Source: Desulfobulbus oligotrophicus (GTDB taxonomy: Bacteria; Desulfobacterota; Desulfobulbia; Desulfobulbales; Desulfobulbaceae). From it: 64,000 bases of DNA. Below, in pieces: positions 1-64,000 of the stretch (positions are counted from its first letter, which is position 1; every line of letters begins with the position of its first letter). The notes under the pieces were generated by a model. That model saw only the letters and a list, made by a program, of their open reading frames with translations, was not told the origin of the DNA and ran no database searches. Position numbers and translations under genes: made by a program. Location: the NCBI RefSeq assembly GCF_016446285.1, contig NZ_CP054140.1, positions 2,709,501 through 2,773,500 on the forward strand, given 5' to 3'.

Positions 1-585
1 TTCATCATGAACCCGGAAGGCGTTGCCCGCTTCTTTGCGGTTGACAAGATGGCCGAAGGCCCGTTTCCGGAACACTACGAACCCTTTGAATCACCTCTGG
101 ATGTCAATCCACTGCATCCGCACAACAGTACCGCCAGGGCCAATCCGGCGGCACGCGTGTTCACCGGCGACTGGGAGAGCTTCGGCACAGCCGACCAGTT
201 CCCCCATGTCTGCACCACCTACCGGCTGACCGAGCACTTTCATTTCTGGACAAAGCATGCCGCACTCGATGCCATCCTGCAGCCGGAACAGTTTGTCGAG
301 ATCGGTGAAGATCTGGCCAAAGAACTGGGAGTCAAGGCCGGTGACAGTGTACGGGTCCGATCCAAGCGAGGATTTATAGTGGCTGCAGCTGTGGTGACCA
401 AACGCATCCGTTCCCTGCAGATCAACGGCAAAACAGTCCATACTGTGGGTGTTCCGATCCATTGGGGATTCCTGGGTCTGACTAAAAACGGCTACATCAC
501 CAATACGCTGACCCCGTTTGTCGGCGATGCCAATACCCAGACACCGGAATTCAAATCATTCCTCGTGGCCATTGAAAAGGTGTAA
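1..585 (+). CDS. fdnG: Formate dehydrogenase alpha subunit, C-terminal part (partial)
   Basis: This is the 3' end of the catalytic subunit of a membrane-bound formate dehydrogenase; the reading frame is open from base 1 and the gene begins outside the window. About 194 residues remain, covering the C-terminal molybdopterin-dinucleotide-binding region: a beta-barrel segment around residues 95-150 (AKELGVKAGDSVRVRSKRG) followed by the FdnG/FdoG-type ending with VHTVGVPIHWGF. The protein oxidises formate to CO2 and passes electrons to the beta subunit encoded 11 bp downstream. The active-site Cys or Sec codon is upstream of the window, so selenocysteine use cannot be judged. The family call is firm because the next two genes are the matching beta and gamma subunits. 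Confidence 0.93.
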   Translation, partial: FIMNPEGVARFFAVDKMAEGPFPEHYEPFESPLDVNPLHPHNSTARANPAARVFTGDWESFGTADQFPHVCTTYRLTEHFHFWTKHAALDAILQPEQFVEIGEDLAKELGVKAGDSVRVRSKRGFIVAAAVVTKRIRSLQINGKTVHTVGVPIHWGFLGLTKNGYITNTLTPFVGDANTQTPEFKSFLVAIEKV

Positions 586-596
586 GGAGGTGAATC

Positions 597-1469
597 ATGG
601 CACTGCAATCCCTTGATATCAGAAGACGCTCCGCCACCACCACGCCATCACCCCAGGCGCGGACCACCCTGGAAATAGCCAAACTGATCGACATCTCTAA
701 ATGTATCGGCTGTAAGGCCTGTCAGGTCGCCTGTATGGAGTGGAACGACCTGCGGGATACTGTCGGCACCAATCGGGGTGTATATGACAACCCGGCTGAT
801 CTCTCGGCCCAGTCGTGGACCGTGATGCGCTTTGCCGAGGTTGAACCCGACCCCGGCCGTCTTGAATGGCTGATCCGCAAGGACGGCTGTATGCACTGCT
901 CAGATCCGGGTTGCCTTAAATCCTGCCCTGCTCCAGGGGCGATTATTCAGTACAGCAACGGGATTGTCGACTTTCATCAGGAGGCCTGCGTGGGCTGCGG
1001 CTACTGTATTATCGGCTGTCCATTCAATATCCCCCGGCTCTCGGCAACCGACAACAAGGCGTACAAGTGTACGCTGTGCTCGGATCGGGTGGCTGTGGGC
1101 CGTGAACCGGCCTGTGCCAAGACCTGCCCCACCGGTGCAATCCTGTTCGGCGCAAAAGAGGACCTGCTCGAACACAGCGCCGGTCGCATTGCCGATCTGA
1201 AAGAACGTGGCTACCGGAATGCCGGCCTGTACAATCCCCCGGGCGTGGACGGCACCCATGTGATGTATGTGCTGCAACACGCCGACCGGCCCGAACTGTA
1301 CAGCGGGCTGCCCAGTGATCCGGGCATCAGCCCGCTGGTTGTTCTCTGGAAGGATATTGCGAAAACCGTGATGGGCATCGGTTTAGGCGCAGCCATTGTC
1401 GGCGGTGTCGTCCATTTTCTGACCCAGGGACCAAACGAGATCAACGAGGAAGAGGAGGAAACGCTATGA
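597..1469 (+). CDS. fdnH: Formate dehydrogenase beta subunit, four [4Fe-4S] clusters
   Basis: Electron-transfer subunit of the formate dehydrogenase. Four cysteine groups are visible: [11 protein letters not shown] (residues 36-46), [14 protein letters not shown] (about 98-111), [12 protein letters not shown], and a CTLC...CAKTCP group, as expected for four cubane clusters carrying electrons from the alpha subunit to the membrane. A single hydrophobic C-terminal helix (about 248-278) would anchor it in the membrane, as in FdnH/FdoH. At 290 residues it is the usual length. A perfect AAGGAGG ribosome-binding site lies at 584-590. Its stop overlaps the start of the next gene (ATGA at 1466-1469), showing translational coupling to the gamma subunit. 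Confidence 0.95.
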
Positions 1470-2113
1470 GCAGACAACAAATGATCCTGCGGCACTCCAC
1501 CGGCGAACGGCTTAACCACTGGCTGGTGGCCATCCTGTTCATCCTGACCGGTCTCTCCGGGCTCGGTTTTTTTCACCCCGCCTTCTACTGGCTGACCAGC
1601 CTGTTCGGCGGCGGGACCTGGGCGCGTATTCTGCACCCTTTCTTTGGTGTGATCTTAGCACTCTGCTTTCTTGTCTTAGTGGCACGGGTATGGAAAGACA
1701 ACCGCATCACCTCTGCTGACTGGCAATGGTTCAAACATCTGGGTGAGTTTCTGCGCAACAGACCAGCAGGTATTCCGGCCATCGGCAAGTACAACTTAGG
1801 TCAAAAACTCCTCACCAGAGTGCTGCTGTTGTGCATCCTCGTGCTGCTGGCTTCCGGATTTCTTCTCTGGCAGCCGTGGTTTGCGCCCGAATTTTCCATT
1901 GAGATGCGACGCATAGCAGCTGTGGTACATGCCTTTACCGCCTTTGTCATCCTGCTCTGCTTCATCGTGCACGTGTACGCCGCCTACTGGACCCGTGGGG
2001 CCATCCGTTCCATGACCAGGGGCTGGGTGACCGCTGCCTGGGCCAGGCACCACAGCACAACCTGGTACCAGGAGATGGCTGAGACCGGGAAAAAATCGCA
2101 GGGTACGGCATGA
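1466..2113 (+). CDS. fdnI: Formate dehydrogenase gamma subunit, cytochrome b556
   Basis: Integral-membrane dihaem cytochrome b subunit that hands electrons from the beta subunit to the quinone pool. The 215-residue protein has four hydrophobic helices and the conserved histidines of the FdnI/FdoI family: [11 protein letters not shown] near the N-terminus, ILHPFFG in the second helix region, and VVHAFTAF with [12 protein letters not shown] near the C-terminus. The closing segment with [11 protein letters not shown] and a Trp-Tyr pair is typical. It overlaps fdnH by four bases, and its own TGA overlaps the ATG of a 31-codon reading frame at 2110. Confidence 0.94.
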
Positions 2114-2205
2114 ACAGGAACAGTTCAGTATACAACAAAGAGGTGACAACCATCCCTGCTTGCAGCAATCTGCAGTTCCGCCAATGGGCAGGTGACAACC
2201 TGTGA
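2110..2205 (+). CDS. Possible 31-residue ORF linking fdnI and fdhE
   Basis: A short frame of 31 codons begins [10 protein letters not shown] and ends QWAGDNL. Its ATG overlaps the fdnI stop (ATGA, 2110-2113) and its TGA overlaps the GTG start of fdhE (GTGA, 2202-2205), so it fills the gap exactly with a four-base overlap at each end. I recognise no domain, membrane helix or signal peptide. There is only a weak ribosome-binding site (CAGGG). It may be a real small protein, a coupling cistron that carries ribosomes to fdhE, or chance. The fdhE start has its own good AGGTGA site (2191-2196), so the coupling is not strictly needed. Confidence 0.3.
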   Translation: MNRNSSVYNKEVTTIPACSNLQFRQWAGDNL

Positions 2206-3113
2206 CAGGGGGCTCTGTTCTACAGCCTGGTCAGCTTGAAACAGCTGCGGGTTCCATTGTTGAACTCTGTCTGCCGGCGGAGGATCTTTTCCTCCGCCGC
2301 TCCCGGCGACTCCAACACCTGGCAAAAAACCATGCGTTAGAGAACTATCTTCTGTTTCTGACGGAACTGACCAGGTGGCAACACGACGAGCTGCTCAGTT
2401 CAACGCAACTGCCCCCTGTTGATAACCATCTGCTTCTGCAGTGTAAAACCCATCGCCTGCCACCACTGGCACCGGCCGGATGGCCTCGGCATGCATCCTG
2501 GCGTACAGCTGTTCAACGGGCGATAGCAGCAACTGATTCGTCGCTGCCACAGGAAGGAAAAACTGCTTTGGCACCGCTTAGAAGAGGCGATACAGCCTGG
2601 ATGGAGAGACAGGCTGATCTGCTGTTGCACAACCCCGGAGAAAAGAGTCTTGATGTGGCGGCCGCCCTGTTTATCGGTGCTGCCTTACAGGTGCATTGGG
2701 CCTTTTGGGCACGAAGTCTGATCGGCCTGGACCTTGGTTTCTCAGGCCACTCACCACATTGCCCTGTGTGCGGCAGTGCGCCGGTCAGCGCCATTGTTCA
2801 CGCTGGTGGTGCCTCCAGCGGGCTCCGTTACCTGCAGTGTTCCCTGTGCAGTTCACAGTGGCACGTTGTCCGTGCCAAATGTTCCCAGTGTGAAAATACG
2901 AAAGACATCGAATACTACGGCCTTGAAAAGATGTATGAGGCGGTGCGTATTGAGATGTGCCCTGCCTGTCGATCTTCGTTAAAGGTGGTGTTCCAGGAAA
3001 AAGATGCAGCGGTTGATGCGGTTGCCGACGATATAGCCTCGCTGGCTGTGGATGAGGAGATGACAAAGGCTACCGAACATACACCCATTAGCATCAACTT
3101 CTTCATGTTGTAA
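2202..3113 (+). CDS. fdhE: Formate dehydrogenase accessory protein FdhE
   Basis: Cytoplasmic maturation factor needed to make active formate dehydrogenase; family members are iron-binding rubredoxin-like proteins that interact with the catalytic subunit. The 303-residue protein has the expected alpha-helical N-terminal half and a C-terminal half with repeated CxxC pairs: CPVCGS (about 187-192), CSLCSSQW, CSQCENT and CPACRSS. The start is GTG at 2202, preceded by AGGTGA seven bases upstream; this gives the usual family length. It is the last gene of the formate dehydrogenase operon seen here. Confidence 0.93.
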   Translation: MTGGSVLQPGQLETAAGSIVELCLPAEDLFLRRSRRLQHLAKNHALENYLLFLTELTRWQHDELLSSTQLPPVDNHLLLQCKTHRLPPLAPAGWPRHASWRTAVQRAIAATDSSLPQEGKTALAPLRRGDTAWMERQADLLLHNPGEKSLDVAAALFIGAALQVHWAFWARSLIGLDLGFSGHSPHCPVCGSAPVSAIVHAGGASSGLRYLQCSLCSSQWHVVRAKCSQCENTKDIEYYGLEKMYEAVRIEMCPACRSSLKVVFQEKDAAVDAVADDIASLAVDEEMTKATEHTPISINFFML

Positions 3114-3186
3114 GGCGTGTTCAACCGACAACTGCGCAGCCTCTCCGTGCAACATCTCTTTACACCTGCGTAACGCACAGTACCGG

Positions 3187-3495
3187 TCAGTATACCTTCC
3201 ACTCACGATCAAGCTCTTCCGGGTGAGCAAACCTGACCACCCGCACTTTTCTGCTGCGTGGAAACTCCCGCTTTATAAGTGTTTTAAGTTCTCTGGCCAG
3301 ACGAGCTCCGGAAAGATCAAACACCTGCTGTTCATAGCCGTCCTCACGGATCTCAAAAAGTATGGCATCTTTTTTAATGATGGCAATACTCCGATTACGT
3401 TTATACGAAAGCAGTAACACCCCTCCCGGCGGCTCAGCATTTTTCAACAACCGCAACGTATCAGTGAGCACAGTATCAATATTGACAAGAGCCAT
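3187..3495 (-). CDS. Hypothetical protein, about 102 residues
   Basis: A small soluble protein with no recognised family. The N-terminal part (MALVNIDTVLTDTLRLLKNA) looks like an amphipathic helix; the centre reads like alternating beta strands (GVLLLSYKRNRSIAIIKKD, AILFEIREDG), and the C-terminal third is rich in Arg and Lys. I chose the start at 3495 because GGAG stands about eight bases before it; an in-frame ATG at 3519 would add eight residues. It converges on fdhE across a 73-bp gap. Codon use looks like that of its neighbours, so I think it is a real gene, but no function can be assigned. Confidence 0.6.
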   Translation of the reverse strand: MALVNIDTVLTDTLRLLKNAEPPGGVLLLSYKRNRSIAIIKKDAILFEIREDGYEQQVFDLSGARLARELKTLIKREFPRSRKVRVVRFAHPEELDREWKVY

Positions 3496-3780
3496 TCCCT
3501 GCAGCTCCACAGTCGGCAAAACAATCTCTGCCGCAACGACGCTGCCTCACAGCATCTTCAGCGTCTTCATCATGAAAAAAACGAGCGGCAACAGGGTTGA
3601 TCCCAGATGCCGTCCCCCGGTGTACAGTGCGAGCGTCACTGATCCAGAACAAACCATGGAAGCAGGCTTTCCCTGTCAGATGCTCTCTTCAAAATAATCG
3701 TTGTCCACCTTTTTGACCGGATACAGGGAGACCGTTGATACACCGATAATCGGGCACAGGGTTGGGCTGTTTTTTTCCCG

Positions 3781-5214
3781 TCATTCACTCGCCTCCAGTT
3801 GAGCACGCACCGTCCCCTCTGCATCAAGGAGTTCCAGATGGCTGCCACGGATGCGATAACGCTGCACCTTGGCCAGTGTTTCCACAAAAGACCTCTCCTG
3901 CTCCATACCATCGGCACAGGCCTTCATGGTTATTGCCATCTGGTCAAAACGTAACCGGTCCCCCTGCAGCTCGAAGTTACCCGCCAAACCGTTACACCCC
4001 CCGCTTCCGGAAACATGTAACGCATCAACGGCAAAGAACAGGTACGGAGCAGCCTGGTGTTCGGCAACAGCCACCGGACTGTCCCCCAGACGGACAAGCT
4101 TCCAGTGGATGCCGCGCAGGGCACTGTCCACTGCTGTACTGCCGCAACTCTCCTGCGGCCGGACACTGATAAAACGCTGCACAACAAGCGTTGGTTGCGG
4201 TGGTAAACTCTCCTCCATTGACGGTCGCAGGGTGATCAACCCCTCCAGGCTCACCAGTAAAGGTTCCCCTGCCTGCGGACCTGTCTTGAGATAGGCAACT
4301 TCAAGTGATCTGTAATCGCCTTCCATGGCCACAGGGAGTCTTCGACCGTCAGCACAAAGGGTGATGACGGCGGCATCAGCCATGTAGATAAACATGCCGG
4401 TGAGCTCCAACCGGGGATCGATCGGTCTGTAGAACAGCAAACGGGTCAACCGATCATCTGTTGAAGGATCCACAACCTTTCCTGGAGCCTCAAGTCGCTG
4501 TACTGTTGAACCGTCTTCAACAACACTGAAAAACAGTGGTAAGTCGTTGCTGCCACGTAAGACAAGATGGTTGTTCCTGTCGAATGTCCAGCGGCCGATA
4601 TTGTCTGTACCACCTGGTACGGTCCTGCCGGAATCAATGCTGCGCAACTGATACCGGCCGTCAGGCAACAGGTCCAGATGCATGGTCGTGCGCTTACCGG
4701 CAACAGTAAACTCCCCCTCATACGAGGCAGGTAAAAGACCGATACCCTCCACCTTTGATTCGGCATGCGGCTTGTCCTGTACAGACACCAGCAGCATATC
4801 CAGCGGCTCATTGTGGCTGTTCAATGGCCTGTATATCGCTTCTGCGGCAAACAGTACCTGCCCCTGATGTGTAACAGCAGCACGCACCGTGCAGGTGCGT
4901 TCCGGCTGCACAGCAGTGTCATCATAGGCAATGGTAAATCGAAACGGCGGCTGGCCGGCGGGCTCCAGCTTGCTGCGGCCAAGCACTGCTGCCGGAGCAT
5001 CTGCCCTGGATGCCTCCTGCAGCAGCTCAACGGTAAACACCGCGTCTACGGGCAGGGCAATACGCTCCCGATAGGTTGCCGTCCCCTGCAAGGTGCCTGC
5101 GCATGCGACGCTGGAGAACAACAGTCCCGCCACAACGAGCATCCAGGCAACGACCTTGCCGCACACTGAACAGATCATCTGTTGCTTCCAGCCGCTACAC
5201 GCCTGATCACCCAT
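3781..5214 (-). CDS. Exported envelope protein with YbaY-, NlpE- and META/HslJ-like domains
   Basis: The mature protein combines three modules normally found separately. After a signal peptide (residues 1 to about 39, ending ...SSVACAG) comes a YbaY/type III pilotin-like beta domain (TATYRERIALPVDAVFTVELL). An NlpE-like segment follows (GLLPASYEGEFTVAGKRTTMHLDLLPDG), and a C-terminal META (DUF306/HslJ) domain with the hallmark SGSGGCNGLAGNFEL. NlpE senses envelope and copper stress in enterobacteria, and META proteins are linked to heat-shock and oxidant tolerance. The start at 5214 follows an AAGGAGGGG site; an upstream in-frame extension to 5325 lacks one. The cysteine near the cleavage site may be lipid-modified, but the lipobox (SVAC) is poor and AxA cleavage is also possible. 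Tandem with aqpZ. Confidence 0.78.
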   Translation of the reverse strand: MGDQACSGWKQQMICSVCGKVVAWMLVVAGLLFSSVACAGTLQGTATYRERIALPVDAVFTVELLQEASRADAPAAVLGRSKLEPAGQPPFRFTIAYDDTAVQPERTCTVRAAVTHQGQVLFAAEAIYRPLNSHNEPLDMLLVSVQDKPHAESKVEGIGLLPASYEGEFTVAGKRTTMHLDLLPDGRYQLRSIDSGRTVPGGTDNIGRWTFDRNNHLVLRGSNDLPLFFSVVEDGSTVQRLEAPGKVVDPSTDDRLTRLLFYRPIDPRLELTGMFIYMADAAVITLCADGRRLPVAMEGDYRSLEVAYLKTGPQAGEPLLVSLEGLITLRPSMEESLPPQPTLVVQRFISVRPQESCGSTAVDSALRGIHWKLVRLGDSPVAVAEHQAAPYLFFAVDALHVSGSGGCNGLAGNFELQGDRLRFDQMAITMKACADGMEQERSFVETLAKVQRYRIRGSHLELLDAEGTVRAQLEASE

Positions 5215-5354
5215 GCTCCCCTCCTTTTGTTCCCGGACAACGATACACCACGCAGAGTTCAAAGCAGGCTGCTTGTTCCATGGTGTATCGCACCGCATGC
5301 CAAGCCGGTACCAGCTGACCGGCAAACGATCATTGCTTCTCAGGCACGGTTATC

Positions 5355-6044
5355 TTAATTTTCAGAGTTGTCGATAAGGCGGTAGATAAAGGCGCCTAAA
5401 ACACCACCAACAAGCGGGGCCAGCCAGAAAAGCCACAGTTGTGCAGTTGCCCAGTCACCCACATACAGGGCAACGCCGGTGCTTCGGGCCGGGTTAACCG
5501 AGGTGTTGGTCACGGGAATACTGATCAGGTGAATCAGGGTCAGACACAGACCAATGGCGATCGGGGCAAAACCGGCCGGAGCACGCTTGTCCGTGGCCCC
5601 CATGATGACAACGATAAAGATCATGGTCATCACAACTTCAGAGATCAACGCCGCCTGCATCGTATATCCACCCGGTGAGTGCTTACCATAACCGTTCGAG
5701 GCAAAACCGGCAGCCACATCAAACCCTGCTTTCCCGGTGGCAATAAGATACAGGACACCACCGGCAAGAATACCGCCGATCACCTGGGCGATGATATAGG
5801 GAACAAGATCCTTTGCCGGAAAACGCCCGCCTGCCCAGAGCCCCACAGAGACGGCCGGATTCAGATGGCATCCGGAAATATGCCCGATGGCGTACGCCAT
5901 GGTCAGCACGGTTAACCCGAATGCCAGGGAAACACCCAGGTGGCCGATACCGAGCTCCGGAAAGGCGGCTCCGATCACTGCACTACCACACCCGCCAAGG
6001 ACCAGCCAAAACGTACCAACAAGCTCTGCTGCATACTTTTTCAT
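5355..6044 (-). CDS. aqpZ: Aquaporin Z-type water channel
   Basis: Inner-membrane MIP-family channel of 229 residues. Six transmembrane helices and two half-helices carry the signature loops HLNPAVSVG (about residue 61) and SVNPARSTG (about 182), both with intact NPA motifs. The residues around the filter (His in [12 protein letters not shown], Arg after the second NPA) and the AqpZ-like beginning ([18 protein letters not shown]) favour a water-selective channel over a glycerol facilitator. A GGAGAA site precedes the ATG. It is transcribed in the same direction as the envelope-stress-like protein downstream, with a 140-bp gap. Confidence 0.95.
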
Positions 6045-6117
6045 GTCTTTTTCTTCTCCTGTATTTTTTTATTCTTTACTGTTTCCAGGCAGCGGTGCCG
6101 ACCTGGCAATTGCTGCA

Positions 6118-6516
6118 TTATCTTTCCGCTCTGGTATCCTGAGCAGTGCACAGCTCAAGAAGATCTCCACTGCTGCCATCGCTATTGTGTCGGAACAGTG
6201 AACCTGTGGACCCTTTTCCCGAGCCCTTGGTCCACCATTCAACCTGTTCATGCACGTAACGCGCCCCACTGGCTGAAATAGCGATCCGCAGAGGATAGAC
6301 CTTCCCCCTATACGTGATAACAGCAGAGTCAGTGTCAGGGTACGAGGCAACAACAACTACGCCGCTCTCACAGAGATACGTCTCTTTCTCAGAGGTCGAA
6401 TCGACCGCCCGGCCATCAGGGTGGGGAGCTGTACAGGCTGTGATAAAAAAGAGTGCCGCCCAGACGGCCAGTCTCAGACTGATTTTTCTCATGGGTGCGT
6501 GTTCGTTGATGTCCAT
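6118..6516 (-). CDS. MliC/PliC-family lysozyme-inhibitor lipoprotein
   Basis: A 132-residue lipoprotein. The signal sequence (MRKISLRLAVWAALFFITAC) ends in a good lipobox (ITAC). The mature part has the C-type lysozyme inhibitor (MliC, YdhA) fold: YLCESGVVVVASYPDT, a central SGARYVHEQVEWW strand, and the closing GDLLELC, with the two cysteines that usually form a disulfide. Family members protect peptidoglycan from host or competitor lysozymes. The start at 6516 is preferred because AAGGAGG lies nine bases upstream; the next in-frame Met, MRK, eight residues later, is an alternative. Confidence 0.82.
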   Translation of the reverse strand: MDINEHAPMRKISLRLAVWAALFFITACTAPHPDGRAVDSTSEKETYLCESGVVVVASYPDTDSAVITYRGKVYPLRIAISASGARYVHEQVEWWTKGSGKGSTGSLFRHNSDGSSGDLLELCTAQDTRAER

Positions 6517-6888
6517 GTCATGCATCCTCCTTATCGGGTGTATACACAATCAGATAGTCTCTTCTTCAGTCATCAGATGCTGCCGGCCCTGCTGTCCAGC
6601 TGGTGAGTGCCCGGGTTCTTGGTTTTCCATACACCATCATGACAAACAGTTCAACAAGCTGGAGGACAGGCGTTCCTGTCGGCCCGGTTCTCCACAATAA
6701 CCGACAGCAGCGTATACGCTGCAACTCTGTTCTATCCTGTGCCGGGAAGTCCAAAAACATACCACCTTCCCCTTCCCTTGGCAGCCGGTAAGGTGTATCC
6801 TGATGGCCTTTTCTCTGTACGATCTGCTGTCTTTTACTGTAATCCGGTCCCACACTGTTACCGACAATACCCTTGAGGAAGAGATGCA
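6517..6888. other. Intergenic stretch between divergent mliC-like and fsr-like genes
   Basis: About 370 bp separate the divergently transcribed neighbours. Several overlapping short frames exist on both strands, none with a recognisable domain or a convincing ribosome-binding site. A small perfect hairpin (GACAGG-CGTT-CCTGTC) lies near 6665-6680. Promoters for both flanking genes must be here, but I see no confident -35/-10 pair. Confidence 0.4.
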
Positions 6889-8103
6889 ATGAACAAGAAG
6901 GTGCTTGCCCTCCTTGGTTTCGGCCATGCCATCACCGACATTATTCAGGGAGGGCTGACCATGATGCTGGCCTTTCTGCAGCCTGTGCTCACGCTCAGTC
7001 AGCTGCAGGTGGGTATGGTTATGCTGGCCTTTAACCTGAGTTCTTCAGTCATTCAACCGGCTTTTGGAATCTTCAGCGATCGGTTTCGTGCTGCCTGGCT
7101 CATCCCCACCGGTTGTCTGCTGGCCGGGGTAGGGATGTCGCTGACCGGGTTTATGCCCAACTACACTCTCCTGCTGGTGGCATCCTTGATAGCCGGCCTG
7201 GGCGTTGCCGCCTATCATCCGGAAGGATCCAAATATGCCCGCTGTGCCAGTGGTTCGCGTAAGGCTTCCGGAATGGCCATCTTTTCTGTGGGAGGCAACT
7301 TCGGATTTGCCATGGGTCCGATTCTGGCCACGCTCCTGCTTGCCTGGGCGGGCCGTGAGGGTACCCTGGGATTTCTTGTCATCAACGGCGTGATGAGTCT
7401 GCTGCTCTGGTTTTATCTGCCAACCATTACCAAGACAGAAACCACCAGACCTCTTCCTCCACCGAAAATCGTCAGGGAGAGCCCAACCTCTGAAGGGCGG
7501 GGACTAAGCCAGGGGCAGATCATCGGTGCTGCGATCATGCTGGTGCTGGTCATTATTATGCGCACCTGGATGCACTTTGGTATTGTCACTTTTTTACCGC
7601 AGTACTCCATGCACCACCTGCAACACAGTCAAGCTTATGCAGCAGGTATGACCTCTATCTTTCTTCTTTTTGGTGCTTTTGGTACTGTTTTTGGTGGGCC
7701 GGCCGCCGACCGATGGGGCTTAAAGACCGTTATTGTCGCATCCATGGCAGTGACGATACCGCTGCTGCACCTCTTTCCGTACACAAGCGGCCCTGCCTCC
7801 ATGGTCGTGATTGCCCTGTCCGGATTCGCCCTGATCTCAACCTTTGCCATCACGGTTGTTTTAGGTCAGGAGCTCCTGCCGAACAATGTGGGATTAGCCT
7901 CAGGGCTGACTCTTGGATTCGGCATAGGGGCCGGCGGCATAGGCGCAACTCTTCTTGGTTGGTTTGCCGATCGCTGGGGGCTGCCCTCTATCTTTCATAT
8001 TATGATTATCTTTGCGGTGACAGGTCTGGTACTTTCGTTCTTTCTACCGGGCAGAGAAAAACTGCTGGCCACCAGGACAGATAGCAGTCAGAGCCGGTGC
8101 TAG
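6889..8103 (+). CDS. MFS efflux transporter, fosmidomycin-resistance (Fsr) family
   Basis: Twelve-helix inner-membrane transporter of 404 residues. It matches Fsr-type major facilitator proteins: an N-terminal GHAITDIIQGGL, the FGIFSDRF loop between helices 2 and 3, the long conserved GVAAYHPEGSKYA segment, and FSVGGNFGFAMGP in helix 5. The E. coli relative exports fosmidomycin, but substrates in other bacteria are mostly unknown, so the actual cargo is not predicted. GAGGAAGAG precedes the ATG. It stands alone on the plus strand, with its end facing the GNAT gene. Confidence 0.88.
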   Translation: MNKKVLALLGFGHAITDIIQGGLTMMLAFLQPVLTLSQLQVGMVMLAFNLSSSVIQPAFGIFSDRFRAAWLIPTGCLLAGVGMSLTGFMPNYTLLLVASLIAGLGVAAYHPEGSKYARCASGSRKASGMAIFSVGGNFGFAMGPILATLLLAWAGREGTLGFLVINGVMSLLLWFYLPTITKTETTRPLPPPKIVRESPTSEGRGLSQGQIIGAAIMLVLVIIMRTWMHFGIVTFLPQYSMHHLQHSQAYAAGMTSIFLLFGAFGTVFGGPAADRWGLKTVIVASMAVTIPLLHLFPYTSGPASMVVIALSGFALISTFAITVVLGQELLPNNVGLASGLTLGFGIGAGGIGATLLGWFADRWGLPSIFHIMIIFAVTGLVLSFFLPGREKLLATRTDSSQSRC

Positions 8104-8137
8104 CACGGTCTCCGGTACGGTGCAGGCAAGGTGTCGA

Positions 8138-8650
8138 CTATGGCTGTTGTGGCGGGTCGGCCAGCCACTTGTGCATCACATAGGCGGCCACCAGACCATG
8201 TTGCGGATGTTGAAATGCCCGAGGTACGGTGCCGACAATCTGAAAGCCGAGGTGCTGCCACAGCGCCACAGCGCGGGTGTTGGTGGCAACGACAAAGTTG
8301 AACTGCATGGCAAGAAATCCTAACCGTCTTGCCTCCTGTTGCGAGTGTTTGCACAGACGAGTTGCAATGCCCTGTCCGGCAAAGGCGGCAGGTACCACAT
8401 AACCGCAGTTGGCGGTATGGGCGCCGTTGCCCATCTGATTTGCCTTGATGTAGTAGGTGCCGACCAGCTGATTGTCTTCCGAGACAGCAACAAAGGTTGC
8501 CAACGGCACTACAATCCAGGCCTTTTGTGTTTCTTCGGCAGTCCAGTCCGTTGGAAAGGCATAGGTATCGCCCTGTGCAAAGGTTGTTTCAAGAACAGGC
8601 CACAAGATCGGCCAATCTGCCGGGGTATACGGACGAATGAGAACTTCCAC
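8138..8650 (-). CDS. GNAT-family N-acetyltransferase
   Basis: Predicted acetyl-CoA-dependent acyltransferase of about 170 residues. The GNAT fold begins VEVLIRPYTPADW, and the acetyl-CoA-binding motif A is visible as VVPAAFAGQGIATRLC (Q/RxxGxG/A), followed by the motif-B-like FNFVVATNTRAVALWQHLGF. The substrate is unknown; the sequence is of the phosphinothricin/RimI-like type. I chose a GTG start at 8650 because GGAAGAG stands six bases before it and the family begins there; in-frame ATG codons at 8689 and 8764 would extend the protein with residues that do not look like part of the domain. It follows the E1 pair on the same strand after a hairpin. Confidence 0.8.
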   Translation of the reverse strand: MEVLIRPYTPADWPILWPVLETTFAQGDTYAFPTDWTAEETQKAWIVVPLATFVAVSEDNQLVGTYYIKANQMGNGAHTANCGYVVPAAFAGQGIATRLCKHSQQEARRLGFLAMQFNFVVATNTRAVALWQHLGFQIVGTVPRAFQHPQHGLVAAYVMHKWLADPPQQP

Positions 8651-8792
8651 AGTGCACTCTTCCAATCTGGTTTTTGAACTGCTTATCATGGGGTGTCGTT
8701 GATACCGGCTGGCTGCAGTACTGAGGACAAGGCATGAATACCAACAGCAACAGACACGTTTCAAGTGAGATGTAAATCGATAGTATTACTCG

Positions 8793-8831
8793 AAAACCGT
8801 CTGCTCAGGCCTGAGCGACCTGAACAGACGG
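8793..8831 (-). terminator. Probable rho-independent terminator after the E1 beta gene
   Basis: An inverted repeat, 8797-8809 with 8819-8831 (7 bp, one mismatch, then 5 bp; 9-base loop), lies 16 bp past the E1 beta stop. On the minus strand it is followed by TTTT. The U run is short, so termination may be partial and allow some read-through into the GNAT gene. Confidence 0.55.
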
Positions 8832-8847
8832 CAAAGATCAGACAGGC

Positions 8848-9834
8848 TCAGGATGTACGAACCAGCTCACGCACAGTGGCCGCAACCGTCTCAGCAGAAG
8901 GCCGGTAGAAGTCTTCCTGCGGCGGGGTAAAGGGAACCGGAATATCCGGTGCCGCAACACGGCGCGGGGGCGCCTTCAGCTCACCGTGACAGGCCTCAGC
9001 CACAGTAGCCACCAGCTCGGCACCAAAACCGCAAAACCGGGTGGCATCGTGCAGGGTGACAAAGCGGCCGGTCTTGCGTACTGAGGCAAGTACAGTGGCT
9101 GTATCCAGCGGCAGCAGACTGCGCAGATCGATAACCTCCAGGGCGATTCCCTCTTCAGCCAGGACATCAGCCGCCTGCAGAGCCACATGCACGGCCCCGC
9201 CATAAGTGACCAGGGTGACATCCCGGCCCTGGCGGGCAAGACGTGCCTGCCCCAGCGGAACACGCACATCGCCCTCAGGCACCTCATCATGGATGCTCCA
9301 GTACAGAGGCATCTCCTCGATGATCACCACCGGGTCCGGATCAAAGACAGCCGACAGGAGCAAACCCTTGGCATCTGCCGGATTGGAGGGATACACCACC
9401 TTGAGCCCGGGCACATGGGTCAGCCATGACTCCAGATAGTGTGAGTGCTGGCAACCGGCTGAAAACAGACCGGACTTGATGCGGACGGTCAGCGGGAAGC
9501 TGGACAGCCCGCCGCTCAGATACCGCAGCTTGGCCGCATGGTTGATTATCATGTCTGAGGCCAGGGTGAAAAAAGGAAAGTACATGATCTCCACCACCGG
9601 CTTAAGCCCCATACAACTGGCGCCGACGGCCAGACCGGCAATGGCGGCCTCGCTCACCGGTGTATCACGCACTCGGCGCGCACCGAAACGCTCAAGCAGC
9701 TGATGTGTGGGGAGATGCGGATTAATATTGATAGAGGTACCGATCCCTTCACCCGCCAAAAATACGCCTTCATCCATTTCCAAAGCCAGGGACAGAGCCT
9801 CTGCTATTGCCTGACCAACGCTTTTTACAGTCAT
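8848..9834 (-). CDS. 2-oxoacid/acetoin dehydrogenase E1 component, beta subunit
   Basis: Beta subunit (328 residues) of a thiamine-diphosphate-dependent E1 heterotetramer such as pyruvate, branched-chain 2-oxoacid or acetoin dehydrogenase. The transketolase pyrimidine-binding domain contains GEGIG, RVRDTPVSEAAIAGLAVGAS and KPVVEIMYFPF; the C-terminal domain contains VTYGGAVHVALQAADVL, LEVIDLRSLLPLD and the C-terminal FTPPQEDFYRPS. It starts three bases after the alpha-subunit stop, with AGGAGGG inside the alpha gene. No E2 lipoyl acyltransferase or E3 follows; the next gene is a GNAT protein. The true substrate therefore cannot be read from context. Confidence 0.9.
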   Translation of the reverse strand: MTVKSVGQAIAEALSLALEMDEGVFLAGEGIGTSININPHLPTHQLLERFGARRVRDTPVSEAAIAGLAVGASCMGLKPVVEIMYFPFFTLASDMIINHAAKLRYLSGGLSSFPLTVRIKSGLFSAGCQHSHYLESWLTHVPGLKVVYPSNPADAKGLLLSAVFDPDPVVIIEEMPLYWSIHDEVPEGDVRVPLGQARLARQGRDVTLVTYGGAVHVALQAADVLAEEGIALEVIDLRSLLPLDTATVLASVRKTGRFVTLHDATRFCGFGAELVATVAEACHGELKAPPRRVAAPDIPVPFTPPQEDFYRPSAETVAATVRELVRTS

Positions 9835-9837
9835 GTC

Positions 9838-10821
9838 TTATCCCTCCTGTCCGATGGGCTGAACGTAGATGTGCTCCAGGGCCTCCTCCGGTGGAGGATA
9901 GGGACTGGCATCGGCAAAGGCCACCGCCGCATCCACGGTCTGTACGGCCTGCTGTTCTACCGCATCCCGTGAATCCAGAAGGCCCTCTGTCTGCAGGACC
10001 TCGATGTACAGCTCAATGGGATCGCGCTTGTCCCAGGCGGCCAGCTCATCCTTGTCCACATAGTGTTGCACATCCATCTCGCCGTGACCATGCATACGAT
10101 AGGTCAGACATTCCAGAAAAGCAGGTCCCTTACCGGCCCGACACGCCTCCAGCAGCCGGTGAGCAGCGATATACACAGCCTCCACATCGTTGCCGTCCAC
10201 CACAACACCGGGCATGGCATAGCCTGGAGCACGGTCGGCGACCCGTTCAATGGGACAGTGTTCGTCATGGCCCTGGGCACCGGCCCAGCGATTGGATTCG
10301 CAGACAAAGAGCACCGGCAGTTTCCAGACAGCAGCCATGTTCATGGCCTCGTGTACACTCCCCTCAGCCGCAGCGCCATCGCCGAAAAATACACAGGTGG
10401 CAGCCTGTTCCTGTCGATAGTTCTGAGCAAAGGCAGCTCCCATTCCAAGCAGCGGTGCAGCTCCGACCACAGTAGAGGTCATCAGGACGTTACGGCCGGG
10501 ATCGGCCAGGTGCAGAGTGCCGGACTTGCCCCGATTCAAACCATCACGTTTACCCATAATCTCGGCCATGAGTGTCTTGGGATCCACACCGCGGGCCAGC
10601 ATGTGCCCATGGCTGCGGTGGTTGGTCACAATAACATCCTGTTCAATCATGGCCCGTACCACTCCGGCGGCGATGGCCTCCTGACCGTGGCAGGTGATCT
10701 GCATGCCGGGCAGACGGCCCCTTTCCCGGGAGAGTTCTGAAATACGATCTTCAAAAGCCCTGATAAGAACCATGTCGGAAAGCAGGGTGAAACGCAAATG
10801 GCGATCAAGTTGCGGTTGCAT
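9838..10821 (-). CDS. 2-oxoacid/acetoin dehydrogenase E1 component, alpha subunit
   Basis: Alpha subunit (327 residues) that binds thiamine diphosphate and decarboxylates the 2-oxoacid. The TPP motif runs from GDGAAAEGSVHEAMNMA to the Asn of CESN. TNHRSHGHMLARGVD and the GKSGTLHLAD loop are also typical, as is the phosphorylation-loop-like YRMHGHGEMD. The start at 10821 follows AAGGAGG with a seven-base spacer; an upstream in-frame ATG at 10860 has none. It is the first gene of a two-gene unit with the beta subunit. A 335-bp gap separates it from the Lon-like gene upstream. Confidence 0.9.
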   Translation of the reverse strand: MQPQLDRHLRFTLLSDMVLIRAFEDRISELSRERGRLPGMQITCHGQEAIAAGVVRAMIEQDVIVTNHRSHGHMLARGVDPKTLMAEIMGKRDGLNRGKSGTLHLADPGRNVLMTSTVVGAAPLLGMGAAFAQNYRQEQAATCVFFGDGAAAEGSVHEAMNMAAVWKLPVLFVCESNRWAGAQGHDEHCPIERVADRAPGYAMPGVVVDGNDVEAVYIAAHRLLEACRAGKGPAFLECLTYRMHGHGEMDVQHYVDKDELAAWDKRDPIELYIEVLQTEGLLDSRDAVEQQAVQTVDAAVAFADASPYPPPEEALEHIYVQPIGQEG

Positions 10822-11156
10822 GAGACGACCTCCTTCAAAGATAAAAACCTGCTGCTTCAAGATGAGAAAGCAGACTCACTATGATCGTTCCCGGCCTGAT
10901 TGTCCAGAAAAAGCTGGCCTGGCAGCTGCGGACCCGTCTGCCGGGTGATCCTGATCAGGTGCGAGTGCGTTTGGAATGGCGGCGACCCGTTTTCAACGGG
11001 TACCCGGAACAGCAGACAAAAAAAGAAAACGTGCAGCCGGATAGAGATCGCACACGTTTGGCAGCCTTGGGAAAATGCTGCAAGTCGACACGTATAAGGA
11101 AAACGCGGTTCTTTTTATATGCACAGGCAACAGGTAGACCTGTGATCCGGGTGTGC
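10822..11156. other. Intergenic gap upstream of the E1 genes
   Basis: About 335 bp with no credible gene. It contains a perfect 7-bp inverted repeat, ACCCGTT-TTC-AACGGGT (10985-11001), without a U run on either strand, and an A-rich stretch at 11017-11028. It should hold the promoter of the E1 pair, but I could not identify consensus elements. Confidence 0.4.
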
Positions 11157-13580
11157 TCACCGCAGGCGAGGGGCCGGCTTAACATCAACAGCCTGACAGG
11201 CCCGGCGAAAGTTCTGCAGGGTCGTCTGAGCAAGACCGAGAATGCTTCCCGGCGGGTAAAGGCCATTTTTGTCAGCCTGGCCGGCAGGCACACCGGTGAG
11301 CAACTCCAGACCTTCTGTTACCTCCAAAATGGTGTAGATGTGAAAACGCCCCTGGGCGACCGCCTCAACCACCTGCCGATCAAGCATCAGATGGAGACGG
11401 TTACGGTGCGGGATCACGACCCCCTGGTCACCGGTTAAACCGCTGGCCGCACAGATGTTGAAAAATCCTTCAATCTTTTCATTGATCCCTCCCACCGGCA
11501 GCACCTCACCGTACTGATTCAGTGCGCCGGTCACGGCAACTCCCTGCTTAAGCGGCAGTCCGGACAGAGAGGAGAGCACTGTATACAGCTCGGCACAGGA
11601 GGCGGAATCACCTTCAACACCATGATACTCCTGTTCAAAAACAATGGAGGCACTGAGTGCCAGAGGTGTGTTGCGGACAAAGAGGCTGGACAGGTAATTG
11701 TGGAGAATCAGCATGCCCTTGTCATGGATCGGCCCTGACATCTCCACTTCACGCTCAATACTGACCAGGCCGTCCTCTCCGGCATAGGTCCGTGCCGTCA
11801 CCCTGACCGGATAGCCGAAACTGTGGTCACCAAGATCAACTACCGTCAATCCGTTGAGCTGGCCGACCTGTGAACCTTCAACCGTGATGAGCACCTCTCC
11901 GTCAACTATGGCTTCGTGCAAACGCTGTTGCGGATAGTTATGCCGCTCACGACGGGCAGCCAGAGCACCCTCCACATCCGTCACTCCGACCAGTCGCCCG
12001 GAGCGTGCCCGGCAACAGGCCGCGCTCTCCATGACCAGCGCCCCGGTCTCTGCGAACACTGCACTCTGCCGGGAGCGATCCTCAGCCGCACGGTGCCCCT
12101 GTTCCAGCAACAGAGCCACAGCAGCGGCAGAAAAGTGCGGCAGGCCATGGTCCCGGCACATCTGCGCAACAAAGACTGCCGAGGCCCTGTAAGTGCCGAG
12201 GTCAGCACTGAAACGGTCGGCAAAGTCCACCTTTACCCGGAACCGACGGCTGAACTCAGGGTCGATCTCCTGCAGTTCATAGTACTGCCGGCGGGAACCG
12301 ATCAGCACAACCTTCACCGTCACCTTAACAGCTTCGGGTGTAAGGGAGACTGCGGCAATGGGCGCAAAAGCAACTCCCGGTTCTTCTATCTGCAACAAAC
12401 CGTTGCGCAAAAACCGGCGGAGCTTTTCCCAGACCAGCTCATCAGTCAGCAGATCCCGCAGATGCAGCAGCAAAAAACCACCATGGGCGCTATGCAGGCT
12501 GCCGGCCCGGATACGGGAGAAATCGGTCACCAGCACATCGTTTTCAGACTGATACTCAATGCTGCCAAACAGCGGACGGAACTGGGGATTGTTTTCAACT
12601 ATCACCGGTGCACCCTGCATGCCGTCGTTATCAACCACCAGATTCACCCGGTACCGTGACACGACAGACAGGAGGGTTTCGTTGGACGATTCCTCTGTTT
12701 CAGAAGATCTGAACACCTCAAGATGGGCAAGGATATCTTCCATAACCCGGGAGAGATACGCCTCGAGCTTTTCCTGGTCGTTGCCCATCTGCTGGAAGCA
12801 GGAGCGTGTCTGCTGCAACTCACGGTCAAGCAGCGGTTTGATCACCCGACGAGCCAGCGTGGCCAGCGCATCGTCCAGTACACGTTCCATGCCGCGGATC
12901 TTCTCAAAATACTGGTTGATCCCTGTCAGCAGCTCCTGTTCAGCCCGGGCGATCTCCAGTCGACGCTCCTTTGGCAGGGCGAGCATCTCTTCGTCCGTCA
13001 AAGCACGTCCGTTCTCATCGCGTAAAGTGAACATGATCCGGCCGGATTCCCGGTGCATGGTAAATCGGCGGGCTTCACCAAAGGCCTCCAGTTCGACAAA
13101 GGCAAGCGTTTCCTGCTCCTTGTGCGCTTTGACAAGTTGTTCTCTTTCAATTGTAAAGTCCGGACCATCCAACTGCCGCGGGATCTCGGTCAGCAGGGTT
13201 TTCACCAGGCGTGCCATGCCCAGACGGAACTTTCGCCCCCACCCTGCCGGCAGGTAGAGGGCCAGGGGGCGCTCCGGTACCTCAAAATTGTGCAGATAGC
13301 AAAGATCCGGCGGCGTCGGTTGCCCGGCGGCAACGGATCGCATGGCCTCCTCAAGTAACGAAGACCGCCCGCTGCCGACCTCACCCAGGACAAACAGGTT
13401 GTAATCGGCCTGCGCCATGCCCAGACCGAAATAAGCAGCGGTTTGCGCCCGCTCCTGACCGATCCATGGGACCATCTGGTTCAGGAGTTCAGAGGTATCG
13501 GAAAAGCCAAGTATGGCAGGATCGATGACAAGACAAAGTTCGGAAGCAGTCAGGGTATTCATCAGCTCACATCTTTCCAT
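11157..13580 (-). CDS. Lon-like ATP-dependent protease with AAA domain and S16 domain
   Basis: A cytoplasmic protease of 807 residues of the Lon-related family (COG1067 type), distinct from housekeeping Lon. The Walker A is GEVGSGRSS (residues 66-74). A long helical insert follows (about 150-320), then a second ATPase half containing the conserved ALHSAHGGFLLL-like segment. The C-terminal S16 protease domain has catalytic Ser659 in GDSAS and Lys702 in GGINEKIEGF; the 43-residue spacing equals that of E. coli Lon. ATG codons at 13580 and 13562 are both possible starts; the second (MNTLTASE) fits better. The role is probably quality control. The link to the E1 genes downstream is by position only. 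Confidence 0.88.
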   Translation of the reverse strand: MERCELMNTLTASELCLVIDPAILGFSDTSELLNQMVPWIGQERAQTAAYFGLGMAQADYNLFVLGEVGSGRSSLLEEAMRSVAAGQPTPPDLCYLHNFEVPERPLALYLPAGWGRKFRLGMARLVKTLLTEIPRQLDGPDFTIEREQLVKAHKEQETLAFVELEAFGEARRFTMHRESGRIMFTLRDENGRALTDEEMLALPKERRLEIARAEQELLTGINQYFEKIRGMERVLDDALATLARRVIKPLLDRELQQTRSCFQQMGNDQEKLEAYLSRVMEDILAHLEVFRSSETEESSNETLLSVVSRYRVNLVVDNDGMQGAPVIVENNPQFRPLFGSIEYQSENDVLVTDFSRIRAGSLHSAHGGFLLLHLRDLLTDELVWEKLRRFLRNGLLQIEEPGVAFAPIAAVSLTPEAVKVTVKVVLIGSRRQYYELQEIDPEFSRRFRVKVDFADRFSADLGTYRASAVFVAQMCRDHGLPHFSAAAVALLLEQGHRAAEDRSRQSAVFAETGALVMESAACCRARSGRLVGVTDVEGALAARRERHNYPQQRLHEAIVDGEVLITVEGSQVGQLNGLTVVDLGDHSFGYPVRVTARTYAGEDGLVSIEREVEMSGPIHDKGMLILHNYLSSLFVRNTPLALSASIVFEQEYHGVEGDSASCAELYTVLSSLSGLPLKQGVAVTGALNQYGEVLPVGGINEKIEGFFNICAASGLTGDQGVVIPHRNRLHLMLDRQVVEAVAQGRFHIYTILEVTEGLELLTGVPAGQADKNGLYPPGSILGLAQTTLQNFRRACQAVDVKPAPRLR

Positions 13581-13674
13581 AGTGGTTGTCCCGGTTTACC
13601 TTGAAAAATCTGTGGCCATCGTGCAGCCTGAGCGCCACGCATGATCATCGCGTTTTACCAGAGCCGGTCGGCAA

Positions 13675-15507
13675 CTAACGAAGATACAAAAGCCAGGACA
13701 GGAGCACCGTTGTCACCAGGGATAACAGTAACAGTGGGATTCCCACCTTGGCATAATCGGCAAACTGATACCCGCCCGGCTCACGGACAATCATATTGAC
13801 CGGTGAACCCAAAGGAGAAACAAATGCCGCAGAGCAGGCAATGGCCACGGTCATGGCACAGGCCTGGGGAGAGATGTTAAGAGCGAGCCCGATATCTATC
13901 GCCATGGGGGCCATCAGTACCGCAGTGGGGGTGTTGGAAAGAAAGAGACCGATCACGGCAGAGATCAGAAAAAGTACACCCAGGACCAGCAGCGGTGAAC
14001 TGGTGCCGAACAGGGTGAGCAGGTACTGGCTGATCTGGGCGATAATGCCGGTTTTCTGCAGAGCCAGGGCCAGGGGCAGAATACCGGCAATAAGGATAAC
14101 CGTCTGCCAGTCAATCACCTTACAGCAGGTATCAATCTTGACACAACGGGTCAGGACAAGAGCTGCCGTTGCACCAAGCACAGCCGTCACCGTGGGCAGC
14201 ACATTAAACACCATCAGGCCGATCATGGTGATGAGGATACCGATGACCAGCGGAGCCCGGTTACGATCGGCAATCACCTCCTGATAATCCTGCGGCAGGG
14301 TGAGCAGCAGGTACTGATCCCGGTACTCACGCAAACGTAGAATATCTTCCCATGCACCGCAGATAAGCAGCACATCACCAAACTTGAGGGGGAGATCACT
14401 AAAGTCTGTGGTCTGTGTCGTGCCCTCGCGGCGAATGGCCAGGACAAGACATTGAAACTGATTGTGAAAACGAATTTCACGAATGGATTTACCGATCAGG
14501 TTGGAATCCGGTGTCAGCATAACCTCCCCGACACCGATCACCTGGGTAAACTCCCGGCGCACCTCCGGATCAATCGCCACTTCCACAACTTCCAGGGCAT
14601 AGTCTGCGACAAAATCAGCGATCTTTTCGCGGGAACCGATAACCACGAGAAAATCATCAGCGTAAAAAACACTCTCCGGCCGGGCGGGCAGCACCTCGCC
14701 GCCACGCTCAGACGCTGTACGAAGGGCAATGAGATTGATCTGATAACGGGCTCCGAGCTGTATACGGGCAACAGATCGGTCGATCAGATCAGAGGTGTGC
14801 GTCACCCGCAGCACGGAAATGGACTTGCGCACATCATAGCGTTCCATCAGGTCCTCAATGGAGCGCTCTTGTTTTTGTTTGATAGCATTTCTCCGTTTGG
14901 ACAAAAGATCCCGTCCCCAGAAAAGCATAAAGCTTACGGCCAGAATAAAGACCACCAGTCCGTACGGCGTAAAACTGAAAAAAGACAGGGGTGTCAGCTC
15001 TCGTTCACGCAAAGCATTGTTGACCACGATATTCGGGGTGGTGGCAACCAGGGTCATCATACCGCTGATCAATGATGCCACCGCCAGAGGGATAAGCAAT
15101 CGCTTATGATTGATATCGGCTTTCCGGGCAACGGCCATAGTGATGGGGATAAAGATAGCGGCAGTGGCGGTGGAACTCATAAACGACCCCAGAAAACTTG
15201 CGGCCGCCATAATCAGGACCAGAAGCCTACCCTCACTTGAACCGCCGTGTTTCAGCACAGCCTCGCCTATCCGCTGGGCAATACCGGTATGCACAATAGC
15301 CTCGGAAATAATGAACATACAGGCAATAATGATCACCACCGGGCTGGAAAAACCGGAAAAAGATTCGTTCACATCAAGCACTCCGGTGACCAGCATGGTG
15401 AACACCACCAGCATGGCGACCAGATCTCCCCTGACGCGGTTACTCACTAAAAGGACAGCGGCCCCCATGAGAGTGGCCAGCGTGATGGACATATCAATAT
15501 TGGGCAT
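13675..15507 (-). CDS. SLC13-family (DASS) anion permease with two TrkA_C domains
   Basis: Inner-membrane transporter of 610 residues. Two blocks of hydrophobic helices flank a soluble centre (about 215-400) made of two TrkA_C/RCK_C-like modules (SVARIQLGARYQINLIAL and NLIGKSIREIRFHNQFQCLVLAIRR). The family signatures are SSTATAAIFIPI in the first half and SNTPTAVLMAPMAI with SPLGSPVNMIV in the second. Relatives import sulfate, dicarboxylates or other divalent anions with sodium. In a presumed sulfate reducer, sulfate uptake is an attractive but unproven role. It lies downstream of tRNA-Gln, beyond a strong terminator. Confidence 0.88.
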   Translation of the reverse strand: MPNIDMSITLATLMGAAVLLVSNRVRGDLVAMLVVFTMLVTGVLDVNESFSGFSSPVVIIIACMFIISEAIVHTGIAQRIGEAVLKHGGSSEGRLLVLIMAAASFLGSFMSSTATAAIFIPITMAVARKADINHKRLLIPLAVASLISGMMTLVATTPNIVVNNALRERELTPLSFFSFTPYGLVVFILAVSFMLFWGRDLLSKRRNAIKQKQERSIEDLMERYDVRKSISVLRVTHTSDLIDRSVARIQLGARYQINLIALRTASERGGEVLPARPESVFYADDFLVVIGSREKIADFVADYALEVVEVAIDPEVRREFTQVIGVGEVMLTPDSNLIGKSIREIRFHNQFQCLVLAIRREGTTQTTDFSDLPLKFGDVLLICGAWEDILRLREYRDQYLLLTLPQDYQEVIADRNRAPLVIGILITMIGLMVFNVLPTVTAVLGATAALVLTRCVKIDTCCKVIDWQTVILIAGILPLALALQKTGIIAQISQYLLTLFGTSSPLLVLGVLFLISAVIGLFLSNTPTAVLMAPMAIDIGLALNISPQACAMTVAIACSAAFVSPLGSPVNMIVREPGGYQFADYAKVGIPLLLLSLVTTVLLSWLLYLR

Positions 15508-15571
15508 AGTATCGGCAGTGGTTGTACAGATTATTCAACAGCTGTGTTGATTGCTGTCTTTCGAGGACAAT

Positions 15572-15606
15572 AAAAAAGCGTTTAACCCCTGTTCGAGTTA
15601 AACGCT
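15572..15606 (-). terminator. Rho-independent terminator of tRNA-Gln
   Basis: A perfect 10-bp stem, 15577-15586 with 15597-15606 (AGCGTTTAAC/GTTAAACGCT on the minus strand), has a 10-base loop and is followed on the minus strand by six T residues. It begins ten bases after the tRNA CCA end. Confidence 0.9.
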
Positions 15607-15615
15607 GCATAAACG

Positions 15616-15689
15616 TGGCTGGGGGACAGGGATTCGAACCCCGATAAGCGGAGTCAGAGTCCGCTGTCTTGCCGTTAGACCATCCCCCA
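15616..15689 (-). tRNA. tRNA-Gln, anticodon CUG
   Basis: A 74-base tRNA including an encoded CCA. On the minus strand the acceptor stem is TGGGGGA/TCCCCCA with a G discriminator, the T arm contains GGTTCGAATCC, and the D arm contains GGTCTAACGGCAAGAC. The anticodon stem GCGGA/TCCGC encloses the loop CTCTGAC, giving anticodon CTG, which reads CAG. The U1-A72 pair is typical of tRNA-Gln. It has its own promoter and terminator. Confidence 0.97.
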
Positions 15690-15708
15690 GCTGGCTTGAA
15701 GTGCAGTG

Positions 15709-15737
15709 AAAATAGATGGATTTGTACCTGTTGTCAA
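15709..15737 (-). promoter_or_regulatory. Sigma-70-type promoter of tRNA-Gln
   Basis: On the minus strand a perfect -35 TTGACA (15732-15737) is followed after exactly 17 bases by TATTTT (15709-15714). Transcription would start about 13 bases before the mature tRNA 5' end. Confidence 0.75.
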
Positions 15738-15789
15738 GTAAAAATCTGTGCCCCGGACGGGAAGTACGGCACCGAAAAAGACAGGGGGC

Positions 15790-16596
15790 TCAGGATACAA
15801 TCAATCCGGCATACCCCACAACCTGACTGACATCACCGCTGGCCTCGCCGGAATCAGTATAATGCACCATCCTGGCCTGTTTGGCCCCCAGCTGCAGAGC
15901 AACCAGCAGGGCGATGGTTGTGGGGATCACACCGCACATGGAGATCCTGTTCCTGTGTACCGTGGCGTACAGCCCTTCAGGATCGAGCGCCAGAATCCGT
16001 TCAATGGCGAGCTGGTCCTTCTGTGCCGCCTGTTTCCGGGTTTCGTAATGACTCATGTCTGTTGAGGCCACAATCAGCACCGGGTTCCGGTACGCCTGCA
16101 GAACTGCGGCCAGATCAGCCGCCACCTTCTGACAGAGGGTGTAGGACACGTGCGAGACCATCAGCGGCACAATCTGTAACTGCGGCTGCACCTGCTGTAA
16201 AAACGGCACCTGCACCTCGAGCGAGTGCTCATGGCGATGGGCCTCGGAATCTTCACGTATATCCTCTGATTGTCTGAGAATAGCCCGGGCCAGCTGCTGA
16301 TTGATCGGCACCATGCCCATGGGCATGCGCCAATCCTCAGTACCTAAAGCCAGGGCAGCGCCCTGCCCCCGGTGGTTGGGCCCCATGATCAACACCGTCT
16401 CCGGAACCACGACACGACTGATGGTGGCTCCGGCAGTAGCTCCGGAGTAAACATACCCGGCATGGGGCATGATCACCACCATGGCCTGTTCTTTCTCCTC
16501 TGCAGTCGTCACCGGTACAAAGATGTCCATCGCTGAGCGCAGATGCTCAGCATCTCCGGGATAAAACCGATCAGCAACAGCAGGATTGCGTATCAT
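15790..16596 (-). CDS. amrB: AmmeMemoRadiSam system protein B, MEMO1 family
   Basis: A 268-residue MEMO-like protein. Family features are the opening MIRNPAVADRFYPGD, the metal-site-like MPHAGYVYSGATAG, LIMGPNHRGQG, the EHSLEVQVPFLQ segment, the STDMSHYE motif, and the final GDVSQVVGYAGL. Bacterial members usually sit with an AMMECR1-like protein and a radical SAM enzyme, but neither partner is in this window. The biochemical role is unsettled; relatives resemble non-haem iron dioxygenases and bind metal. The start at 16596 follows AAAGGAG; an in-frame extension to 16632 lacks support. It is downstream of cysS on the same strand with a 46-bp gap. Confidence 0.88.
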   Translation of the reverse strand: MIRNPAVADRFYPGDAEHLRSAMDIFVPVTTAEEKEQAMVVIMPHAGYVYSGATAGATISRVVVPETVLIMGPNHRGQGAALALGTEDWRMPMGMVPINQQLARAILRQSEDIREDSEAHRHEHSLEVQVPFLQQVQPQLQIVPLMVSHVSYTLCQKVAADLAAVLQAYRNPVLIVASTDMSHYETRKQAAQKDQLAIERILALDPEGLYATVHRNRISMCGVIPTTIALLVALQLGAKQARMVHYTDSGEASGDVSQVVGYAGLIVS

Positions 16597-16642
16597 GGCA
16601 TACTCCTTTTTGATTGCGGCGCTGCCGGGCAAAGCCGGTCGA

Positions 16643-18106
16643 TTATTTTTTCACTTCCCAGCTGGTGCCTTCCGGGCTGTCTTTCAGGACGATACGGTGC
16701 GTCAGCAGGTAATCGCGGATCTCATCGGATGTTTTCCAATCCCTGGAACTTCGTGCCTGATCACGTTTATCGATCAACTGCTGGATCTCCGCCTCGTCAA
16801 GTGTGAGTGCAGCCACCTCCCTGGCCCTGTTCTCGGCAACGACCACGGCAGGATCACGCTGCACCAGACCAAGCACCCCGGCCAAATCACGGAAAACAGT
16901 CACAACACCGTGCAGGAACTCCACATCCGCTGCTGCCGGTGTTTCGGGCAGCAGCCGCAGCACCTTGTTGAGCGTCTTGACTGCATCAAAAAGGTGCCCC
17001 AGAGCCTGAGCAGTATTAAAATCGTTGTCCATGGCCCGGTGAAATCTGGTCTGCAGTTCCTCAAGACTCTGTCGATCCTTTGCCGGTATGCTGCCTGCAG
17101 CATCGGCATCCCCGGCCGGCAGGGCAGTGACCTGTGCCAGGCACTCGTACATGCGCTCAAGCCCTGATCTGGCATCCTGAAGGGCTGTCTCATTAAAATC
17201 CAACGGGTTGCGATAGTGGGTGAAAAAGATAAAAAGTCGAAGGACCTCTGCATCATACTGCTTCAGCACATCACGGATTGTTAAAAAATTACCCAATGAC
17301 TTCGACATCTTTTCGTCTTTTATCGTAACAAAACCATGATGCATCCATACATTGGCAAACGGTTTACCGGTTGCCCCACAGCTCTGGGCAATCTCGTTTT
17401 CGTGGTGAGGAAACACCAGATCTTTCCCACCGCCATGGATATCAAAGGTTTCCCCTAAATACTTGTGGCTCATGGCCGAGCACTCGATATGCCAGCCTGG
17501 CCGGCCTTCTCCCCATGGGCTTGGCCACTTCGGTTCACCGGGCTTGGCCCCTTTCCAGAGCACAAAATCCATGGGGTGTTCTTTCTTCTCATCCACCGCA
17601 ACCCGTGCACCGGCCTGCATGTCCTCAAGTCCCCGTCCGGAAAGCCTGCCATAGTCGGCAAACCGTTCTACGCGAAAGTACACATCACCGTTGGCAGGGT
17701 ACGCCAGCCCCCTGTCAACCAGCTGTTTGATCAGGGCGATCATCTCCGGGACGTGCTCAGTGGCTTTGGGTTCCACATCCGGTCGAACAGTCCCCAGAGC
17801 ATCCATATCTCTATGAAATTCATTGATAAAGCGTAATGCCAGGCTGGCACTGTCAATGTCCAGTTCCCGAGCGCGGTTAATGATTTTATCGTCAATGTCT
17901 GTAAAGTTACGGACAAAGGTCACTCTGTAGCCTCGATGACGAAGATAGCGAACCACCATATCAAAGACCAAGGCTGAACGGGCATGCCCGATATGGCAGT
18001 AGTCGTACGAGGTGATACCGCACACATAGAGTTTGACATGCCCCTCTTCGATGGGACGAAGCGGTTCTTTGGTTCGGGTCAACGTGTTGTAAAGACGAAT
18101 CGACAT
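16643..18106 (-). CDS. cysS: Cysteinyl-tRNA synthetase
   Basis: Class I aminoacyl-tRNA synthetase of 487 residues that charges tRNA-Cys. The zinc/cysteine-binding Cys is in YVCGITSYD, the HIGH-type motif reads CHIGHARS (about residues 35-42), and the KMSKS motif reads EKMSKSLGN (about 268-276). The zinc-site segment GWHIECSAMS and HHENEIAQS are also present. It ends with the usual anticodon-binding helical domain (TLDEAEIQQLIDKRDQARSSRDW). Length and motifs are normal. Confidence 0.97.
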   Translation of the reverse strand: MSIRLYNTLTRTKEPLRPIEEGHVKLYVCGITSYDYCHIGHARSALVFDMVVRYLRHRGYRVTFVRNFTDIDDKIINRARELDIDSASLALRFINEFHRDMDALGTVRPDVEPKATEHVPEMIALIKQLVDRGLAYPANGDVYFRVERFADYGRLSGRGLEDMQAGARVAVDEKKEHPMDFVLWKGAKPGEPKWPSPWGEGRPGWHIECSAMSHKYLGETFDIHGGGKDLVFPHHENEIAQSCGATGKPFANVWMHHGFVTIKDEKMSKSLGNFLTIRDVLKQYDAEVLRLFIFFTHYRNPLDFNETALQDARSGLERMYECLAQVTALPAGDADAAGSIPAKDRQSLEELQTRFHRAMDNDFNTAQALGHLFDAVKTLNKVLRLLPETPAAADVEFLHGVVTVFRDLAGVLGLVQRDPAVVVAENRAREVAALTLDEAEIQQLIDKRDQARSSRDWKTSDEIRDYLLTHRIVLKDSPEGTSWEVKK

Positions 18107-18215
18107 TTTCGGTTCCGAAGCAGGGTTCTGGTGTAAGAAACAGGAATGATAGACGTATATACTACAAATAGGAATGATTTACCAATGTACTACAGCTGGA
18201 CAAGAACTCAAACAG

Positions 18216-19445
18216 CTAATCCATATCCTGGCGGTATTGCCTGGCAACCAGCGGCAAAAGTAGCAGGCCGGGTATCGCCGCCAGGGTGCATCCCAGGAAA
18301 AACAACGGCCAGTTCACCATCTCTGCTATCCATCCGGCCGGAGCGGCAATGATGACCCGGGGAACGCCCATGCAGCTTGACAGGAGCGCGTATTGGGCGG
18401 CAGTGAACCGTTTATTGGTCAACGATGCCATGTAGGCCACATAGGCACAGGTCCCCATGCCGCTGGTCAGCTGTTCAAGCACAATAGCAATGATCAACCC
18501 GGAAACTGAATACCCTACCAGGGCCAAAATCGAAAAGCTCAAAATGCCCAGCGTCTGTAAAATACCGAAAACCCACAGGCTGCGTATTATGCCGATGCGC
18601 AGCATGACAATCCCACCCAACAGCCCGCCGATAACAGTGGACCAGAATCCAAAGAGTTTCGCCACCACACCGATCTGCGTCTTGCTGAACCCGAGGGCCA
18701 GATAAAACGGGGTGGTTAAGGTTGAGGCCATCTGGTCACCGATCTTGTACAGCAGGATAAACAAAAGTAATGTTATAGCCCGGTCACGGCTGAAGTATTC
18801 GACAAATGGCTCCACCACTGCCTCGCGAAGCGTGCGTGGTGTCGCTACTGTCAACGGCGGCTCTTTGCAGAGGAGCGTGGTAACCACACCCACCAGGAGT
18901 GAGGCGGCCATGAGCAGATACACCTGATCAAATGTGAAATGATCGGCAAGAATCAGGCCCCCGCTGCCGGACAAAAGCATTCCGATCCGGTACCCGTTCA
19001 CATAGAGTGAACTGCCGAGTCCCAACTGATTGTCCTTAAGATCTTCACGTCGGTACGCATCAACCACAATATCCTGGGATGCGGAGAAAAAGGTGACAAA
19101 ACAGGCGGCCAGCGCCACAAGCCAGGGCGTCTGGCCCGGATCGGTCAGACCAAGGGAGGCAACAGTCAAAATCAGGATCAGCTGGACGATCAGCAGCCAC
19201 CCCCGACGACGTCCCAGAAACGGAGGAATGTATCGATCAAAAATCGGGGCCCAGACAAACTTGAGGGTGTACGGTAAACCGACCAGAGAAAAGACTCCGA
19301 TGACTGAAAGGTTAACCCCCTGTTCCGTCATCCATGCCTGGAGAACCGTGGAGGTCAGCAGCAGCGGCATGCCGCAGCTGAACCCCATAAGAAAGGCGAC
19401 CAGCATGCTGGGTGTGAAAAACTGACGAAAAAAAGATGCTGCCAT
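18216..19445 (-). CDS. AmpG-like muropeptide MFS transporter
   Basis: A 409-residue, twelve-helix inner-membrane carrier of the AmpG branch of the major facilitator superfamily. The AmpG-type features are FSCGMPLLLTSTVLQAWM in helix 1, the PYTLKFVWAPIFDRY loop, and SASQDIVVDAYRREDL between helices 4 and 5, where the conserved Asp and Arg lie. AmpG brings anhydromuropeptides from the periplasm into the cytoplasm for recycling and, in some bacteria, for beta-lactamase induction. No recycling enzyme or beta-lactamase is adjacent, so the cargo is inferred from family only. It follows mutY divergently. Confidence 0.87.
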   Translation of the reverse strand: MAASFFRQFFTPSMLVAFLMGFSCGMPLLLTSTVLQAWMTEQGVNLSVIGVFSLVGLPYTLKFVWAPIFDRYIPPFLGRRRGWLLIVQLILILTVASLGLTDPGQTPWLVALAACFVTFFSASQDIVVDAYRREDLKDNQLGLGSSLYVNGYRIGMLLSGSGGLILADHFTFDQVYLLMAASLLVGVVTTLLCKEPPLTVATPRTLREAVVEPFVEYFSRDRAITLLLFILLYKIGDQMASTLTTPFYLALGFSKTQIGVVAKLFGFWSTVIGGLLGGIVMLRIGIIRSLWVFGILQTLGILSFSILALVGYSVSGLIIAIVLEQLTSGMGTCAYVAYMASLTNKRFTAAQYALLSSCMGVPRVIIAAPAGWIAEMVNWPLFFLGCTLAAIPGLLLLPLVARQYRQDMD

Positions 19446-19790
19446 AACAGATCCGATGAGAGGAACAAAACAAAAACAGGCCAGCAGCTTCTACCATAAC
19501 CGTGCTGTTTGCACAGTAAATTGTTAGCTGTTGATAATTGGTGTGCAGTAAATATAGACCGTGCTCCATGTACAGACAGGGCGACCGGTCATACACGACA
19601 GCCCCATCCGGAGCACCTGCCGGCAACCGGATGTTCACCCTGCAGACATGCGCCCACCCGGGGCATCGCCGATAGCCGCTGTGATCCATACGGCAGGAAC
19701 AGCCATCTCGTGTTACCGTCGGCAGAAGTGAACAGCACATGTCCTTGCCGGTACCGGCTAAAGAGCAACTGAGCAGAAAGAGTATACGCA
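19446..19790. other. Divergent intergenic region between ampG-like gene and mutY
   Basis: This 345-bp gap holds no credible gene. A possible plus-strand promoter is TTGATA (19531-19536), a 16-base spacer and TATAGA (19553-19558), about 230 bases before mutY. The long leader this implies shows no structure I recognise. Confidence 0.4.
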
Positions 19791-20885
19791 GTGATTGATA
19801 TTGAGTTCATCCACCCGCACACCGTCAACGAGATCAGAAACCGGCTTCTTGCCTGGTTTGCACAGTATCAGCGCCCACTCCCATGGCGCACGACCTACAG
19901 ACCGTATCATGTCTGGATTGCCGAGATCATGGGGCAGCAGACACAGATGGAACGGGTTGCCATGTACTTCCTGCGCTGGATTGAACAGTTTCCGGATCTT
20001 GCAGCAGTGGCCGCAGCGCCGGAACAGAAGATCCTCAAGGCCTGGGAAGGGTTGGGCTATTATACCCGGGCACGCAACATTCACCGGACTGCGCTGCATC
20101 TGGTTGATAACGGTGCTATGGATATCCCTGCTGATTATCAGCAACTGCTTGCTCTTCCGGGTATCGGTCCGTATACGGCTGCCGCCATCCTGTCGATCGC
20201 CTTCAATCAGCCCTACCCCCTGCTTGACGCCAATGTTGAACGGGTCTTTTCCCGTTTGGCTGATATTGACAGTCCTCTTAAAAAAGCCTCGACAAAGAAA
20301 CAGCTCACAGCCATGGCCGATACGCTGCTGGACCGGGATCAGCCGCGGCAGTTCAATCAGGCCCTGATGGAACTTGGGGCACTGATTTGCACGCCTAAAA
20401 GACCTGCTTGCATCTCCTGCCCGTTGCAGGTATATTGCCGGGCCTATCAGGCCGACACCGTTGCATACAGACCACTCCCAATTGCCAGAGATAAAAAAAC
20501 AGACATTCTCATGGCCTGCGGCGTTCTGTACAAAGAGGATCGCATTTTTATTCAGCAACGTCTGCCCGATGACATCTGGGGAGGACTGTGGGAATTTCCC
20601 GGCGGACAGCTCAAGGAGAGTGAAACACCTCTGCACGGTGCTCTCCGGGAAATTCATGAAGAAACCGGCTGGCTGCTTGAACGATTGGACGTTCTGGCAA
20701 CCGTCACCCATTACTACACCCGATATCGGGTAACCCTCCACGGCTTTTATGGCACACTGCATCCTTCCTGCCCGGAACCGATACTCACTGCCGCCAGTCA
20801 GTATGCCTGGGTGCCTCTCAACCAGCTCCACCAGTACCCTTTCCCTGCAGGACACCGGCAGTTAGTACATATTCTCTGCTCTTAA
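19791..20885 (+). CDS. mutY: A/G-specific adenine DNA glycosylase
   Basis: Base-excision repair enzyme of 364 residues that removes adenine mispaired with 8-oxoguanine or guanine. Catalytic Glu45 lies in IAEIMGQQTQMERV; the helix-hairpin-helix reads LALPGIGPYTAAAIL and is followed by the catalytic Asp in LLDANVERVF. The [4Fe-4S] loop is CTPKRPACISCPLQVYC with the standard C-x6-C-x2-C-x5-C spacing. The C-terminal third is the NUDIX-like 8-oxoG-recognition domain (WEFPGGQLKESETPLHGALREI...EETG). The start codon is GTG at 19791. Divergent from the AmpG-like gene. Confidence 0.95.
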   Translation: MIDIEFIHPHTVNEIRNRLLAWFAQYQRPLPWRTTYRPYHVWIAEIMGQQTQMERVAMYFLRWIEQFPDLAAVAAAPEQKILKAWEGLGYYTRARNIHRTALHLVDNGAMDIPADYQQLLALPGIGPYTAAAILSIAFNQPYPLLDANVERVFSRLADIDSPLKKASTKKQLTAMADTLLDRDQPRQFNQALMELGALICTPKRPACISCPLQVYCRAYQADTVAYRPLPIARDKKTDILMACGVLYKEDRIFIQQRLPDDIWGGLWEFPGGQLKESETPLHGALREIHEETGWLLERLDVLATVTHYYTRYRVTLHGFYGTLHPSCPEPILTAASQYAWVPLNQLHQYPFPAGHRQLVHILCS

Positions 20886-20956
20886 TGACCCGGGGATCTT
20901 TGTCAACGTCTCTGTTCTCTCCGATGCAACATGCGCTTTTCCAGGATATTGAAAAA

Positions 20957-20970
20957 TCCGAATTATCGGA
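20957..20970. promoter_or_regulatory. Inverted repeat upstream of the sigma-54 activator gene
   Basis: TCCGA-ATTA-TCGGA is a perfect inverted repeat about 80 bp before the regulator's ATG. A related half site, TCCGGATAAT, follows at 20988-20997. It could be an operator, possibly for autoregulation, or chance. Confidence 0.3.
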
Positions 20971-21047
20971 ATACGTTTGTCGGTCTGTCCGGATAATGCT
21001 AAGATAAAGAAGGCCGTTTAAACAACACTCACATCATTTCATGCCGC

Positions 21048-22565
21048 ATGTCTGACCAACCAGCCCCCATCGTCAACGCTACAGCCGAAATCCAGCGTCT
21101 CAGCACCAACTGGCAGACACTCCTTGACGTCATGCCGGAAATGGTCTTCCTGCTTCAAGAAGACTATCGCATTGAATATATGAACAGAAGTGCCAAAGCA
21201 TGTTTCGGTGCCCCCTGTTCAAGGCCGGTGGCCGAAAGTTTACGGATTATCGGTGCTAGCTGTCATGAGAGACTGTTACGCTCCCCTGATTTTTTCGTTG
21301 ATGATAAAGTAATAGAAGCCATGGTCGACAACACGCCCGTGGAATACTCGTCAATGTCTTTTATCGGCTACACCGGGGAAAAGCTGCTGATGTTGATCAT
21401 GCGGAACATCACGCAGCGCAAAAACTTCGAGCAGGAACTCCTGCAGTTCAACACCAGCATTGAAACCATTCTTGAACAGAAGATTGGTGAACTGCAGGCA
21501 AGTGAAGAGATGCGCCACCGCCTCTCCCGACAGGTCAACAGCTTAAAAAACCAGTTAGGCCACTATCATAAGGCAGACAAGATGGTGGGGCGCAGCCGCA
21601 AAATGCGAGAACTGCGAGAGATGATTCACCAGGTTTCCGAATCAGATGCCACCATTCTCATCACCGGTGAATCCGGAACCGGCAAAGAACTGGTGGCCAA
21701 CCTCGTTAAAGCCACCAGTTCACGAGATGACAAACCCTTCTTAAAGATCAACTGCAATGCCATCAACGACTCCCTTCTTGAAGCTGATCTGTTCGGTTAT
21801 GAAAAGGGGGCGTTTACCGGTGCGGTACAGCGCAAAATCGGTAAATTCGAGGTTGTGAACGGCGGCACTATTTTTCTCGATGAAATCGGTGACATCAGTC
21901 CGCGAATGCAGGTGGCCCTGTTGCGAGTGCTGCAAAACGGTGAAATTATCCGCGTGGGCGGCACTGAACCGGTAAAAGTTGATGTCCGGGTCATTGCCGC
22001 CACCAACGTTGATCTGGCCCAGGCAGTGAAAGAAAAAAAATTCCGACTCGACCTGTACTACAGACTCAACATCATCAACATTGCCATTCCATCACTGCGT
22101 GAGCGAAAAGAAGATATCGTCGAACTGGTTTCACACTTTGTGAACCATTACCGGGAGGCATTTAAAAAAGAGATCGATTTTGTCCCCAAATCAGCCATTA
22201 ACCGTCTCCTTACCCACTCCTGGCCAGGTAATGTACGAGAACTGGAAAATCTTATCCAGCGAGCGGTTCTCGTGGCAAAGGACAAGGTGATCACAGAAGC
22301 CGATTTAATTTTTGACGACGACCCCACGGCTGAGCAGGCTGAAGGAGCTGTTTTAAATATCGACCAGAAACTGGGTGCACAGCCGCTCAAGGATATACTG
22401 GCGGAATTTGAAGCACTCATCATTGAACAGGCGTTGTCCAAGTACACCGGCAACGTTGCCACTGTTGCCGATCAACTGCAGATCGGCAAGACCTCCCTGT
22501 ACGACAAGATGAAGCAGTATGGTCTTTCTGCCAAAAGCATCAAAAAAAGCCGGAAAGCCAGATAA
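21048..22565 (+). CDS. PAS-domain sigma-54-dependent transcriptional activator
   Basis: A 505-residue enhancer-binding protein that activates RNA polymerase containing sigma-54. An N-terminal PAS domain (about 20-125; TLLDVMPEMVFLLQED...IEYMNRSAKACFG) is the likely sensor. A coiled-coil linker (about 130-180) leads to the AAA+ domain with Walker A GESGTGKE, the sigma-54-contacting GAFTGA loop in EKGAFTGAVQ, Walker B GGTIFLDEIGD and the arginine-finger segment FRLDLYYRLN. The C-terminal Fis-type helix-turn-helix is VATVADQLQIGKTSLYDKMKQYG. There is no receiver domain, so control is probably by ligand or redox through PAS. The target genes are not evident nearby; no clear -24/-12 promoter was seen. 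Confidence 0.93.
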   Translation: MSDQPAPIVNATAEIQRLSTNWQTLLDVMPEMVFLLQEDYRIEYMNRSAKACFGAPCSRPVAESLRIIGASCHERLLRSPDFFVDDKVIEAMVDNTPVEYSSMSFIGYTGEKLLMLIMRNITQRKNFEQELLQFNTSIETILEQKIGELQASEEMRHRLSRQVNSLKNQLGHYHKADKMVGRSRKMRELREMIHQVSESDATILITGESGTGKELVANLVKATSSRDDKPFLKINCNAINDSLLEADLFGYEKGAFTGAVQRKIGKFEVVNGGTIFLDEIGDISPRMQVALLRVLQNGEIIRVGGTEPVKVDVRVIAATNVDLAQAVKEKKFRLDLYYRLNIINIAIPSLRERKEDIVELVSHFVNHYREAFKKEIDFVPKSAINRLLTHSWPGNVRELENLIQRAVLVAKDKVITEADLIFDDDPTAEQAEGAVLNIDQKLGAQPLKDILAEFEALIIEQALSKYTGNVATVADQLQIGKTSLYDKMKQYGLSAKSIKKSRKAR

Positions 22566-22844
22566 TCCCTCCCTGATTTTTTCAGTCCATGCACATCTTC
22601 TTCAAACGTTGACCGGACAAGGATGGCATTGCTCGTTGCATCTGCCGGAACAACACCTGCTAAAAAAACTGCTGCACTGCTCCTTTCAGCTTAACCACCA
22701 ACAGTGAATAGGTTGCAGGCAGACGTGCAAAAGAGTACATCACCTCTGATCAGACATACCCGGATGACGAGATCCTGCTGCCGACCGGCGACACGATCCG
22801 TCCTGAACACTTCCGCCTCCCAAAAAAAAAACCGCGTAGCTGCA

Positions 22845-24173
22845 ATGGAACACCTAACAGAGTATCTTGACGACCTTTTTGCCTTTATCCGACACAGCCC
22901 CACTGCCTATCATGCAACCGCCGGTGTTCTTGATCACCTGACGCAACAAGGTTTTAAGCGCCTTGATGAAGCTGTTTCCTGGAGCAATCTTCCCCCCGGC
23001 TCCTACTCTGTTGTCCGCAATGGGGCCAGCCTGATTGCTTTTACCCTGAGTCAGGATCCACAAGCCGGCATGCCGATGCGCATGGCCGGAGCGCATACCG
23101 ACAGTCCGAGCCTGAAAATCAAACCAAATCCCGTGCAGGTTCGCCATGGATGCGTGCAGTTAGGTGTGGAGATGTATGGGGGGCTTCTGCTTGCCCCCTG
23201 GTTTGACCGTAATCTTTCCATTGCCGGCAGAGTAACCTGGAGCTGCGACACCGGACCCATGCGGTGCAGCCTGATCGATTTTACCAGAGCAGCAGCCATT
23301 ATCCCGAGCCTTGCCATTCATCTGGATCGGGAGGCCAATGAGAAACGACAGATTGACAGGCAGACTGATCTTGTTCCGATCATCATGCTCACCGAGACAG
23401 CCGACCCGCCTGACTTTAATGAACTAGTACGAAAAGAGCTGGTGCGTCTGCATCCGGAAGCGGCCATGGCAACGATACTGGCCTTTGACCTTTTTCTCTA
23501 CGACCTTCAGCCCCCCTGCCGGGCAGGTCTGAACGGCGAATTCATAACCGGGCCGCGGCTTGACAATTTGCTTTCCTGCCATGCCCTGGCCAGGGCGATG
23601 ACAGCAGCCCCGGACAACAACTGTAACCGGCTGATCGTTTTCAATGACCATGAGGAGATCGGCAGTCTGTCCAGGTCCGGTGCCCAGGGCCCTTTTCTTA
23701 AAAGTGTTCTGCAAAGACTCTATCCGGATCCGGATCTGTTGCAGCGTGTTGTTGCCCGTTCACTGTTCATCTCTGTTGACAACGCCCATGCCGTGCACCC
23801 GAACTTCGCAACCAGGCACGACCCAAACCATTTAGTGATGCTCAATCAGGGGCCGGTTATTAAAGTCAATGCTGCTCAGCGCTATGCAACCGATGCGATC
23901 ACCGCCGGTCTGTTCCGTCAGCTCTGCACCAAAGCAGACATCCCGTACCAGGAGTTTGTCATGCGCAACGACCTGGCCTGCGGTTCAACCATCGGTCCCT
24001 TAACCGCCGCAGAAATCGGTATTCCCACCGTGGATGTCGGCGTACCTCAGCTCGCCATGCATTCAATCCGTGAAACCATCGGTCATCTTGACGGTTGGTA
24101 CCTGTTGCAGGCGATGACAGCCTTTTTTGCTGCAGAAGACACCCAGATCCATTGTCCTGATCCGGGCTTCTGA
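22845..24173 (+). CDS. apeB: M18-family aminopeptidase
   Basis: A cytoplasmic zinc metalloaminopeptidase of about 442 residues in the aspartyl aminopeptidase family. Metal-ligand motifs are visible: GAHTDSPSLKIKP (about 78-90), ITGPRLDNLLSCHAL, NDHEEIGSLSRSGAQG with the catalytic Glu pair, and the C-terminal QLAMHSIRETIG. I start it at 22845 (MEHLTEYLDDLFAFI), where M18 proteins normally begin; the frame is open to 22704 but the extra residues look random. No strong ribosome-binding site is seen before either start. A 279-bp gap with no recognisable gene separates it from the regulator upstream. Confidence 0.9.
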   Translation: MEHLTEYLDDLFAFIRHSPTAYHATAGVLDHLTQQGFKRLDEAVSWSNLPPGSYSVVRNGASLIAFTLSQDPQAGMPMRMAGAHTDSPSLKIKPNPVQVRHGCVQLGVEMYGGLLLAPWFDRNLSIAGRVTWSCDTGPMRCSLIDFTRAAAIIPSLAIHLDREANEKRQIDRQTDLVPIIMLTETADPPDFNELVRKELVRLHPEAAMATILAFDLFLYDLQPPCRAGLNGEFITGPRLDNLLSCHALARAMTAAPDNNCNRLIVFNDHEEIGSLSRSGAQGPFLKSVLQRLYPDPDLLQRVVARSLFISVDNAHAVHPNFATRHDPNHLVMLNQGPVIKVNAAQRYATDAITAGLFRQLCTKADIPYQEFVMRNDLACGSTIGPLTAAEIGIPTVDVGVPQLAMHSIRETIGHLDGWYLLQAMTAFFAAEDTQIHCPDPGF

Positions 24174-24277
24174 ACACACGACACCGTCCACTGTCTGATA
24201 ATAAGAATAAAGGCCTTCTATCTGCTAGAGCACTACGAAATGGTACATTTATTTTTCGATCCGGTGAACAAACGTAT

Positions 24278-24306
24278 TTGACAAGTATCAGGGTGTTCAG
24301 TATTGG
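24278..24306 (+). promoter_or_regulatory. Possible promoter of the acyl-CoA ligase gene
   Basis: A perfect -35 TTGACA (24278-24283) is followed after 17 bases by TATTGG (24301-24306), which matches the -10 consensus only partly. It lies about 55 bp before the ATG. Confidence 0.4.
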
Positions 24307-24360
24307 TGATCATCCGTTAGTCTCCGTCATTTTCCCTGTCTTTTAGAAAAGGAACTTCCC

Positions 24361-26001
24361 ATGCCAAGCCCGCTCATCCAACGGACAGCTTCAGCCTATG
24401 CATACCCTCTTCTGATCAAAAACCTGTTTCTTGCCCCGGTTGTCGACAACCCTGATCAGGAGATCGTTTATCGCGACCAGATGCGCTACACATATCGGGA
24501 AATGCGTCTGCGTATTCATCGACTGGCCAACGCCCTCTCTGCCTTGGGGGTCAAGCCGGGAGACACCGTGGCGGTGATGGATTGGGATAGCCACCGCTAC
24601 CTTGAATGTTTTTTTGCAGTACCGATGCTGGGAGCTGTGCTGCACACCATTAATGTCCGATTGTCACCGGAGCAGATTCTCTATACCATTGATCATGCTG
24701 AAGACGATTTTCTGCTGGTCAACGACGAATTCCTCCCGATCATCGAACAGATCAAGGGCCGTATCGATACAATCCAGAGCTACGTTTTACTGACCGATCT
24801 CGATACTCCACCGCAAACGAACATACCGCTGGCCGGTGATTATGAAAGTCTCCTGGCCATGGCAGGTGCTGAATTTGACTTCGAAGATTTTGATGAAAAC
24901 ACCCGTGCCACGACCTTTTACACCACAGGAACCACCGGCATGCCCAAGGGTGTCTATTTCAGTCACCGTCAACTTGTACTACATACACTTGGTAACTTAG
25001 CAGCCCTCGGCACCCCGTTTCAACAGGGACGCCTTCATCAGCGGGATGTCTATTTACCGCTGACCCCCATGTTTCATGTTCATGCCTGGGGGATACCCTA
25101 TGTGGCCACCTCACTTGGTGTCAAACAGGTCTATCCGGGGAAATATGCACCCGGGCCGATTCTTCAGCTTATTGCCCGGGAAGGCGCCACCTTTTCCCAC
25201 TGTGTGCCAACGGTCATGCACATGCTGATGAGCCATCCGGACTTCGAAGAGTTTGATCTGTCGAACTGGAAAGTAATGATCGGCGGCTCAGCTCTGACCA
25301 AATCCATGTGCCAGAAGGCCTTGAGTCGCGGCATCGATATCTTTACCGCCTACGGCATGTCCGAGACCTGTCCGATTCTCACCATTGCCCATGTTGACCG
25401 GGATGACCTCAGTGAGGAAGAGGAGATCTCGATCCGCTGCAGAACCGGTCGCCCCATCCCGATGGTGCAGCTGCGACTGATGGATGACACAATGAATGAA
25501 GTGATCCATGACGGCGAGCATGTGGGTGAGATAGTCGTCCGTGCCCCCTGGCTGACTCAGGGATACCTCAAAGATAAACGCAACTCGGAAAACCTGTGGA
25601 AAGGCGGGTACCTGCACACCGGTGATGTTGCCAACATCAATCGACAGCGCTATGTGACCATTACCGATCGGATCAAAGATGTTATTAAAACCGGTGGTGA
25701 GTGGCTCAGTTCACTGGAGCTGGAAGATGTTCTTGGCCTTTATTCCGGGATAGCGGAAGTTGCCGTGATCGGTATGCCTGATAAGAAGTGGGGTGAACGT
25801 CCCCTGGCTCTCGTCGTGCCGAAAGATGAGGCATCCCCCCCTACTCCCCGGCAGCTGATCCGTCATATCAACCAGTTTATTGAGAAGGGACTGCTTTCTA
25901 AGCAGGCCATGTTGCTCAAAGTGAAGATCGTTGCAACCATTGATAAAACCAGTGTCGGCAAGACCGATAAAAAGACACTTCGTCTCAAGTATCTGGAATA
26001 A
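24361..26001 (+). CDS. AMP-forming long-chain fatty acyl-CoA ligase
   Basis: A 546-residue adenylate-forming enzyme that activates a carboxylic acid, most likely a medium- or long-chain fatty acid, with ATP and CoA. The P-loop motif is TFYTTGTTGMPKGV (about 182-195). The A5 motif is YGMSETCPI, the A7/A8 region reads LHTGDVANINRQRYVTITDRIKDVI, and the catalytic lysine lies in the last 20 residues (GKTDKKTLR). Its overall form (AYPLLIKNLF opening, DYESLLA) is like the FadD/AlkK group. It is a single gene ahead of the convergent SulP gene. Confidence 0.9.
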   Translation: MPSPLIQRTASAYAYPLLIKNLFLAPVVDNPDQEIVYRDQMRYTYREMRLRIHRLANALSALGVKPGDTVAVMDWDSHRYLECFFAVPMLGAVLHTINVRLSPEQILYTIDHAEDDFLLVNDEFLPIIEQIKGRIDTIQSYVLLTDLDTPPQTNIPLAGDYESLLAMAGAEFDFEDFDENTRATTFYTTGTTGMPKGVYFSHRQLVLHTLGNLAALGTPFQQGRLHQRDVYLPLTPMFHVHAWGIPYVATSLGVKQVYPGKYAPGPILQLIAREGATFSHCVPTVMHMLMSHPDFEEFDLSNWKVMIGGSALTKSMCQKALSRGIDIFTAYGMSETCPILTIAHVDRDDLSEEEEISIRCRTGRPIPMVQLRLMDDTMNEVIHDGEHVGEIVVRAPWLTQGYLKDKRNSENLWKGGYLHTGDVANINRQRYVTITDRIKDVIKTGGEWLSSLELEDVLGLYSGIAEVAVIGMPDKKWGERPLALVVPKDEASPPTPRQLIRHINQFIEKGLLSKQAMLLKVKIVATIDKTSVGKTDKKTLRLKYLE

Positions 26002-26105
26002 TCCTCCACGCACACCGTCAACCCGGAAGGCCGGCACAGCGTGTCATCCTGAGATCAGCGGCACCGTTGTGAACCGGCCCGGATCTTTTCCCTGCCGCCT
26101 TATGG

Positions 26106-28217
26106 TTACGACCTGAACAGTGCACAGGCATCATCTTCCTCACCCAAGCGGCAGGATATGGCCAGAAGTGCCTGATTTTCTGTAGAGAAGATATTCTGCT
26201 CTCCGATGACTCGGTACAGACCCGTTGCCCGCATCACATCAAGAACCTGCTTTTTCAACCCGGAGAAAACCATCTCTATTCCTGACTGCTGTAACTGTGC
26301 CACCAGGTTGTGAAGCATCTCTTCACCTGAAGAGTCGATGAAGTTGATTGAATCGCCAACCACAAGAAGAAACTGAGCCTCATGGTTGTCAGCCACCGCA
26401 CCCAGCACCGCATCTTCAAAATGGGCAATGTTGGCAAAGTAGAGCGAGCCGTCAAAACGAATGGCCACCACTTTGGTTGAGGTTGCCAGATCAGGATGGT
26501 ACTTCACATCGCGAAGAGTACCATCTTTGTAACGCCCCAGGATCGCTACCCGGGGAGCCATGGTACGATACAGATAATGTCCGATGGCAAGCAAAGCTCC
26601 AACCATGATCCCCTTGTCAAGGTGAGGTGCGGCAAGCAGAGTGACTGCAAATGTGACCAGTGCCAGCAGGCCATCGGCACGACTCGCCTTCCAGATATGA
26701 CGAAACGCCCGGGGGGTGATCAGCCCGGTTACTGCCAGAACAATGATAACCGCGAGTACGGCTTTGGGTAAATGGTAGATGAGTGGCGTGAGAAACAGAA
26801 GAGTGACAGCCACAAAAAACCCGTTAAAGACCATGGCCAGACCGGTTTGTGCTCCGGCTTGCAGATTGATGGCAGATCCGGTAAACGAACCGCTGGCCGG
26901 ATACGACTGGAAAAAAGAACCACCAATATTTGCCATACCCTGGCCAATCAACTCCTGGTTGGGATCAATACGCTGTTTTGTTTTACCGGCCATGGCTTTC
27001 GCCATGGAGATTGATTCCATAAAGGCAACCAGAGCGATGACCAGAGCGGCACTCATCAACTGTAAAACACCGTCTACAGTTATCGCAGGAATGCGTAAAC
27101 CGGGCAAACCAGCAGGTACAGTACCGACCACCTCACCGCCGCCGCTCAACCTCAGCACATCCTGCTCAATTTTCCTGATATGCCACCGGCGACCGTCGGT
27201 CCTGTCCTCCGCCGGAGCCATCCCCATCTGATACAGTTGGGAAGACTGTCCTTCCATGGGAACGGTCCGCACGAAGTACAACTTATGAATCCCGCGCATC
27301 CGATGGCGATTTTCCTGTTCAGCCGTCTTGATGTCAAGGCCCATCAGCTCGATTCTATAGCGTAAGTTTGCGGACTTACGGTGATCACCCTCTTTTTCCG
27401 CCTGCCTTAACTGAACGGAGAGTTCAGCAATCCGGCTGCTCATGCTCTCGATACGCTGAGCAGTGGCACCGTACTCTTCAACAAGCTCCCGGGTCTCCGG
27501 CGTCACAACATCACCTATCCGGCCGGTCTCTTTGTGTTCAAACCCGATGAGAGCACTGATCAGAGTCGTCAGGGCGACCACCACCAGCACGCCGGATTTG
27601 GCGAGAAAAGCCACCCGTTTAACCGCCAGCATGAGGACCAGACTGAATATCGACATCGCAAGGGTCGGCAGATGTGTCAGAGGTATGTACCCAAGCATCT
27701 CCCACACATCCACAAGGAAAAAATCACTGCGTCCTTTGGGAATACCAAGGAGCATATCCAGCTGGGAAAGGCCGATGATAAGAGCGGCCGCATTCATGAA
27801 CCCTAAAATAACCGGATGGGAGACAAAATTAACCGCACTGCCGAGTTTAACCACACCAAGAAAGAGCTGAATACAGCCGACCAAAAGGGTCAGCAACAGC
27901 ACCAGACCGATGTACTCCTCAGATCCGGGTACAGCCATCGGAGTAACAGCAGCTGCGGTCATGAGAGAAAGAATAGCCACCGGGCCAGTGGCAAGTTGAC
28001 GGGAAGAACCCCACAGAGCGCCGATAATAGCCGGTACCAGCGCAGTATACAGCCCAAATTGCAGTGGCAGACCCGAGAGTTGGGCATAGGCCATGGCTTT
28101 GGGTACCAAAATCAGAGCGCCGGTGATACCGGCCACCAAATCACCACGGAAAATGAGCCAGGACAATGGGAACCAGGAAAGAAAAGGAAAAATCCGCAGC
28201 ACCTGTTGACGAATCAT
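26106..28217 (-). CDS. SulP-family anion (sulfate) permease with STAS domain and coiled-coil insert
   Basis: A 703-residue inner-membrane transporter. The SulP membrane domain is split: the signature DLVAGITGALILVPKAMAYAQLSGLP and SRQLATGPVAILS lie in the first half, and MESISMAKAMAGKTKQ with DPNQELIGQGMANIGG in the second. The C-terminal STAS domain (about 565-690) has VVAIRFDGSLYFANI and LVVGDSINFIDSSGEEML. Between residues about 229 and 362 an extra block rich in Glu, Arg and Gln, with heptad-like spacing, interrupts the membrane domain. Sulfate is the usual substrate but some members move bicarbonate or other anions. It follows the tandem universal stress gene by 45 bp on the same strand. 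Confidence 0.9.
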   Translation of the reverse strand: MIRQQVLRIFPFLSWFPLSWLIFRGDLVAGITGALILVPKAMAYAQLSGLPLQFGLYTALVPAIIGALWGSSRQLATGPVAILSLMTAAAVTPMAVPGSEEYIGLVLLLTLLVGCIQLFLGVVKLGSAVNFVSHPVILGFMNAAALIIGLSQLDMLLGIPKGRSDFFLVDVWEMLGYIPLTHLPTLAMSIFSLVLMLAVKRVAFLAKSGVLVVVALTTLISALIGFEHKETGRIGDVVTPETRELVEEYGATAQRIESMSSRIAELSVQLRQAEKEGDHRKSANLRYRIELMGLDIKTAEQENRHRMRGIHKLYFVRTVPMEGQSSQLYQMGMAPAEDRTDGRRWHIRKIEQDVLRLSGGGEVVGTVPAGLPGLRIPAITVDGVLQLMSAALVIALVAFMESISMAKAMAGKTKQRIDPNQELIGQGMANIGGSFFQSYPASGSFTGSAINLQAGAQTGLAMVFNGFFVAVTLLFLTPLIYHLPKAVLAVIIVLAVTGLITPRAFRHIWKASRADGLLALVTFAVTLLAAPHLDKGIMVGALLAIGHYLYRTMAPRVAILGRYKDGTLRDVKYHPDLATSTKVVAIRFDGSLYFANIAHFEDAVLGAVADNHEAQFLLVVGDSINFIDSSGEEMLHNLVAQLQQSGIEMVFSGLKKQVLDVMRATGLYRVIGEQNIFSTENQALLAISCRLGEEDDACALFRS

Positions 28218-28262
28218 GGAAAACTCCGAGAATGAAAAAGAACGACCGGCTGCAACACTACC

Positions 28263-29114
28263 TCAAGCCGTCACTACCAAAACAGAGCACCGGGACCGGC
28301 CGATGATATTATCAGCAATGTGCCCTTTAAACACCTTGGGCATGCCGCCTTTACTCCGGTTACCGATCAGAATCATATCAACGTCGCGGGTATCGGCTGT
28401 TTTCAGGATCTGTTCCACCGGGTCACCAACTTCGAGAAGAAATTCGCAGGGGACCGGTGGCGCCGCCTGCTCTGTCAACAGAGAAACTTCCTCAAGCAGC
28501 GCTCGGGCACTCTCGCCCTCTTCCTCTGAAGGTGCCACTGCCAGCATAATAATCTGCTGCAAGGTGGTACAGGTGTGCCCCAGGCTGATCGCCTCCTCTA
28601 TCGCCCTTCGGCTGTTGGCCGAATTGTTGATCCCCACCAGGATCCGGTTGCCGCTTATTATAAAATCCTTGGGCGCGACCAGTACCCGGGGAAACCCCTG
28701 TTCCATCACCTTGGCCGTCATCTTCCCGACAAGCAATGACAGCCGGCCGGCCTTGCCATGCCTGCCGATGAGAATAACATCGGCTCCACGCAACCTTGCC
28801 TGTTCAACAATGGTTTTCTCCGGACTGCTGGATCCAACCACCACAACTTCGAGGGTGACGCCGATATCTCTGGCCATGGCCCGGATATAATCAAAATGCG
28901 GTGTGAGTTTTTCGCGACCTTTCCGCACTTCAAAGTTAGCAGCTGTGATCGATTCAACCTGGGTATGAACGACATGAAGAACAATCACTGTCGCCTGACA
29001 GGCCTGACCAAAAAACATAGCCTCTTGGATGGCTCCATCACTGAACGGGGAACCATCGGTGGCGAGCAGCAGGGTTTTAGCCTCGCCAAGTAAACTGGTG
29101 GAGAAACGATCCAT
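28263..29114 (-). CDS. Tandem universal stress protein (two UspA domains)
   Basis: A soluble protein of 283 residues made of two UspA domains. Domain 1 (about 12-150) starts TLLLATDGSPFSDGAIQEA and ends with the nucleotide-binding-type signature LIGRHGKAGRLSLLVGKMTAKVM. Domain 2 (about 158-283) starts RILVGINNSANSRRAIEEA and ends MILIGNRSKGGMPKVFKGHIADNII. Both G-x2-G-x9-G(S/T)-like motifs suggest ATP binding. It is the first gene of a probable two-gene unit with the SulP transporter, so it may modulate or accompany anion uptake under stress. A 17-bp palindrome lies about 130 bp upstream. Confidence 0.9.
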   Translation of the reverse strand: MDRFSTSLLGEAKTLLLATDGSPFSDGAIQEAMFFGQACQATVIVLHVVHTQVESITAANFEVRKGREKLTPHFDYIRAMARDIGVTLEVVVVGSSSPEKTIVEQARLRGADVILIGRHGKAGRLSLLVGKMTAKVMEQGFPRVLVAPKDFIISGNRILVGINNSANSRRAIEEAISLGHTCTTLQQIIMLAVAPSEEEGESARALLEEVSLLTEQAAPPVPCEFLLEVGDPVEQILKTADTRDVDMILIGNRSKGGMPKVFKGHIADNIIGRSRCSVLVVTA

Positions 29115-29241
29115 AACAACTCCTCGAACAGTCGATGAGTGAGGGGTGACTATACGATGACAACAATGATGTACTGCTCTCTTTCCGAAACAGCACCAAC
29201 TGCTGTATTGCAGTGATGCTTGCCCTTTTGAAGCGATCCGG

Positions 29242-29258
29242 TTGTTTCATTGAAACAA
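29242..29258. promoter_or_regulatory. 17-bp perfect palindrome upstream of the usp-sulP unit
   Basis: TTGTTTCATTGAAACAA consists of two perfect 8-bp arms around a single T. It lies 128-144 bp before the universal stress protein ATG. The symmetry and length suit a dimeric repressor or activator site; I cannot name the factor. Confidence 0.5.
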
Positions 29259-29907
29259 AGGTGATGCTCTACCTTCCAGAGTATCTCTGGCAAACCAGCC
29301 GATAAAAGTAAAGCTCCCATTTTCTAGCAAGATCAGGACGTTATTCGATAATTTCCTCAACTGTTTCTTGATAGTGTACAAACAGTGTCATCGTCAAGCT
29401 CTTTTCATAACCGTACACAGCGGGTTGCTTCAGACAGCATGCCTGAGGTGTCGAGGTAAACAGTCAATATCCCTGCACATTCCCTTGTTGCCCGGGCAGA
29501 TATGACCTATCCACAGGGACATGGCACAACCAGCCGCACGAACCATGCAGCCTCCTTTGCCCCGAGCTGTTCCCATCAACAGGATCATGGTGAGACAACA
29601 TTGTCCAGCCGCTCTGTACAAAGCGTTGACAGAATTTGATGTTAATTTCAGAAAACAGAATGGTTTTCCCAAAGGCAAGACGGTCTGTACGGATCAGGAT
29701 GGAGTATCGTGAATAAAACCAGGTCAACCTGTACAGCCGCACCGGGAAGTGAGTTCTTTTTTCCGGACCTTCATCCACCAGACGATGGCAGTGGATATGC
29801 TGTGCAGAGTCTGGGATGCGGCTATGACGGAAATAAAATTTTTGGTGATACCTCAAACAAAACCCGATCGCTCAAGATCAGACCGATAAAAACAGCACGT
29901 TTTTATC

Positions 29908-29932
29908 AAAAATCCTTATCATCGGGATTTTT
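29908..29932. terminator. Weak bidirectional terminator-like hairpin
   Basis: AAAAATCC (29908-29915) pairs with GGATTTTT (29925-29932) around a nine-base loop. The stem is A/T-rich and carries its own U run in both directions. It lies downstream of leuA on the minus strand. The assignment is tentative. Confidence 0.3.
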
Positions 29933-30058
29933 CTGAACACCCCTTTTTACCGTTAGCCCTGTCCCCCGACACCGGCTCCATCAAAAAGACAGAGCCGGTT
30001 CGGTGCCGGAAGAGCGGGAGGTCTGCAATCGCCGTGCATACCAGCCATTCTCTTGAAA

Positions 30059-30250
30059 TCACTGTATTTTCGCAGCCAGGACAGATGGTACCGCGTCAGG
30101 ATCATCAAAGGATTCGCCAACAGCCTTGCCGGCTCCATCCATACACTGATAGGGAGGGATGACTCTGTGAACCTCTTCTGTTCCAGACAACAGCGAAGTA
30201 CCGATGACCAGAGTCTCCCATTCAAAGACAGCGCTTTCCGTCACCGTCAA
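30059..30250 (-). CDS. Possible 63-residue ORF coupled to leuA
   Basis: A frame of 63 codons starts at a TTG that overlaps the leuA stop by four bases (TTGA, 30247-30250); a GTG three codons in is an alternative start. The protein begins TVTESAVFEWETLVIGTSLL and ends DAVPSVLAAKIQ. It is acidic and mixed in composition, codon use looks similar to its neighbours, and there is no recognised domain. The overlap suggests translational coupling to leuA, but without homologues I cannot exclude chance. Confidence 0.35.
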   Translation of the reverse strand: MTVTESAVFEWETLVIGTSLLSGTEEVHRVIPPYQCMDGAGKAVGESFDDPDAVPSVLAAKIQ

Positions 30251-31944
30251 TGCTGTCCCTTTGCTTTTGCCGCTGAACGGTTCAAGGCACTGAGCAGAGA
30301 TTTAATGGAGGCAACGATAATATCCGTATCCACACCCGCACCCCACCAGCCTTCATTATCCTGGTCGAGAATTTCAATATAACTCACAGCCTTGGCAGAA
30401 CTTCCCCGGGTAAGGGCATGTTCATGGTACGAGTGGAGCACAAAACGCAAACCAAGCCCATCGCGCAAGGCGGTGCAAAAGGCATCCAAAGGACCATTGC
30501 CACTGGCCCGGATGCTCTGTTCCCCTCCTTTGGTCACCACCACGGCCTCAATTTCGGCTATGGACTGTTCCTCATCACGATCAAAATGACGTTTTATCAC
30601 GTTAAAGGATTTCAGGGCATACCCGTTAACGTTGAACAGGTACTCCTTTTCAAAGGTCTGGAAGATCATCTCCGGTGACAGCTCATCACTGCAGGCATCG
30701 GACACCTCCTGTATCACCCTGCCAAAGCCCGGCCGCATGTCATTGGGTAACTTAAACCCGAACTCATGCTCCATAATGTAGGCTATCCCGCCCTTACCGG
30801 ACTGACTGTTGATCCGGATGATTGACTCGTAGGTCCGGCCGACATCCTGTGGATCGATCGGCAGATAGGGCACTTCCCAAAGCCCGCTTTGCGTCAGTTC
30901 CAAAGCGGTCATCCCCTTGTTGATCGCATCCTGATGCGACCCGGAAAAAGCAGTATAGACCAACTCCCCGGCATACGGATGGCGGGGATGAACCTTCATT
31001 TTAGTACACCGTTCATAGACATTGATCACCTTGTTAATCCGGGAAAAATCCAGTTCCGGATCAACACCCTGGCTGAACATGTTGAGGGCCAGTGTAACAA
31101 TATCGACATTACCGGTCCGCTCACCGTTACCAAACAGGGTCCCCTCAACCCGATCAGCACCGGCCATCAGCGCCAGTTCAGTGGCAGCCACAGCCTCGCC
31201 CCGATCATTATGGGCATGCACACTGATCAGGACGCAGTCACGATTTTTCACGTGCCGACAAAACCATTCAATCTGATCTGCATAGATATTCGGAGTTGAC
31301 ATCTCAACCGTGGCCGGCAGATTGATTATCATCGGTTTTTCAGGAGACGGTTCCCAGACGTCCATGACAGCCTCACAGATCTCCAGGGAAAAATCCAACT
31401 CCGTGCCGGTAAAACTCTCAGGTGAATACTCGTAACGGATGATGGTCTCTGCTCGTTCTGCCTGTTCCCGAATGAGCTTTGCTCCGGTGACTCCAAGTTC
31501 TATGATCTCCTTCTTATCTTTTTTAAACACCACATCCCGTTGCAGGATTGATGTGGAATTGTACAGATGCATGATAGCTTCACGAGCTCCCTGGATCGAA
31601 GCGAACGATCTCTTGATCAGATGTTCACGGGCCTGGGTCAACACCTGCGGGACAACCCCTGTCGGAATATGGTTGCCTTCGATTAACAAACGGAGGAAAT
31701 CGTATTCAATCTGTGAGGCAGAGGGAAAACCGACCTCGATCTCTTTGAAGCCGATCTGTACAAGTAACTGAAACATCTCCAGTTTCTCCTCTACATTCAT
31801 CGGCTGAATGAGTGCCTGGTTCCCATCACGCAAATCCACACTGCACCAGATCGGGGCACGTGTGATCATCTGATCGGGCCATCTGCGGTCCTGCAATGGT
31901 ACCTGTGGGTACGGTCGATACTTACGCAATTTTTCCTGATTCAT
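30247..31944 (-). CDS. leuA: 2-isopropylmalate synthase, first enzyme of leucine synthesis
   Basis: A 565-residue enzyme that condenses acetyl-CoA with 2-oxoisovalerate. It belongs to the longer LeuA type (yeast and mycobacterial form): PLQDRRWPDQMITRAPIWCSVDLRDGNQAL contains the catalytic Arg and metal-binding Asp, and VHAHNDRGEAVAA and LFGNGERTGNVDIV complete the HMGL-like barrel. The C-terminal part (about 430-560) is the LeuA dimer/allosteric domain that binds leucine. GGAGG lies six bases before the ATG. The gene is preceded by a complete transcription attenuator with a leucine-rich leader peptide. No other leu or ilv genes are adjacent. Confidence 0.96.
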   Translation of the reverse strand: MNQEKLRKYRPYPQVPLQDRRWPDQMITRAPIWCSVDLRDGNQALIQPMNVEEKLEMFQLLVQIGFKEIEVGFPSASQIEYDFLRLLIEGNHIPTGVVPQVLTQAREHLIKRSFASIQGAREAIMHLYNSTSILQRDVVFKKDKKEIIELGVTGAKLIREQAERAETIIRYEYSPESFTGTELDFSLEICEAVMDVWEPSPEKPMIINLPATVEMSTPNIYADQIEWFCRHVKNRDCVLISVHAHNDRGEAVAATELALMAGADRVEGTLFGNGERTGNVDIVTLALNMFSQGVDPELDFSRINKVINVYERCTKMKVHPRHPYAGELVYTAFSGSHQDAINKGMTALELTQSGLWEVPYLPIDPQDVGRTYESIIRINSQSGKGGIAYIMEHEFGFKLPNDMRPGFGRVIQEVSDACSDELSPEMIFQTFEKEYLFNVNGYALKSFNVIKRHFDRDEEQSIAEIEAVVVTKGGEQSIRASGNGPLDAFCTALRDGLGLRFVLHSYHEHALTRGSSAKAVSYIEILDQDNEGWWGAGVDTDIIVASIKSLLSALNRSAAKAKGQH

Positions 31945-31965
31945 CTCTTTCCTCCATCATCAGGC

Positions 31966-31999
31966 AAAAAAAAAAGCCACGGTTCGAAAACCGTGGCTT
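31966..31999 (-). terminator. Attenuator terminator in the leuA leader
   Basis: On the minus strand AAGCCACGGTT (31989-31999) pairs perfectly with AACCGTGGCTT (31974-31984) around a four-base loop, an 11-bp stem, and a run of ten T residues follows (31966-31975, partly shared with the stem). It lies 22 bp before the leuA ATG, that is, within the leader, which is expected for an attenuator. Confidence 0.93.
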
Positions 32000-32081
32000 A
32001 TAAGGGGCGAATGTCGTGAGCTTGTCAGAACACACCTTTCTCCTCTGCCACGGTTGATCCGTGTAGTCGGCTAAGAAGAAG
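31974..32081 (-). promoter_or_regulatory. leuA transcription attenuator (alternative hairpins 1:2, 2:3, 3:4)
   Basis: Four complementary segments are visible on the minus strand. Segment 1 is CACGG (32059-32063), segment 2 AACCGTGGC (32047-32055), segment 3 GCCACGGTT (31989-31997) and segment 4 AACCGTGGC (31976-31984). Segments 1 and 2 form a pause hairpin, 2 and 3 a nine-bp antiterminator, and 3 and 4 the terminator. Three consecutive Leu codons of the leader peptide (32073-32081) lie just before segment 1. A ribosome stalled there for lack of charged tRNA-Leu would mask segment 1 and favour the antiterminator. This is the classical design of amino-acid operon attenuators. Confidence 0.88.
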
Positions 32082-32114
32082 ATGTGCTAGTGTACAAGTC
32101 ATAATTCGTTGCAT
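32025..32114 (-). CDS. leuL: Leucine leader peptide (29 residues)
   Basis: A 29-codon frame, MQRIMTCTLA then HLLLSRLHGS, ending KGVF with a TGA stop at 32025-32027. It contains five leucines in a nine-codon span: CTA, then CTT CTT CTT, then CTA. The second half encodes antiterminator segment 2. The predicted transcript starts only about ten bases upstream and there is no Shine-Dalgarno sequence, so translation may be nearly leaderless; the internal Met5 is an alternative start. It acts as a sensor for charged tRNA-Leu, not as a protein with its own function. Confidence 0.85.
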   Translation of the reverse strand: MQRIMTCTLAHLLLSRLHGSTVAEEKGVF

Positions 32115-32129
32115 GATTAATTTGCTCAC

Positions 32130-32159
32130 ATACTAAGAGTCTCCTGCTCTGTTTGTCAA
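32130..32159 (-). promoter_or_regulatory. Sigma-70-type promoter of leuL-leuA
   Basis: On the minus strand a perfect TTGACA (32154-32159) and TAGTAT (32130-32135) are 18 bases apart. The -35 box begins 35 bp after the fbp stop codon, so leuA has its own transcript. The predicted start near 32123 is just before the leader peptide ATG. Confidence 0.7.
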
Positions 32160-32193
32160 GCACGAAAACAAGAATAAACAGTAGAGCTCAATA

Positions 32194-33210
32194 TTACATT
32201 TCACCACGTAAAAATTTTTCAGCAAGATCAACATCCCGCCTGGAGCCAATGATCAGCGGCACTCGCTGATGGAGGTTTTTCGGCTCAATGTCCAGAATAC
32301 GACGGCCATCATCGGTAATAGCACGCCCTCCCGCCTGTTCGACAATCAGGGCCAAAGGCGCTGCTTCATAGAGAAGCCGCAACTTGCCTTCGGATTTTTC
32401 TCCGCTCTTCTTGTCGCGGGTATAAAGGAAGATGCCGCCCTTAATCAGGTTCCGATGAAAATCAGCCACCAGTGACCCGATATAGCGCAAGCTGTACGGT
32501 CCATTGCCACCATCGGCTCTTTTTAAGTAATTGATGAAGTTCCGGGTGCTATCAAACCAATGGTCGGCATAGGCCTCATTCACGCTGTAATAAAGCGATG
32601 TTTCCGGGATTTTGATATCAGGATGACTGAGGAAGAATTCGCCGACACTTGGATCAAGAGTAAACCCATGCACCCCGGAACCGGTGGTGTACACCATGAC
32701 TGTTGACGAGCCGTAAATAATGTATCCGGCGGCAACCTGTTGAGTGCCCTTTTGAAGCAGATCTTGAGCGTTGCCCTGGCCGGAAGGGCTGATGCGCCGA
32801 TGAATGGAAAAAATAGTGCCGATGCTCACATTGACGTCGATATTGGTCGATCCGTCAAGAGGGTCAAAGGCAATGGTATAGTTCCCCTCGTAACCGTCAA
32901 GCACAGGAATAATATCGTCCTCTTCCTCTGAGGCCATGACACAGACATGGCCGCACTGCTCCATGCGCCGCTTGATGGTCTGGTTGGCAAAGACATCGAG
33001 TTTTTGTACGTTCTCACCCTGAATATTGGTCCGCCCGGACTGCCCGAGGATATCGGCCAGGCCGGCCATGTTCACCTCGGCACTGATTATCTTACCGGCC
33101 ACAACCAGATCATTCAGCAGACTGGTCAACTCACCGGTGGCCTCCGGATGCAGGCGCTGATCGTCCATAATCTGGCGACTGACGGTGATTCCTTTTCTCT
33201 TGACGAGCAT
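32194..33210 (-). CDS. fbp: Fructose-1,6-bisphosphatase class I
   Basis: Gluconeogenic enzyme of 338 residues that converts fructose 1,6-bisphosphate to fructose 6-phosphate. The metal-binding core is ASEEEDDIIP together with AFDPLDGSTNIDVNVSIGTIFSI (about 108-130). The substrate-site segment GGIFLYTRDKKSGEKSEGKLRLLYEAAPLALIVEQAGG is also conserved, and the family ending with SRRDVDLAEKFL is present. Its class I membership is clear. It follows pepA by about 50 bp on the same strand, and the leuA promoter starts directly after it. Confidence 0.96.
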   Translation of the reverse strand: MLVKRKGITVSRQIMDDQRLHPEATGELTSLLNDLVVAGKIISAEVNMAGLADILGQSGRTNIQGENVQKLDVFANQTIKRRMEQCGHVCVMASEEEDDIIPVLDGYEGNYTIAFDPLDGSTNIDVNVSIGTIFSIHRRISPSGQGNAQDLLQKGTQQVAAGYIIYGSSTVMVYTTGSGVHGFTLDPSVGEFFLSHPDIKIPETSLYYSVNEAYADHWFDSTRNFINYLKRADGGNGPYSLRYIGSLVADFHRNLIKGGIFLYTRDKKSGEKSEGKLRLLYEAAPLALIVEQAGGRAITDDGRRILDIEPKNLHQRVPLIIGSRRDVDLAEKFLRGEM

Positions 33211-33260
33211 ATCGTTCTCCTTGAGCTGTTATGGGACAAAGGCGGGTGCCGGATTACGGT

Positions 33261-34823
33261 TTAATGCCCGCTGTCAGCAGACTCCAGAGGTTGCCGGAGT
33301 TCCAGCCAGGCAACCAGCGTCCGGACACCCGTCCCTGACGGACCTTTAGGGACATAGGATTTTTCAGTAAAATCCCAGGCCGTACCGGCAATGTCAAGGT
33401 GAGCCCACGGGATTTCACCAACAAATTCCTGTAAATAACTAGCGGCAGTGATGGTGCCGGCACTGCGATCACTACCGGCATTTTTAATATCCGCCACCTT
33501 TGAATCGATCTGCTTTCGGTACTCCGGTCCCAACGGCAACCGCCAGAGAGGTTCGTTGACCCGAGCCCCGGCCTCTGTCAGTTGAGCAGCCAGTTGATCG
33601 TTGTTTGTCAGCAAACCGGTATAATGATGACCAAGACCAATAACCACAGCACCGGTTAGGGTGGCCAGATCCACCACCGCCTGCGGCTTGTACCTCTCAA
33701 TACCGTACGCCAGTGCATCGGCCAGGATCAACCTTCCCTCAGCATCGGTATTGATGATTTCCGAAGTTTTCCCGCCATAATGACGGATAACATCACCAGG
33801 TTTAAGGGCGGCCGAACCGGACAGATTTTCCGTTGCCGGAATCAAACCAACAACATTGACCCCGGTAATACCGATCTCGGCAATGGCCTGCATGGCGGTA
33901 AGAACTGCCGCTCCACCGCACATATCATATTTCATGTCTTCCATGCCGGCGGAGGGTTTGGTGCAGATACCGCCTGAATCAAAGGTCAGGCCTTTACCGA
34001 CCAGGAGGATGGTTGGATCTGCTTTGCTGGTCTGGTACTCCAACACAATCAGATACGGAGGCAGGGCAGACCCCTGGTTGACCCCTAAAATTCCGCCCAT
34101 CTTCAATTCTTCTAAATCAACGCTGTCTAAAATCTCGCACTGAAGCGGAAGTTTTTCTGCCAGCTTTTGGGCGTAATCGGCAAAATCAGATGGAGTCCAG
34201 CCATTGCCGGGCTGATTGGCCATGTCACGAGCCGCATTGACAGCCTCAGCAAGGATACGTCCTCGTTCCAGCCCTCTGTGTGCCTCCCGGGACTCCGAAT
34301 GATCGGCACCCAGTAAAAACTGCTCTACCCTCATAACAGCAGCAGCATCTTCTTTCGGGCTTTTATACACATCAAACTTATAACTTCCCAGTAACAGTCC
34401 CTCGCTCACACATTCGGCGATATCAGACGTATCAAGCTGATAATCTTTTGGTAAAACCACCAGCACGTCTTTCGCCTTCAGTACGCCTGCCTGTTTGGCG
34501 GCTGTACCGGCCGACAGCCGCAACTGTTCCCGACGGGTATTGGAGGCCTCACTCTTCTTGCCGAGTCCAACGAATAAAAGGCGTTTAGCATGAGACAACC
34601 CCTCTCCACCGCCACTGATCAGACCGGGATACATAAGAAAAACCTCCTCCCTAGCCCCCTTGAAATCACCGAGGTCACGAATCTGTAACAGAAATCTGCA
34701 GAGATCCTCATTGCATTCCGTAGTAACGGGGGCATCTTCCTCAACAAAATAAATGAGTAAATCGCCGGAGAAGGTCTCTACCGGAGCATCGAACAGTTGT
34801 ATGGGTATTTGACGGGTATGCAC
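33261..34823 (-). CDS. pepA: Cytosol (leucyl) aminopeptidase, M17 family
   Basis: A hexameric two-metal aminopeptidase of about 520 residues. The catalytic domain shows GKGLTFDSGGICTKPSAGMEDMKYDMCGGA and the M17 signature NTDAEGRLILADALAYG, with the lysine and arginine of the active site in place. The N-terminal macro-like domain begins IPIQLFDAPVETFSGDLLIYF. I chose GTG at 34823 as the start, because AAGGAT lies seven bases upstream; the frame also extends to a GTG at 34871 without such a site. It may have roles in peptide turnover. Some PepA proteins also bind DNA, for which there is no evidence here. Confidence 0.94.
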   Translation of the reverse strand: MHTRQIPIQLFDAPVETFSGDLLIYFVEEDAPVTTECNEDLCRFLLQIRDLGDFKGAREEVFLMYPGLISGGGEGLSHAKRLLFVGLGKKSEASNTRREQLRLSAGTAAKQAGVLKAKDVLVVLPKDYQLDTSDIAECVSEGLLLGSYKFDVYKSPKEDAAAVMRVEQFLLGADHSESREAHRGLERGRILAEAVNAARDMANQPGNGWTPSDFADYAQKLAEKLPLQCEILDSVDLEELKMGGILGVNQGSALPPYLIVLEYQTSKADPTILLVGKGLTFDSGGICTKPSAGMEDMKYDMCGGAAVLTAMQAIAEIGITGVNVVGLIPATENLSGSAALKPGDVIRHYGGKTSEIINTDAEGRLILADALAYGIERYKPQAVVDLATLTGAVVIGLGHHYTGLLTNNDQLAAQLTEAGARVNEPLWRLPLGPEYRKQIDSKVADIKNAGSDRSAGTITAASYLQEFVGEIPWAHLDIAGTAWDFTEKSYVPKGPSGTGVRTLVAWLELRQPLESADSGH

Positions 34824-34980
34824 AAATAATATCCTTGACGTAAAGAAAGCTCCATATTGCTTTAAAAGCACTGAGAACTGTTTATTATCGGTATTTACAC
34901 TAAACTTAACTGAACCTCAATCGTCAAAACCATCAGCTTGATGGCTCTTCTGTAAAACACTGCTCTCAACGGAGATAACC

Positions 34981-36015
34981 GTGCTGCTTGTGTTCATTTT
35001 AGCTGTAACGACCGCGCTTCTGGTCTCTGCAACCTGTTCCCTTTTTGAAGCAATTCTTCTTTCTCTGACTCCGGCTCAGATCGAGATGATGATCGAAACC
35101 CATCCCCGTCGTGCCAATGGTCTTAAATATCTGAAGGAGCACATTGAACAACCTATTACCGCCATTCTCACCCTGAACACCATCGCCCATACCATTGGTG
35201 CATCTGTTGCCGGTGCCTCTGCAGCCGCACTGTTTGGTCCAAACGGCCTGATCTGGTTTTCGTTGATATTCACCCTCACCATTCTGCTGTTAACAGAAAT
35301 CCTCCCTAAAACCATTGGGGTCAACTTTGCCAAACAGCTGGGCCCTCACATAGTTCTGCCGCTACGGCTCACGATAACTGTACTCCTTCCTCTGATCTGG
35401 CTGGCCCAATGGATGACCCGTCTGGTACCCAACAGCCAGGGAGCCCATCATATTTCAGCAGAAGAGCTGAAAACCATTGCCAGCATGAGCAGAAAATCCG
35501 GGGAAATAGAGGCGGATCAGGAAACGGTTATTGCCAATGTGCTGCAATTGGGCAAAAAAACTGTCCGCCAGGTCATGACACCGCGAACCGTCACCTTTTC
35601 AGTCGAACAGAGTCTCGCCATAAAAGAAGCGGCTCGCATGGAAGAAAAGTGGCGTATGCACAGTCGAGTACCGATTTACGATGGTGAGCCGGATAATGTT
35701 GTCGGCGTTGTTCTCAGTCAGGATGTACTGATGGCAGCAGCAGTTGGACAAAATTCACTCAAGCTGTCTCAAATTATGCGCCCCGTCCATTTTGTGCCGG
35801 AAACCGCACCTCTTGACGCCATTTTTGTCGAATTCTTTGAACGACACCAGCATCTTTTTGTGGTTGTCGACGAATACGGCAGTGTAACCGGAGTTGTGAG
35901 CATGGAGGATATTCTCGAGGAAATCATTGGCCGGGAGATCGTTGATGAATCGGACAAAGCCCGCAACATGCGAGAGCTGGCAATGATTCGCAAGAAAAGG
36001 TTGCATACTGTGTAA
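34981..36015 (+). CDS. CNNM-domain membrane protein with paired CBS domains
   Basis: A 344-residue member of the CorC/HlyC (DUF21-CBS) family, related to magnesium and cobalt efflux systems. Four hydrophobic segments in residues 1-145 form the CNNM/DUF21 domain (ATCSLFEAILLSLTPAQIE, GASVAGASAAALFG, TEILPKTIGVNFAKQL). The CBS pair follows (about 190-325: VRQVMTPRTVTFSVEQ, RVPIYDGEPDNVVGVVLSQDV, HLFVVVDEYGSVTGVVSMEDILEEIIGREIVDE). The C-terminal CorC_HlyC transporter-associated domain is missing: only about 20 residues follow the CBS pair. GTG start at 34981 with GGAG nearby. Divergent from pepA. Confidence 0.88.
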   Translation: MLLVFILAVTTALLVSATCSLFEAILLSLTPAQIEMMIETHPRRANGLKYLKEHIEQPITAILTLNTIAHTIGASVAGASAAALFGPNGLIWFSLIFTLTILLLTEILPKTIGVNFAKQLGPHIVLPLRLTITVLLPLIWLAQWMTRLVPNSQGAHHISAEELKTIASMSRKSGEIEADQETVIANVLQLGKKTVRQVMTPRTVTFSVEQSLAIKEAARMEEKWRMHSRVPIYDGEPDNVVGVVLSQDVLMAAAVGQNSLKLSQIMRPVHFVPETAPLDAIFVEFFERHQHLFVVVDEYGSVTGVVSMEDILEEIIGREIVDESDKARNMRELAMIRKKRLHTV

Positions 36016-36239
36016 TGCAGCGTAAAAAAATGATTGCAGCGATAAACCATACTTGGCAATCACGGACATTTTGTGCTAGCGTGCCCTCGACTGACTGTAC
36101 TCCGAACGACCAAGGCCTTCTCAATACATATCGACAACCCCGTGCCCGGATATTACTCACCAACTGTCTCCACTTTTTCCATGACATTACCTATATGATC
36201 CGTCTCTAGCAGGTTGCTTTTTCCTTTCGGGATAGCTGT

Positions 36240-36914
36240 ATGAAATGTTTTCCATGTATTTTCTCCAAAGTATGGATCGTCTTTTTTGTTGTGCTTGTGC
36301 ACCAGACAATCACGCCGGTCTACGCTGAAATCCTCTACATCAAGCCAAGCCTCGAAGTATTCATGCGGAAGAATCAGGGTGACAATGCCAGAATCGTTGC
36401 CACCGTTCCCATGGGTACGGCTGTGGATCTGCTCCAGGGTGGGAAAGAATGGTCACGCATTCGGCTACAGGATGGGAGAACAGGATGGGTACGAAGCCGA
36501 TTTCTAGGGACGTCGCCGTTGATTCCCGTGGTCAACATCAAACCCGGAGTGGGACCGGACGGCTCAGTCATTGACCCGCAGGCACGATTTCGCGATATTG
36601 TGAATGAGAACGATCGATTGCGCAAGGAGTTGACTTCCTGTACCACGGACCGCAGCACCTTGGCTGATAAATATCAGGCCCTGGCTGCCGATCCCAACAG
36701 TACGCTCTACACACAGACACATCTGGGAGAGGCCCGGAAGGAGATCGAAGAGTTACGGAACAAACTGACGGCAGCTGAAATTGAAGTCACCGTGCTTCGC
36801 AAAAATCAGTCGATCAAATGGTTTTTTACCGGTAGTTTAGTTATTCTACTAGGATGGCTGCTGGGCAAAATGACCGGTAACGGCAAGAAGAAATACTCCT
36901 CTCTCCTTACCTGA
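36240..36914 (+). CDS. TIGR04211-type SH3 domain protein, membrane anchored
   Basis: A 224-residue envelope protein similar to YgiM. It has a signal peptide (residues 1-29, ending TPVYAEI), a bacterial SH3 domain (about 30-92: YIKPSLEVFMRKNQGDNARIVATVPMGT and GWVRSRFL), a coiled-coil (about 115-190) and a C-terminal transmembrane helix (FFTGSLVILLGWLLGKMTG) with a basic tail. The SH3 domain would lie in the periplasm, perhaps touching peptidoglycan. Function is unknown. It runs convergent to the DegS-like protease. A 224-bp gap upstream contains no gene I can support. Confidence 0.85.
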   Translation: MKCFPCIFSKVWIVFFVVLVHQTITPVYAEILYIKPSLEVFMRKNQGDNARIVATVPMGTAVDLLQGGKEWSRIRLQDGRTGWVRSRFLGTSPLIPVVNIKPGVGPDGSVIDPQARFRDIVNENDRLRKELTSCTTDRSTLADKYQALAADPNSTLYTQTHLGEARKEIEELRNKLTAAEIEVTVLRKNQSIKWFFTGSLVILLGWLLGKMTGNGKKKYSSLLT

Positions 36915-36928
36915 AAGCCTGCTCAGCA

Positions 36929-38014
36929 CTACTGCATTGCCTCCAACGTGACGTGTACCTCAACCGTTGTCTCATCACGCAGCAGCGTCAACAGCACACT
37001 CTGGCCGACCTCGTACCTCTCGATCTCGTCACGAAATGCATTGTAATCTGCAATCTTCTTGCCATTAACGGTCAGAATAATATCACCAAGCACCAGACCA
37101 TCCCGGACTTGAGTGGTGCCGCGCAGTCCTGCTTTGGCTGCGGATGAACCGGGCTGCACTTTCAGAATCAGGATCCCATCCAGGCCCAGACCTTCTGTCA
37201 GACGCCGATTTGCCAGAGTTATACCCAGACCGGGGCGTATCACCTTTCCCTGACTGATGATCTGCGGCACAACTCTGTTGACCTCACCAACCGGCACAGC
37301 AAATCCAATGCCGGAACTGGCCCCGGACGGACTGTAGATAGCAGTATTCACTCCGATCAGGCGACCGGCGCTATCCAAAAGGGGACCACCGGAATTACCT
37401 GGATTTATGGCCGCATCTGTTTGAATAACATCATGGATGGTGCGCCCCGTGACCGCTGTAATCTCCCGCCCGAGGGCACTTACAACTCCAGTGGTCAAGG
37501 TCTGATCCAATCCAAAAGGATTACCAATAGCAAACACCTTCTGCCCAACCAACAGGTCTGTGGAGTCTCCGACTGTGATAGGCTGCAGTTTTGCCGCCGG
37601 AGCACTTATCTGCACCACTGCCAAATCACGATCCGGCGCTGCCCCAACCAGTACCGCTTTCCAGGTGGTATGATCCGCCAAAGTGACCTCTAACCGGGAA
37701 GCATCGGAAATTACATGAAAGTTAGTGACAATTCTCCCCTGGTTGTCCCAGATGAAACCGGATCCTGTTCCCTGAGGAATCTCATACACATTGAGATTAA
37801 ACAGATTTCGACGCAGCGCGATACTGGTGATGTACACAACCGATGGAGCAGCATTTCGAAAAATCTCGATGGTATTCTGTTCGTCCGCTGCCAGATCACC
37901 ACGAGCCGCCACCGGCCGTGACATTGCTTTCGGATCCAGTAACGGTGGCTGGACAGTTTGATAAAACAGCCAACCGATGACCAGAGCAATAACAACAAGT
38001 ACCCATGATCTCAT
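36929..38014 (-). CDS. DegS/HtrA-like periplasmic serine protease with one PDZ domain
   Basis: A 361-residue trypsin-like protease. An N-terminal hydrophobic segment (residues 4-20) anchors it in the inner membrane as in DegS. The catalytic triad is complete: His100 in TNFHVIS, Asp130 in PDRDLAVVQ and Ser208 in PGNSGGPLLD. A single PDZ domain follows (about 265-355; GLGITLANRRL...VRDGLVLGDIILTVNGK). DegS cleaves anti-sigma factor RseA to start the envelope stress response; without a nearby sigma-E locus, general envelope proteolysis is equally possible. Convergent with the SH3 protein. Confidence 0.9.
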   Translation of the reverse strand: MRSWVLVVIALVIGWLFYQTVQPPLLDPKAMSRPVAARGDLAADEQNTIEIFRNAAPSVVYITSIALRRNLFNLNVYEIPQGTGSGFIWDNQGRIVTNFHVISDASRLEVTLADHTTWKAVLVGAAPDRDLAVVQISAPAAKLQPITVGDSTDLLVGQKVFAIGNPFGLDQTLTTGVVSALGREITAVTGRTIHDVIQTDAAINPGNSGGPLLDSAGRLIGVNTAIYSPSGASSGIGFAVPVGEVNRVVPQIISQGKVIRPGLGITLANRRLTEGLGLDGILILKVQPGSSAAKAGLRGTTQVRDGLVLGDIILTVNGKKIADYNAFRDEIERYEVGQSVLLTLLRDETTVEVHVTLEAMQ

Positions 38015-38120
38015 AACATATCCTGCACAGTACGTATGATTGCAGACCTGTTCATCCCGACAACACCCAACCGACCAGTCAGGTTATTTTGCTGAAGAGA
38101 CTGTTTTTCTGAACCACGCC

Positions 38121-38321
38121 TCAGCTGAACAGACCGGTCTTTTGCGCAAGGTAGCAGAGCAGAAATCCGACTGCCATGGCCACTCCCCCAAGCCGGCGGA
38201 GTTGGCGAGGCGACAAGACCAGAATCTGACGAAGCCAGCGTTGCATGGATTCAGGTGCGGCCACATACGGCAACCCTTCAAGAATCATGACCAGCCCTAT
38301 AAGGGTGACAAGAAGTTTCAT
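38121..38321 (-). CDS. DUF2065 (YjeT-like) small membrane protein
   Basis: A 66-residue protein with two transmembrane helices (MKLLVTLIGLVMILEGLPYVAA and LGGVAMAVGFLLCYLAQ) separated by a basic loop containing PESMQRWLRQILVLSP. This matches the DUF2065/YjeT family, which in many Proteobacteria lies next to hflC or purA and has no known role. The start at 38321 is where the family begins; the frame extends to 38345. It is upstream of the DegS-like gene on the same strand with a 106-bp gap, and divergent from purM. Confidence 0.75.
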   Translation of the reverse strand: MKLLVTLIGLVMILEGLPYVAAPESMQRWLRQILVLSPRQLRRLGGVAMAVGFLLCYLAQKTGLFS

Positions 38322-38496
38322 ATTGGTCGCTTTACCAAAAAGCAATCAACTGCGCAAGAAACCACAAAGGTATTGACAAGATCTGATGAGAAAAAGTACC
38401 GTGCATCTTCTTATGAAACGTTGACTCCTTACGATAAGAACTATTTATCGACACTCCTGCTCACCACCTGGTCGTTTAAACCGGACACAGATATCC

Positions 38497-39555
38497 ATGA
38501 CTCAATCTTCCTCAAAATACAGCGAAGCCGGCGTCGATATTGACAAAGGCAATCTTTTTGTCTCCAGGATCAAAAACATTGTTGCCGAAACCCATGGCCC
38601 GGGTGTCCTTTCGCATATCGGCGGGTTTTCCGGATTATTTTCCCTCAGCAATGAAAAACTTAAAGATCCGGTGCTCGTTGCCTCAACTGATGGTGTCGGC
38701 ACCAAACTGGCAGTGGCCAAGCTCTGTAACAAGCACGATACCATCGGCATTGATCTGGTGGCCATGTGCGTTAACGATGTGGTTGTGAGCGGTGCCAAGC
38801 CATTGTTTTTTCTTGATTACTTTGCCTGTAACGCCTTAGATCTCAAAGTGGCTGCCGATGTGGTGCGCGGGATTGCCACAGGCTGTAAACAGGCAAACTG
38901 CTCGCTCATCGGTGGCGAAACAGCCGAAATGCCAGGCTTATACCAACCCGGAGATTACGATCTGGCCGGTTTTGTGGTCGGTATTTGCGACGCCGACGCC
39001 ATCATTGACGGCAGTAACATCCGTGCAGGTGACAAGATAATCGGTCTGGCATCTTCCGGTTTTCATTCCAACGGTTATTCACTGGTGCGCAAGGTCTTCT
39101 TTGAAGAGCTTGGTAAAAATGTTGACGATTATATCACCCCCCTGGGTTGCACTGTCGGTGAAGAACTCCTGCGTCCGACCAGAATATATGCTGACAGCAT
39201 GATGAGTATTGTGCAGCATTTTGCAGTCAAAGGAGTCATCCATATCACCGGCGGCGGATTTATCGATAATATCCCCCGTATCCTGCCGAAAGGCTGTACT
39301 GCCCGCATCAATGCGGGCAGTTGGCCGATCCTCCCCTGCTTCACGTATCTGCAGGAAATGGGAGGCATAACTCCTGGCGAGATGTATCGGACCTATAATA
39401 TGGGCATCGGTATGATGGTTATCGTTTCTGCCAGTGATGTTGAGAACATACAGCGCCAATTTCGTGACCATGGTGAGCAGCCTTACCTGATTGGTGAAAT
39501 CCAATCAGCCGAAACCGGCAGCGACCAACAGATATTTATCGATGGTGTATACTGA
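38497..39555 (+). CDS. purM: Phosphoribosylformylglycinamidine cyclo-ligase (AIR synthetase)
   Basis: Purine biosynthesis enzyme (352 residues) that closes the imidazole ring of FGAM to make AIR with ATP. The AIR synthase signatures are VASTDGVGTKLAVA (about 66-79), DLVAMCVNDVVVSGAKPLFFLDY, GGETAEMPGLYQPGDYDLAGFVVG and, in the C-terminal domain, GVIHITGGGFIDNIPRILP. It begins SSKYSEAGVDIDKGN, as is normal. An IS element is inserted 85 bp after its stop, leaving the gene intact. Confidence 0.97.
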   Translation: MTQSSSKYSEAGVDIDKGNLFVSRIKNIVAETHGPGVLSHIGGFSGLFSLSNEKLKDPVLVASTDGVGTKLAVAKLCNKHDTIGIDLVAMCVNDVVVSGAKPLFFLDYFACNALDLKVAADVVRGIATGCKQANCSLIGGETAEMPGLYQPGDYDLAGFVVGICDADAIIDGSNIRAGDKIIGLASSGFHSNGYSLVRKVFFEELGKNVDDYITPLGCTVGEELLRPTRIYADSMMSIVQHFAVKGVIHITGGGFIDNIPRILPKGCTARINAGSWPILPCFTYLQEMGGITPGEMYRTYNMGIGMMVIVSASDVENIQRQFRDHGEQPYLIGEIQSAETGSDQQIFIDGVY

Positions 39556-39640
39556 TCCTTCCTGATTCTTGAAAAAGATGCAACAGCGCCTTCTGCCTTC
39601 GGCTGACAGGGTAACCGCTTGCAGACTGATCAGTTACCTA

Positions 39641-41132
39641 GTCGGCCATGAAAAACTCTCAACGAGTTGGAATATATGGATAAAAATTGAAAAATATAGC
39701 ACTGTAAATTGCAGGATATTGCACTTTTCCCCTTCAATTTCTGGTGATTTTCGATGCAGCCGAAGAAGCAGATTTCCAGCCCCCAGTTGGACATGTTCCG
39801 TAACCGTCGGGAGAGTATTCTCAACCATCGTCATGAGTTGTACCAGCTAAGCAGACTGATTGACTGGGGAGTGTTTGAAAGCGAGTTTGGCAAGCTGTAC
39901 TCTGAGGAAGGCCGGCCGGGGCTCCCGATTCGTTTGCTCGTAGGCCTGACCTACCTGAGTCATGCGTTCAACACGTCGGACGAAGAGACAGTACGGCGGT
40001 GGGTGGAGAACCCGTACCATCAATATTTCTGCGGGGAAGAGTACTTTTGTCATGCGTTACCGATCGATCCGTCTTCGTTGAGTCGCTGGCGGAAGAGGAT
40101 AGGTGAGCAGGGATCGGAATTGATCCTGAAGCTGACTGTGCAGGCGGGCTTGGCGAGTGGAGCGGTTGCACCGACGAGTTTGGCGCGGGTCATTGTTGAT
40201 ACGACTGTTCAGGAAAAGGCCATTGCGTTTCCGACCGATTCACGATTGTACAACCGCAGTCGGGAACGACTGATCAAGTTGGCTGCGGTTTGGGGCATTC
40301 GTCTTCGGCAGAGTTACTCCCGTCTTGGACGTCAGGCCTTGTTGAAGGCCGGCCGGTATTTTCACGCCCGCCAAACCCGAAGAGCCCGTCGGGAGGTAAA
40401 ACGGCTGAAGACCTATCTGGGCAGGGTGTATCGGGACATTGTGCGCAAGATCGAAGGGCAGCAGGCGCTTGGCCCTGTTTTTCATCCGGAGCTTATGCTG
40501 GCGGGGCGGTTGTTGACGCAGCAGAAACAGGACAAGAACAAGCTCTACAGCCTGCATGCACCGGAAGTCGAATGCATTGCCAAGGGCAAGGCACACAAGA
40601 AGTACGAGTTCGGGGTCAAGGTGAGCGTGGCCACCGCCAATCGAGACAACTTCGTGGTGGGCATGTTGGCTGAACCTGGCAATCCCTATGATGGCCACAC
40701 CCTGGGCAGGGCCATTGAGCAGGTGCAGCGGATCACGGGTTGTTTGGTTGAGCGCAGCTTTGTTGACCGGGGTTACCGTGGTCACAACCTCAAAGACCCG
40801 CAGGTCTTGATCTCCGGTCGCAGACAGGGGATGACGCCGCAAATGAAAAAAGAACTGAAGAGGCGCAGCGCTGTTGAGCCGGTGATCGGTCACATGAAGA
40901 CGGACGGCAAGCTTGGACGCAATTACCTGCTGGGTACGTTGGGTGACACCATCAATGCCCTGCTTTGCGGCGCAGGGCACAATATCCGCCTGATCCTCAA
41001 GAAGTTGAGGGAAAGGTTGTTTCTTCTTTTTACCGGATTGCTTTTGGCCCTCTGGTGCCGCTTCGATGGGCAAAAAAAGGGTGCCGGAGCGATCGTCCCG
41101 GCAATATGAAAAAAGGCTTTTTCAAGGACGAC
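39641..41132 (+). mobile_element. Complete IS5-family insertion sequence (1492 bp), copy A
   Basis: The element is bounded by imperfect terminal inverted repeats: GTCGGCCATGAAAAA at the left (39641-39655) and GTCGTCCTTGAAAAA read inward from the right end (41118-41132), 13 of 15 positions matching. Identical 6-bp direct repeats TACCTA flank it (39635-39640 and 41133-41138), which looks like the target duplication of a single insertion. It carries one intact transposase gene. It landed between purM and the convergent Rossmann-protein gene without breaking either. Assignment to IS5 is from the transposase; the subgroup is uncertain. Confidence 0.85.
39754..41109 (+). CDS. IS5-family DDE transposase (copy A)
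   Basis: An intact 451-residue transposase. The N-terminal DUF772-type domain reads LPIRLLVGLTYLSHAFNTSDEETVRRWVENPYHQYFCGE. The DDE catalytic core follows: Asp in VIVDTTVQEKAI, Asp in FVDRGYRGHN and Glu in SAVEPVIGHMK. There is an Arg/Lys-rich stretch between residues 195 and 230. The strand is the same as purM. No frameshift is seen, so the element may still be active. Confidence 0.92.
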   Translation: MQPKKQISSPQLDMFRNRRESILNHRHELYQLSRLIDWGVFESEFGKLYSEEGRPGLPIRLLVGLTYLSHAFNTSDEETVRRWVENPYHQYFCGEEYFCHALPIDPSSLSRWRKRIGEQGSELILKLTVQAGLASGAVAPTSLARVIVDTTVQEKAIAFPTDSRLYNRSRERLIKLAAVWGIRLRQSYSRLGRQALLKAGRYFHARQTRRARREVKRLKTYLGRVYRDIVRKIEGQQALGPVFHPELMLAGRLLTQQKQDKNKLYSLHAPEVECIAKGKAHKKYEFGVKVSVATANRDNFVVGMLAEPGNPYDGHTLGRAIEQVQRITGCLVERSFVDRGYRGHNLKDPQVLISGRRQGMTPQMKKELKRRSAVEPVIGHMKTDGKLGRNYLLGTLGDTINALLCGAGHNIRLILKKLRERLFLLFTGLLLALWCRFDGQKKGAGAIVPAI

Positions 41133-41171
41133 TACCTATGCCAGCCTATCAGGTGTTCACACGGCAAAGGA

Positions 41172-42284
41172 TCAAAGGTGCGGCAGAACATCACAAGAAA
41201 TCCGTGCATTATGGATGGTGGTATTCCGCACATCCAGAGAGCCGAGCCATCGACTGCCTGATGGCCGACGCAATTGCGTTTTCTGATCAGCAAGACCTGT
41301 GCAAAACACCAGCTCTTCTGCAACCTCCAAGAACTGTTTTCGACTTGCTATTATCGCGCCACTGAGGGCTGCAACAAGTGAAGGCATCGAACAGGCCGGC
41401 AGTTCGCAGCCTTTCCACCCTCCCGGCAGCTTCATGAAAAAGCGAATGCCCTGACACTGCACTCTGTTACCCATCACCACCTTTTGTTGAATATCTTGCG
41501 GGCGAATGGGTGGACGTGAAAAATCAATGATGACCGCTGATCCAGGAATCCGTTCATGTAGCTGACATTCCATGAAATCTTTACCCCGCGGGAGAAGATT
41601 AATGACAATATTCACATCGCTGAGCTGTCTGTTTGCTGCCTGCTCATCACTCAGTTTGACATCACCGTTTCTCGCATACCTTACATCAACCATTGTCAAC
41701 TGATACCCTCCGCAACTGAGATAGTGCTGGAGTTCCTCTCCAAGCTCGCCCCCCCCCACTATTGCAACGGATACCTGCCATGGTCTTTTCTTATCTGCAG
41801 ACAGGATGTGATCCATTGCCGCCTTAATGCTGAACAAGTTGCCATTCATGCTGCTGTAAAAGGGGTGCACCATGGGAATGCCGTGTCTTTTTTCAAATAT
41901 AGGTCCGAGCTGGCCGGCCAATCCTATGGTTTTTGCCCCGGAAAGCTTCTGGACCCAGTGCATCCGACGCATAATCCGTTCTACGATGTAGCGGTTTTTT
42001 TTACGCATCAACTCCAAGGCCTGATCCGGAATAACAAGATACACTCCCATGGGAAGCCACCCATTCATGATAAGTCCGGCCGGCGTTGGTCGTCCTGAGA
42101 GAAAATTTCGTAACATCTTAATATCAGGACAGAAATCTAAACATTCACTTTTGTCGGTCGGATAGATTAAAAACAATGTCTTCAGCAGACCGCTGCGGCC
42201 CACCAACCAGATCAACAACCAGATAGGCCACCGTAAAACAACTGCAAACATCATGAAAATGAACTGACGAAAAAATCGAATCAT
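41172..42284 (-). CDS. Membrane-anchored Rossmann-fold protein of unknown function
   Basis: A 370-residue protein I cannot place in a named family. Residues 4-40 form one or two hydrophobic segments (FFRQFIFMMFAVVLRWPIWL) and would anchor it in the inner membrane. A segment with GAKTIGLAGQLGPIF precedes a clear dinucleotide-binding motif, VAIVGGGELGEELQHYL (about 170-186), with an acidic residue at the end of strand 2 (MVDVRYA). NIVINLLPRGKDF and SAVIIDFSRPPI follow, then a Cys-containing part near LPACSMPSLVAALSGAI. The order recalls acyl-ACP reductases and shikimate-dehydrogenase-like proteins, but this is only a motif-level resemblance. The gene is intact; IS copy A lies 39 bp past its stop. 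Confidence 0.72.
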   Translation of the reverse strand: MIRFFRQFIFMMFAVVLRWPIWLLIWLVGRSGLLKTLFLIYPTDKSECLDFCPDIKMLRNFLSGRPTPAGLIMNGWLPMGVYLVIPDQALELMRKKNRYIVERIMRRMHWVQKLSGAKTIGLAGQLGPIFEKRHGIPMVHPFYSSMNGNLFSIKAAMDHILSADKKRPWQVSVAIVGGGELGEELQHYLSCGGYQLTMVDVRYARNGDVKLSDEQAANRQLSDVNIVINLLPRGKDFMECQLHERIPGSAVIIDFSRPPIRPQDIQQKVVMGNRVQCQGIRFFMKLPGGWKGCELPACSMPSLVAALSGAIIASRKQFLEVAEELVFCTGLADQKTQLRRPSGSRWLGSLDVRNTTIHNARISCDVLPHL

Positions 42285-42457
42285 ACCATCCTCCTCGTGA
42301 ATTTGTTGTAAGCTCCGGTCTGCTGCTGAAAAACATCCTGTGCAAACCCTATCTTCCTTATCGGTACTTTAACGAAAACACCTTATCCCGGATTCTGATC
42401 AGCACTTTCTTCAATTCGGAAAATCAGTGACACCTTGGAACAATGACCTTGAAATGC

Positions 42458-42494
42458 AAAAAAAAAGCCGCAGTGTCTTCATGACGCTGCGGCT
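42458..42494 (-). terminator. Rho-independent terminator after the first histidine kinase
   Basis: On the minus strand AGCCGCAG (42487-42494) pairs with CTGCGGCT (42466-42473), with a further GTC/GAC pairing inside, and nine T residues follow. It starts 28 bases after the kinase stop codon at 42522. Confidence 0.9.
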
Positions 42495-42521
42495 CGGCCT
42501 TACCAAAATACCAAAAATCTT

Positions 42522-44414
42522 CTAACTCTGTATAGTTCCATAAATTATGGTACTCAAATTCTCAAGTGTATAGGGTTTTTGTATGTAACCGTTCGCCCCC
42601 AGATCCATTGCGATTCGTGTTCGTTCAGTTTCGGCGTAACCGCTGACAATAACGACTTTTTGTTCAGGTCGAGTTTCAAGAATACGCCGATAGGTATCTA
42701 AACCGTCTAATCCTGTTCCCATGATCATGTCAAGAAGGACAAGGTCCACAGCGTGGTCTTTCAAAAATTCAAGCGCTTCTTCTCCACTGGAGACCGTCTC
42801 CATTGTATACCCAAGAATACTCAGTAACTTCTGTCCGAGTATGCGCTGCTCCGGTTCGTCATCAACCAAAAGCAAGGTCTCTCCATTGCCTCGCATGATC
42901 GCAGGCAACTGTTTTGTGTCTGGTTCGTTCTCAACACCTTCATGAACAGGCAGGTAGAGTGTAATGGTGGTTCCCCTGTCGGCCTGACTCACCACATCCA
43001 GGTATCCGTCCAGGTCTTTTACCGTCCCCCACACCACGGTCATCCCCAACCCGGTTCCACTGTGCCCGATCTCCTTGCTGGAATAAAAGGGTTCAAAAAT
43101 CAGATTCAAGCTTTCAGCGGGAATGCCGATGCCGTTATCCGTGATGATAAGCAACACATATTGACCGGGTTGAACAGTCTCAAACCCGTAAACAGGGTGA
43201 TCAACATACCGGTTTTCAGTTTTCAACAGTATTTTTCCTTCGTTCGTCACCGCCTCAAAGCTGTTGACAAGAAGATTCATAATTACTTTCTCAAGGTGGA
43301 CAGCAGAGCCGAAAATGTTGTGTAGATCCGGATCCAGATCAACGGTGAGAACAACATCAGGGTACTGATTCTGAAGCGAAATATACTCAAGGCTCTGCAG
43401 GTGAGTGGTGATGATATCATTTAAATAAACATTCTCTTTAATGGTTATTGCCCGTCGCGCTAATGCCAGGAGATCCTGAACGATTGCCGCGGCCTTCAGG
43501 CCGGCTCGACGGATGCTTTGCAACGGCCCTCGCATTTCATCATCCGGGGGCAACTTCAGCAGAAGTAATTCGGGATAATTAACAATTCCTGATAACACAT
43601 TGTTCAGATCATGAGCCACACCACCGGCCAGCCGACCTAAAGTCTCCATTTTCTGGGCCCTGAGCAGATCAGCTTCCAGCCGGGCCTGCTCCTGTTGTGC
43701 TTCCTCACGCTCTTTAATCTCAATGCGAAGCTGTTCATTGGCCTGCTCCAACTCTTCTGTTCTCTGACTGACCCGCAGCTCTAAATTGTTTCGACTTTCC
43801 TGCAGTTCTGCTTCCTTTATCTGAAGTTCCTGTACAGTTTGAGACAGCAGCTGCTGTTTATCAAACATTGCTTTCCACGATTCATAGCGACTTTTTTCCA
43901 CAAGAAATGCCAAAACACAGACGACCAGATAACTGGGAATAAAACGAATGGCAAAATCCCGTGTGTACACATTCAGAAGATCAGAGGACAGATCAACGGC
44001 AAGAAAACCCGCGCAGAAGGCACAAAGAACCAGAGCAGCAGCTATTCCCTGCAACATACCAAGCAGGTATAAAGAAAGCAGAGGGAAGGTATAAAGCCAC
44101 ATGAACGCAGTTGCACTCACACCTCCGATAAAAAACAGGACACAGAAGAATACGCCGATAGCAAACACTCCGACCCTGGATGCGGTTGGCTCATCACCGG
44201 TTTTATACAGATAAACAAGGAGAAGAAAAACAAGGGATGCGGTAACAAAATCAGCAAAGGCGAGCCACACTGCATTCTGAACAAATGCAACCACGCCCAT
44301 GGCAACGAGAAGAAAAATACCGAGACCGAGAAAAACAGACAGAAGCAGAACCCTTCGTATGGTTTCACTATCACTGTCTTTATGCATTTTATTGAAAGGG
44401 AAAACATGCATCAC
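42522..44414 (-). CDS. Membrane hybrid histidine kinase with C-terminal receiver
   Basis: A 630-residue sensor kinase. Residues 20-175 contain about six hydrophobic helices, a membrane sensor of no recognised type. A coiled-coil (about 185-255; LQIKEAELQESRNNLELRVSQRTEELEQANEQL split over two heptad runs) leads to the HisKA domain with phospho-acceptor His268 in GGVAHDLNNVLSG. The HATPase has MNLLVNSFEAV (N box), ITDNGIGIP (G1) and HSGTGLGM (G2). The C-terminal receiver has LLVDDEPEQR, phospho-acceptor Asp562 in LVLLDMIMG and the conserved Lys in GYIQKPYT. All catalytic residues look intact. No partner regulator with an output domain is adjacent. GTG and the following ATG are both possible starts. 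Confidence 0.92.
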   Translation of the reverse strand: MMHVFPFNKMHKDSDSETIRRVLLLSVFLGLGIFLLVAMGVVAFVQNAVWLAFADFVTASLVFLLLVYLYKTGDEPTASRVGVFAIGVFFCVLFFIGGVSATAFMWLYTFPLLSLYLLGMLQGIAAALVLCAFCAGFLAVDLSSDLLNVYTRDFAIRFIPSYLVVCVLAFLVEKSRYESWKAMFDKQQLLSQTVQELQIKEAELQESRNNLELRVSQRTEELEQANEQLRIEIKEREEAQQEQARLEADLLRAQKMETLGRLAGGVAHDLNNVLSGIVNYPELLLLKLPPDDEMRGPLQSIRRAGLKAAAIVQDLLALARRAITIKENVYLNDIITTHLQSLEYISLQNQYPDVVLTVDLDPDLHNIFGSAVHLEKVIMNLLVNSFEAVTNEGKILLKTENRYVDHPVYGFETVQPGQYVLLIITDNGIGIPAESLNLIFEPFYSSKEIGHSGTGLGMTVVWGTVKDLDGYLDVVSQADRGTTITLYLPVHEGVENEPDTKQLPAIMRGNGETLLLVDDEPEQRILGQKLLSILGYTMETVSSGEEALEFLKDHAVDLVLLDMIMGTGLDGLDTYRRILETRPEQKVVIVSGYAETERTRIAMDLGANGYIQKPYTLENLSTIIYGTIQS

Positions 44415-44520
44415 TGTTATCTCATACCTCTTGAAGAAAAAGGGATGTAAACGCTCCGGGTCAGGAAACTCATCTCTTACACTGTCTCATGTGATACAAC
44501 GTTTTGAAAACAAATGTTTT

Positions 44521-44706
44521 TTATTTGTACATGCTACTTTCAGCCTGTGACGAAACAGCGCTGATAAGATCGTTTAACATCTCCATGTGCAGTGTTTTAC
44601 GGATTGAGAAGCCCATTGACCGCTTCAATCCCTGGAGTGTGTGGTCGGCATCCTGACAAGCAATCTGCCCGGTTCGATAGACAGTATCGTATTGGAACAT
44701 CATCAA
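44521..44706 (-). CDS. Possible 61-residue ORF upstream of the first kinase
   Basis: A frame beginning with three ATG codons encodes 61 residues; the middle reads DADHTLQGLKRSMGFSIRKT and the end is a likely amphipathic helix (EMLNDLISAVSSQAESSMYK). Codon use looks reasonable and the frame runs in the same direction as the kinase 106 bp downstream. There is no Shine-Dalgarno sequence and I know no relative. It may be a small gene or a remnant. Confidence 0.3.
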   Translation of the reverse strand: MMMFQYDTVYRTGQIACQDADHTLQGLKRSMGFSIRKTLHMEMLNDLISAVSSQAESSMYK

Positions 44707-44756
44707 TAACAGGATATTTTTTTTGATTCAGCTTTTGCTTGTGTCTCTCTGTCGTT

Positions 44757-44794
44757 TTTTATCGGAAAAATTCAACAAACAGGTGCCGATAAAA
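44757..44794. repeat. 9-bp inverted repeat
   Basis: TTTTATCGG (44757-44765) and CCGATAAAA (44786-44794) form a perfect inverted repeat around 20 bases, in an AT-rich stretch upstream of the possible small frame. Function unknown. Confidence 0.4.
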
Positions 44795-44879
44795 CAGTTT
44801 ACTGTGAAAAATCATCTCTTTACCTGTACTCTTTTTTAGATAATTCTGAAATATCGAAAGACTGGCGGAAATTATAAGA

Positions 44880-45370
44880 CAAGGGCTTATTGTCTGCCCT
44901 TCGACAACTCGTCAACAGCGGCCAACTGGATCTTTTTGTCATGATGCGTTGCTTTTTTCATCTTCCGAGGCGCATCAAACTGTTCTGATAAGGTTCTCCT
45001 GTTTATCTGGAGCAGGGACTTCCAACCCAGGCTGTCTATCCAAACTATGTTCTATGGTATAGGCAGCGACCGATCCGGTCAATCTTCTCCTCCCTCCTGT
45101 ATTCGGTTTTCTGTGGCCTGATAATGAGCCTCATCCAGCCGGATATCTGTTCTACTCGTTTGCGTTTCTACTGGTTTTCAACAGAACGCTTCAGCCGTGG
45201 ACAGGTGGAAAATCGGCAGAAAAAGTATTGGGATTAAGCTATTGCGTCAGTATCTGATGATCGCACTGAATCGTATAGAGGATTTGCAACAGCAGGGAAC
45301 AAAGCACTTCTCCGGATGGAATCGAAGGCATTTTATTTGTGAGCTGAGCCCTGGAGAGGACGAGAAGAGT
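44880..45370. pseudogene. Decayed, internally deleted relic of IS copy B
   Basis: This stretch aligns by eye with both ends of the complete element at 48220-49550. The left part (GACAAGGGCTTATTGTCTGC onward to CGTTTGCGTTTCT near 45165) matches 48248-48545. The right part (GGACAGG near 45198 to GTGAGC near 45345) matches 49167-49312. About 600 bp of transposase coding sequence between them are missing, and the remainder has many substitutions and small gaps. A plus-strand frame here (45197-45439) contains RIEDLQQQGTKHF, matching the antisense frame RIKDLQQQGAKQL of the complete copy. It is not functional. I could not find intact terminal repeats. Confidence 0.75.
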
Positions 45371-45835
45371 TTGACCAACCACCTCGCCCCAAACCTTACC
45401 TGCAGAGAAAGCACGAAAAGGATCTATGCTTACAGGTAACGCTTTCAGTGCATATTTTTTTCTTTGCCTCAGATCAGGTTATCACTGTAACAGGTCGTTT
45501 TGCTGTATCACCTTTTGGACAGTTCTTGTATGGCCTCCCTTAAACCGTGACGCATTTGTGCTGCCGGCACTGAGAAGGATCATGCATACTGTGTCCAATC
45601 AAAAGCACTCCTGAAAAACTCTTTATCCATCTGGCAAAGAAAGGCTGGCCGGAAACATGGTCTCGAATAGACGGTGTCTGTTCTTTTAAATACAGGCCGG
45701 ACTTTGTCTCTATGGTATATTGAAGAAACAGTATAAAAATCCATGGCAAACAAGTAAACACCAGCTCCATGAAACGGCCGGGAAACTTAAAGCTACTCAT
45801 ATTGAAAAATTTCACAATACCGATGCCAAGAGTAT
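45371..45835. other. Intergenic stretch between the IS relic and the AT-rich kinase
   Basis: About 465 bp with no credible gene. Short frames on both strands lack domains and ribosome-binding sites. Part of it may be further decayed IS sequence, but I could not align it. The promoter of the kinase at 45836 should be near the end; no confident consensus was found. Confidence 0.4.
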
Positions 45836-48160
45836 ATGCATAAGAGCGAATTAACATTGTTTATTGAGATATATGAAAATGCAAGCATTCCAATTGCTTT
45901 AGCTCAAATGAGCAAAGAAATACCTGGAATAAATGAAGGTGTCTATATCAACAAACATGATATTGATCACAAGGAGACAGATAATATTCTTATCTGGATC
46001 AATAAATCATTTAATAAGTTATTTAATAACGAAGATCATATATCAAAAGAACATAATAAAAACGAAAAAATTATTATATTCAGTCGCTACTTATCTGATT
46101 ATATTAAATATAACAAAAATTATGTATCAGAAAACATTTCGTTTGAATACGTCTTAAATGATGAGAATCATATCCGTAAGCTTATGGTAACGGCAGATAT
46201 ACTCGATGCAAAAAAATATATATATCAAATATATATCTTCGATATAACAAACTATTTCAACACAGAAGTAATATTTAATGAATTTATCAATAAACACTAT
46301 CTATTATTAAAATATATCAGTGATTCTATAGTATTATTCGATACAAATGATTTCAATATAATAGAGGTGTCAGAAAAACTCTATTCATTGATTGATGAAC
46401 AAAGATCATTTGCTGGTGTTCACATATCTTACCTTTTTGACACAGATAACTATAATCTGTTCACAGACTTTTTATATAAAAAAAAGAAAAATATATACAA
46501 AGACGATGAAAAGATAAAACTGTTTATATCCTCTAAAAACGGAACACAAGTTCCTGTTGAGCTGAATATATTTCACTCAACATTTGATAACAACAATGTA
46601 GCGCAACTGGTAATCAGTGACCTTCGAGACATATTTAAACTCGAAGAGGGGAAAAAATTACTGGCAACAGCTATTGATCAATCTGCAGAATCGATAGTAA
46701 TAACAGATGTTAATGGAAATATACAGTATGTCAATCCATGCTTTGAAAAGATAAGTGGTTATTCAGAATATGAGGTGTTAGGAAAAAATCCGAAATTTCT
46801 GCAATCCGGGCAGACGCCTCATGAGACCTATAAATTGATGTGGCATGAAATAAGTCATGGACGGGTGTGGCGCGGGATATTGGAGAACCGGGCAAAAAAA
46901 GGAACGATCTACAAGGAAGATGTCACTGTAACTCCAGTTAAGGATCATAACGGAATTATAACAAACTTCGTTGCAGTGAAAAGAGATATCACACAAAATC
47001 TCATGCTTGAAGAACAAGTCCGTCAATCGCAAAAAATACAGGCCATTGGAACTCTGGCAGGCGGGATAGCTCATGACTTCAACAACATCCTCACTGCTAT
47101 TGTCGGCTACACTGAACTCTCCATGGCACTGTGCGAAAAAGACTCGTTAATGCACAATAACTTGAATGAAATAATAAAGGGAACCGACAGAGCAGCGCAT
47201 CTCATCTCTCAAATAATGACCTTCAGTCGTAAGAGTGAAAAAAACATCTCAACCATTGAACTGGATGCAATCGTTCAAGAAGTTGTCAGTCTGATGAGGG
47301 TGCTTGTTCCTGACAATGTACAGATACTGTACAAAAATTATGAGAAATTCCATGTAAAAGCTGATCCGACCCAGATGCATCAGGTGATAATGAATCTCTG
47401 TACAAATGCATGCCAATCTTTAGAGGGTACCCCTGGAACCATTTCCATAAAACTTTCCAAAACAGAACTCTCCCATAAGAAGGGTGTTGAAATAGGCAAT
47501 TTACCGAAAGGATCGTACATCTGTCTGCAGATAGAGGATAATGGGGCCGGCATACCTAAAGAGTATCTGCATAGAATTTACGAACCATTCTTTACAACAA
47601 AAAAACTGCATCAGGGCACAGGATTAGGCCTTGCTGTTGTTTATGGCATTGTTAATGATCATCGAGGTGCAATACATGTGGACTCAACTCCCGGCAAAGG
47701 AACTGTTTTTACAATTTACCTTCCCGAAACAGCTGCTCCAAATGGAGTATCCAGAACTCTTACACGTCCTGCGGGTAAAACTCACCAGGGCATCATTTTA
47801 ATAGTTGATGATGAAGAATCCAATGTTAAATTTATCTCCCAGATATTAATACACCTCGGATACAAGGTCATATCTTCTCATTCATGTGCAGATGCGCATC
47901 AATTATGCAAAGATAATCAGTATAATTTTGACCTTGTCATAACGCATCAGGGAACAACAGAGTTCAGCGGCTCCGATCTTATCCAGCACATTACCCACTT
48001 TAATCCGAAAATTCGCGTTATCTTCTGTCTTGGTTATGGTGAAGACATTTCCACAGATGATTATCCCCACCTGGATATCGTTGGCTTTCTACGCAAACCT
48101 TTAAATGCACATCAGTTAGTTCAAGAAGTTACAAAGGTTATGCAGATGGATCGACAGTAA
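45836..48160 (+). CDS. PAS-domain hybrid histidine kinase with degenerate receiver
   Basis: A 774-residue kinase without obvious membrane helices. Residues 1-270 are Ile/Asn/Lys-rich and contain probable weak PAS folds; a clear PAS domain follows (about 278-385; AIDQSAESIVITDVNGNIQY and ENRAKKGTIYKEDVTVTPV). HisKA carries His413 in GGIAHDFNNILTAIVGY; HATPase has MNLCTNACQSL, IEDNGAGIP and HQGTGLGLAVV. The C-terminal receiver keeps Asp658-Asp659 (VDDEESN) and the conserved Lys (LRKPLN), but the phospho-acceptor is His704 (DLVITHQGT) in place of Asp. The first 800-900 bases are far more AT-rich than the rest of the window. IS sequences lie on both sides, suggesting acquisition. Confidence 0.9.
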   Translation: MHKSELTLFIEIYENASIPIALAQMSKEIPGINEGVYINKHDIDHKETDNILIWINKSFNKLFNNEDHISKEHNKNEKIIIFSRYLSDYIKYNKNYVSENISFEYVLNDENHIRKLMVTADILDAKKYIYQIYIFDITNYFNTEVIFNEFINKHYLLLKYISDSIVLFDTNDFNIIEVSEKLYSLIDEQRSFAGVHISYLFDTDNYNLFTDFLYKKKKNIYKDDEKIKLFISSKNGTQVPVELNIFHSTFDNNNVAQLVISDLRDIFKLEEGKKLLATAIDQSAESIVITDVNGNIQYVNPCFEKISGYSEYEVLGKNPKFLQSGQTPHETYKLMWHEISHGRVWRGILENRAKKGTIYKEDVTVTPVKDHNGIITNFVAVKRDITQNLMLEEQVRQSQKIQAIGTLAGGIAHDFNNILTAIVGYTELSMALCEKDSLMHNNLNEIIKGTDRAAHLISQIMTFSRKSEKNISTIELDAIVQEVVSLMRVLVPDNVQILYKNYEKFHVKADPTQMHQVIMNLCTNACQSLEGTPGTISIKLSKTELSHKKGVEIGNLPKGSYICLQIEDNGAGIPKEYLHRIYEPFFTTKKLHQGTGLGLAVVYGIVNDHRGAIHVDSTPGKGTVFTIYLPETAAPNGVSRTLTRPAGKTHQGIILIVDDEESNVKFISQILIHLGYKVISSHSCADAHQLCKDNQYNFDLVITHQGTTEFSGSDLIQHITHFNPKIRVIFCLGYGEDISTDDYPHLDIVGFLRKPLNAHQLVQEVTKVMQMDRQ

Positions 48161-48219
48161 TTAAAATTTCTCCAGACAAATACGGCTTTCCTGCTACAGA
48201 CAGCAAAAAAAAAATCTAA

Positions 48220-49550
48220 CAGGCTGTTGAAAAACAGGAAAACATGAGACAAGAGTTGTTTGTTTGCCCTTCGATAGCTCTTTGACAGTGAGCACTTGAC
48301 CGTTTTTCGTCATGGTGTGTTGCCATTTTTTGTTTTCTGAGGCGCTTCAAGCCGCTCTGATGAGGATTTCCCCTCCTACCCGGAGGCAACTACCCCCAGA
48401 TTACGCATTCGGACCATGTTGTAGGCTGCCGCTGAGAGCGTGAAGAGCCAGTCAATCTTTTCCTCACCCTTGTACCTGGCTTTGCGCAACCAGGCGACGG
48501 TCTTCATCCAGCCAAATATCTCTTCCACCCGTTTGCGTTTCTTCCGACTCACGGCATAACCTGCATGACGGGTGGTCCGGCCATCGATGGCGGAGCCTTT
48601 GACTTTCTGTGCTACATGTGGAGTAACGGTCAGGCTGCGCAGGTCATCGACGAACTCCTTGCAGTCATACCCTTTGTCCGCGCCGATGGTGACTCGATGT
48701 GTGCCCGGAATATCCGAAGCCATGGAAAGGGCGGCCTCGCGCTCCGCCGTCCCGGTTGCCTGGGTCAGGCGGGTATCGACGACCAAACCGTTCCGATTTT
48801 CCATCAGCACATGCCCCATGAAGCAGAGCCTGGCCTCCTTGCCTTTTCCTTTTCTGAACAGCCGGGATTCTGGATCGGTGACCGATGCGTGCGTGTCATT
48901 GCGACGCTTTTTCCCGTGGAAATCCACTGCCGGATTGCGGTTGCCGCCGGTAGAGACCGGAGGCTCCTCATCTTTGGGCCGAAAGCTCTTCAGCGATGCC
49001 CACGTTTCGATCAGTGTGCCGTCAACGGTGAAATGGTCGTCAGACAAGAGTCCGGCTGCCTCGGCTTGGGAACAGATGGATCGCAAGAACATCACCGCAA
49101 GATCACTGTGCAGAATGCGCTCCCTGTTTTTGGAATAGACGGAGTGATCCCAAATTGCTTCATCCATGGACAGGCCGACAAACCAGCGAAAAAGAAGATT
49201 GTAATCAAGCTGTTCCACCAACATCCGCTCGCTCCGGATCGAATAAAGGATTTGCAGCAGCAGGGAGCGAAGCAGTTGCTCGGGCGGAATCGATGGTCGT
49301 CCTGTTCGTGAGTAGAGTTCCCGAAACACGGGAGAGAGTTCCTTCAGCGCTTTATCAGCCATGATTCGGATAGGGCGCAGGGGATGCGTTTGGGGAACCC
49401 GGGATTCGGGGGAGAGATAGCTGAACAATTTTTGTTGCTGAATGTCAGGACCGCGCATATTTCCACCTGTTTGTCAGTTATTCCAATTGGTTGGATAATA
49501 CACGGTATTGTTTTACATGTCCCGTTGTTTATGAGTTTTTCAACAGCCTG
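48220..49550 (-). mobile_element. Complete IS5-family insertion sequence (1331 bp), copy B
   Basis: Perfect 16-bp terminal inverted repeats CAGGCTGTTGAAAAAC lie at 48220-48235 and, inverted, 49535-49550. The flanks carry a 4-bp direct repeat CTAA (48216-48219 and 49551-49554), which fits the YTAR target of the IS5 subgroup. One intact transposase gene is on the minus strand. It inserted 60 bp after the AT-rich kinase and about 110 bp from the end of comEC. A decayed deletion derivative of the same element lies at about 44880-45370. Confidence 0.93.
48376..49458 (-). CDS. IS5-family DDE transposase (copy B)
   Basis: An intact 360-residue transposase. The N-terminal DUF772 part reads HPLRPIRIMADKALKELSPVF and GRPSIPPEQLLRSLLLQILY; the centre has NLLFRWFVGLSMDEAIWDHS. 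Catalytic residues are Asp in FTVDGTLIETWAS, Asp in TIGADKGYDCKEF and Glu in RVEEIFGWMKT. No frameshift is seen. A long antisense frame (48565-49311) is a shadow of this gene. Confidence 0.94.
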   Translation of the reverse strand: MRGPDIQQQKLFSYLSPESRVPQTHPLRPIRIMADKALKELSPVFRELYSRTGRPSIPPEQLLRSLLLQILYSIRSERMLVEQLDYNLLFRWFVGLSMDEAIWDHSVYSKNRERILHSDLAVMFLRSICSQAEAAGLLSDDHFTVDGTLIETWASLKSFRPKDEEPPVSTGGNRNPAVDFHGKKRRNDTHASVTDPESRLFRKGKGKEARLCFMGHVLMENRNGLVVDTRLTQATGTAEREAALSMASDIPGTHRVTIGADKGYDCKEFVDDLRSLTVTPHVAQKVKGSAIDGRTTRHAGYAVSRKKRKRVEEIFGWMKTVAWLRKARYKGEEKIDWLFTLSAAAYNMVRMRNLGVVASG

Positions 49551-49660
49551 CTAAACCATTACCAACAGACTCTCTACCAACAGGCGATTCATACAAAGAC
49601 AGGATTTTTATTCTTGTTTAAACATGCAAATCCGGACAAACAGTCCGTCCATGCATCACA

Positions 49661-52165
49661 TCACTTAGAAAAATCATATTTCTTTCCACCAAACGTGCTG
49701 ACTCGCAGTCTTTTTTTATCACTTATGCACTCAACGGTCCCATCTTGTCCAGTGATCAGCACCTGGATGTCTCTTTGCCGCCAGGTGCGTACATGCTCCG
49801 AGTCGGGAAACCTCCCATACCGCCGCTGACTCGCTGAAACCACAATGAACTTTGGATTGACTGCCTGCAGAAACGCAGGCCCTGTCGAAGTTTTACTGCC
49901 ATGATGAGGGGCCAGTAAAATATCCGCATCAAATTGAAGACGATTCCGCAGCAGTATATTTTCAGCAACCAGCTCAATGTCTGCTGGAAAAAGATAACTG
50001 TGGTCACCGGACTGCAAGCGAAAAACCAGGCTGCGGTTGTTGATACTCAACCGGGAACCGGTGCCTCGCAGGCCATTCATACCAAGGCAGGTAAAGGTTA
50101 CGTCTGCACTGTGACGAATCACCTCTCCTGAGTTGGCTGTATGCAGGGGTATTCCCTTTTGCTCCGCCAACTGGAGAAGATGCGTGTAAGCCGGCTCCTC
50201 CCCTCTTTCACCGTTGACAATGAGTCGGGTTGGGGAAAACCGCTCTACAATAAACGGCAGGCCATTGTAATGGTCTTCATGGGGATGACTGATAATGACA
50301 TCGTGCACACGCCAGATTCGCCTACCCCACAGAAAAGGAGCAATAAGGCTTGAACCGGGATTAAACAGATCAGACTGAGAACCGCCTCCGTCAACCAGGG
50401 TATTGGTACCGTCTGGAAACTGTATCAATGTTGCAGATCCCTGACCAACATCAAGAAAACTGACAGATAAGGGTCTGTCTTTTTCCTTCAACCATAAAGA
50501 AGAAGTAAAAGAACCCAGGAGAAGGAAGGTAAGGGTCATGGCGGCAAGACGAGGGACAACAGTTGACCCTTGCCGAAACCAAAGGATAGCCGCCCCAAAA
50601 AAGACTACAATCTCAACAAGGTGTGGAGTTATGGTCCACAAAGAGGTGTAAGGAAACCGCATTATTGCTTCGGACAACCACAGGGCAAGTGCAATCCCCG
50701 GTTGACCAGCCTCCAGGATCCATACGGCCACATCCGGGACAAGCGGGATCAACGGTACGGCCAACAGCCCACATGGCAGAGCCCACAGACAAAGCAACGG
50801 TTCTATGAGGAGATTCATGATCGGCCCAACAACAGACACTCGGTTAAAATGGTAGAGCATAAACGGTAAAGTCCCTATTGTTGCTGCAATGGAAACGTAG
50901 AACATGGACTGTACAAACCGTAAAGCAGTCATCATAAAAGCGGTGGTCGCTTGATCCGATGGGTTTTCTGCAAACAGGGGAAGTCGTGGATAGATAAGAT
51001 TGATTGCCAGAACCGCAGCAAAAGACAGCTGAAAAGATGGGGTAAACAGAGCCAGTGGATTGAAGGCGAGTACAATAAGGGCAGCCGCAGCAATCAGATG
51101 AACGAGGGTTTGCTGTCGACGAAGAAGAACTGCATAAAGGACGAGAAGGGCTGTAATGAGTGATCTGATCGTGGGGATGTTGAATCCGGCAATAAACGTA
51201 TACAAGATGAGTATTGGAGCCGTCAGAAGAAGCGCAACCGTCGGGACATGGGTATGCACGAGCAGCCATGTGCTGCGTTTCAGGACAAAGGTGAAGACTC
51301 CAACACAAAAAAAGCCGAGCAGACTAAAATGCAGCCCTGAAATAGAGAGTATATGAAAACAGCCATTTGCCTTGAATGCCTCCATGGTATCGGGCGAGAT
51401 ATTTGCCACAGAGCCGATCAAGAGTGCCTGATAGATCCCGGAAACCCGGCTGGGCAAGTGCTGATCAAGAAAGTTGGCGGTGTTCTGTCGCACCTCCTCC
51501 AGTCGGTAGACTATAGCCTGCCAACCGGAAATCCGCCCTCCGGACAGAGGTATGATCTCTTGCTGAGAGCCTATCCATCCTGAACAGTGAATCCCCCTGC
51601 TGGCCATCTGCAGACGATAGTCAAATGCGCCGGGAGTCTGATAGTTGCGGACTCGATCAACCGTTGCAATAACCATGACTTTTGTTCCCGGTACATATCG
51701 AGAGCTGATCTCTTCACGTATGGAAAGCAATACTGAACCGCGAACTGGTTGAAAGGCGGTATCCTGATCAGAGCTATGGAAGAGTACGGATTCACAATCA
51801 AGCGTAAACCTGGTGCGTTCGTTGTTGGTTTCCAGCATGGTCGCAATGTTACCGGCCAGGGTAACTTTGGCCGGTTGAGCAACAAGCTGTGCAATGTGAT
51901 GGGAATCCGTGACAGGTTGCAGTGCCCCATGGGTGTGCAGAACCCCTGATACCATGAAAAAAGGGAGCGCAATAAAAAACCGGAATCGGGACTGGATACA
52001 CAGCGCCAGAAGAAGGCAGAAAATCAGCAGAGCCGGAGCGATGACATTGACAGGCAGTGGAGAAAGAAAATCATTGAACCAAAAGGCACAACCAGCCCCG
52101 GCCATGTAGCAGACAACAACGCTTATCAGCAGGTTGTCAGAACAAAGACGGGCCAGCCTGTTCAT
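49661..52165 (-). CDS. comEC: ComEC/Rec2-type DNA uptake channel
   Basis: An 834-residue inner-membrane protein for importing single-stranded DNA during natural transformation. Early helices (residues 15-65) precede an OB-like domain (about 90-200). The competence domain follows (FKANGCFHILSISGLHFSLLG and PTIRSLITALLVLYAVLLRR), with about eight membrane helices. The C-terminal metallo-beta-lactamase-like nuclease domain starts VSFLDVGQGSATLIQFPDG and has HPHEDHYNGLP and LAPHHGSKTS with metal ligands in place. It starts three bases after waaA, so they are probably cotranscribed. No other competence gene is visible. The DNA-uptake role is inferred from family. Confidence 0.93.
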   Translation of the reverse strand: MNRLARLCSDNLLISVVVCYMAGAGCAFWFNDFLSPLPVNVIAPALLIFCLLLALCIQSRFRFFIALPFFMVSGVLHTHGALQPVTDSHHIAQLVAQPAKVTLAGNIATMLETNNERTRFTLDCESVLFHSSDQDTAFQPVRGSVLLSIREEISSRYVPGTKVMVIATVDRVRNYQTPGAFDYRLQMASRGIHCSGWIGSQQEIIPLSGGRISGWQAIVYRLEEVRQNTANFLDQHLPSRVSGIYQALLIGSVANISPDTMEAFKANGCFHILSISGLHFSLLGFFCVGVFTFVLKRSTWLLVHTHVPTVALLLTAPILILYTFIAGFNIPTIRSLITALLVLYAVLLRRQQTLVHLIAAAALIVLAFNPLALFTPSFQLSFAAVLAINLIYPRLPLFAENPSDQATTAFMMTALRFVQSMFYVSIAATIGTLPFMLYHFNRVSVVGPIMNLLIEPLLCLWALPCGLLAVPLIPLVPDVAVWILEAGQPGIALALWLSEAIMRFPYTSLWTITPHLVEIVVFFGAAILWFRQGSTVVPRLAAMTLTFLLLGSFTSSLWLKEKDRPLSVSFLDVGQGSATLIQFPDGTNTLVDGGGSQSDLFNPGSSLIAPFLWGRRIWRVHDVIISHPHEDHYNGLPFIVERFSPTRLIVNGERGEEPAYTHLLQLAEQKGIPLHTANSGEVIRHSADVTFTCLGMNGLRGTGSRLSINNRSLVFRLQSGDHSYLFPADIELVAENILLRNRLQFDADILLAPHHGSKTSTGPAFLQAVNPKFIVVSASQRRYGRFPDSEHVRTWRQRDIQVLITGQDGTVECISDKKRLRVSTFGGKKYDFSK

Positions 52166-52168
52166 TGT

Positions 52169-53482
52169 TTATCGGTTAACAGCACCGGTGTCCAGGACTG
52201 TTTGAATACTCTGCAGATGCCTGTCGACCACACCACGGTTCAGTTCGACATACCGCCAAGCGGACTGTGCCATTGATTGGTGCACAGCTGCACTGGTCAG
52301 GATGTGCTGCAGAGCGGTGTACAGTTCATCTGTGGCAACAACCTGCTGTGCTCCGCCGGCCTCAACCAGTCCAGCGGCCACTTCGCTGAAATCTTCCATA
52401 TGCGGACCAAAGAGAACAGGAACACCGGCTGACGCCGGTTCAATGGGATTATGACCACCTTCGGCAACCAAACTGCCGCCGACGAAAACCACATCAGCCA
52501 TAGGGTAGCATGCCACCAGCTCACCAATGGTATCAAGAATGAGCAGAGGTCCCCGGCCCGTCCTATCCTCACTCCAACAACGGGTTGAAAGCCCGAATTG
52601 GTTGGCCAGTGCAACGATCTCCTGTCTTCGTTCAATATTTCTGGGGGCCAACAGGAGCTGGAGATCGGGCAAAGAGGTACGAAGCCTAACCAGCACCTCA
52701 AAAATTACAACCTCCTCGCCTCGATGAGTAGATCCGCAGATCCATAGAGGGGCAGCCGGAGCAAACCCGTATTGTTGTTTATTATCACTAATATTTTCCT
52801 GAGCACTCTGCCCTGCTTGCAGATGACTGGTATCAAATTTAAGATTACCCAGACTCTTCACTCGGCCGGCATCCAGGCCGAGGCTGATGACAGCAGCAGC
52901 ATCGGCTTCGGTTTGCATAGAGAGAAGGGTAAAGGTGGCAAACATTGGTCGAAAGAGCGCCGAAAAACGTTGATAGCGCTGAAACGATGCACTGGAAATC
53001 CGCCCATTGACCAAGATGGTTGGAATACCCTGCCGGGCCAGAAAGTGCAGCCAGTGGGGCCAGAAATCGGTCTCCACCAGGATAAAGAGATCCGGTTTGA
53101 TAAGCCCCGTGAAGAAAGGCACAACAGGTCCCACATCAACAGGTGCGTCTACGATCAGAACACCGCTATCAGGGTCAAACAGTTTTCGAGCAATGTCCAT
53201 CCCGGAGCGGGTGGTGACGGAAAAAATAATATTGGCGTCAGGATAGCTGTCACGCAGTCCCCTGACCAGAGGCAAGGCTGAGGTGACTTCACCGACCGAC
53301 AGCGCATGAATCCAGAAATTACGTGCCGACGAGGACGATAATTGGGCCAACTGCTGCTTGAGCTCCCATCCCAACCGTCGCACAAGTCGACCTCTGTACT
53401 TTCTGCGGATGGCAAGACAAAGAAGCAGCGGTAATGCCAAGACTGTGAGCAGGCCGGTACTTATTTGGTAAAGAAGACACAT
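52169..53482 (-). CDS. waaA: Kdo transferase (3-deoxy-D-manno-octulosonate transferase)
   Basis: A 437-residue inner-membrane glycosyltransferase that adds Kdo to lipid IVA, so the organism makes lipopolysaccharide. It starts with a hydrophobic anchor (LLTVLALPLLLCLAIRRKY) and has the WaaA signatures FWIHALSVGEVTSALPLV, FSVTTRSGMDIARKLF, LFILVETDFWPHWLHFL and, in the second domain, GSTHRGEEVVIFEVL and GGSLVAEGGHNPIEPA with the Pro-Ala turn. The start at 53482 follows AGGAGGG; an in-frame ATG 29 codons upstream lacks a site. First gene of the pair with comEC; divergent from the Lrp-type regulator. Confidence 0.95.
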   Translation of the reverse strand: MCLLYQISTGLLTVLALPLLLCLAIRRKYRGRLVRRLGWELKQQLAQLSSSSARNFWIHALSVGEVTSALPLVRGLRDSYPDANIIFSVTTRSGMDIARKLFDPDSGVLIVDAPVDVGPVVPFFTGLIKPDLFILVETDFWPHWLHFLARQGIPTILVNGRISSASFQRYQRFSALFRPMFATFTLLSMQTEADAAAVISLGLDAGRVKSLGNLKFDTSHLQAGQSAQENISDNKQQYGFAPAAPLWICGSTHRGEEVVIFEVLVRLRTSLPDLQLLLAPRNIERRQEIVALANQFGLSTRCWSEDRTGRGPLLILDTIGELVACYPMADVVFVGGSLVAEGGHNPIEPASAGVPVLFGPHMEDFSEVAAGLVEAGGAQQVVATDELYTALQHILTSAAVHQSMAQSAWRYVELNRGVVDRHLQSIQTVLDTGAVNR

Positions 53483-53760
53483 GAAAGAAACCCTCCTGGT
53501 AGCATGGATACATTCTGGTCTTTTGATACCAGCATCCACTCTACCTGTCGAATACAACGTGCGCCACAAACCCTCCTGCTTGTTTATTCGCTGAATCCGT
53601 CAACATTCAGAACGTTTTCAACAGATATTGACACGATCCTGAATCATTCTCTTTTGACAGCCGGTTAAAACGCTTTTTATTCTTGTACCTCGACCCGGAA
53701 CCGAGTAAGTTCCATACACTTCTTACTACAGTTTTTCTGACAACAGGGAGCAAGGTCTGC

Positions 53761-54225
53761 ATGCTCGATGCAATTAGCCTGAAAATTTTAGAAATCCTTC
53801 AGAAAAAGGCACGGACACCCAATATTGACGTCGCTCGACAGGTAAAAATGGCTCCCTCAGCCGTGTTGGAGCGAATTCGTAAAATGGAACGTCAGGGGAT
53901 CATCAAAGGCTATGAGGTCCGCCTTAATCCTGAACAGTTTAATCGTTGCCAGATCGCCTTTGTTCGAGTTCTTACCCGATCGGTTGGCGATCAACCACTG
54001 ACCGGCGAGCGACTGGCCGCCATACCGGAAGTGATGGAAGTCCACTTTGTGGATGGTGAAGACTGTTATCTTGTCAAGATACGGGTTGCGGACACCGCTG
54101 AATTAGCCACTGTTATTCGAGAAAAAATTGCCAATATCGACGAGGTTGTAGCTACAAAAACCTCCACAGTCTTAAATACCTACAAAGAAACCACACGCTT
54201 CCCCATCCACAGTTCAGCCACATGA
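53761..54225 (+). CDS. Lrp/AsnC-family transcriptional regulator
   Basis: A 154-residue DNA-binding regulator. The N-terminal helix-turn-helix is MLDAISLKILEILQKKARTPNIDVARQVKMAPSAVLERIRKM split as in Lrp (helices about 4-55), and the C-terminal RAM/AsnC ligand-binding domain has RVLTRSVGDQ, VMEVHFVDGEDCYLVKIRV and a final VVATKTSTVLNTYKET. The start at 53761 is chosen because it begins the conserved domain and AAGG stands six bases before; the frame extends to 53683. It lies nine bases before a lysA-like gene, so it probably responds to an amino acid (perhaps lysine or diaminopimelate) and may control that gene. Confidence 0.88.
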   Translation: MLDAISLKILEILQKKARTPNIDVARQVKMAPSAVLERIRKMERQGIIKGYEVRLNPEQFNRCQIAFVRVLTRSVGDQPLTGERLAAIPEVMEVHFVDGEDCYLVKIRVADTAELATVIREKIANIDEVVATKTSTVLNTYKETTRFPIHSSAT

Positions 54226-54234
54226 GGAAATACC

Positions 54235-55494
54235 ATGCCCATGTCTCAAGAGTTCAAAAAACGACTTTTTCCTGTTTTGCCTGCCATCACCGCCCATTTT
54301 GGCACACCCTTTCATATATACGACGAAATCGGCATCCGCAAAACAGGACAACAACTGCAAGCAGCTTTTGCGGACATTCCTGTATTCCGCGAATACTATG
54401 CCGTTAAAGCACTCCCCAACCCAGCCATCTTGTCAATCATGCAGAACATGGGATTCGGGTTTGACTGCAGCTCGATCACAGAGCTTATGCTGGCCCGAAG
54501 CCTGGGCGCAAGGGGGCATGAGATCATGTTCACCTCCAACAACACCAGTGCCGATGATTTTGCAGCAGCAGCAGCGGCGGACGGTGGCTGCATTCTCAAC
54601 CTTGACGATATCTCACTCATTGACAAAGTGCCGCAGATGCCGGAACTGATCTGTTTTCGCTACAATCCGGGCCCTCGCCGGATCGGCAACGACATCATCG
54701 GCAAGCCTGAGGAGGCCAAGTACGGGGTCAGTCACGAGCAGATCATCGAGGCCTATCGTCGGGCACAGATGAAAGGGGCTAAGCGATTCGGCCTGCACAC
54801 CATGCTTGCCTCAAATGAACTGGACTACAGTTACATGGTACAAACGACCGCCATGCTTTTTGAGCTGGTGGAATCGATCAGCCAGGAACTGGATATTACC
54901 TTTGATTTCATCAATATCGGCGGTGGCCTGGGAATACCCTATCTTCCGGATACTGCCCCCCTGGACATCAAGGCCATGGGTAAAGAGATTGTCTCCCTGT
55001 TTGGTGGTTTTGCCGACAAACATGGCTACTGCCCTGCTCTTTTCATGGAGAGCGGCCGGTATATGACCGGTCCGCACGGAGTAATGGTCACCACCGCAAT
55101 CAACCGGAAAGACATCTATCGAACATATATCGGTGTTGATGCCTGCATGTCGGCACTGATGCGACCGGCCCTGTACGGTGCGTATCATCACATTGACGTG
55201 TTAGGCAAAGAGGGGGGAGCAACCGAAACCGTCGATGTGGTGGGGTCACTCTGTGAAAATAATGATAAGTTTGCCATCCAGCGATCTTTACCCGAAATTG
55301 TTGACGGTGATATTCTGATCATCCATGATTCCGGTGCGCACGGTCATGCCATGGGGTTCAACTACAACGGCAGGTTACGCCCTCAGGAACTGCTGCTCCG
55401 TCAGGATGGCAGCGTTGCTCTTATTCGACGAGCAGAGCGGCCGGAAGACTATTTTGCAACCCTGCAGTTTGAAAACAACGTGTTGCAGCTGTAA
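54235..55494 (+). CDS. lysA: Diaminopimelate decarboxylase-like PLP enzyme
   Basis: A 419-residue fold-III PLP decarboxylase. The PLP lysine is in REYYAVKALPNP (about residue 62), and the signature glycine-rich loop is INIGGGLGIPYLPD. The C-terminal half has FMESGRYMTGPHG, the catalytic Cys in GSLCENNDKFA and a Tyr near AHGHAMGFNYNGRLRPQELL. LysA converts meso-diaminopimelate to lysine, the last step of lysine synthesis. The family also includes ornithine and carboxynorspermidine decarboxylases, so lysA is likely but not proven. It directly follows the Lrp-type gene. Confidence 0.86.
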   Translation: MPMSQEFKKRLFPVLPAITAHFGTPFHIYDEIGIRKTGQQLQAAFADIPVFREYYAVKALPNPAILSIMQNMGFGFDCSSITELMLARSLGARGHEIMFTSNNTSADDFAAAAAADGGCILNLDDISLIDKVPQMPELICFRYNPGPRRIGNDIIGKPEEAKYGVSHEQIIEAYRRAQMKGAKRFGLHTMLASNELDYSYMVQTTAMLFELVESISQELDITFDFINIGGGLGIPYLPDTAPLDIKAMGKEIVSLFGGFADKHGYCPALFMESGRYMTGPHGVMVTTAINRKDIYRTYIGVDACMSALMRPALYGAYHHIDVLGKEGGATETVDVVGSLCENNDKFAIQRSLPEIVDGDILIIHDSGAHGHAMGFNYNGRLRPQELLLRQDGSVALIRRAERPEDYFATLQFENNVLQL

Positions 55495-55510
55495 TGAGAA
55501 TATTATACCG

Positions 55511-56248
55511 ATGAATCTGCTGCTGATCGAACCACAGGAGATGAAGAACAATGAGGTATGGCTGACCGATCGTCGCGCCAGACACCTGATCCACGTACTC
55601 AAGGTGAACACCAACGACATTGTACGGGTAGGCGTTCTTCATGATCGGCTGGGCTTTGGGAAAGTTACGGCAATTGAGGAGGAAAAACTCTGTTTAGAGG
55701 TCTGCCTGGAGCAAAAACCGGTTATCGATCTCCACATTGAGCTGATTCTGGCCCTGCCCCGGCCGATTATGCTGCAGCGTATCCTCAAGCAGGCTACAGT
55801 GCTCGGAGTCCGTCACTTTCACCTTATCCGAACCAGACGGGTTGAAAAATCATTCTTTCAAAGCCCGGTACTTCGGCCGGACAAGATACAGACACTTCTC
55901 AAAGAAGGCATGGAACAGGCCATGGACACCTGGCTGCCCGGAGTCACCCTCCACCTTCAATTCAAACCTTTTGTTGAAGATGTCCTCCCCTCTCTTGAAG
56001 GTCAGGGGCTGATTGCTCATCCCACAGCCAGACACACCCTTCTCGATGCTCCGGCACCAAACAGCTCACAAAAACGCCTGCTGCTTGCGATCGGTCCGGA
56101 AGGCGGCTGGTCGGACTACGAATATCAGTGCTTTTGTGAAGCCGGATTCTTTGGCCTGACCATGGGTAAGCGTATTCTCCACGTTGATACAGCTGTGGTC
56201 ACAGCACTGGCTCAGGTTCAGCTTCTCTACGATCTGCGGAAACGCTGA
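55511..56248 (+). CDS. rsmE: 16S rRNA (uracil-1498-N3)-methyltransferase
   Basis: A 245-residue SPOUT-class methyltransferase that modifies U1498 of 16S rRNA using S-adenosylmethionine. The N-terminal PUA-like part contains DRRARHLIHVLKVNTNDIVRVG; the catalytic knot has ALPRPIMLQRILKQATVLGV, LLLAIGPEGGWSDYE and LTMGKRILHVDTAVVTALA. The start at 55511 begins the conserved sequence; the open frame to 55325 is a shadow in lysA. It is 16 bp downstream of lysA. Its last 22 bases overlap the end of convergent murJ. Confidence 0.95.
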   Translation: MNLLLIEPQEMKNNEVWLTDRRARHLIHVLKVNTNDIVRVGVLHDRLGFGKVTAIEEEKLCLEVCLEQKPVIDLHIELILALPRPIMLQRILKQATVLGVRHFHLIRTRRVEKSFFQSPVLRPDKIQTLLKEGMEQAMDTWLPGVTLHLQFKPFVEDVLPSLEGQGLIAHPTARHTLLDAPAPNSSQKRLLLAIGPEGGWSDYEYQCFCEAGFFGLTMGKRILHVDTAVVTALAQVQLLYDLRKR

Positions 56249-57834
56249 GCCAGCTTGCCGGTCAGCAGGATGAACTCCGGTAAACGCAACAGGTGTAGGC
56301 TAACGGCATAGATACACACTGCCATCACAATGACCAGGGCGATTGAAGCTATCTGGGTTGGAATCGAGGCAACAAACCACAACGGGAGTGCCCGCTCAAA
56401 CGCGAATATTGCACAGCACATCAGAGCGGTTGCCAGCAGAATTTTACCAAGCCCCTTCCCCAGATATCTCAGCGGATAGCCGGAGAGCTTGTAATAAAGC
56501 ACGACCCCAAGAAAAAGGAAATTGAGGATCATGGCGCAGGAGGTCGACAGCGCAATGCCCCGGTGTTGCAAGACATCAATCACTAAAAAAATGGTGATAA
56601 TGTTGGCGGCCACACCAATAAAACTGCCTATGACCGGAAATCGGGTGTTCCTGATCGCATAGAAGACTGGTACCATCACCTTGATTGCCGAGTAAGCAAA
56701 GAGCCCGATCGCATAGTACCGTAAAGCACCGGCGGTTTGCAGCGTATCAGCAGCAGTAAAAGCCCCATGCTGAAAAATTAACCGGATAATTGGCTCAGAC
56801 AGCATGATAAGGCCGGCAGTGGCAGGAACAGCCAGGGTGAACACCAGGATCAATGAAGAGGTAAAAGTTTGCTTGAGCTCTGATAAATTTTTTTCTGCCG
56901 CCTGCTTTGCCAGTACCGGCATCACCGCAATTGACAGGGCTACACCAAAGACGCCGATTGGTAACTGCACCAGTCGAAACGCATAATTGAGCCAGGAAAC
57001 CGAGCCTTCAGCGCAGGAAGCGGCAAAGTTGGTGTTGACAAAGATATTGATTTGCGTGGCCGACAGGCCGATGGTTGCCGGCAACATCAACAGCAGGATA
57101 CGCCGGAGTCCCGGGTCAGAAAAGTTACATATAAACCTGGGTTGAAAACCGACCTTCAATAACGTCGGTACCTGCATCAACAGCTGCAGAACACCACCGA
57201 TCAAGGTGCCCCAGGCCATTCCGGCAATGGCCGGTTGTCCAAACCGGGGAAAGATCCAGGCCAGAGACAGGCCACCGACAATTGAGCCGAGATTGAAAAA
57301 TGTCGATGACATTGCCGGGACAAAGAATCTTCCTTTCGTATTGAGGATACCCATCACCACTGCCGCTAAAGACACAAACAGCAGAAACGGGAACATAATT
57401 CTGGTCAGCATGACGGTCAGTTCCGTTTTGCCGGGTACAGCCTGAAAATCCGGAGCCAGCAGATTGACAAGGGTATCGGCCCAGTACAGTCCGACCAGAA
57501 TCAGTGCACTGACCACCAGGGCGAAAAATAGCAAGACAGTATTTGCAAGTCGCCAGATGGCTTCGGTATCGCGATTCGTCGTGTATTCGGTGAAGACGGT
57601 GACAAAAGCTGCGGATAAAGCACCTTCAGCAAATAAATCTCGCAACAGGTTGGGAATACGGAAGGCAACGACAAAGGCATCAATCGCATACCCGGCACCA
57701 AAAAATCCGGCAAAAATCTGTTCACGGATGAGGCCGAGTACTCGGCTGCACATAACGGCAATCGAGATCGCACCTGCAGAACGGGCAATTTTTCCAGTGG
57801 AGCGTGAAGGCTCGGCGTCAGGTTGCACAGGCAT
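56227..57834 (-). CDS. murJ: Lipid II flippase MurJ (MviN)
   Basis: An inner-membrane protein of 535 residues with about 14 helices that moves lipid II across the membrane for peptidoglycan synthesis. It begins with the family signature ISIAVMCSRVLGLIREQIFAGFFG and FVVAFRIPNLLRDLFAEGALSAAFVTVF, in which the conserved Arg of the central cavity is seen, and continues with FPFLLFVSLAAVVMGILN and the GAFTAADT segment. Length and order are normal. It converges with rsmE, the coding ends overlapping by 22 bp, and is divergent from the EF-G paralogue. Confidence 0.96.
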   Translation of the reverse strand: MPVQPDAEPSRSTGKIARSAGAISIAVMCSRVLGLIREQIFAGFFGAGYAIDAFVVAFRIPNLLRDLFAEGALSAAFVTVFTEYTTNRDTEAIWRLANTVLLFFALVVSALILVGLYWADTLVNLLAPDFQAVPGKTELTVMLTRIMFPFLLFVSLAAVVMGILNTKGRFFVPAMSSTFFNLGSIVGGLSLAWIFPRFGQPAIAGMAWGTLIGGVLQLLMQVPTLLKVGFQPRFICNFSDPGLRRILLLMLPATIGLSATQINIFVNTNFAASCAEGSVSWLNYAFRLVQLPIGVFGVALSIAVMPVLAKQAAEKNLSELKQTFTSSLILVFTLAVPATAGLIMLSEPIIRLIFQHGAFTAADTLQTAGALRYYAIGLFAYSAIKVMVPVFYAIRNTRFPVIGSFIGVAANIITIFLVIDVLQHRGIALSTSCAMILNFLFLGVVLYYKLSGYPLRYLGKGLGKILLATALMCCAIFAFERALPLWFVASIPTQIASIALVIVMAVCIYAVSLHLLRLPEFILLTGKLAQRFRRS

Positions 57835-57865
57835 GTGGTTGACCAGTTATTCAACAGGTTAAAGC

Positions 57866-57895
57866 TTGACTTTACAATCTTAATACGAATATAAC
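57866..57895 (+). promoter_or_regulatory. Probable promoter of the EF-G paralogue gene
   Basis: TTGACT (57866-57871) and TATAAC (57890-57895) are 18 bases apart, each differing from consensus at one position. The predicted start is about 125 bases before the ATG at 58027. Confidence 0.5.
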
Positions 57896-58026
57896 GAATC
57901 GCTCATTAGTGGACTTGATGGTTACCATTCCTGCCCGGAAAGAGCGAGAGCTTTTCACCGCGTTTCAGGCAGGAATGTTTGCCGTAAACGTTGATACTGC
58001 ATCCGTTATACTCACTGGAGGTCTCC

Positions 58027-60093
58027 ATGCAAGATGTACAACACATCAGGAATGTGATTTTTCTTGGCCACGGCAACAGTGGTAAATCCACCCTTGCCGA
58101 GGCCCTTCTCTTTACTGCCGGCACCCTGAAACGAATGGGAAAGGTAGATGATGGCACCTCATCCATGGATTTCGAACCAGAAGAGATTAAACGGCAGATC
58201 TCCATCAGTACTGCTTTCAATAAATTAACCTGGCAGAAAAACGATGTGTTCTGCATCGATGCCCCTGGTGACGACAACTTCTTTAATGAAACCCGCCTCG
58301 CTGCTCTGGTTGCTGACAGCGCCATACTCACTGTCGGTGCCGAGATGGGAGTCCGTCCGCAGACTGAAAAATTCATCGATCTCATTAAAGAACACAATCT
58401 GCCATGCATGATCTGTGTGACTAAAATGGATCGTGAACGCGCCAACTTTCAAAAAACAGTCGACAGCATTAAAGAGGCAACCGACCTGAATCCTGTTGTA
58501 CTCTACCTGCCTATAGGGGCCGAAGATCAGTTTAAAGGAGTTGTCGATATCGTGGCCGGCAAGGCACTGCTGTTTGCCGATGGAGGAAAAGCAGAAGCTG
58601 ATGCAGTACCGGCTGACATGGTCGACGAGGTTGACAGTCTGCGCGAGGCACTGATGGAGAGTGTCGCTGAAACCGAAGACGAACTGATTGAAAAGTTCCT
58701 GGAAGAGGGGACCCTGACTGAGGATGAGCTCATGACCGGACTGGTAGCGGCCATCAAGGCTGCTAAAATCACCCCGGTTTGCGTCTGTGCACCATTGGTG
58801 AACAAAGGCTCCAGCACTGTCCTTGATGCCATTGTCAACCTTCTCCCTTCTCCTGACCAGCGACCTCCCCGAATCGGTATCAATCCGAAGACTAAAGACA
58901 CTGTCGAGCGTCCAGGAATTACTGACGCTCCCTTCTCGGCAATGGTTTTTAAAACCATGGCCGATCCCTTTGCAGGACGACTCACTATTTTCCGTGTTGT
59001 ATCCGGAACATTGAAGGGTGAAGCCTTTTACAATGCCTCCAAGTCCACTTCCGAACGGTATGGCCAGCTCTTTATCATGTCCGGCAAGGAACAAAAACCC
59101 GTTGAACAGGCAATCCCCGGCATGATCGTTGCAGTTGCCAAGCTCAAGGAATCCACCACCGGAGATACACTGTGCGATGAGGCCAATCCTGTTGTCTACC
59201 CGGCTCCTGAGCCCCTGCCCGCAGTTATTGCCTATGCGGTCAGTGCTAAAAAAGGTGACGAGGAGAAGCTGTTCTCTTCAATTGCCCGTCTCCTCGATGA
59301 AGACCTGACGCTCAAACTTACGCGTGAACAGCAAACTCATGAGACACTTATTTCAGGTGTCGGTCAGGTACACCTTGAGGTTGTCGGTGAGAAGATTAAA
59401 CGCAAATTCGGCGTGGAAATGGAGCTGCGGCCACCACGAGTCCCGTACCGGGAGACACTCAAAGGCAAGGTTACAGTTCAGGGGAAACATAAAAAACAAT
59501 CAGGCGGACGTGGTCAGTTCGGTGATTGCACCATTGAGATGGAGCCGCTTTCCCGTGGAGAACAGTTCGAGTTTGTCGATAAAATAGTCGGCGGGGTTAT
59601 TCCTCAGCAGTATCGTCCGGCAGTTGAAAAAGGTATCATCGAAGCTATGGAGCGGGGGGTTATTGCCGGATATCCCTTTGTCGACTTAAAGGTAACCTTA
59701 ATCGACGGCTCGTACCACACGGTCGACTCTTCTGAAATGGCTTTTAAAGTTGCCGGTTCGCTCGCCTTTAAAAAGGGGGTGATTCAGGCGAATCCCGTGC
59801 TTTTAGAGCCGATCATGGAGATTGAAGTACGCGTACCAAAGGATTTTGTCGGAGATGTCATGGGCGATCTCAACAGCAGGCGCGGTCGCGTGCTTGGCAT
59901 GGACTCGAAAGACAGGTATGAGGTGGTTAACGCTCATGTCCCTCAGGCAGAGATCTTGCTTTACGCCTTAGATCTGACATCAATGACCGGTGGGCGCGGA
60001 ACTTTTTCAACAAAATTCTCCCATTATGAAGAGGTACCGGGCCAGATTGCTGAAAAAATCATTGCTGAGTACAAGGCAGAGACAGCAGAGTAA
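58027..60093 (+). CDS. Second elongation factor G paralogue (EF-G2 type)
   Basis: A 688-residue translational GTPase. The P-loop is GHGNSGKST (residues 14-22), unlike AHIDAGKTT of canonical EF-G; G3 reads DAPGDDNF (78-85), so the switch-II catalytic histidine of DTPGH is replaced by Asp; G4 is TKMD. Domains II-V follow, with GGRGQFGDCTIEMEP and the domain IV loop region. ELRPPRVPYRETLKGK is present and the end has RGRVLGMDSKDRYEV and GRGTFSTKFSHYEEVP. The start at 58027 follows TGGAGG; a frame extension to 57991 lacks a site. Paralogues of this kind are often not the main translocase. Coupled to mogA (TAATG overlap). Confidence 0.9.
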   Translation: MQDVQHIRNVIFLGHGNSGKSTLAEALLFTAGTLKRMGKVDDGTSSMDFEPEEIKRQISISTAFNKLTWQKNDVFCIDAPGDDNFFNETRLAALVADSAILTVGAEMGVRPQTEKFIDLIKEHNLPCMICVTKMDRERANFQKTVDSIKEATDLNPVVLYLPIGAEDQFKGVVDIVAGKALLFADGGKAEADAVPADMVDEVDSLREALMESVAETEDELIEKFLEEGTLTEDELMTGLVAAIKAAKITPVCVCAPLVNKGSSTVLDAIVNLLPSPDQRPPRIGINPKTKDTVERPGITDAPFSAMVFKTMADPFAGRLTIFRVVSGTLKGEAFYNASKSTSERYGQLFIMSGKEQKPVEQAIPGMIVAVAKLKESTTGDTLCDEANPVVYPAPEPLPAVIAYAVSAKKGDEEKLFSSIARLLDEDLTLKLTREQQTHETLISGVGQVHLEVVGEKIKRKFGVEMELRPPRVPYRETLKGKVTVQGKHKKQSGGRGQFGDCTIEMEPLSRGEQFEFVDKIVGGVIPQQYRPAVEKGIIEAMERGVIAGYPFVDLKVTLIDGSYHTVDSSEMAFKVAGSLAFKKGVIQANPVLLEPIMEIEVRVPKDFVGDVMGDLNSRRGRVLGMDSKDRYEVVNAHVPQAEILLYALDLTSMTGGRGTFSTKFSHYEEVPGQIAEKIIAEYKAETAE

Positions 60094-60602
60094 TGTCCGA
60101 ACTGTTACGATCGTTTCGCTGCGGTGTGTTAACACTGAGCGATAAGGGAGCCTGCGGAGAACGGGAAGACATCAGCGGGCTCAGGGTTCAAGAAATCCTT
60201 CAGGAAAATGGGTACATGGTTGTCATGTATCAAATTCTACCTGATATAAAGAAACTGATCGAGCAGACCTTAATTGCCTGGGTGGATGACAAAAAACTGG
60301 ACCTGATCGTAACCACCGGAGGCACCGGAGTCTCACCAAGGGATCAGACTCCCGAAGCCACCAGAGCAGTCATCGACCGGGAGGTCCCCGGACTTGGTGA
60401 AGCCATGCGACAGGCCAGCTTACAAAAAACCACTCAGGCAGTTTGGTCACGGGGGATTGGTGGCATTCGCAAAAACAGCCTTATCATCAATCTTCCTGGT
60501 AGCCCAAAGGCTGTTGAGGAAAACCTGCGAGCTGTTTTACCTGCCCTTGAGCATGGACTGGAAAAGCTGAAAGGGAGCGACATAGACTGTGCATACCCTT
60601 AA
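60093..60602 (+). CDS. mogA: MogA/MoaB-type molybdopterin adenylyltransferase
   Basis: A 169-residue protein of the MoCF-binding family that adenylates molybdopterin before metal insertion. It shows GVLTLSDKGACGEREDISG at the N-terminus, the core motif VTTGGTGVSPRDQTPEAT (about 73-90), and NLPGSPKAVEENLRAVLPAL near the end. It overlaps the EF-G paralogue by one base (TAATG), so the two are probably translated together, although their functions seem unrelated. In this organism the product would supply the cofactor for enzymes such as the formate dehydrogenase at the start of the window. Confidence 0.92.
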   Translation: MSELLRSFRCGVLTLSDKGACGEREDISGLRVQEILQENGYMVVMYQILPDIKKLIEQTLIAWVDDKKLDLIVTTGGTGVSPRDQTPEATRAVIDREVPGLGEAMRQASLQKTTQAVWSRGIGGIRKNSLIINLPGSPKAVEENLRAVLPALEHGLEKLKGSDIDCAYP

Positions 60603-61410
60603 AAGAAGAATTAAAGAACAGACTGACTGAGGATGCCAGGTGTTGCCAAGGTTTTGTTTGTTCTTTAACTTTATGTCAGAAAACAAAAAAATGGCTGGAC
60701 TGTACTTTTTGTCTCCCGATGATGGGGAACATGTCCGACAATACCGAAACATACACGAAATATTCAAAAGGTTCGCTCTGGTCAGATAAGGTCTGCTAAC
60801 AACAGTATAAACTGCTCATCAGACCGGATCTGTTCGTGCCGGCCATAAACAAAAAAACGACAACAGACTTCCAGGCTACCCTGATACCCCTTTCCCGGAA
60901 TGCATGAGTCTCAGAAGGATACACTCTTTTCGGCCCAGGTAATCCGACGTCCTCTTTTCTGTCATTTTTTCGAAAGAGCAGTGAAATGCCTCCTCTTTCC
61001 ATCATAAAAGAGTTTTTGGAAACCACTCAAATGTATGAATGATCGCTCGGGATTATCCTGTTGATTCTCCTTTGATCTATAGTATTTTTTCTTTATTCTG
61101 ATGTACCACAGACTATTCCATAGTTTCTTTTATGACCTGCAAAGACATCTCAGGTTGAAGGTTCAGGAATTACATGTTGTTTTTGGTGATAAACTCCATC
61201 AAATCAATGAATTGACTGCAAAACGAATACACCTTTGCAGATCAATATCCCGTGATCACCAAACGACATATTGTCGACTATACACTCAACATCTTCAGAA
61301 GAGTTTAACCCCGAAAGATATCAACATCATAAAAGAAAAGACATCAAAAGAGTCGCGCACAGAAAAAAAGATTGACTCTCCTTCCAGTATCACTTTTGTA
61401 CAGGTCCTTC
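60603..61410. other. Long intergenic region between mogA and suhB
   Basis: About 800 bp, AT-richer than its surroundings. It has a perfect 10-bp inverted repeat at 60611-60620/60659-60668. A plus-strand frame of 108 codons at 61101-61427 overlaps the suhB start and lacks a ribosome-binding site; a minus frame at 60796-61026 is equally unsupported. I see no recognisable gene or RNA. Confidence 0.4.
60611..60668. repeat. Perfect 10-bp inverted repeat after mogA
   Basis: TTAAAGAACA (60611-60620) and TGTTCTTTAA (60659-60668) are exact inverses separated by 38 bases. They start eight bases after the mogA stop. The loop is too long for a typical terminator and there is no U run. Confidence 0.45.
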
Positions 61411-62244
61411 ATGAACAGAATAGATAATCTGCTATCGCAATGCACCCATACCAGACAGAAGAGTCTGCTTACCTCTGCCTGCAAGGCTGCTTTAACCGCT
61501 GGAAAATTTATCTGTGGAAATCTAAATAAACCACATGATATCACCATGAAAGGAGCGATTGACCTTGTCACGGAAACAGATATTTCTGCAGAGCAAATCA
61601 TTGTTCAAATCCTGAAACAAGATTTTCCTGACATTGCAGTCATGACTGAGGAGCAGACAGAAAGCCACCTTTTAGCCACAAAACAGCTCTGGATCGTCGA
61701 TCCTCTTGACGGCACAACCAACTTTGCCCATGGATTTCCTTACTTTGCCGTCTCCATTGCCTTTCTCAATGAAGACATTCCAGAAATAGCGGTCATTTAC
61801 GCACCCTTCCAGGACGAACTCTTCTCTGCTGTCAAGGGGTCAGGGGCCTGGTTAAACGATCGAGCTATCCATGTAACCAAAACCCAACAACTTATTGAAG
61901 CCCTCATTGGCACCGGTTTTCCTTATGACATCAAAAACTGTCTGCCCGAGGTGATCCAGCAGCTTCAATCACTGCTCCCCAATGTTCGCGATATCCGACG
62001 GGCCGGAGCAGCAGCACTTGACCTGGCCTATGTTGCCTGCGGTCGCCTTGATGGCTTTTATGAAGCCCATTTACAGCCATGGGACACTGCTGCCGGGTGG
62101 CTGCTTATTGAAGAGGCTGGCGGGATGGTGAGCACATTCACAGGAGACGCCTACTCTCCTTTTTATCCGGAAACCCTTGCCAGTAATGGAGAGTTGCACC
62201 CACAACTCCTCAAGCATCTCCAATGGCCCATTCCACATCTCTAA
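61411..62244 (+). CDS. suhB: Inositol monophosphatase family protein (SuhB-like)
   Basis: A 277-residue magnesium-dependent phosphatase. Metal and substrate motifs are present: Glu in MTEEQTES, WIVDPLDGTTNFAHGFPYFAVSIAF (about 87-111), and the C-terminal WDTAAGWLLIEEAGGMVS. SuhB hydrolyses inositol monophosphate and in E. coli also joins the rRNA antitermination complex; other members act on related sugar phosphates. The start at 61411 is preferred (MNRIDNLL, with CAGGT upstream); an ATG at 61372 is in frame. Its end overlaps the next gene by 22 bases. Confidence 0.92.
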   Translation: MNRIDNLLSQCTHTRQKSLLTSACKAALTAGKFICGNLNKPHDITMKGAIDLVTETDISAEQIIVQILKQDFPDIAVMTEEQTESHLLATKQLWIVDPLDGTTNFAHGFPYFAVSIAFLNEDIPEIAVIYAPFQDELFSAVKGSGAWLNDRAIHVTKTQQLIEALIGTGFPYDIKNCLPEVIQQLQSLLPNVRDIRRAGAAALDLAYVACGRLDGFYEAHLQPWDTAAGWLLIEEAGGMVSTFTGDAYSPFYPETLASNGELHPQLLKHLQWPIPHL

Positions 62245-63152
62245 CAACGACTTTTCCCTCTTGGATCGTCCATAGTTGCATGGTGCTTGCCGCAACTCTG
62301 GTTGCCACATCCTTTGTCGTCGGCAAAATAATCACACCGTTTCTCGATCCGGCAGTTTTAACTTTAATTCGTTTTTTTCTGGCCAGTGCATTCTTTATCC
62401 CTTACGTCGGCTTACGATATGGAATCCGCCTGCCGGATTGGCAAGCACTGGGACGATACAGTTTAATCAGTGGTGCTCTTGTTGGTTTTTTCTGGATGAT
62501 GTTTTTATCTTTACGGATCACCACCCCGCTTAACACAAGTGTTATCTTTACAACTGTTCCGGGAATTTCCGGATGTTACAGCTGGTTTCTGCTTCGTGAA
62601 CGACTGGGCCGCCATCGGCTGTTCGCCCTGCTGTTTGCCATGACCGGAGCAATCTGGGTGTTATGTGAAGGTGATGTGCATAAGTTGCAGGCGTTGAGTT
62701 TCAATCAAGGAGATGTCTATTTTTTCATTGCCTGCCTGCTGATGGCATTCTACACACCTTTGGTGAAACTTCTGCATCGGGGTGAACCAATGGCTGTTAT
62801 GACGTTGTGGATCATGATAACCGGCTGCGTCTGGCTGCTGCTCTTCAACTTACCAAAATTGCCGACAATTTCCTGGCATACCGTACCCGTGGTTGTCTGG
62901 TTGGGTATCGGATACCTGGCACTGTTTACGACCATCATCACCTTTTTCATTTCCCAATGGGCCACACTTGAGATCGGACCAACACGCGTTATGGCCTACT
63001 CCTATCTCTATCCTCCAATTATTGTCCTTATTGAGTGGGCCCTATATCAGACTTATCCGGACACCCAAACCCTGTTGGGTATCGTCATCATTCTTTTCGC
63101 CATGATCATCGTACAAAAAAACAAGTCGATCCACTTACAACGCGTGAATTGA
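62223..63152 (+). CDS. EamA/DMT-family transporter
   Basis: A 309-residue inner-membrane protein with ten predicted helices in two EamA repeats. Repeat 1 (about 20-145) includes ATLVATSFVVGKIITPFLDPAVLTLIRF split as usual, and TTPLNTSVIFTTVPGISGCYSWFLLRERLG; repeat 2 (about 165-300) includes ACLLMAFYTPLVKLL and RVMAYSYLYPPIIVLIEWAL. Members export or import metabolites such as amino acids, and the substrate is unknown. The start overlaps the end of suhB by 22 bases, so the genes are coupled. Confidence 0.88.
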   Translation: MAHSTSLTTTFPSWIVHSCMVLAATLVATSFVVGKIITPFLDPAVLTLIRFFLASAFFIPYVGLRYGIRLPDWQALGRYSLISGALVGFFWMMFLSLRITTPLNTSVIFTTVPGISGCYSWFLLRERLGRHRLFALLFAMTGAIWVLCEGDVHKLQALSFNQGDVYFFIACLLMAFYTPLVKLLHRGEPMAVMTLWIMITGCVWLLLFNLPKLPTISWHTVPVVVWLGIGYLALFTTIITFFISQWATLEIGPTRVMAYSYLYPPIIVLIEWALYQTYPDTQTLLGIVIILFAMIIVQKNKSIHLQRVN

Positions 63153-63328
63153 CCAACAGATATCTCACCTGTATTACAAATGGTATCTCTTGAATCGAGA
63201 TCCACGGCTCTTTATCTGAAAAAGGAGTTGATCGCCGCGTCGAACAGTCACGATGATTGTATAGACAGGATCAAAGAAGTCCCCGGACAAGAGGAGTTTG
63301 TTTCGTGCTTATAGGGTTCAACAACCTG

Positions 63329-64000
63329 CTAATCCGACTTCTTCCATACCGCGAGGGCACGTTTATACACAGAAGAGCGCGGTATATCCAGATCTGAGGC
63401 GATGTTACGCACCGTATCTTTAAGGCTCGTCTGAAGTTCATCGCGGTGCCACAGTATAAGTTCCTCTATACTCTCCGGTTTTTCAGAAGCTGTGGGCATC
63501 GCACCTTGAACAACAAGGACCAGTTCACCTTTTACACCTTCCCTGACCCGCTCAGCCAGATCAGTAATGATTCCCTCCAAGTGCTCTTCATGTATCTTAC
63601 TTAACTCCCGAAACAGCTGTATGCGACGTTTTCCTAAAACATCAGCCATATCGAGAAGGGAATCATAAATCCTGTGGGGCGTTTCATAAAAAATGAGTGG
63701 ATATGGCAATGAAGAGACGTTCTTTAAAAATTTTTTCCGATCAGTACTCCGGGCAGGAAGAAAGCCGCCAAAAAAAAATTGAGGATCCGTTAAACCAGCA
63801 ATTGAAAGTGATGCCGTCAATGCAGAAGGCCCGGCTATGGGCACAACTTTGATACCTGAGCCCCTGGCCTTGTTCACTAAAATCGAACCAGGATCACAGA
63901 TAGCCGGGGTGCCTGCATCGGAAACAAGAGCAATATCTTTCCCGGCAGCAAGCAAATTGATAAGTATTTCCGACCGCTCTTGTTCTCTTTCACGATAATA
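63329..64000 (-). CDS. rsmI: 16S rRNA (cytidine-1402-2'-O)-methyltransferase, partial (5' end outside)
   Basis: The gene enters the window from beyond 64000; about 223 C-terminal residues are present. This is the tetrapyrrole-methylase-fold enzyme RsmI, which 2'-O-methylates C1402 in the ribosomal P site with S-adenosylmethionine. Family motifs are LLAAGKDIALVSDAGTPAICDPG, VVPIAGPSALTASLSIAGL, FFFGGFLPARSTDRKKFL, LIFYETPHRI and RELSKIHEEHLEG. A C-terminal helical tail (SLKDTVRNIASDLDIPRSSVYKRAL) resembles the usual small DNA/RNA-binding extension. A 176-bp gap separates it from the convergent DMT gene. Confidence 0.95.
   Translation of the reverse strand, partial: YYREREQERSEILINLLAAGKDIALVSDAGTPAICDPGSILVNKARGSGIKVVPIAGPSALTASLSIAGLTDPQFFFGGFLPARSTDRKKFLKNVSSLPYPLIFYETPHRIYDSLLDMADVLGKRRIQLFRELSKIHEEHLEGIITDLAERVREGVKGELVLVVQGAMPTASEKPESIEELILWHRDELQTSLKDTVRNIASDLDIPRSSVYKRALAVWKKSD

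Follow-up and report, generated by a model that had tools for sequence, protein, structure and literature searches.

A putative leader-peptide attenuator of leucine synthesis upstream of leuA in Desulfobulbus oligotrophicus and its relatives

Introduction

Does the short region between fbp and leuA in Desulfobulbus oligotrophicus regulate leucine biosynthesis by sensing leucine itself? The region lies in a 64,000-nt stretch (the window) of a genome that consists of a single 3.10-Mb contig. A first-pass annotation of the DNA had read it as an attenuator, in which a ribosome translating a Leu-rich leader peptide decides whether leuA is transcribed. We examined this reading by comparing leuA upstream regions across related bacteria, scoring base pairing against shuffled controls, and folding the leader with the ribosome placed at successive codons. 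From these analyses, we consider the region to be a ribosome-mediated transcription attenuator of leuA that senses charged tRNA-Leu, with a probability of about 0.93.

Results

The whole attenuator lies on the minus strand, between two genes on that strand, and comprises the following features in order of transcription.

32194..33210, minus strand: fbp, the upstream gene, with its 3′ end at 32194
32130..32159, minus strand: sigma-70-like promoter, TTGACA-18-TAGTAT (one found; shuffles average 0.6)
32103..32114, minus strand: possible four-codon N-terminal extension of the leader (start ATG 32114), not generally conserved
32025..32102, minus strand: leader ORF from the conserved start, 25 codons, MTCTLAHLLLSRLHGSTVAEEKGVF (ORF and comparison)
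32064..32090, minus strand: control region, with Leu codons CTA, CTT CTT CTT and CTA at positions 5, 8–10 and 13 of 25
32069..32086, minus strand: 5′ arm of hairpin 1:2, including the CTT codons (computed fold)
32047..32055, minus strand: segment 2, AACCGTGGC, inside the codons for TVA (sequence and alignment)
32031..32049, minus strand: 3′ arm of hairpin 1:2, formed by the end of segment 2 and a purine-rich tract (computed fold)
31989..31997, minus strand: segment 3, GCCACGGTT, the complement of segment 2 (sequence and alignment)
31974..31999, minus strand: terminator hairpin 3:4, 11 bp (terminator search, folding and alignment)
31976..31984, minus strand: segment 4, identical to segment 2 (sequence)
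31966..31975, minus strand: run of ten T
30247..31944, minus strand: leuA, 2-isopropylmalate synthase of the PRK03739 / leuA_yeast type (NF002991.1, 851 bits; TIGR00970.1, 757.7 bits)

The elements named in the first-pass annotation were recovered with few corrections. The promoter is present, with its first base at 32159 and its last at 32130, and the stated Leu codons fall within the leader ORF. Segments 2 (32055–32047) and 3 (31997–31989) form the nine-bp antiterminator, segments 2 and 4 are identical and both complementary to segment 3, and the 11-bp terminator ends in ten T, two of which belong to its stem. The pause hairpin 1:2 also exists, with the amendment that the CTT codons lie in its 5′ arm, where the computed window fold places the CTTCTTCTT codons. 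The gap from the T run to the leuA ATG (31944), given earlier as 22 bp, measures 21 nt. Two terminator-like sites occur in the region, counting both strands, against a shuffle mean of 0.2, and none of 200 shuffles folds as stably as the 181-nt leader (z = −4.87).

The downstream gene belongs to the leucine pathway; its matches to NF002991.1 and TIGR00970.1 both exceed the cut-off. Among the best 80 of 585 loci, a set that may omit the window's own record, the closest named relatives of this LeuA are Desulfobulbus and Desulfobulbaceae records at no more than 86% identity. As had been proposed, leuA appears to stand alone: leuB is located elsewhere in the genome, and the next long same-strand ORF (28263–29114, universal-stress-protein-like) has its upstream end 1.1 kb away. 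The intervening gap holds only one mechanical ORF of 130 aa and two weak terminator-like sites, within the range of shuffles (mean 1.3). In the same genome, the 400 bases upstream of the ilvB and leuB matches contain no obvious leader by eye. Elsewhere in the window, a 451-aa ORF (39754–41109) resembles an IS transposase by eye.

The start of the leader required revision. An ATG equivalent to 32102 is present in genus rows L003–L015 (the aligned slice of L012 begins one base inside it) and gives a leader of 25 codons instead of 29, the length from ATG 32114; an ATG matching the latter is common only to L004, L009 and L013 among the 13 genus rows. From the position of the −10 hexamer, transcription would be expected to start near 32123, leaving a predicted 5′ UTR of about 20 nt ahead of ATG 32102. 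Given the conserved start and this predicted UTR, the almost leaderless start envisaged earlier is probably wrong. Leaderless translation from ATG 32114 was accordingly rejected in favor of ATG 32102, which in the window has no clear Shine-Dalgarno sequence by eye. Among 48 valid rows, the faulty row L035 having been dropped, 35 have an exact TTGACA and a −10-like hexamer 5′ of the leader.

By itself, the leucine run of the window is weak, as 45 of 500 mononucleotide shuffles of the upstream region match it, and the case therefore rests on comparison with relatives. We collected leuA upstream regions from 30 loci found in a search of 55 genomes (the window's own included) and from 80 named loci, the best 80 of 585. 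Before counting, we removed L001 (same place as L002), L026 (truncated leuA), and L032 and L033, which were taken as duplicates of L004 and L008 because their contigs are equal in length. A segment 4 motif, a T run and a leucine-bearing ORF occur together upstream of leuA in 49 of 51 distinct Desulfobulbales-group loci, by a terminator pattern chosen after the sequences had been inspected. In L018, the leader is present (model match, E 2.8e-11) and the terminator contains N. Locus L048 lacks the element: it has no segment 4 motif, is not matched by the model, and carries another kind of terminator-like hairpin together with an ORF rich in Leu and Phe. Loci of the cable bacteria Candidatus Electrothrix and Electronema (L038, L040 and L054) carry the attenuator. 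Three loci titled Deltaproteobacteria (L066, L082 and L087; 56–58% LeuA identity) have no terminator and were kept outside the Desulfobulbales-group count.

Spacing and codon content are likewise conserved. Measured from the leader stop (its first base) through the last T of the run, the distance is 59–73 nt in the 49 loci. The interval from the T run to leuA is 115–214 nt in L012, L014, L022 and L065 and 19–91 nt in other loci, with 21 nt in the window. Across 48 leaders, whose reading frames in relatives were selected by Leu content, the 11-codon control region holds four to nine Leu codons (median 6; five in the window), and in 47 of the 48, the window row included, no more than 5% of 60 region shuffles match the leucine run. 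The leader of L028 has just three Leu in eight codons. CTA accounts for 69 of 293 control-region Leu codons (23.5%) versus 40 of 2279 (1.8%) in the same 48 leuA genes, a difference whose significance a chi-square overstates, as leaders of one lineage are not independent. In the long ORFs of the window, CTA makes up 23 of 1863 Leu codons.

Base pairing was scored in an alignment of 48 rows (A1), from which truncated L035 was left out, as it was from the ribosome profiles below. Pairing between segments 3 and 4 is found in 97.9% of cells versus 27–47% with slid partners; 18 cells and four pairs are changed on both sides, and none of 500 shuffles scores as high on both-sided cells, cells paired or covariation. 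The aligned sequences thus give clear covariation for 3:4. The 2:3 pairing holds in 95.1% of 430 cells versus 24–47% with slid partners, and four of its pairs have changes on both sides. Covariation for 2:3 is moderate: the five measures are attained by 22, 10, 5, 120 and 12 of 500 shuffles, and its seven both-sided cells are matched by slid partners (up to 12) because segment 3 varies little. In the aligned register, segment 2 pairs at six of nine positions in L053 and at seven of nine in L017, L020, L044 and L046. With segment 3 shared by antiterminator and terminator, the two pairings are mutually exclusive. The Leu codons and stem pairings, which the first-pass annotation had proposed to look for in aligned relatives, are therefore conserved.

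Hairpin 1:2 has an inner and an outer part. Segment 2 often varies between C and T in the third position of its Thr codon, a change accompanied by G or A in the inner hairpin's 5′ arm (A-U in 22 of the 48 rows, G-C in 11, G-U in two and unpaired in 13). At the base of the inner hairpin, U-A replaces C-G in L008 and L010. The percentage paired in the inner hairpin is reached by none of 500 shuffles; for 1:2, shuffles do as well as the alignment on two of the five measures (310 and 484 of 500), and 17 cells are changed on both sides versus up to 13 with slid partners. In the outer part, the window pairs its pyrimidine-rich Leu codons with the purine-rich tract 3′ of segment 2, as many relatives also do when judged by eye. 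Since the third base of the Thr codon covaries with the inner arm, the TVA peptide motif seems to be mainly a side effect of RNA pairing.

We then considered how the position of a ribosome would alter these pairings, assuming that its footprint reaches 12 nt beyond the first base of the A site. Capture of segment 3, that is, its pairing with upstream leader sequence, was computed for 48 leaders on transcripts cut at segment 3. Mean capture is 0.61–0.68 when codons −26 to −23 occupy the A site and 0.69–0.74 for −22 to −14; it then falls to 0.65 at −13, 0.47 at −12 and 0.24 at −11, reaching 0 when the ribosome is at the stop. Leu codons cluster at −22 to −13, just ahead of this drop, making up 90% of codons at −16, 83% at −13 and no more than 6% from −11 to −3. 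On the cut transcripts (n = 48), a ribosome stalled at the control codons frees 2:3, and one at the stop does not. For the window, the models give a capture of 0.79 when the ribosome occupies the CTT codons, 0.19 when none is present and 0 when it has reached the stop. In terms of minimum energy, the free RNA folds as 2:3 when the ribosome sits on the first CTT, and as 3:4 when the ribosome is absent or at the stop.

Full-length folding conveys less. The ensemble for the window shows the mean pair probability of the terminator decreasing from 0.95 to 0.60–0.65 with the ribosome on codons 6–10, while in most relatives equilibrium folding favors the terminator at nearly every ribosome position. 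Such folding is of little use for the relatives, which is why transcripts cut at segment 3 were used, and it implies that the switch would have to be kinetic; we read it as kinetic, as in other attenuators. Of the two alternative forms that the first-pass annotation suggested folding, the models bear out a shift of segment 3 pairing with ribosome position, and full-length equilibrium reflects that shift weakly. Without a ribosome, capture on cut transcripts is 0.50 or lower in just 12 of 48 leaders, so that termination without translation is not clearly predicted by the models beyond the window.

A covariance model built from the leaders was searched against the genome, the loci and the phylum. 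The genome has one strong copy, at leuA (2.9e-26), and its next match (window 42458–42494, E 0.001) involves only the terminator part of the model; this minus-strand site is another terminator-like hairpin, with a GCCGCAG stem and a T run. Matches at E ≤ 1e-4 occur in 36 of 395 phylum genomes. Ten matches reach E ≤ 5.2e-10, seven in the family of the window and three in one other family of the order, which includes two genomes with LeuA 66–67% identical to that of the window. For 19 other same-order genomes outside the window's family, the best LeuA matches are only 26–30% identical. Outside the phylum, two loci have a model match before leuA: L058 of Nitrospirae (E 3.2e-11 in the set of loci, 6.2e-10 in its genome), whose leader has only three Leu, and L060 of Spirochaetaceae (E 8.1e-6 and 1.7e-4, respectively). 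By eye, a similar element is seen in L056 (E 0.0045, for the terminator part alone) and L100 (E 2.9); neither match is significant, and their genomes contain no match at E ≤ 0.01.

Weak matches elsewhere in the phylum resemble other amino-acid attenuators. With gene names assigned by eye, L135 has an Ile/Leu/Val-rich leader before an ilvD-like ORF, and Phe/Tyr-rich leaders precede DAHP-synthase-like ORFs in L136 and L143 and aldolase-like ORFs in L137 and L145. A similar scaffold in Nitrospirota (L068:1329–1496; GCCGTGGCTGAAGGGGG, with an GGCCGCGG terminator; E 3.4e-7) has a Leu-poor leader and precedes a methyltransferase-like ORF rather than leuA directly.

At the gathering score, no Rfam family matches the leader, and the sole such match in the window is a tRNA. 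The 13 Rfam matches up to E = 10 around the leader include neither a T-box nor the leu leader family (Leu_leader, RF00512). As a candidate for a known family, the best match, an sRNA at E 0.021, was rejected; it falls below the gathering score and lies on the terminator and slightly before it. The literature searched contains no description of a Desulfobulbales leuA attenuator, and the available parts of PMC2965389 and PMC4833913 make no mention of one, though the attenuator surveys of 2004 and 2010 may hold an earlier prediction.

Discussion

The computed parts, their conservation and covariation, the codon bias and the predicted switch agree with the proposal that leuA is attenuated by charged tRNA-Leu: relatives retain both the Leu codons and the pairings, and the partner predicted for segment 3 depends on where the ribosome is. 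We infer from them that the leader is transcribed and translated, that the two processes are coupled, and that the outcome responds to leucine. Following closely after RNA polymerase, a ribosome would begin to translate the leader. Under a shortage of charged tRNA-Leu, it would stall in the Leu codons and cover the 5′ arm of 1:2, letting segment 2 pair with segment 3 as the latter exits the polymerase; no terminator would form, and leuA would be transcribed. With leucine plentiful, the ribosome would reach the stop, and segment 2 would be covered or held by 1:2. Segment 3 would then pair with segment 4, and transcription would end at the T run.

Other explanations account for less of the data. 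The hairpin might be the terminator of fbp, which ends at 32194 on the same strand, or a plain terminator, with a leucine run that arose by chance, as the shuffles that equal the window's run would allow. We regard this as very improbable, as a promoter-like site separates fbp from the hairpin, the 49 loci conserve the leader along with the terminator, the runs of nearly all leaders surpass their shuffles, and segment 2, within the ORF, remains complementary to segment 3. A leucine-sensing RNA that works independently of translation (T-box or riboswitch) is suggested by the same leuA type having a T-box in 9 of 9 Firmicutes loci tested, these having been picked from 20 for a terminator already seen there. 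The Rfam results above and the nature of the conserved features, which are codons in a reading frame, make such an RNA hardly credible here.

The end of the leader could complicate attenuation by charged tRNA-Leu. In the window (32025–32045) and in relatives, the leader ends with a Shine-Dalgarno-like purine tract, an NTG and the stop. If this tract and the NTG loaded ribosomes that mask segment 2, the attenuator would receive a second, leucine-independent input. In 40 of 49 leaders, one of the two sense codons closest to the stop is an NTG, and the 17 next-to-last Leu codons are all TTG or TTA, never CTN. Yet the tract also pairs with the Leu codons, and the NTG often sits in a small hairpin around the stop codon (by eye). 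These pairings could explain the position of the NTG and the TTG/TTA usage, which leaves ribosome loading distinctly unlikely. The hairpin around the stop is found in many leaders (mean z −0.89 across 48 against mononucleotide shuffles, −0.9 in the window), and pairing may explain both it and the NTG. A broader version, in which the leader end sets basal read-through into leuA regardless of leucine, either as a start-stop site or through a stop-codon hairpin that times ribosome or polymerase, is also unlikely, if somewhat less so.

Attenuation by charged tRNA-Leu is here an ordinary mechanism in a lineage-specific form, with strong matches in the family of the window and one other family of its order. 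Its presence here would bring leucine attenuation to an anaerobic group, cable bacteria among them, and would mean that one gene, leuA, is served by a T-box in Firmicutes and by a leader peptide in the Desulfobulbales group. The set of leaders is big enough for proposing an RNA family, and the design is compact, with the sensing codons doubling as a structural arm.

Like the leu attenuators of enterobacteria, the Desulfobulbus element combines a Leu-codon leader peptide, mutually exclusive antiterminator and terminator, and leuA directly downstream. It differs in having no Rfam match and in a leuA that adjoins no other leu genes, whereas the enterobacterial order is leuABCD. The leader stop lies downstream of segment 2, whereas the textbook layout places it before that segment, and the control codons are within the 5′ arm of 1:2. 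The Firmicutes leuA T-box (RF00230) likewise precedes the same leuA type and has a terminator, but it reads tRNA directly, without the leader peptide found here. Enrichment of the rare CTA codon is shared with the Salmonella typhimurium leu attenuator, where, according to the available part of the report, CUA codons provide control and their replacement by CUG lowered sensitivity (PMC1183508). The actinobacterial LEU element, as described in the accessible portion of PMC1262725, also concerns leuA and a leader peptide whose Leu run pairs with a Shine-Dalgarno-like sequence. Its partner is the Shine-Dalgarno sequence of leuA, with a pseudoknot proposed (PMC1262725, same portion), whereas in the computed window fold the Leu run finds its partner within the leader ORF, with an intrinsic terminator downstream.
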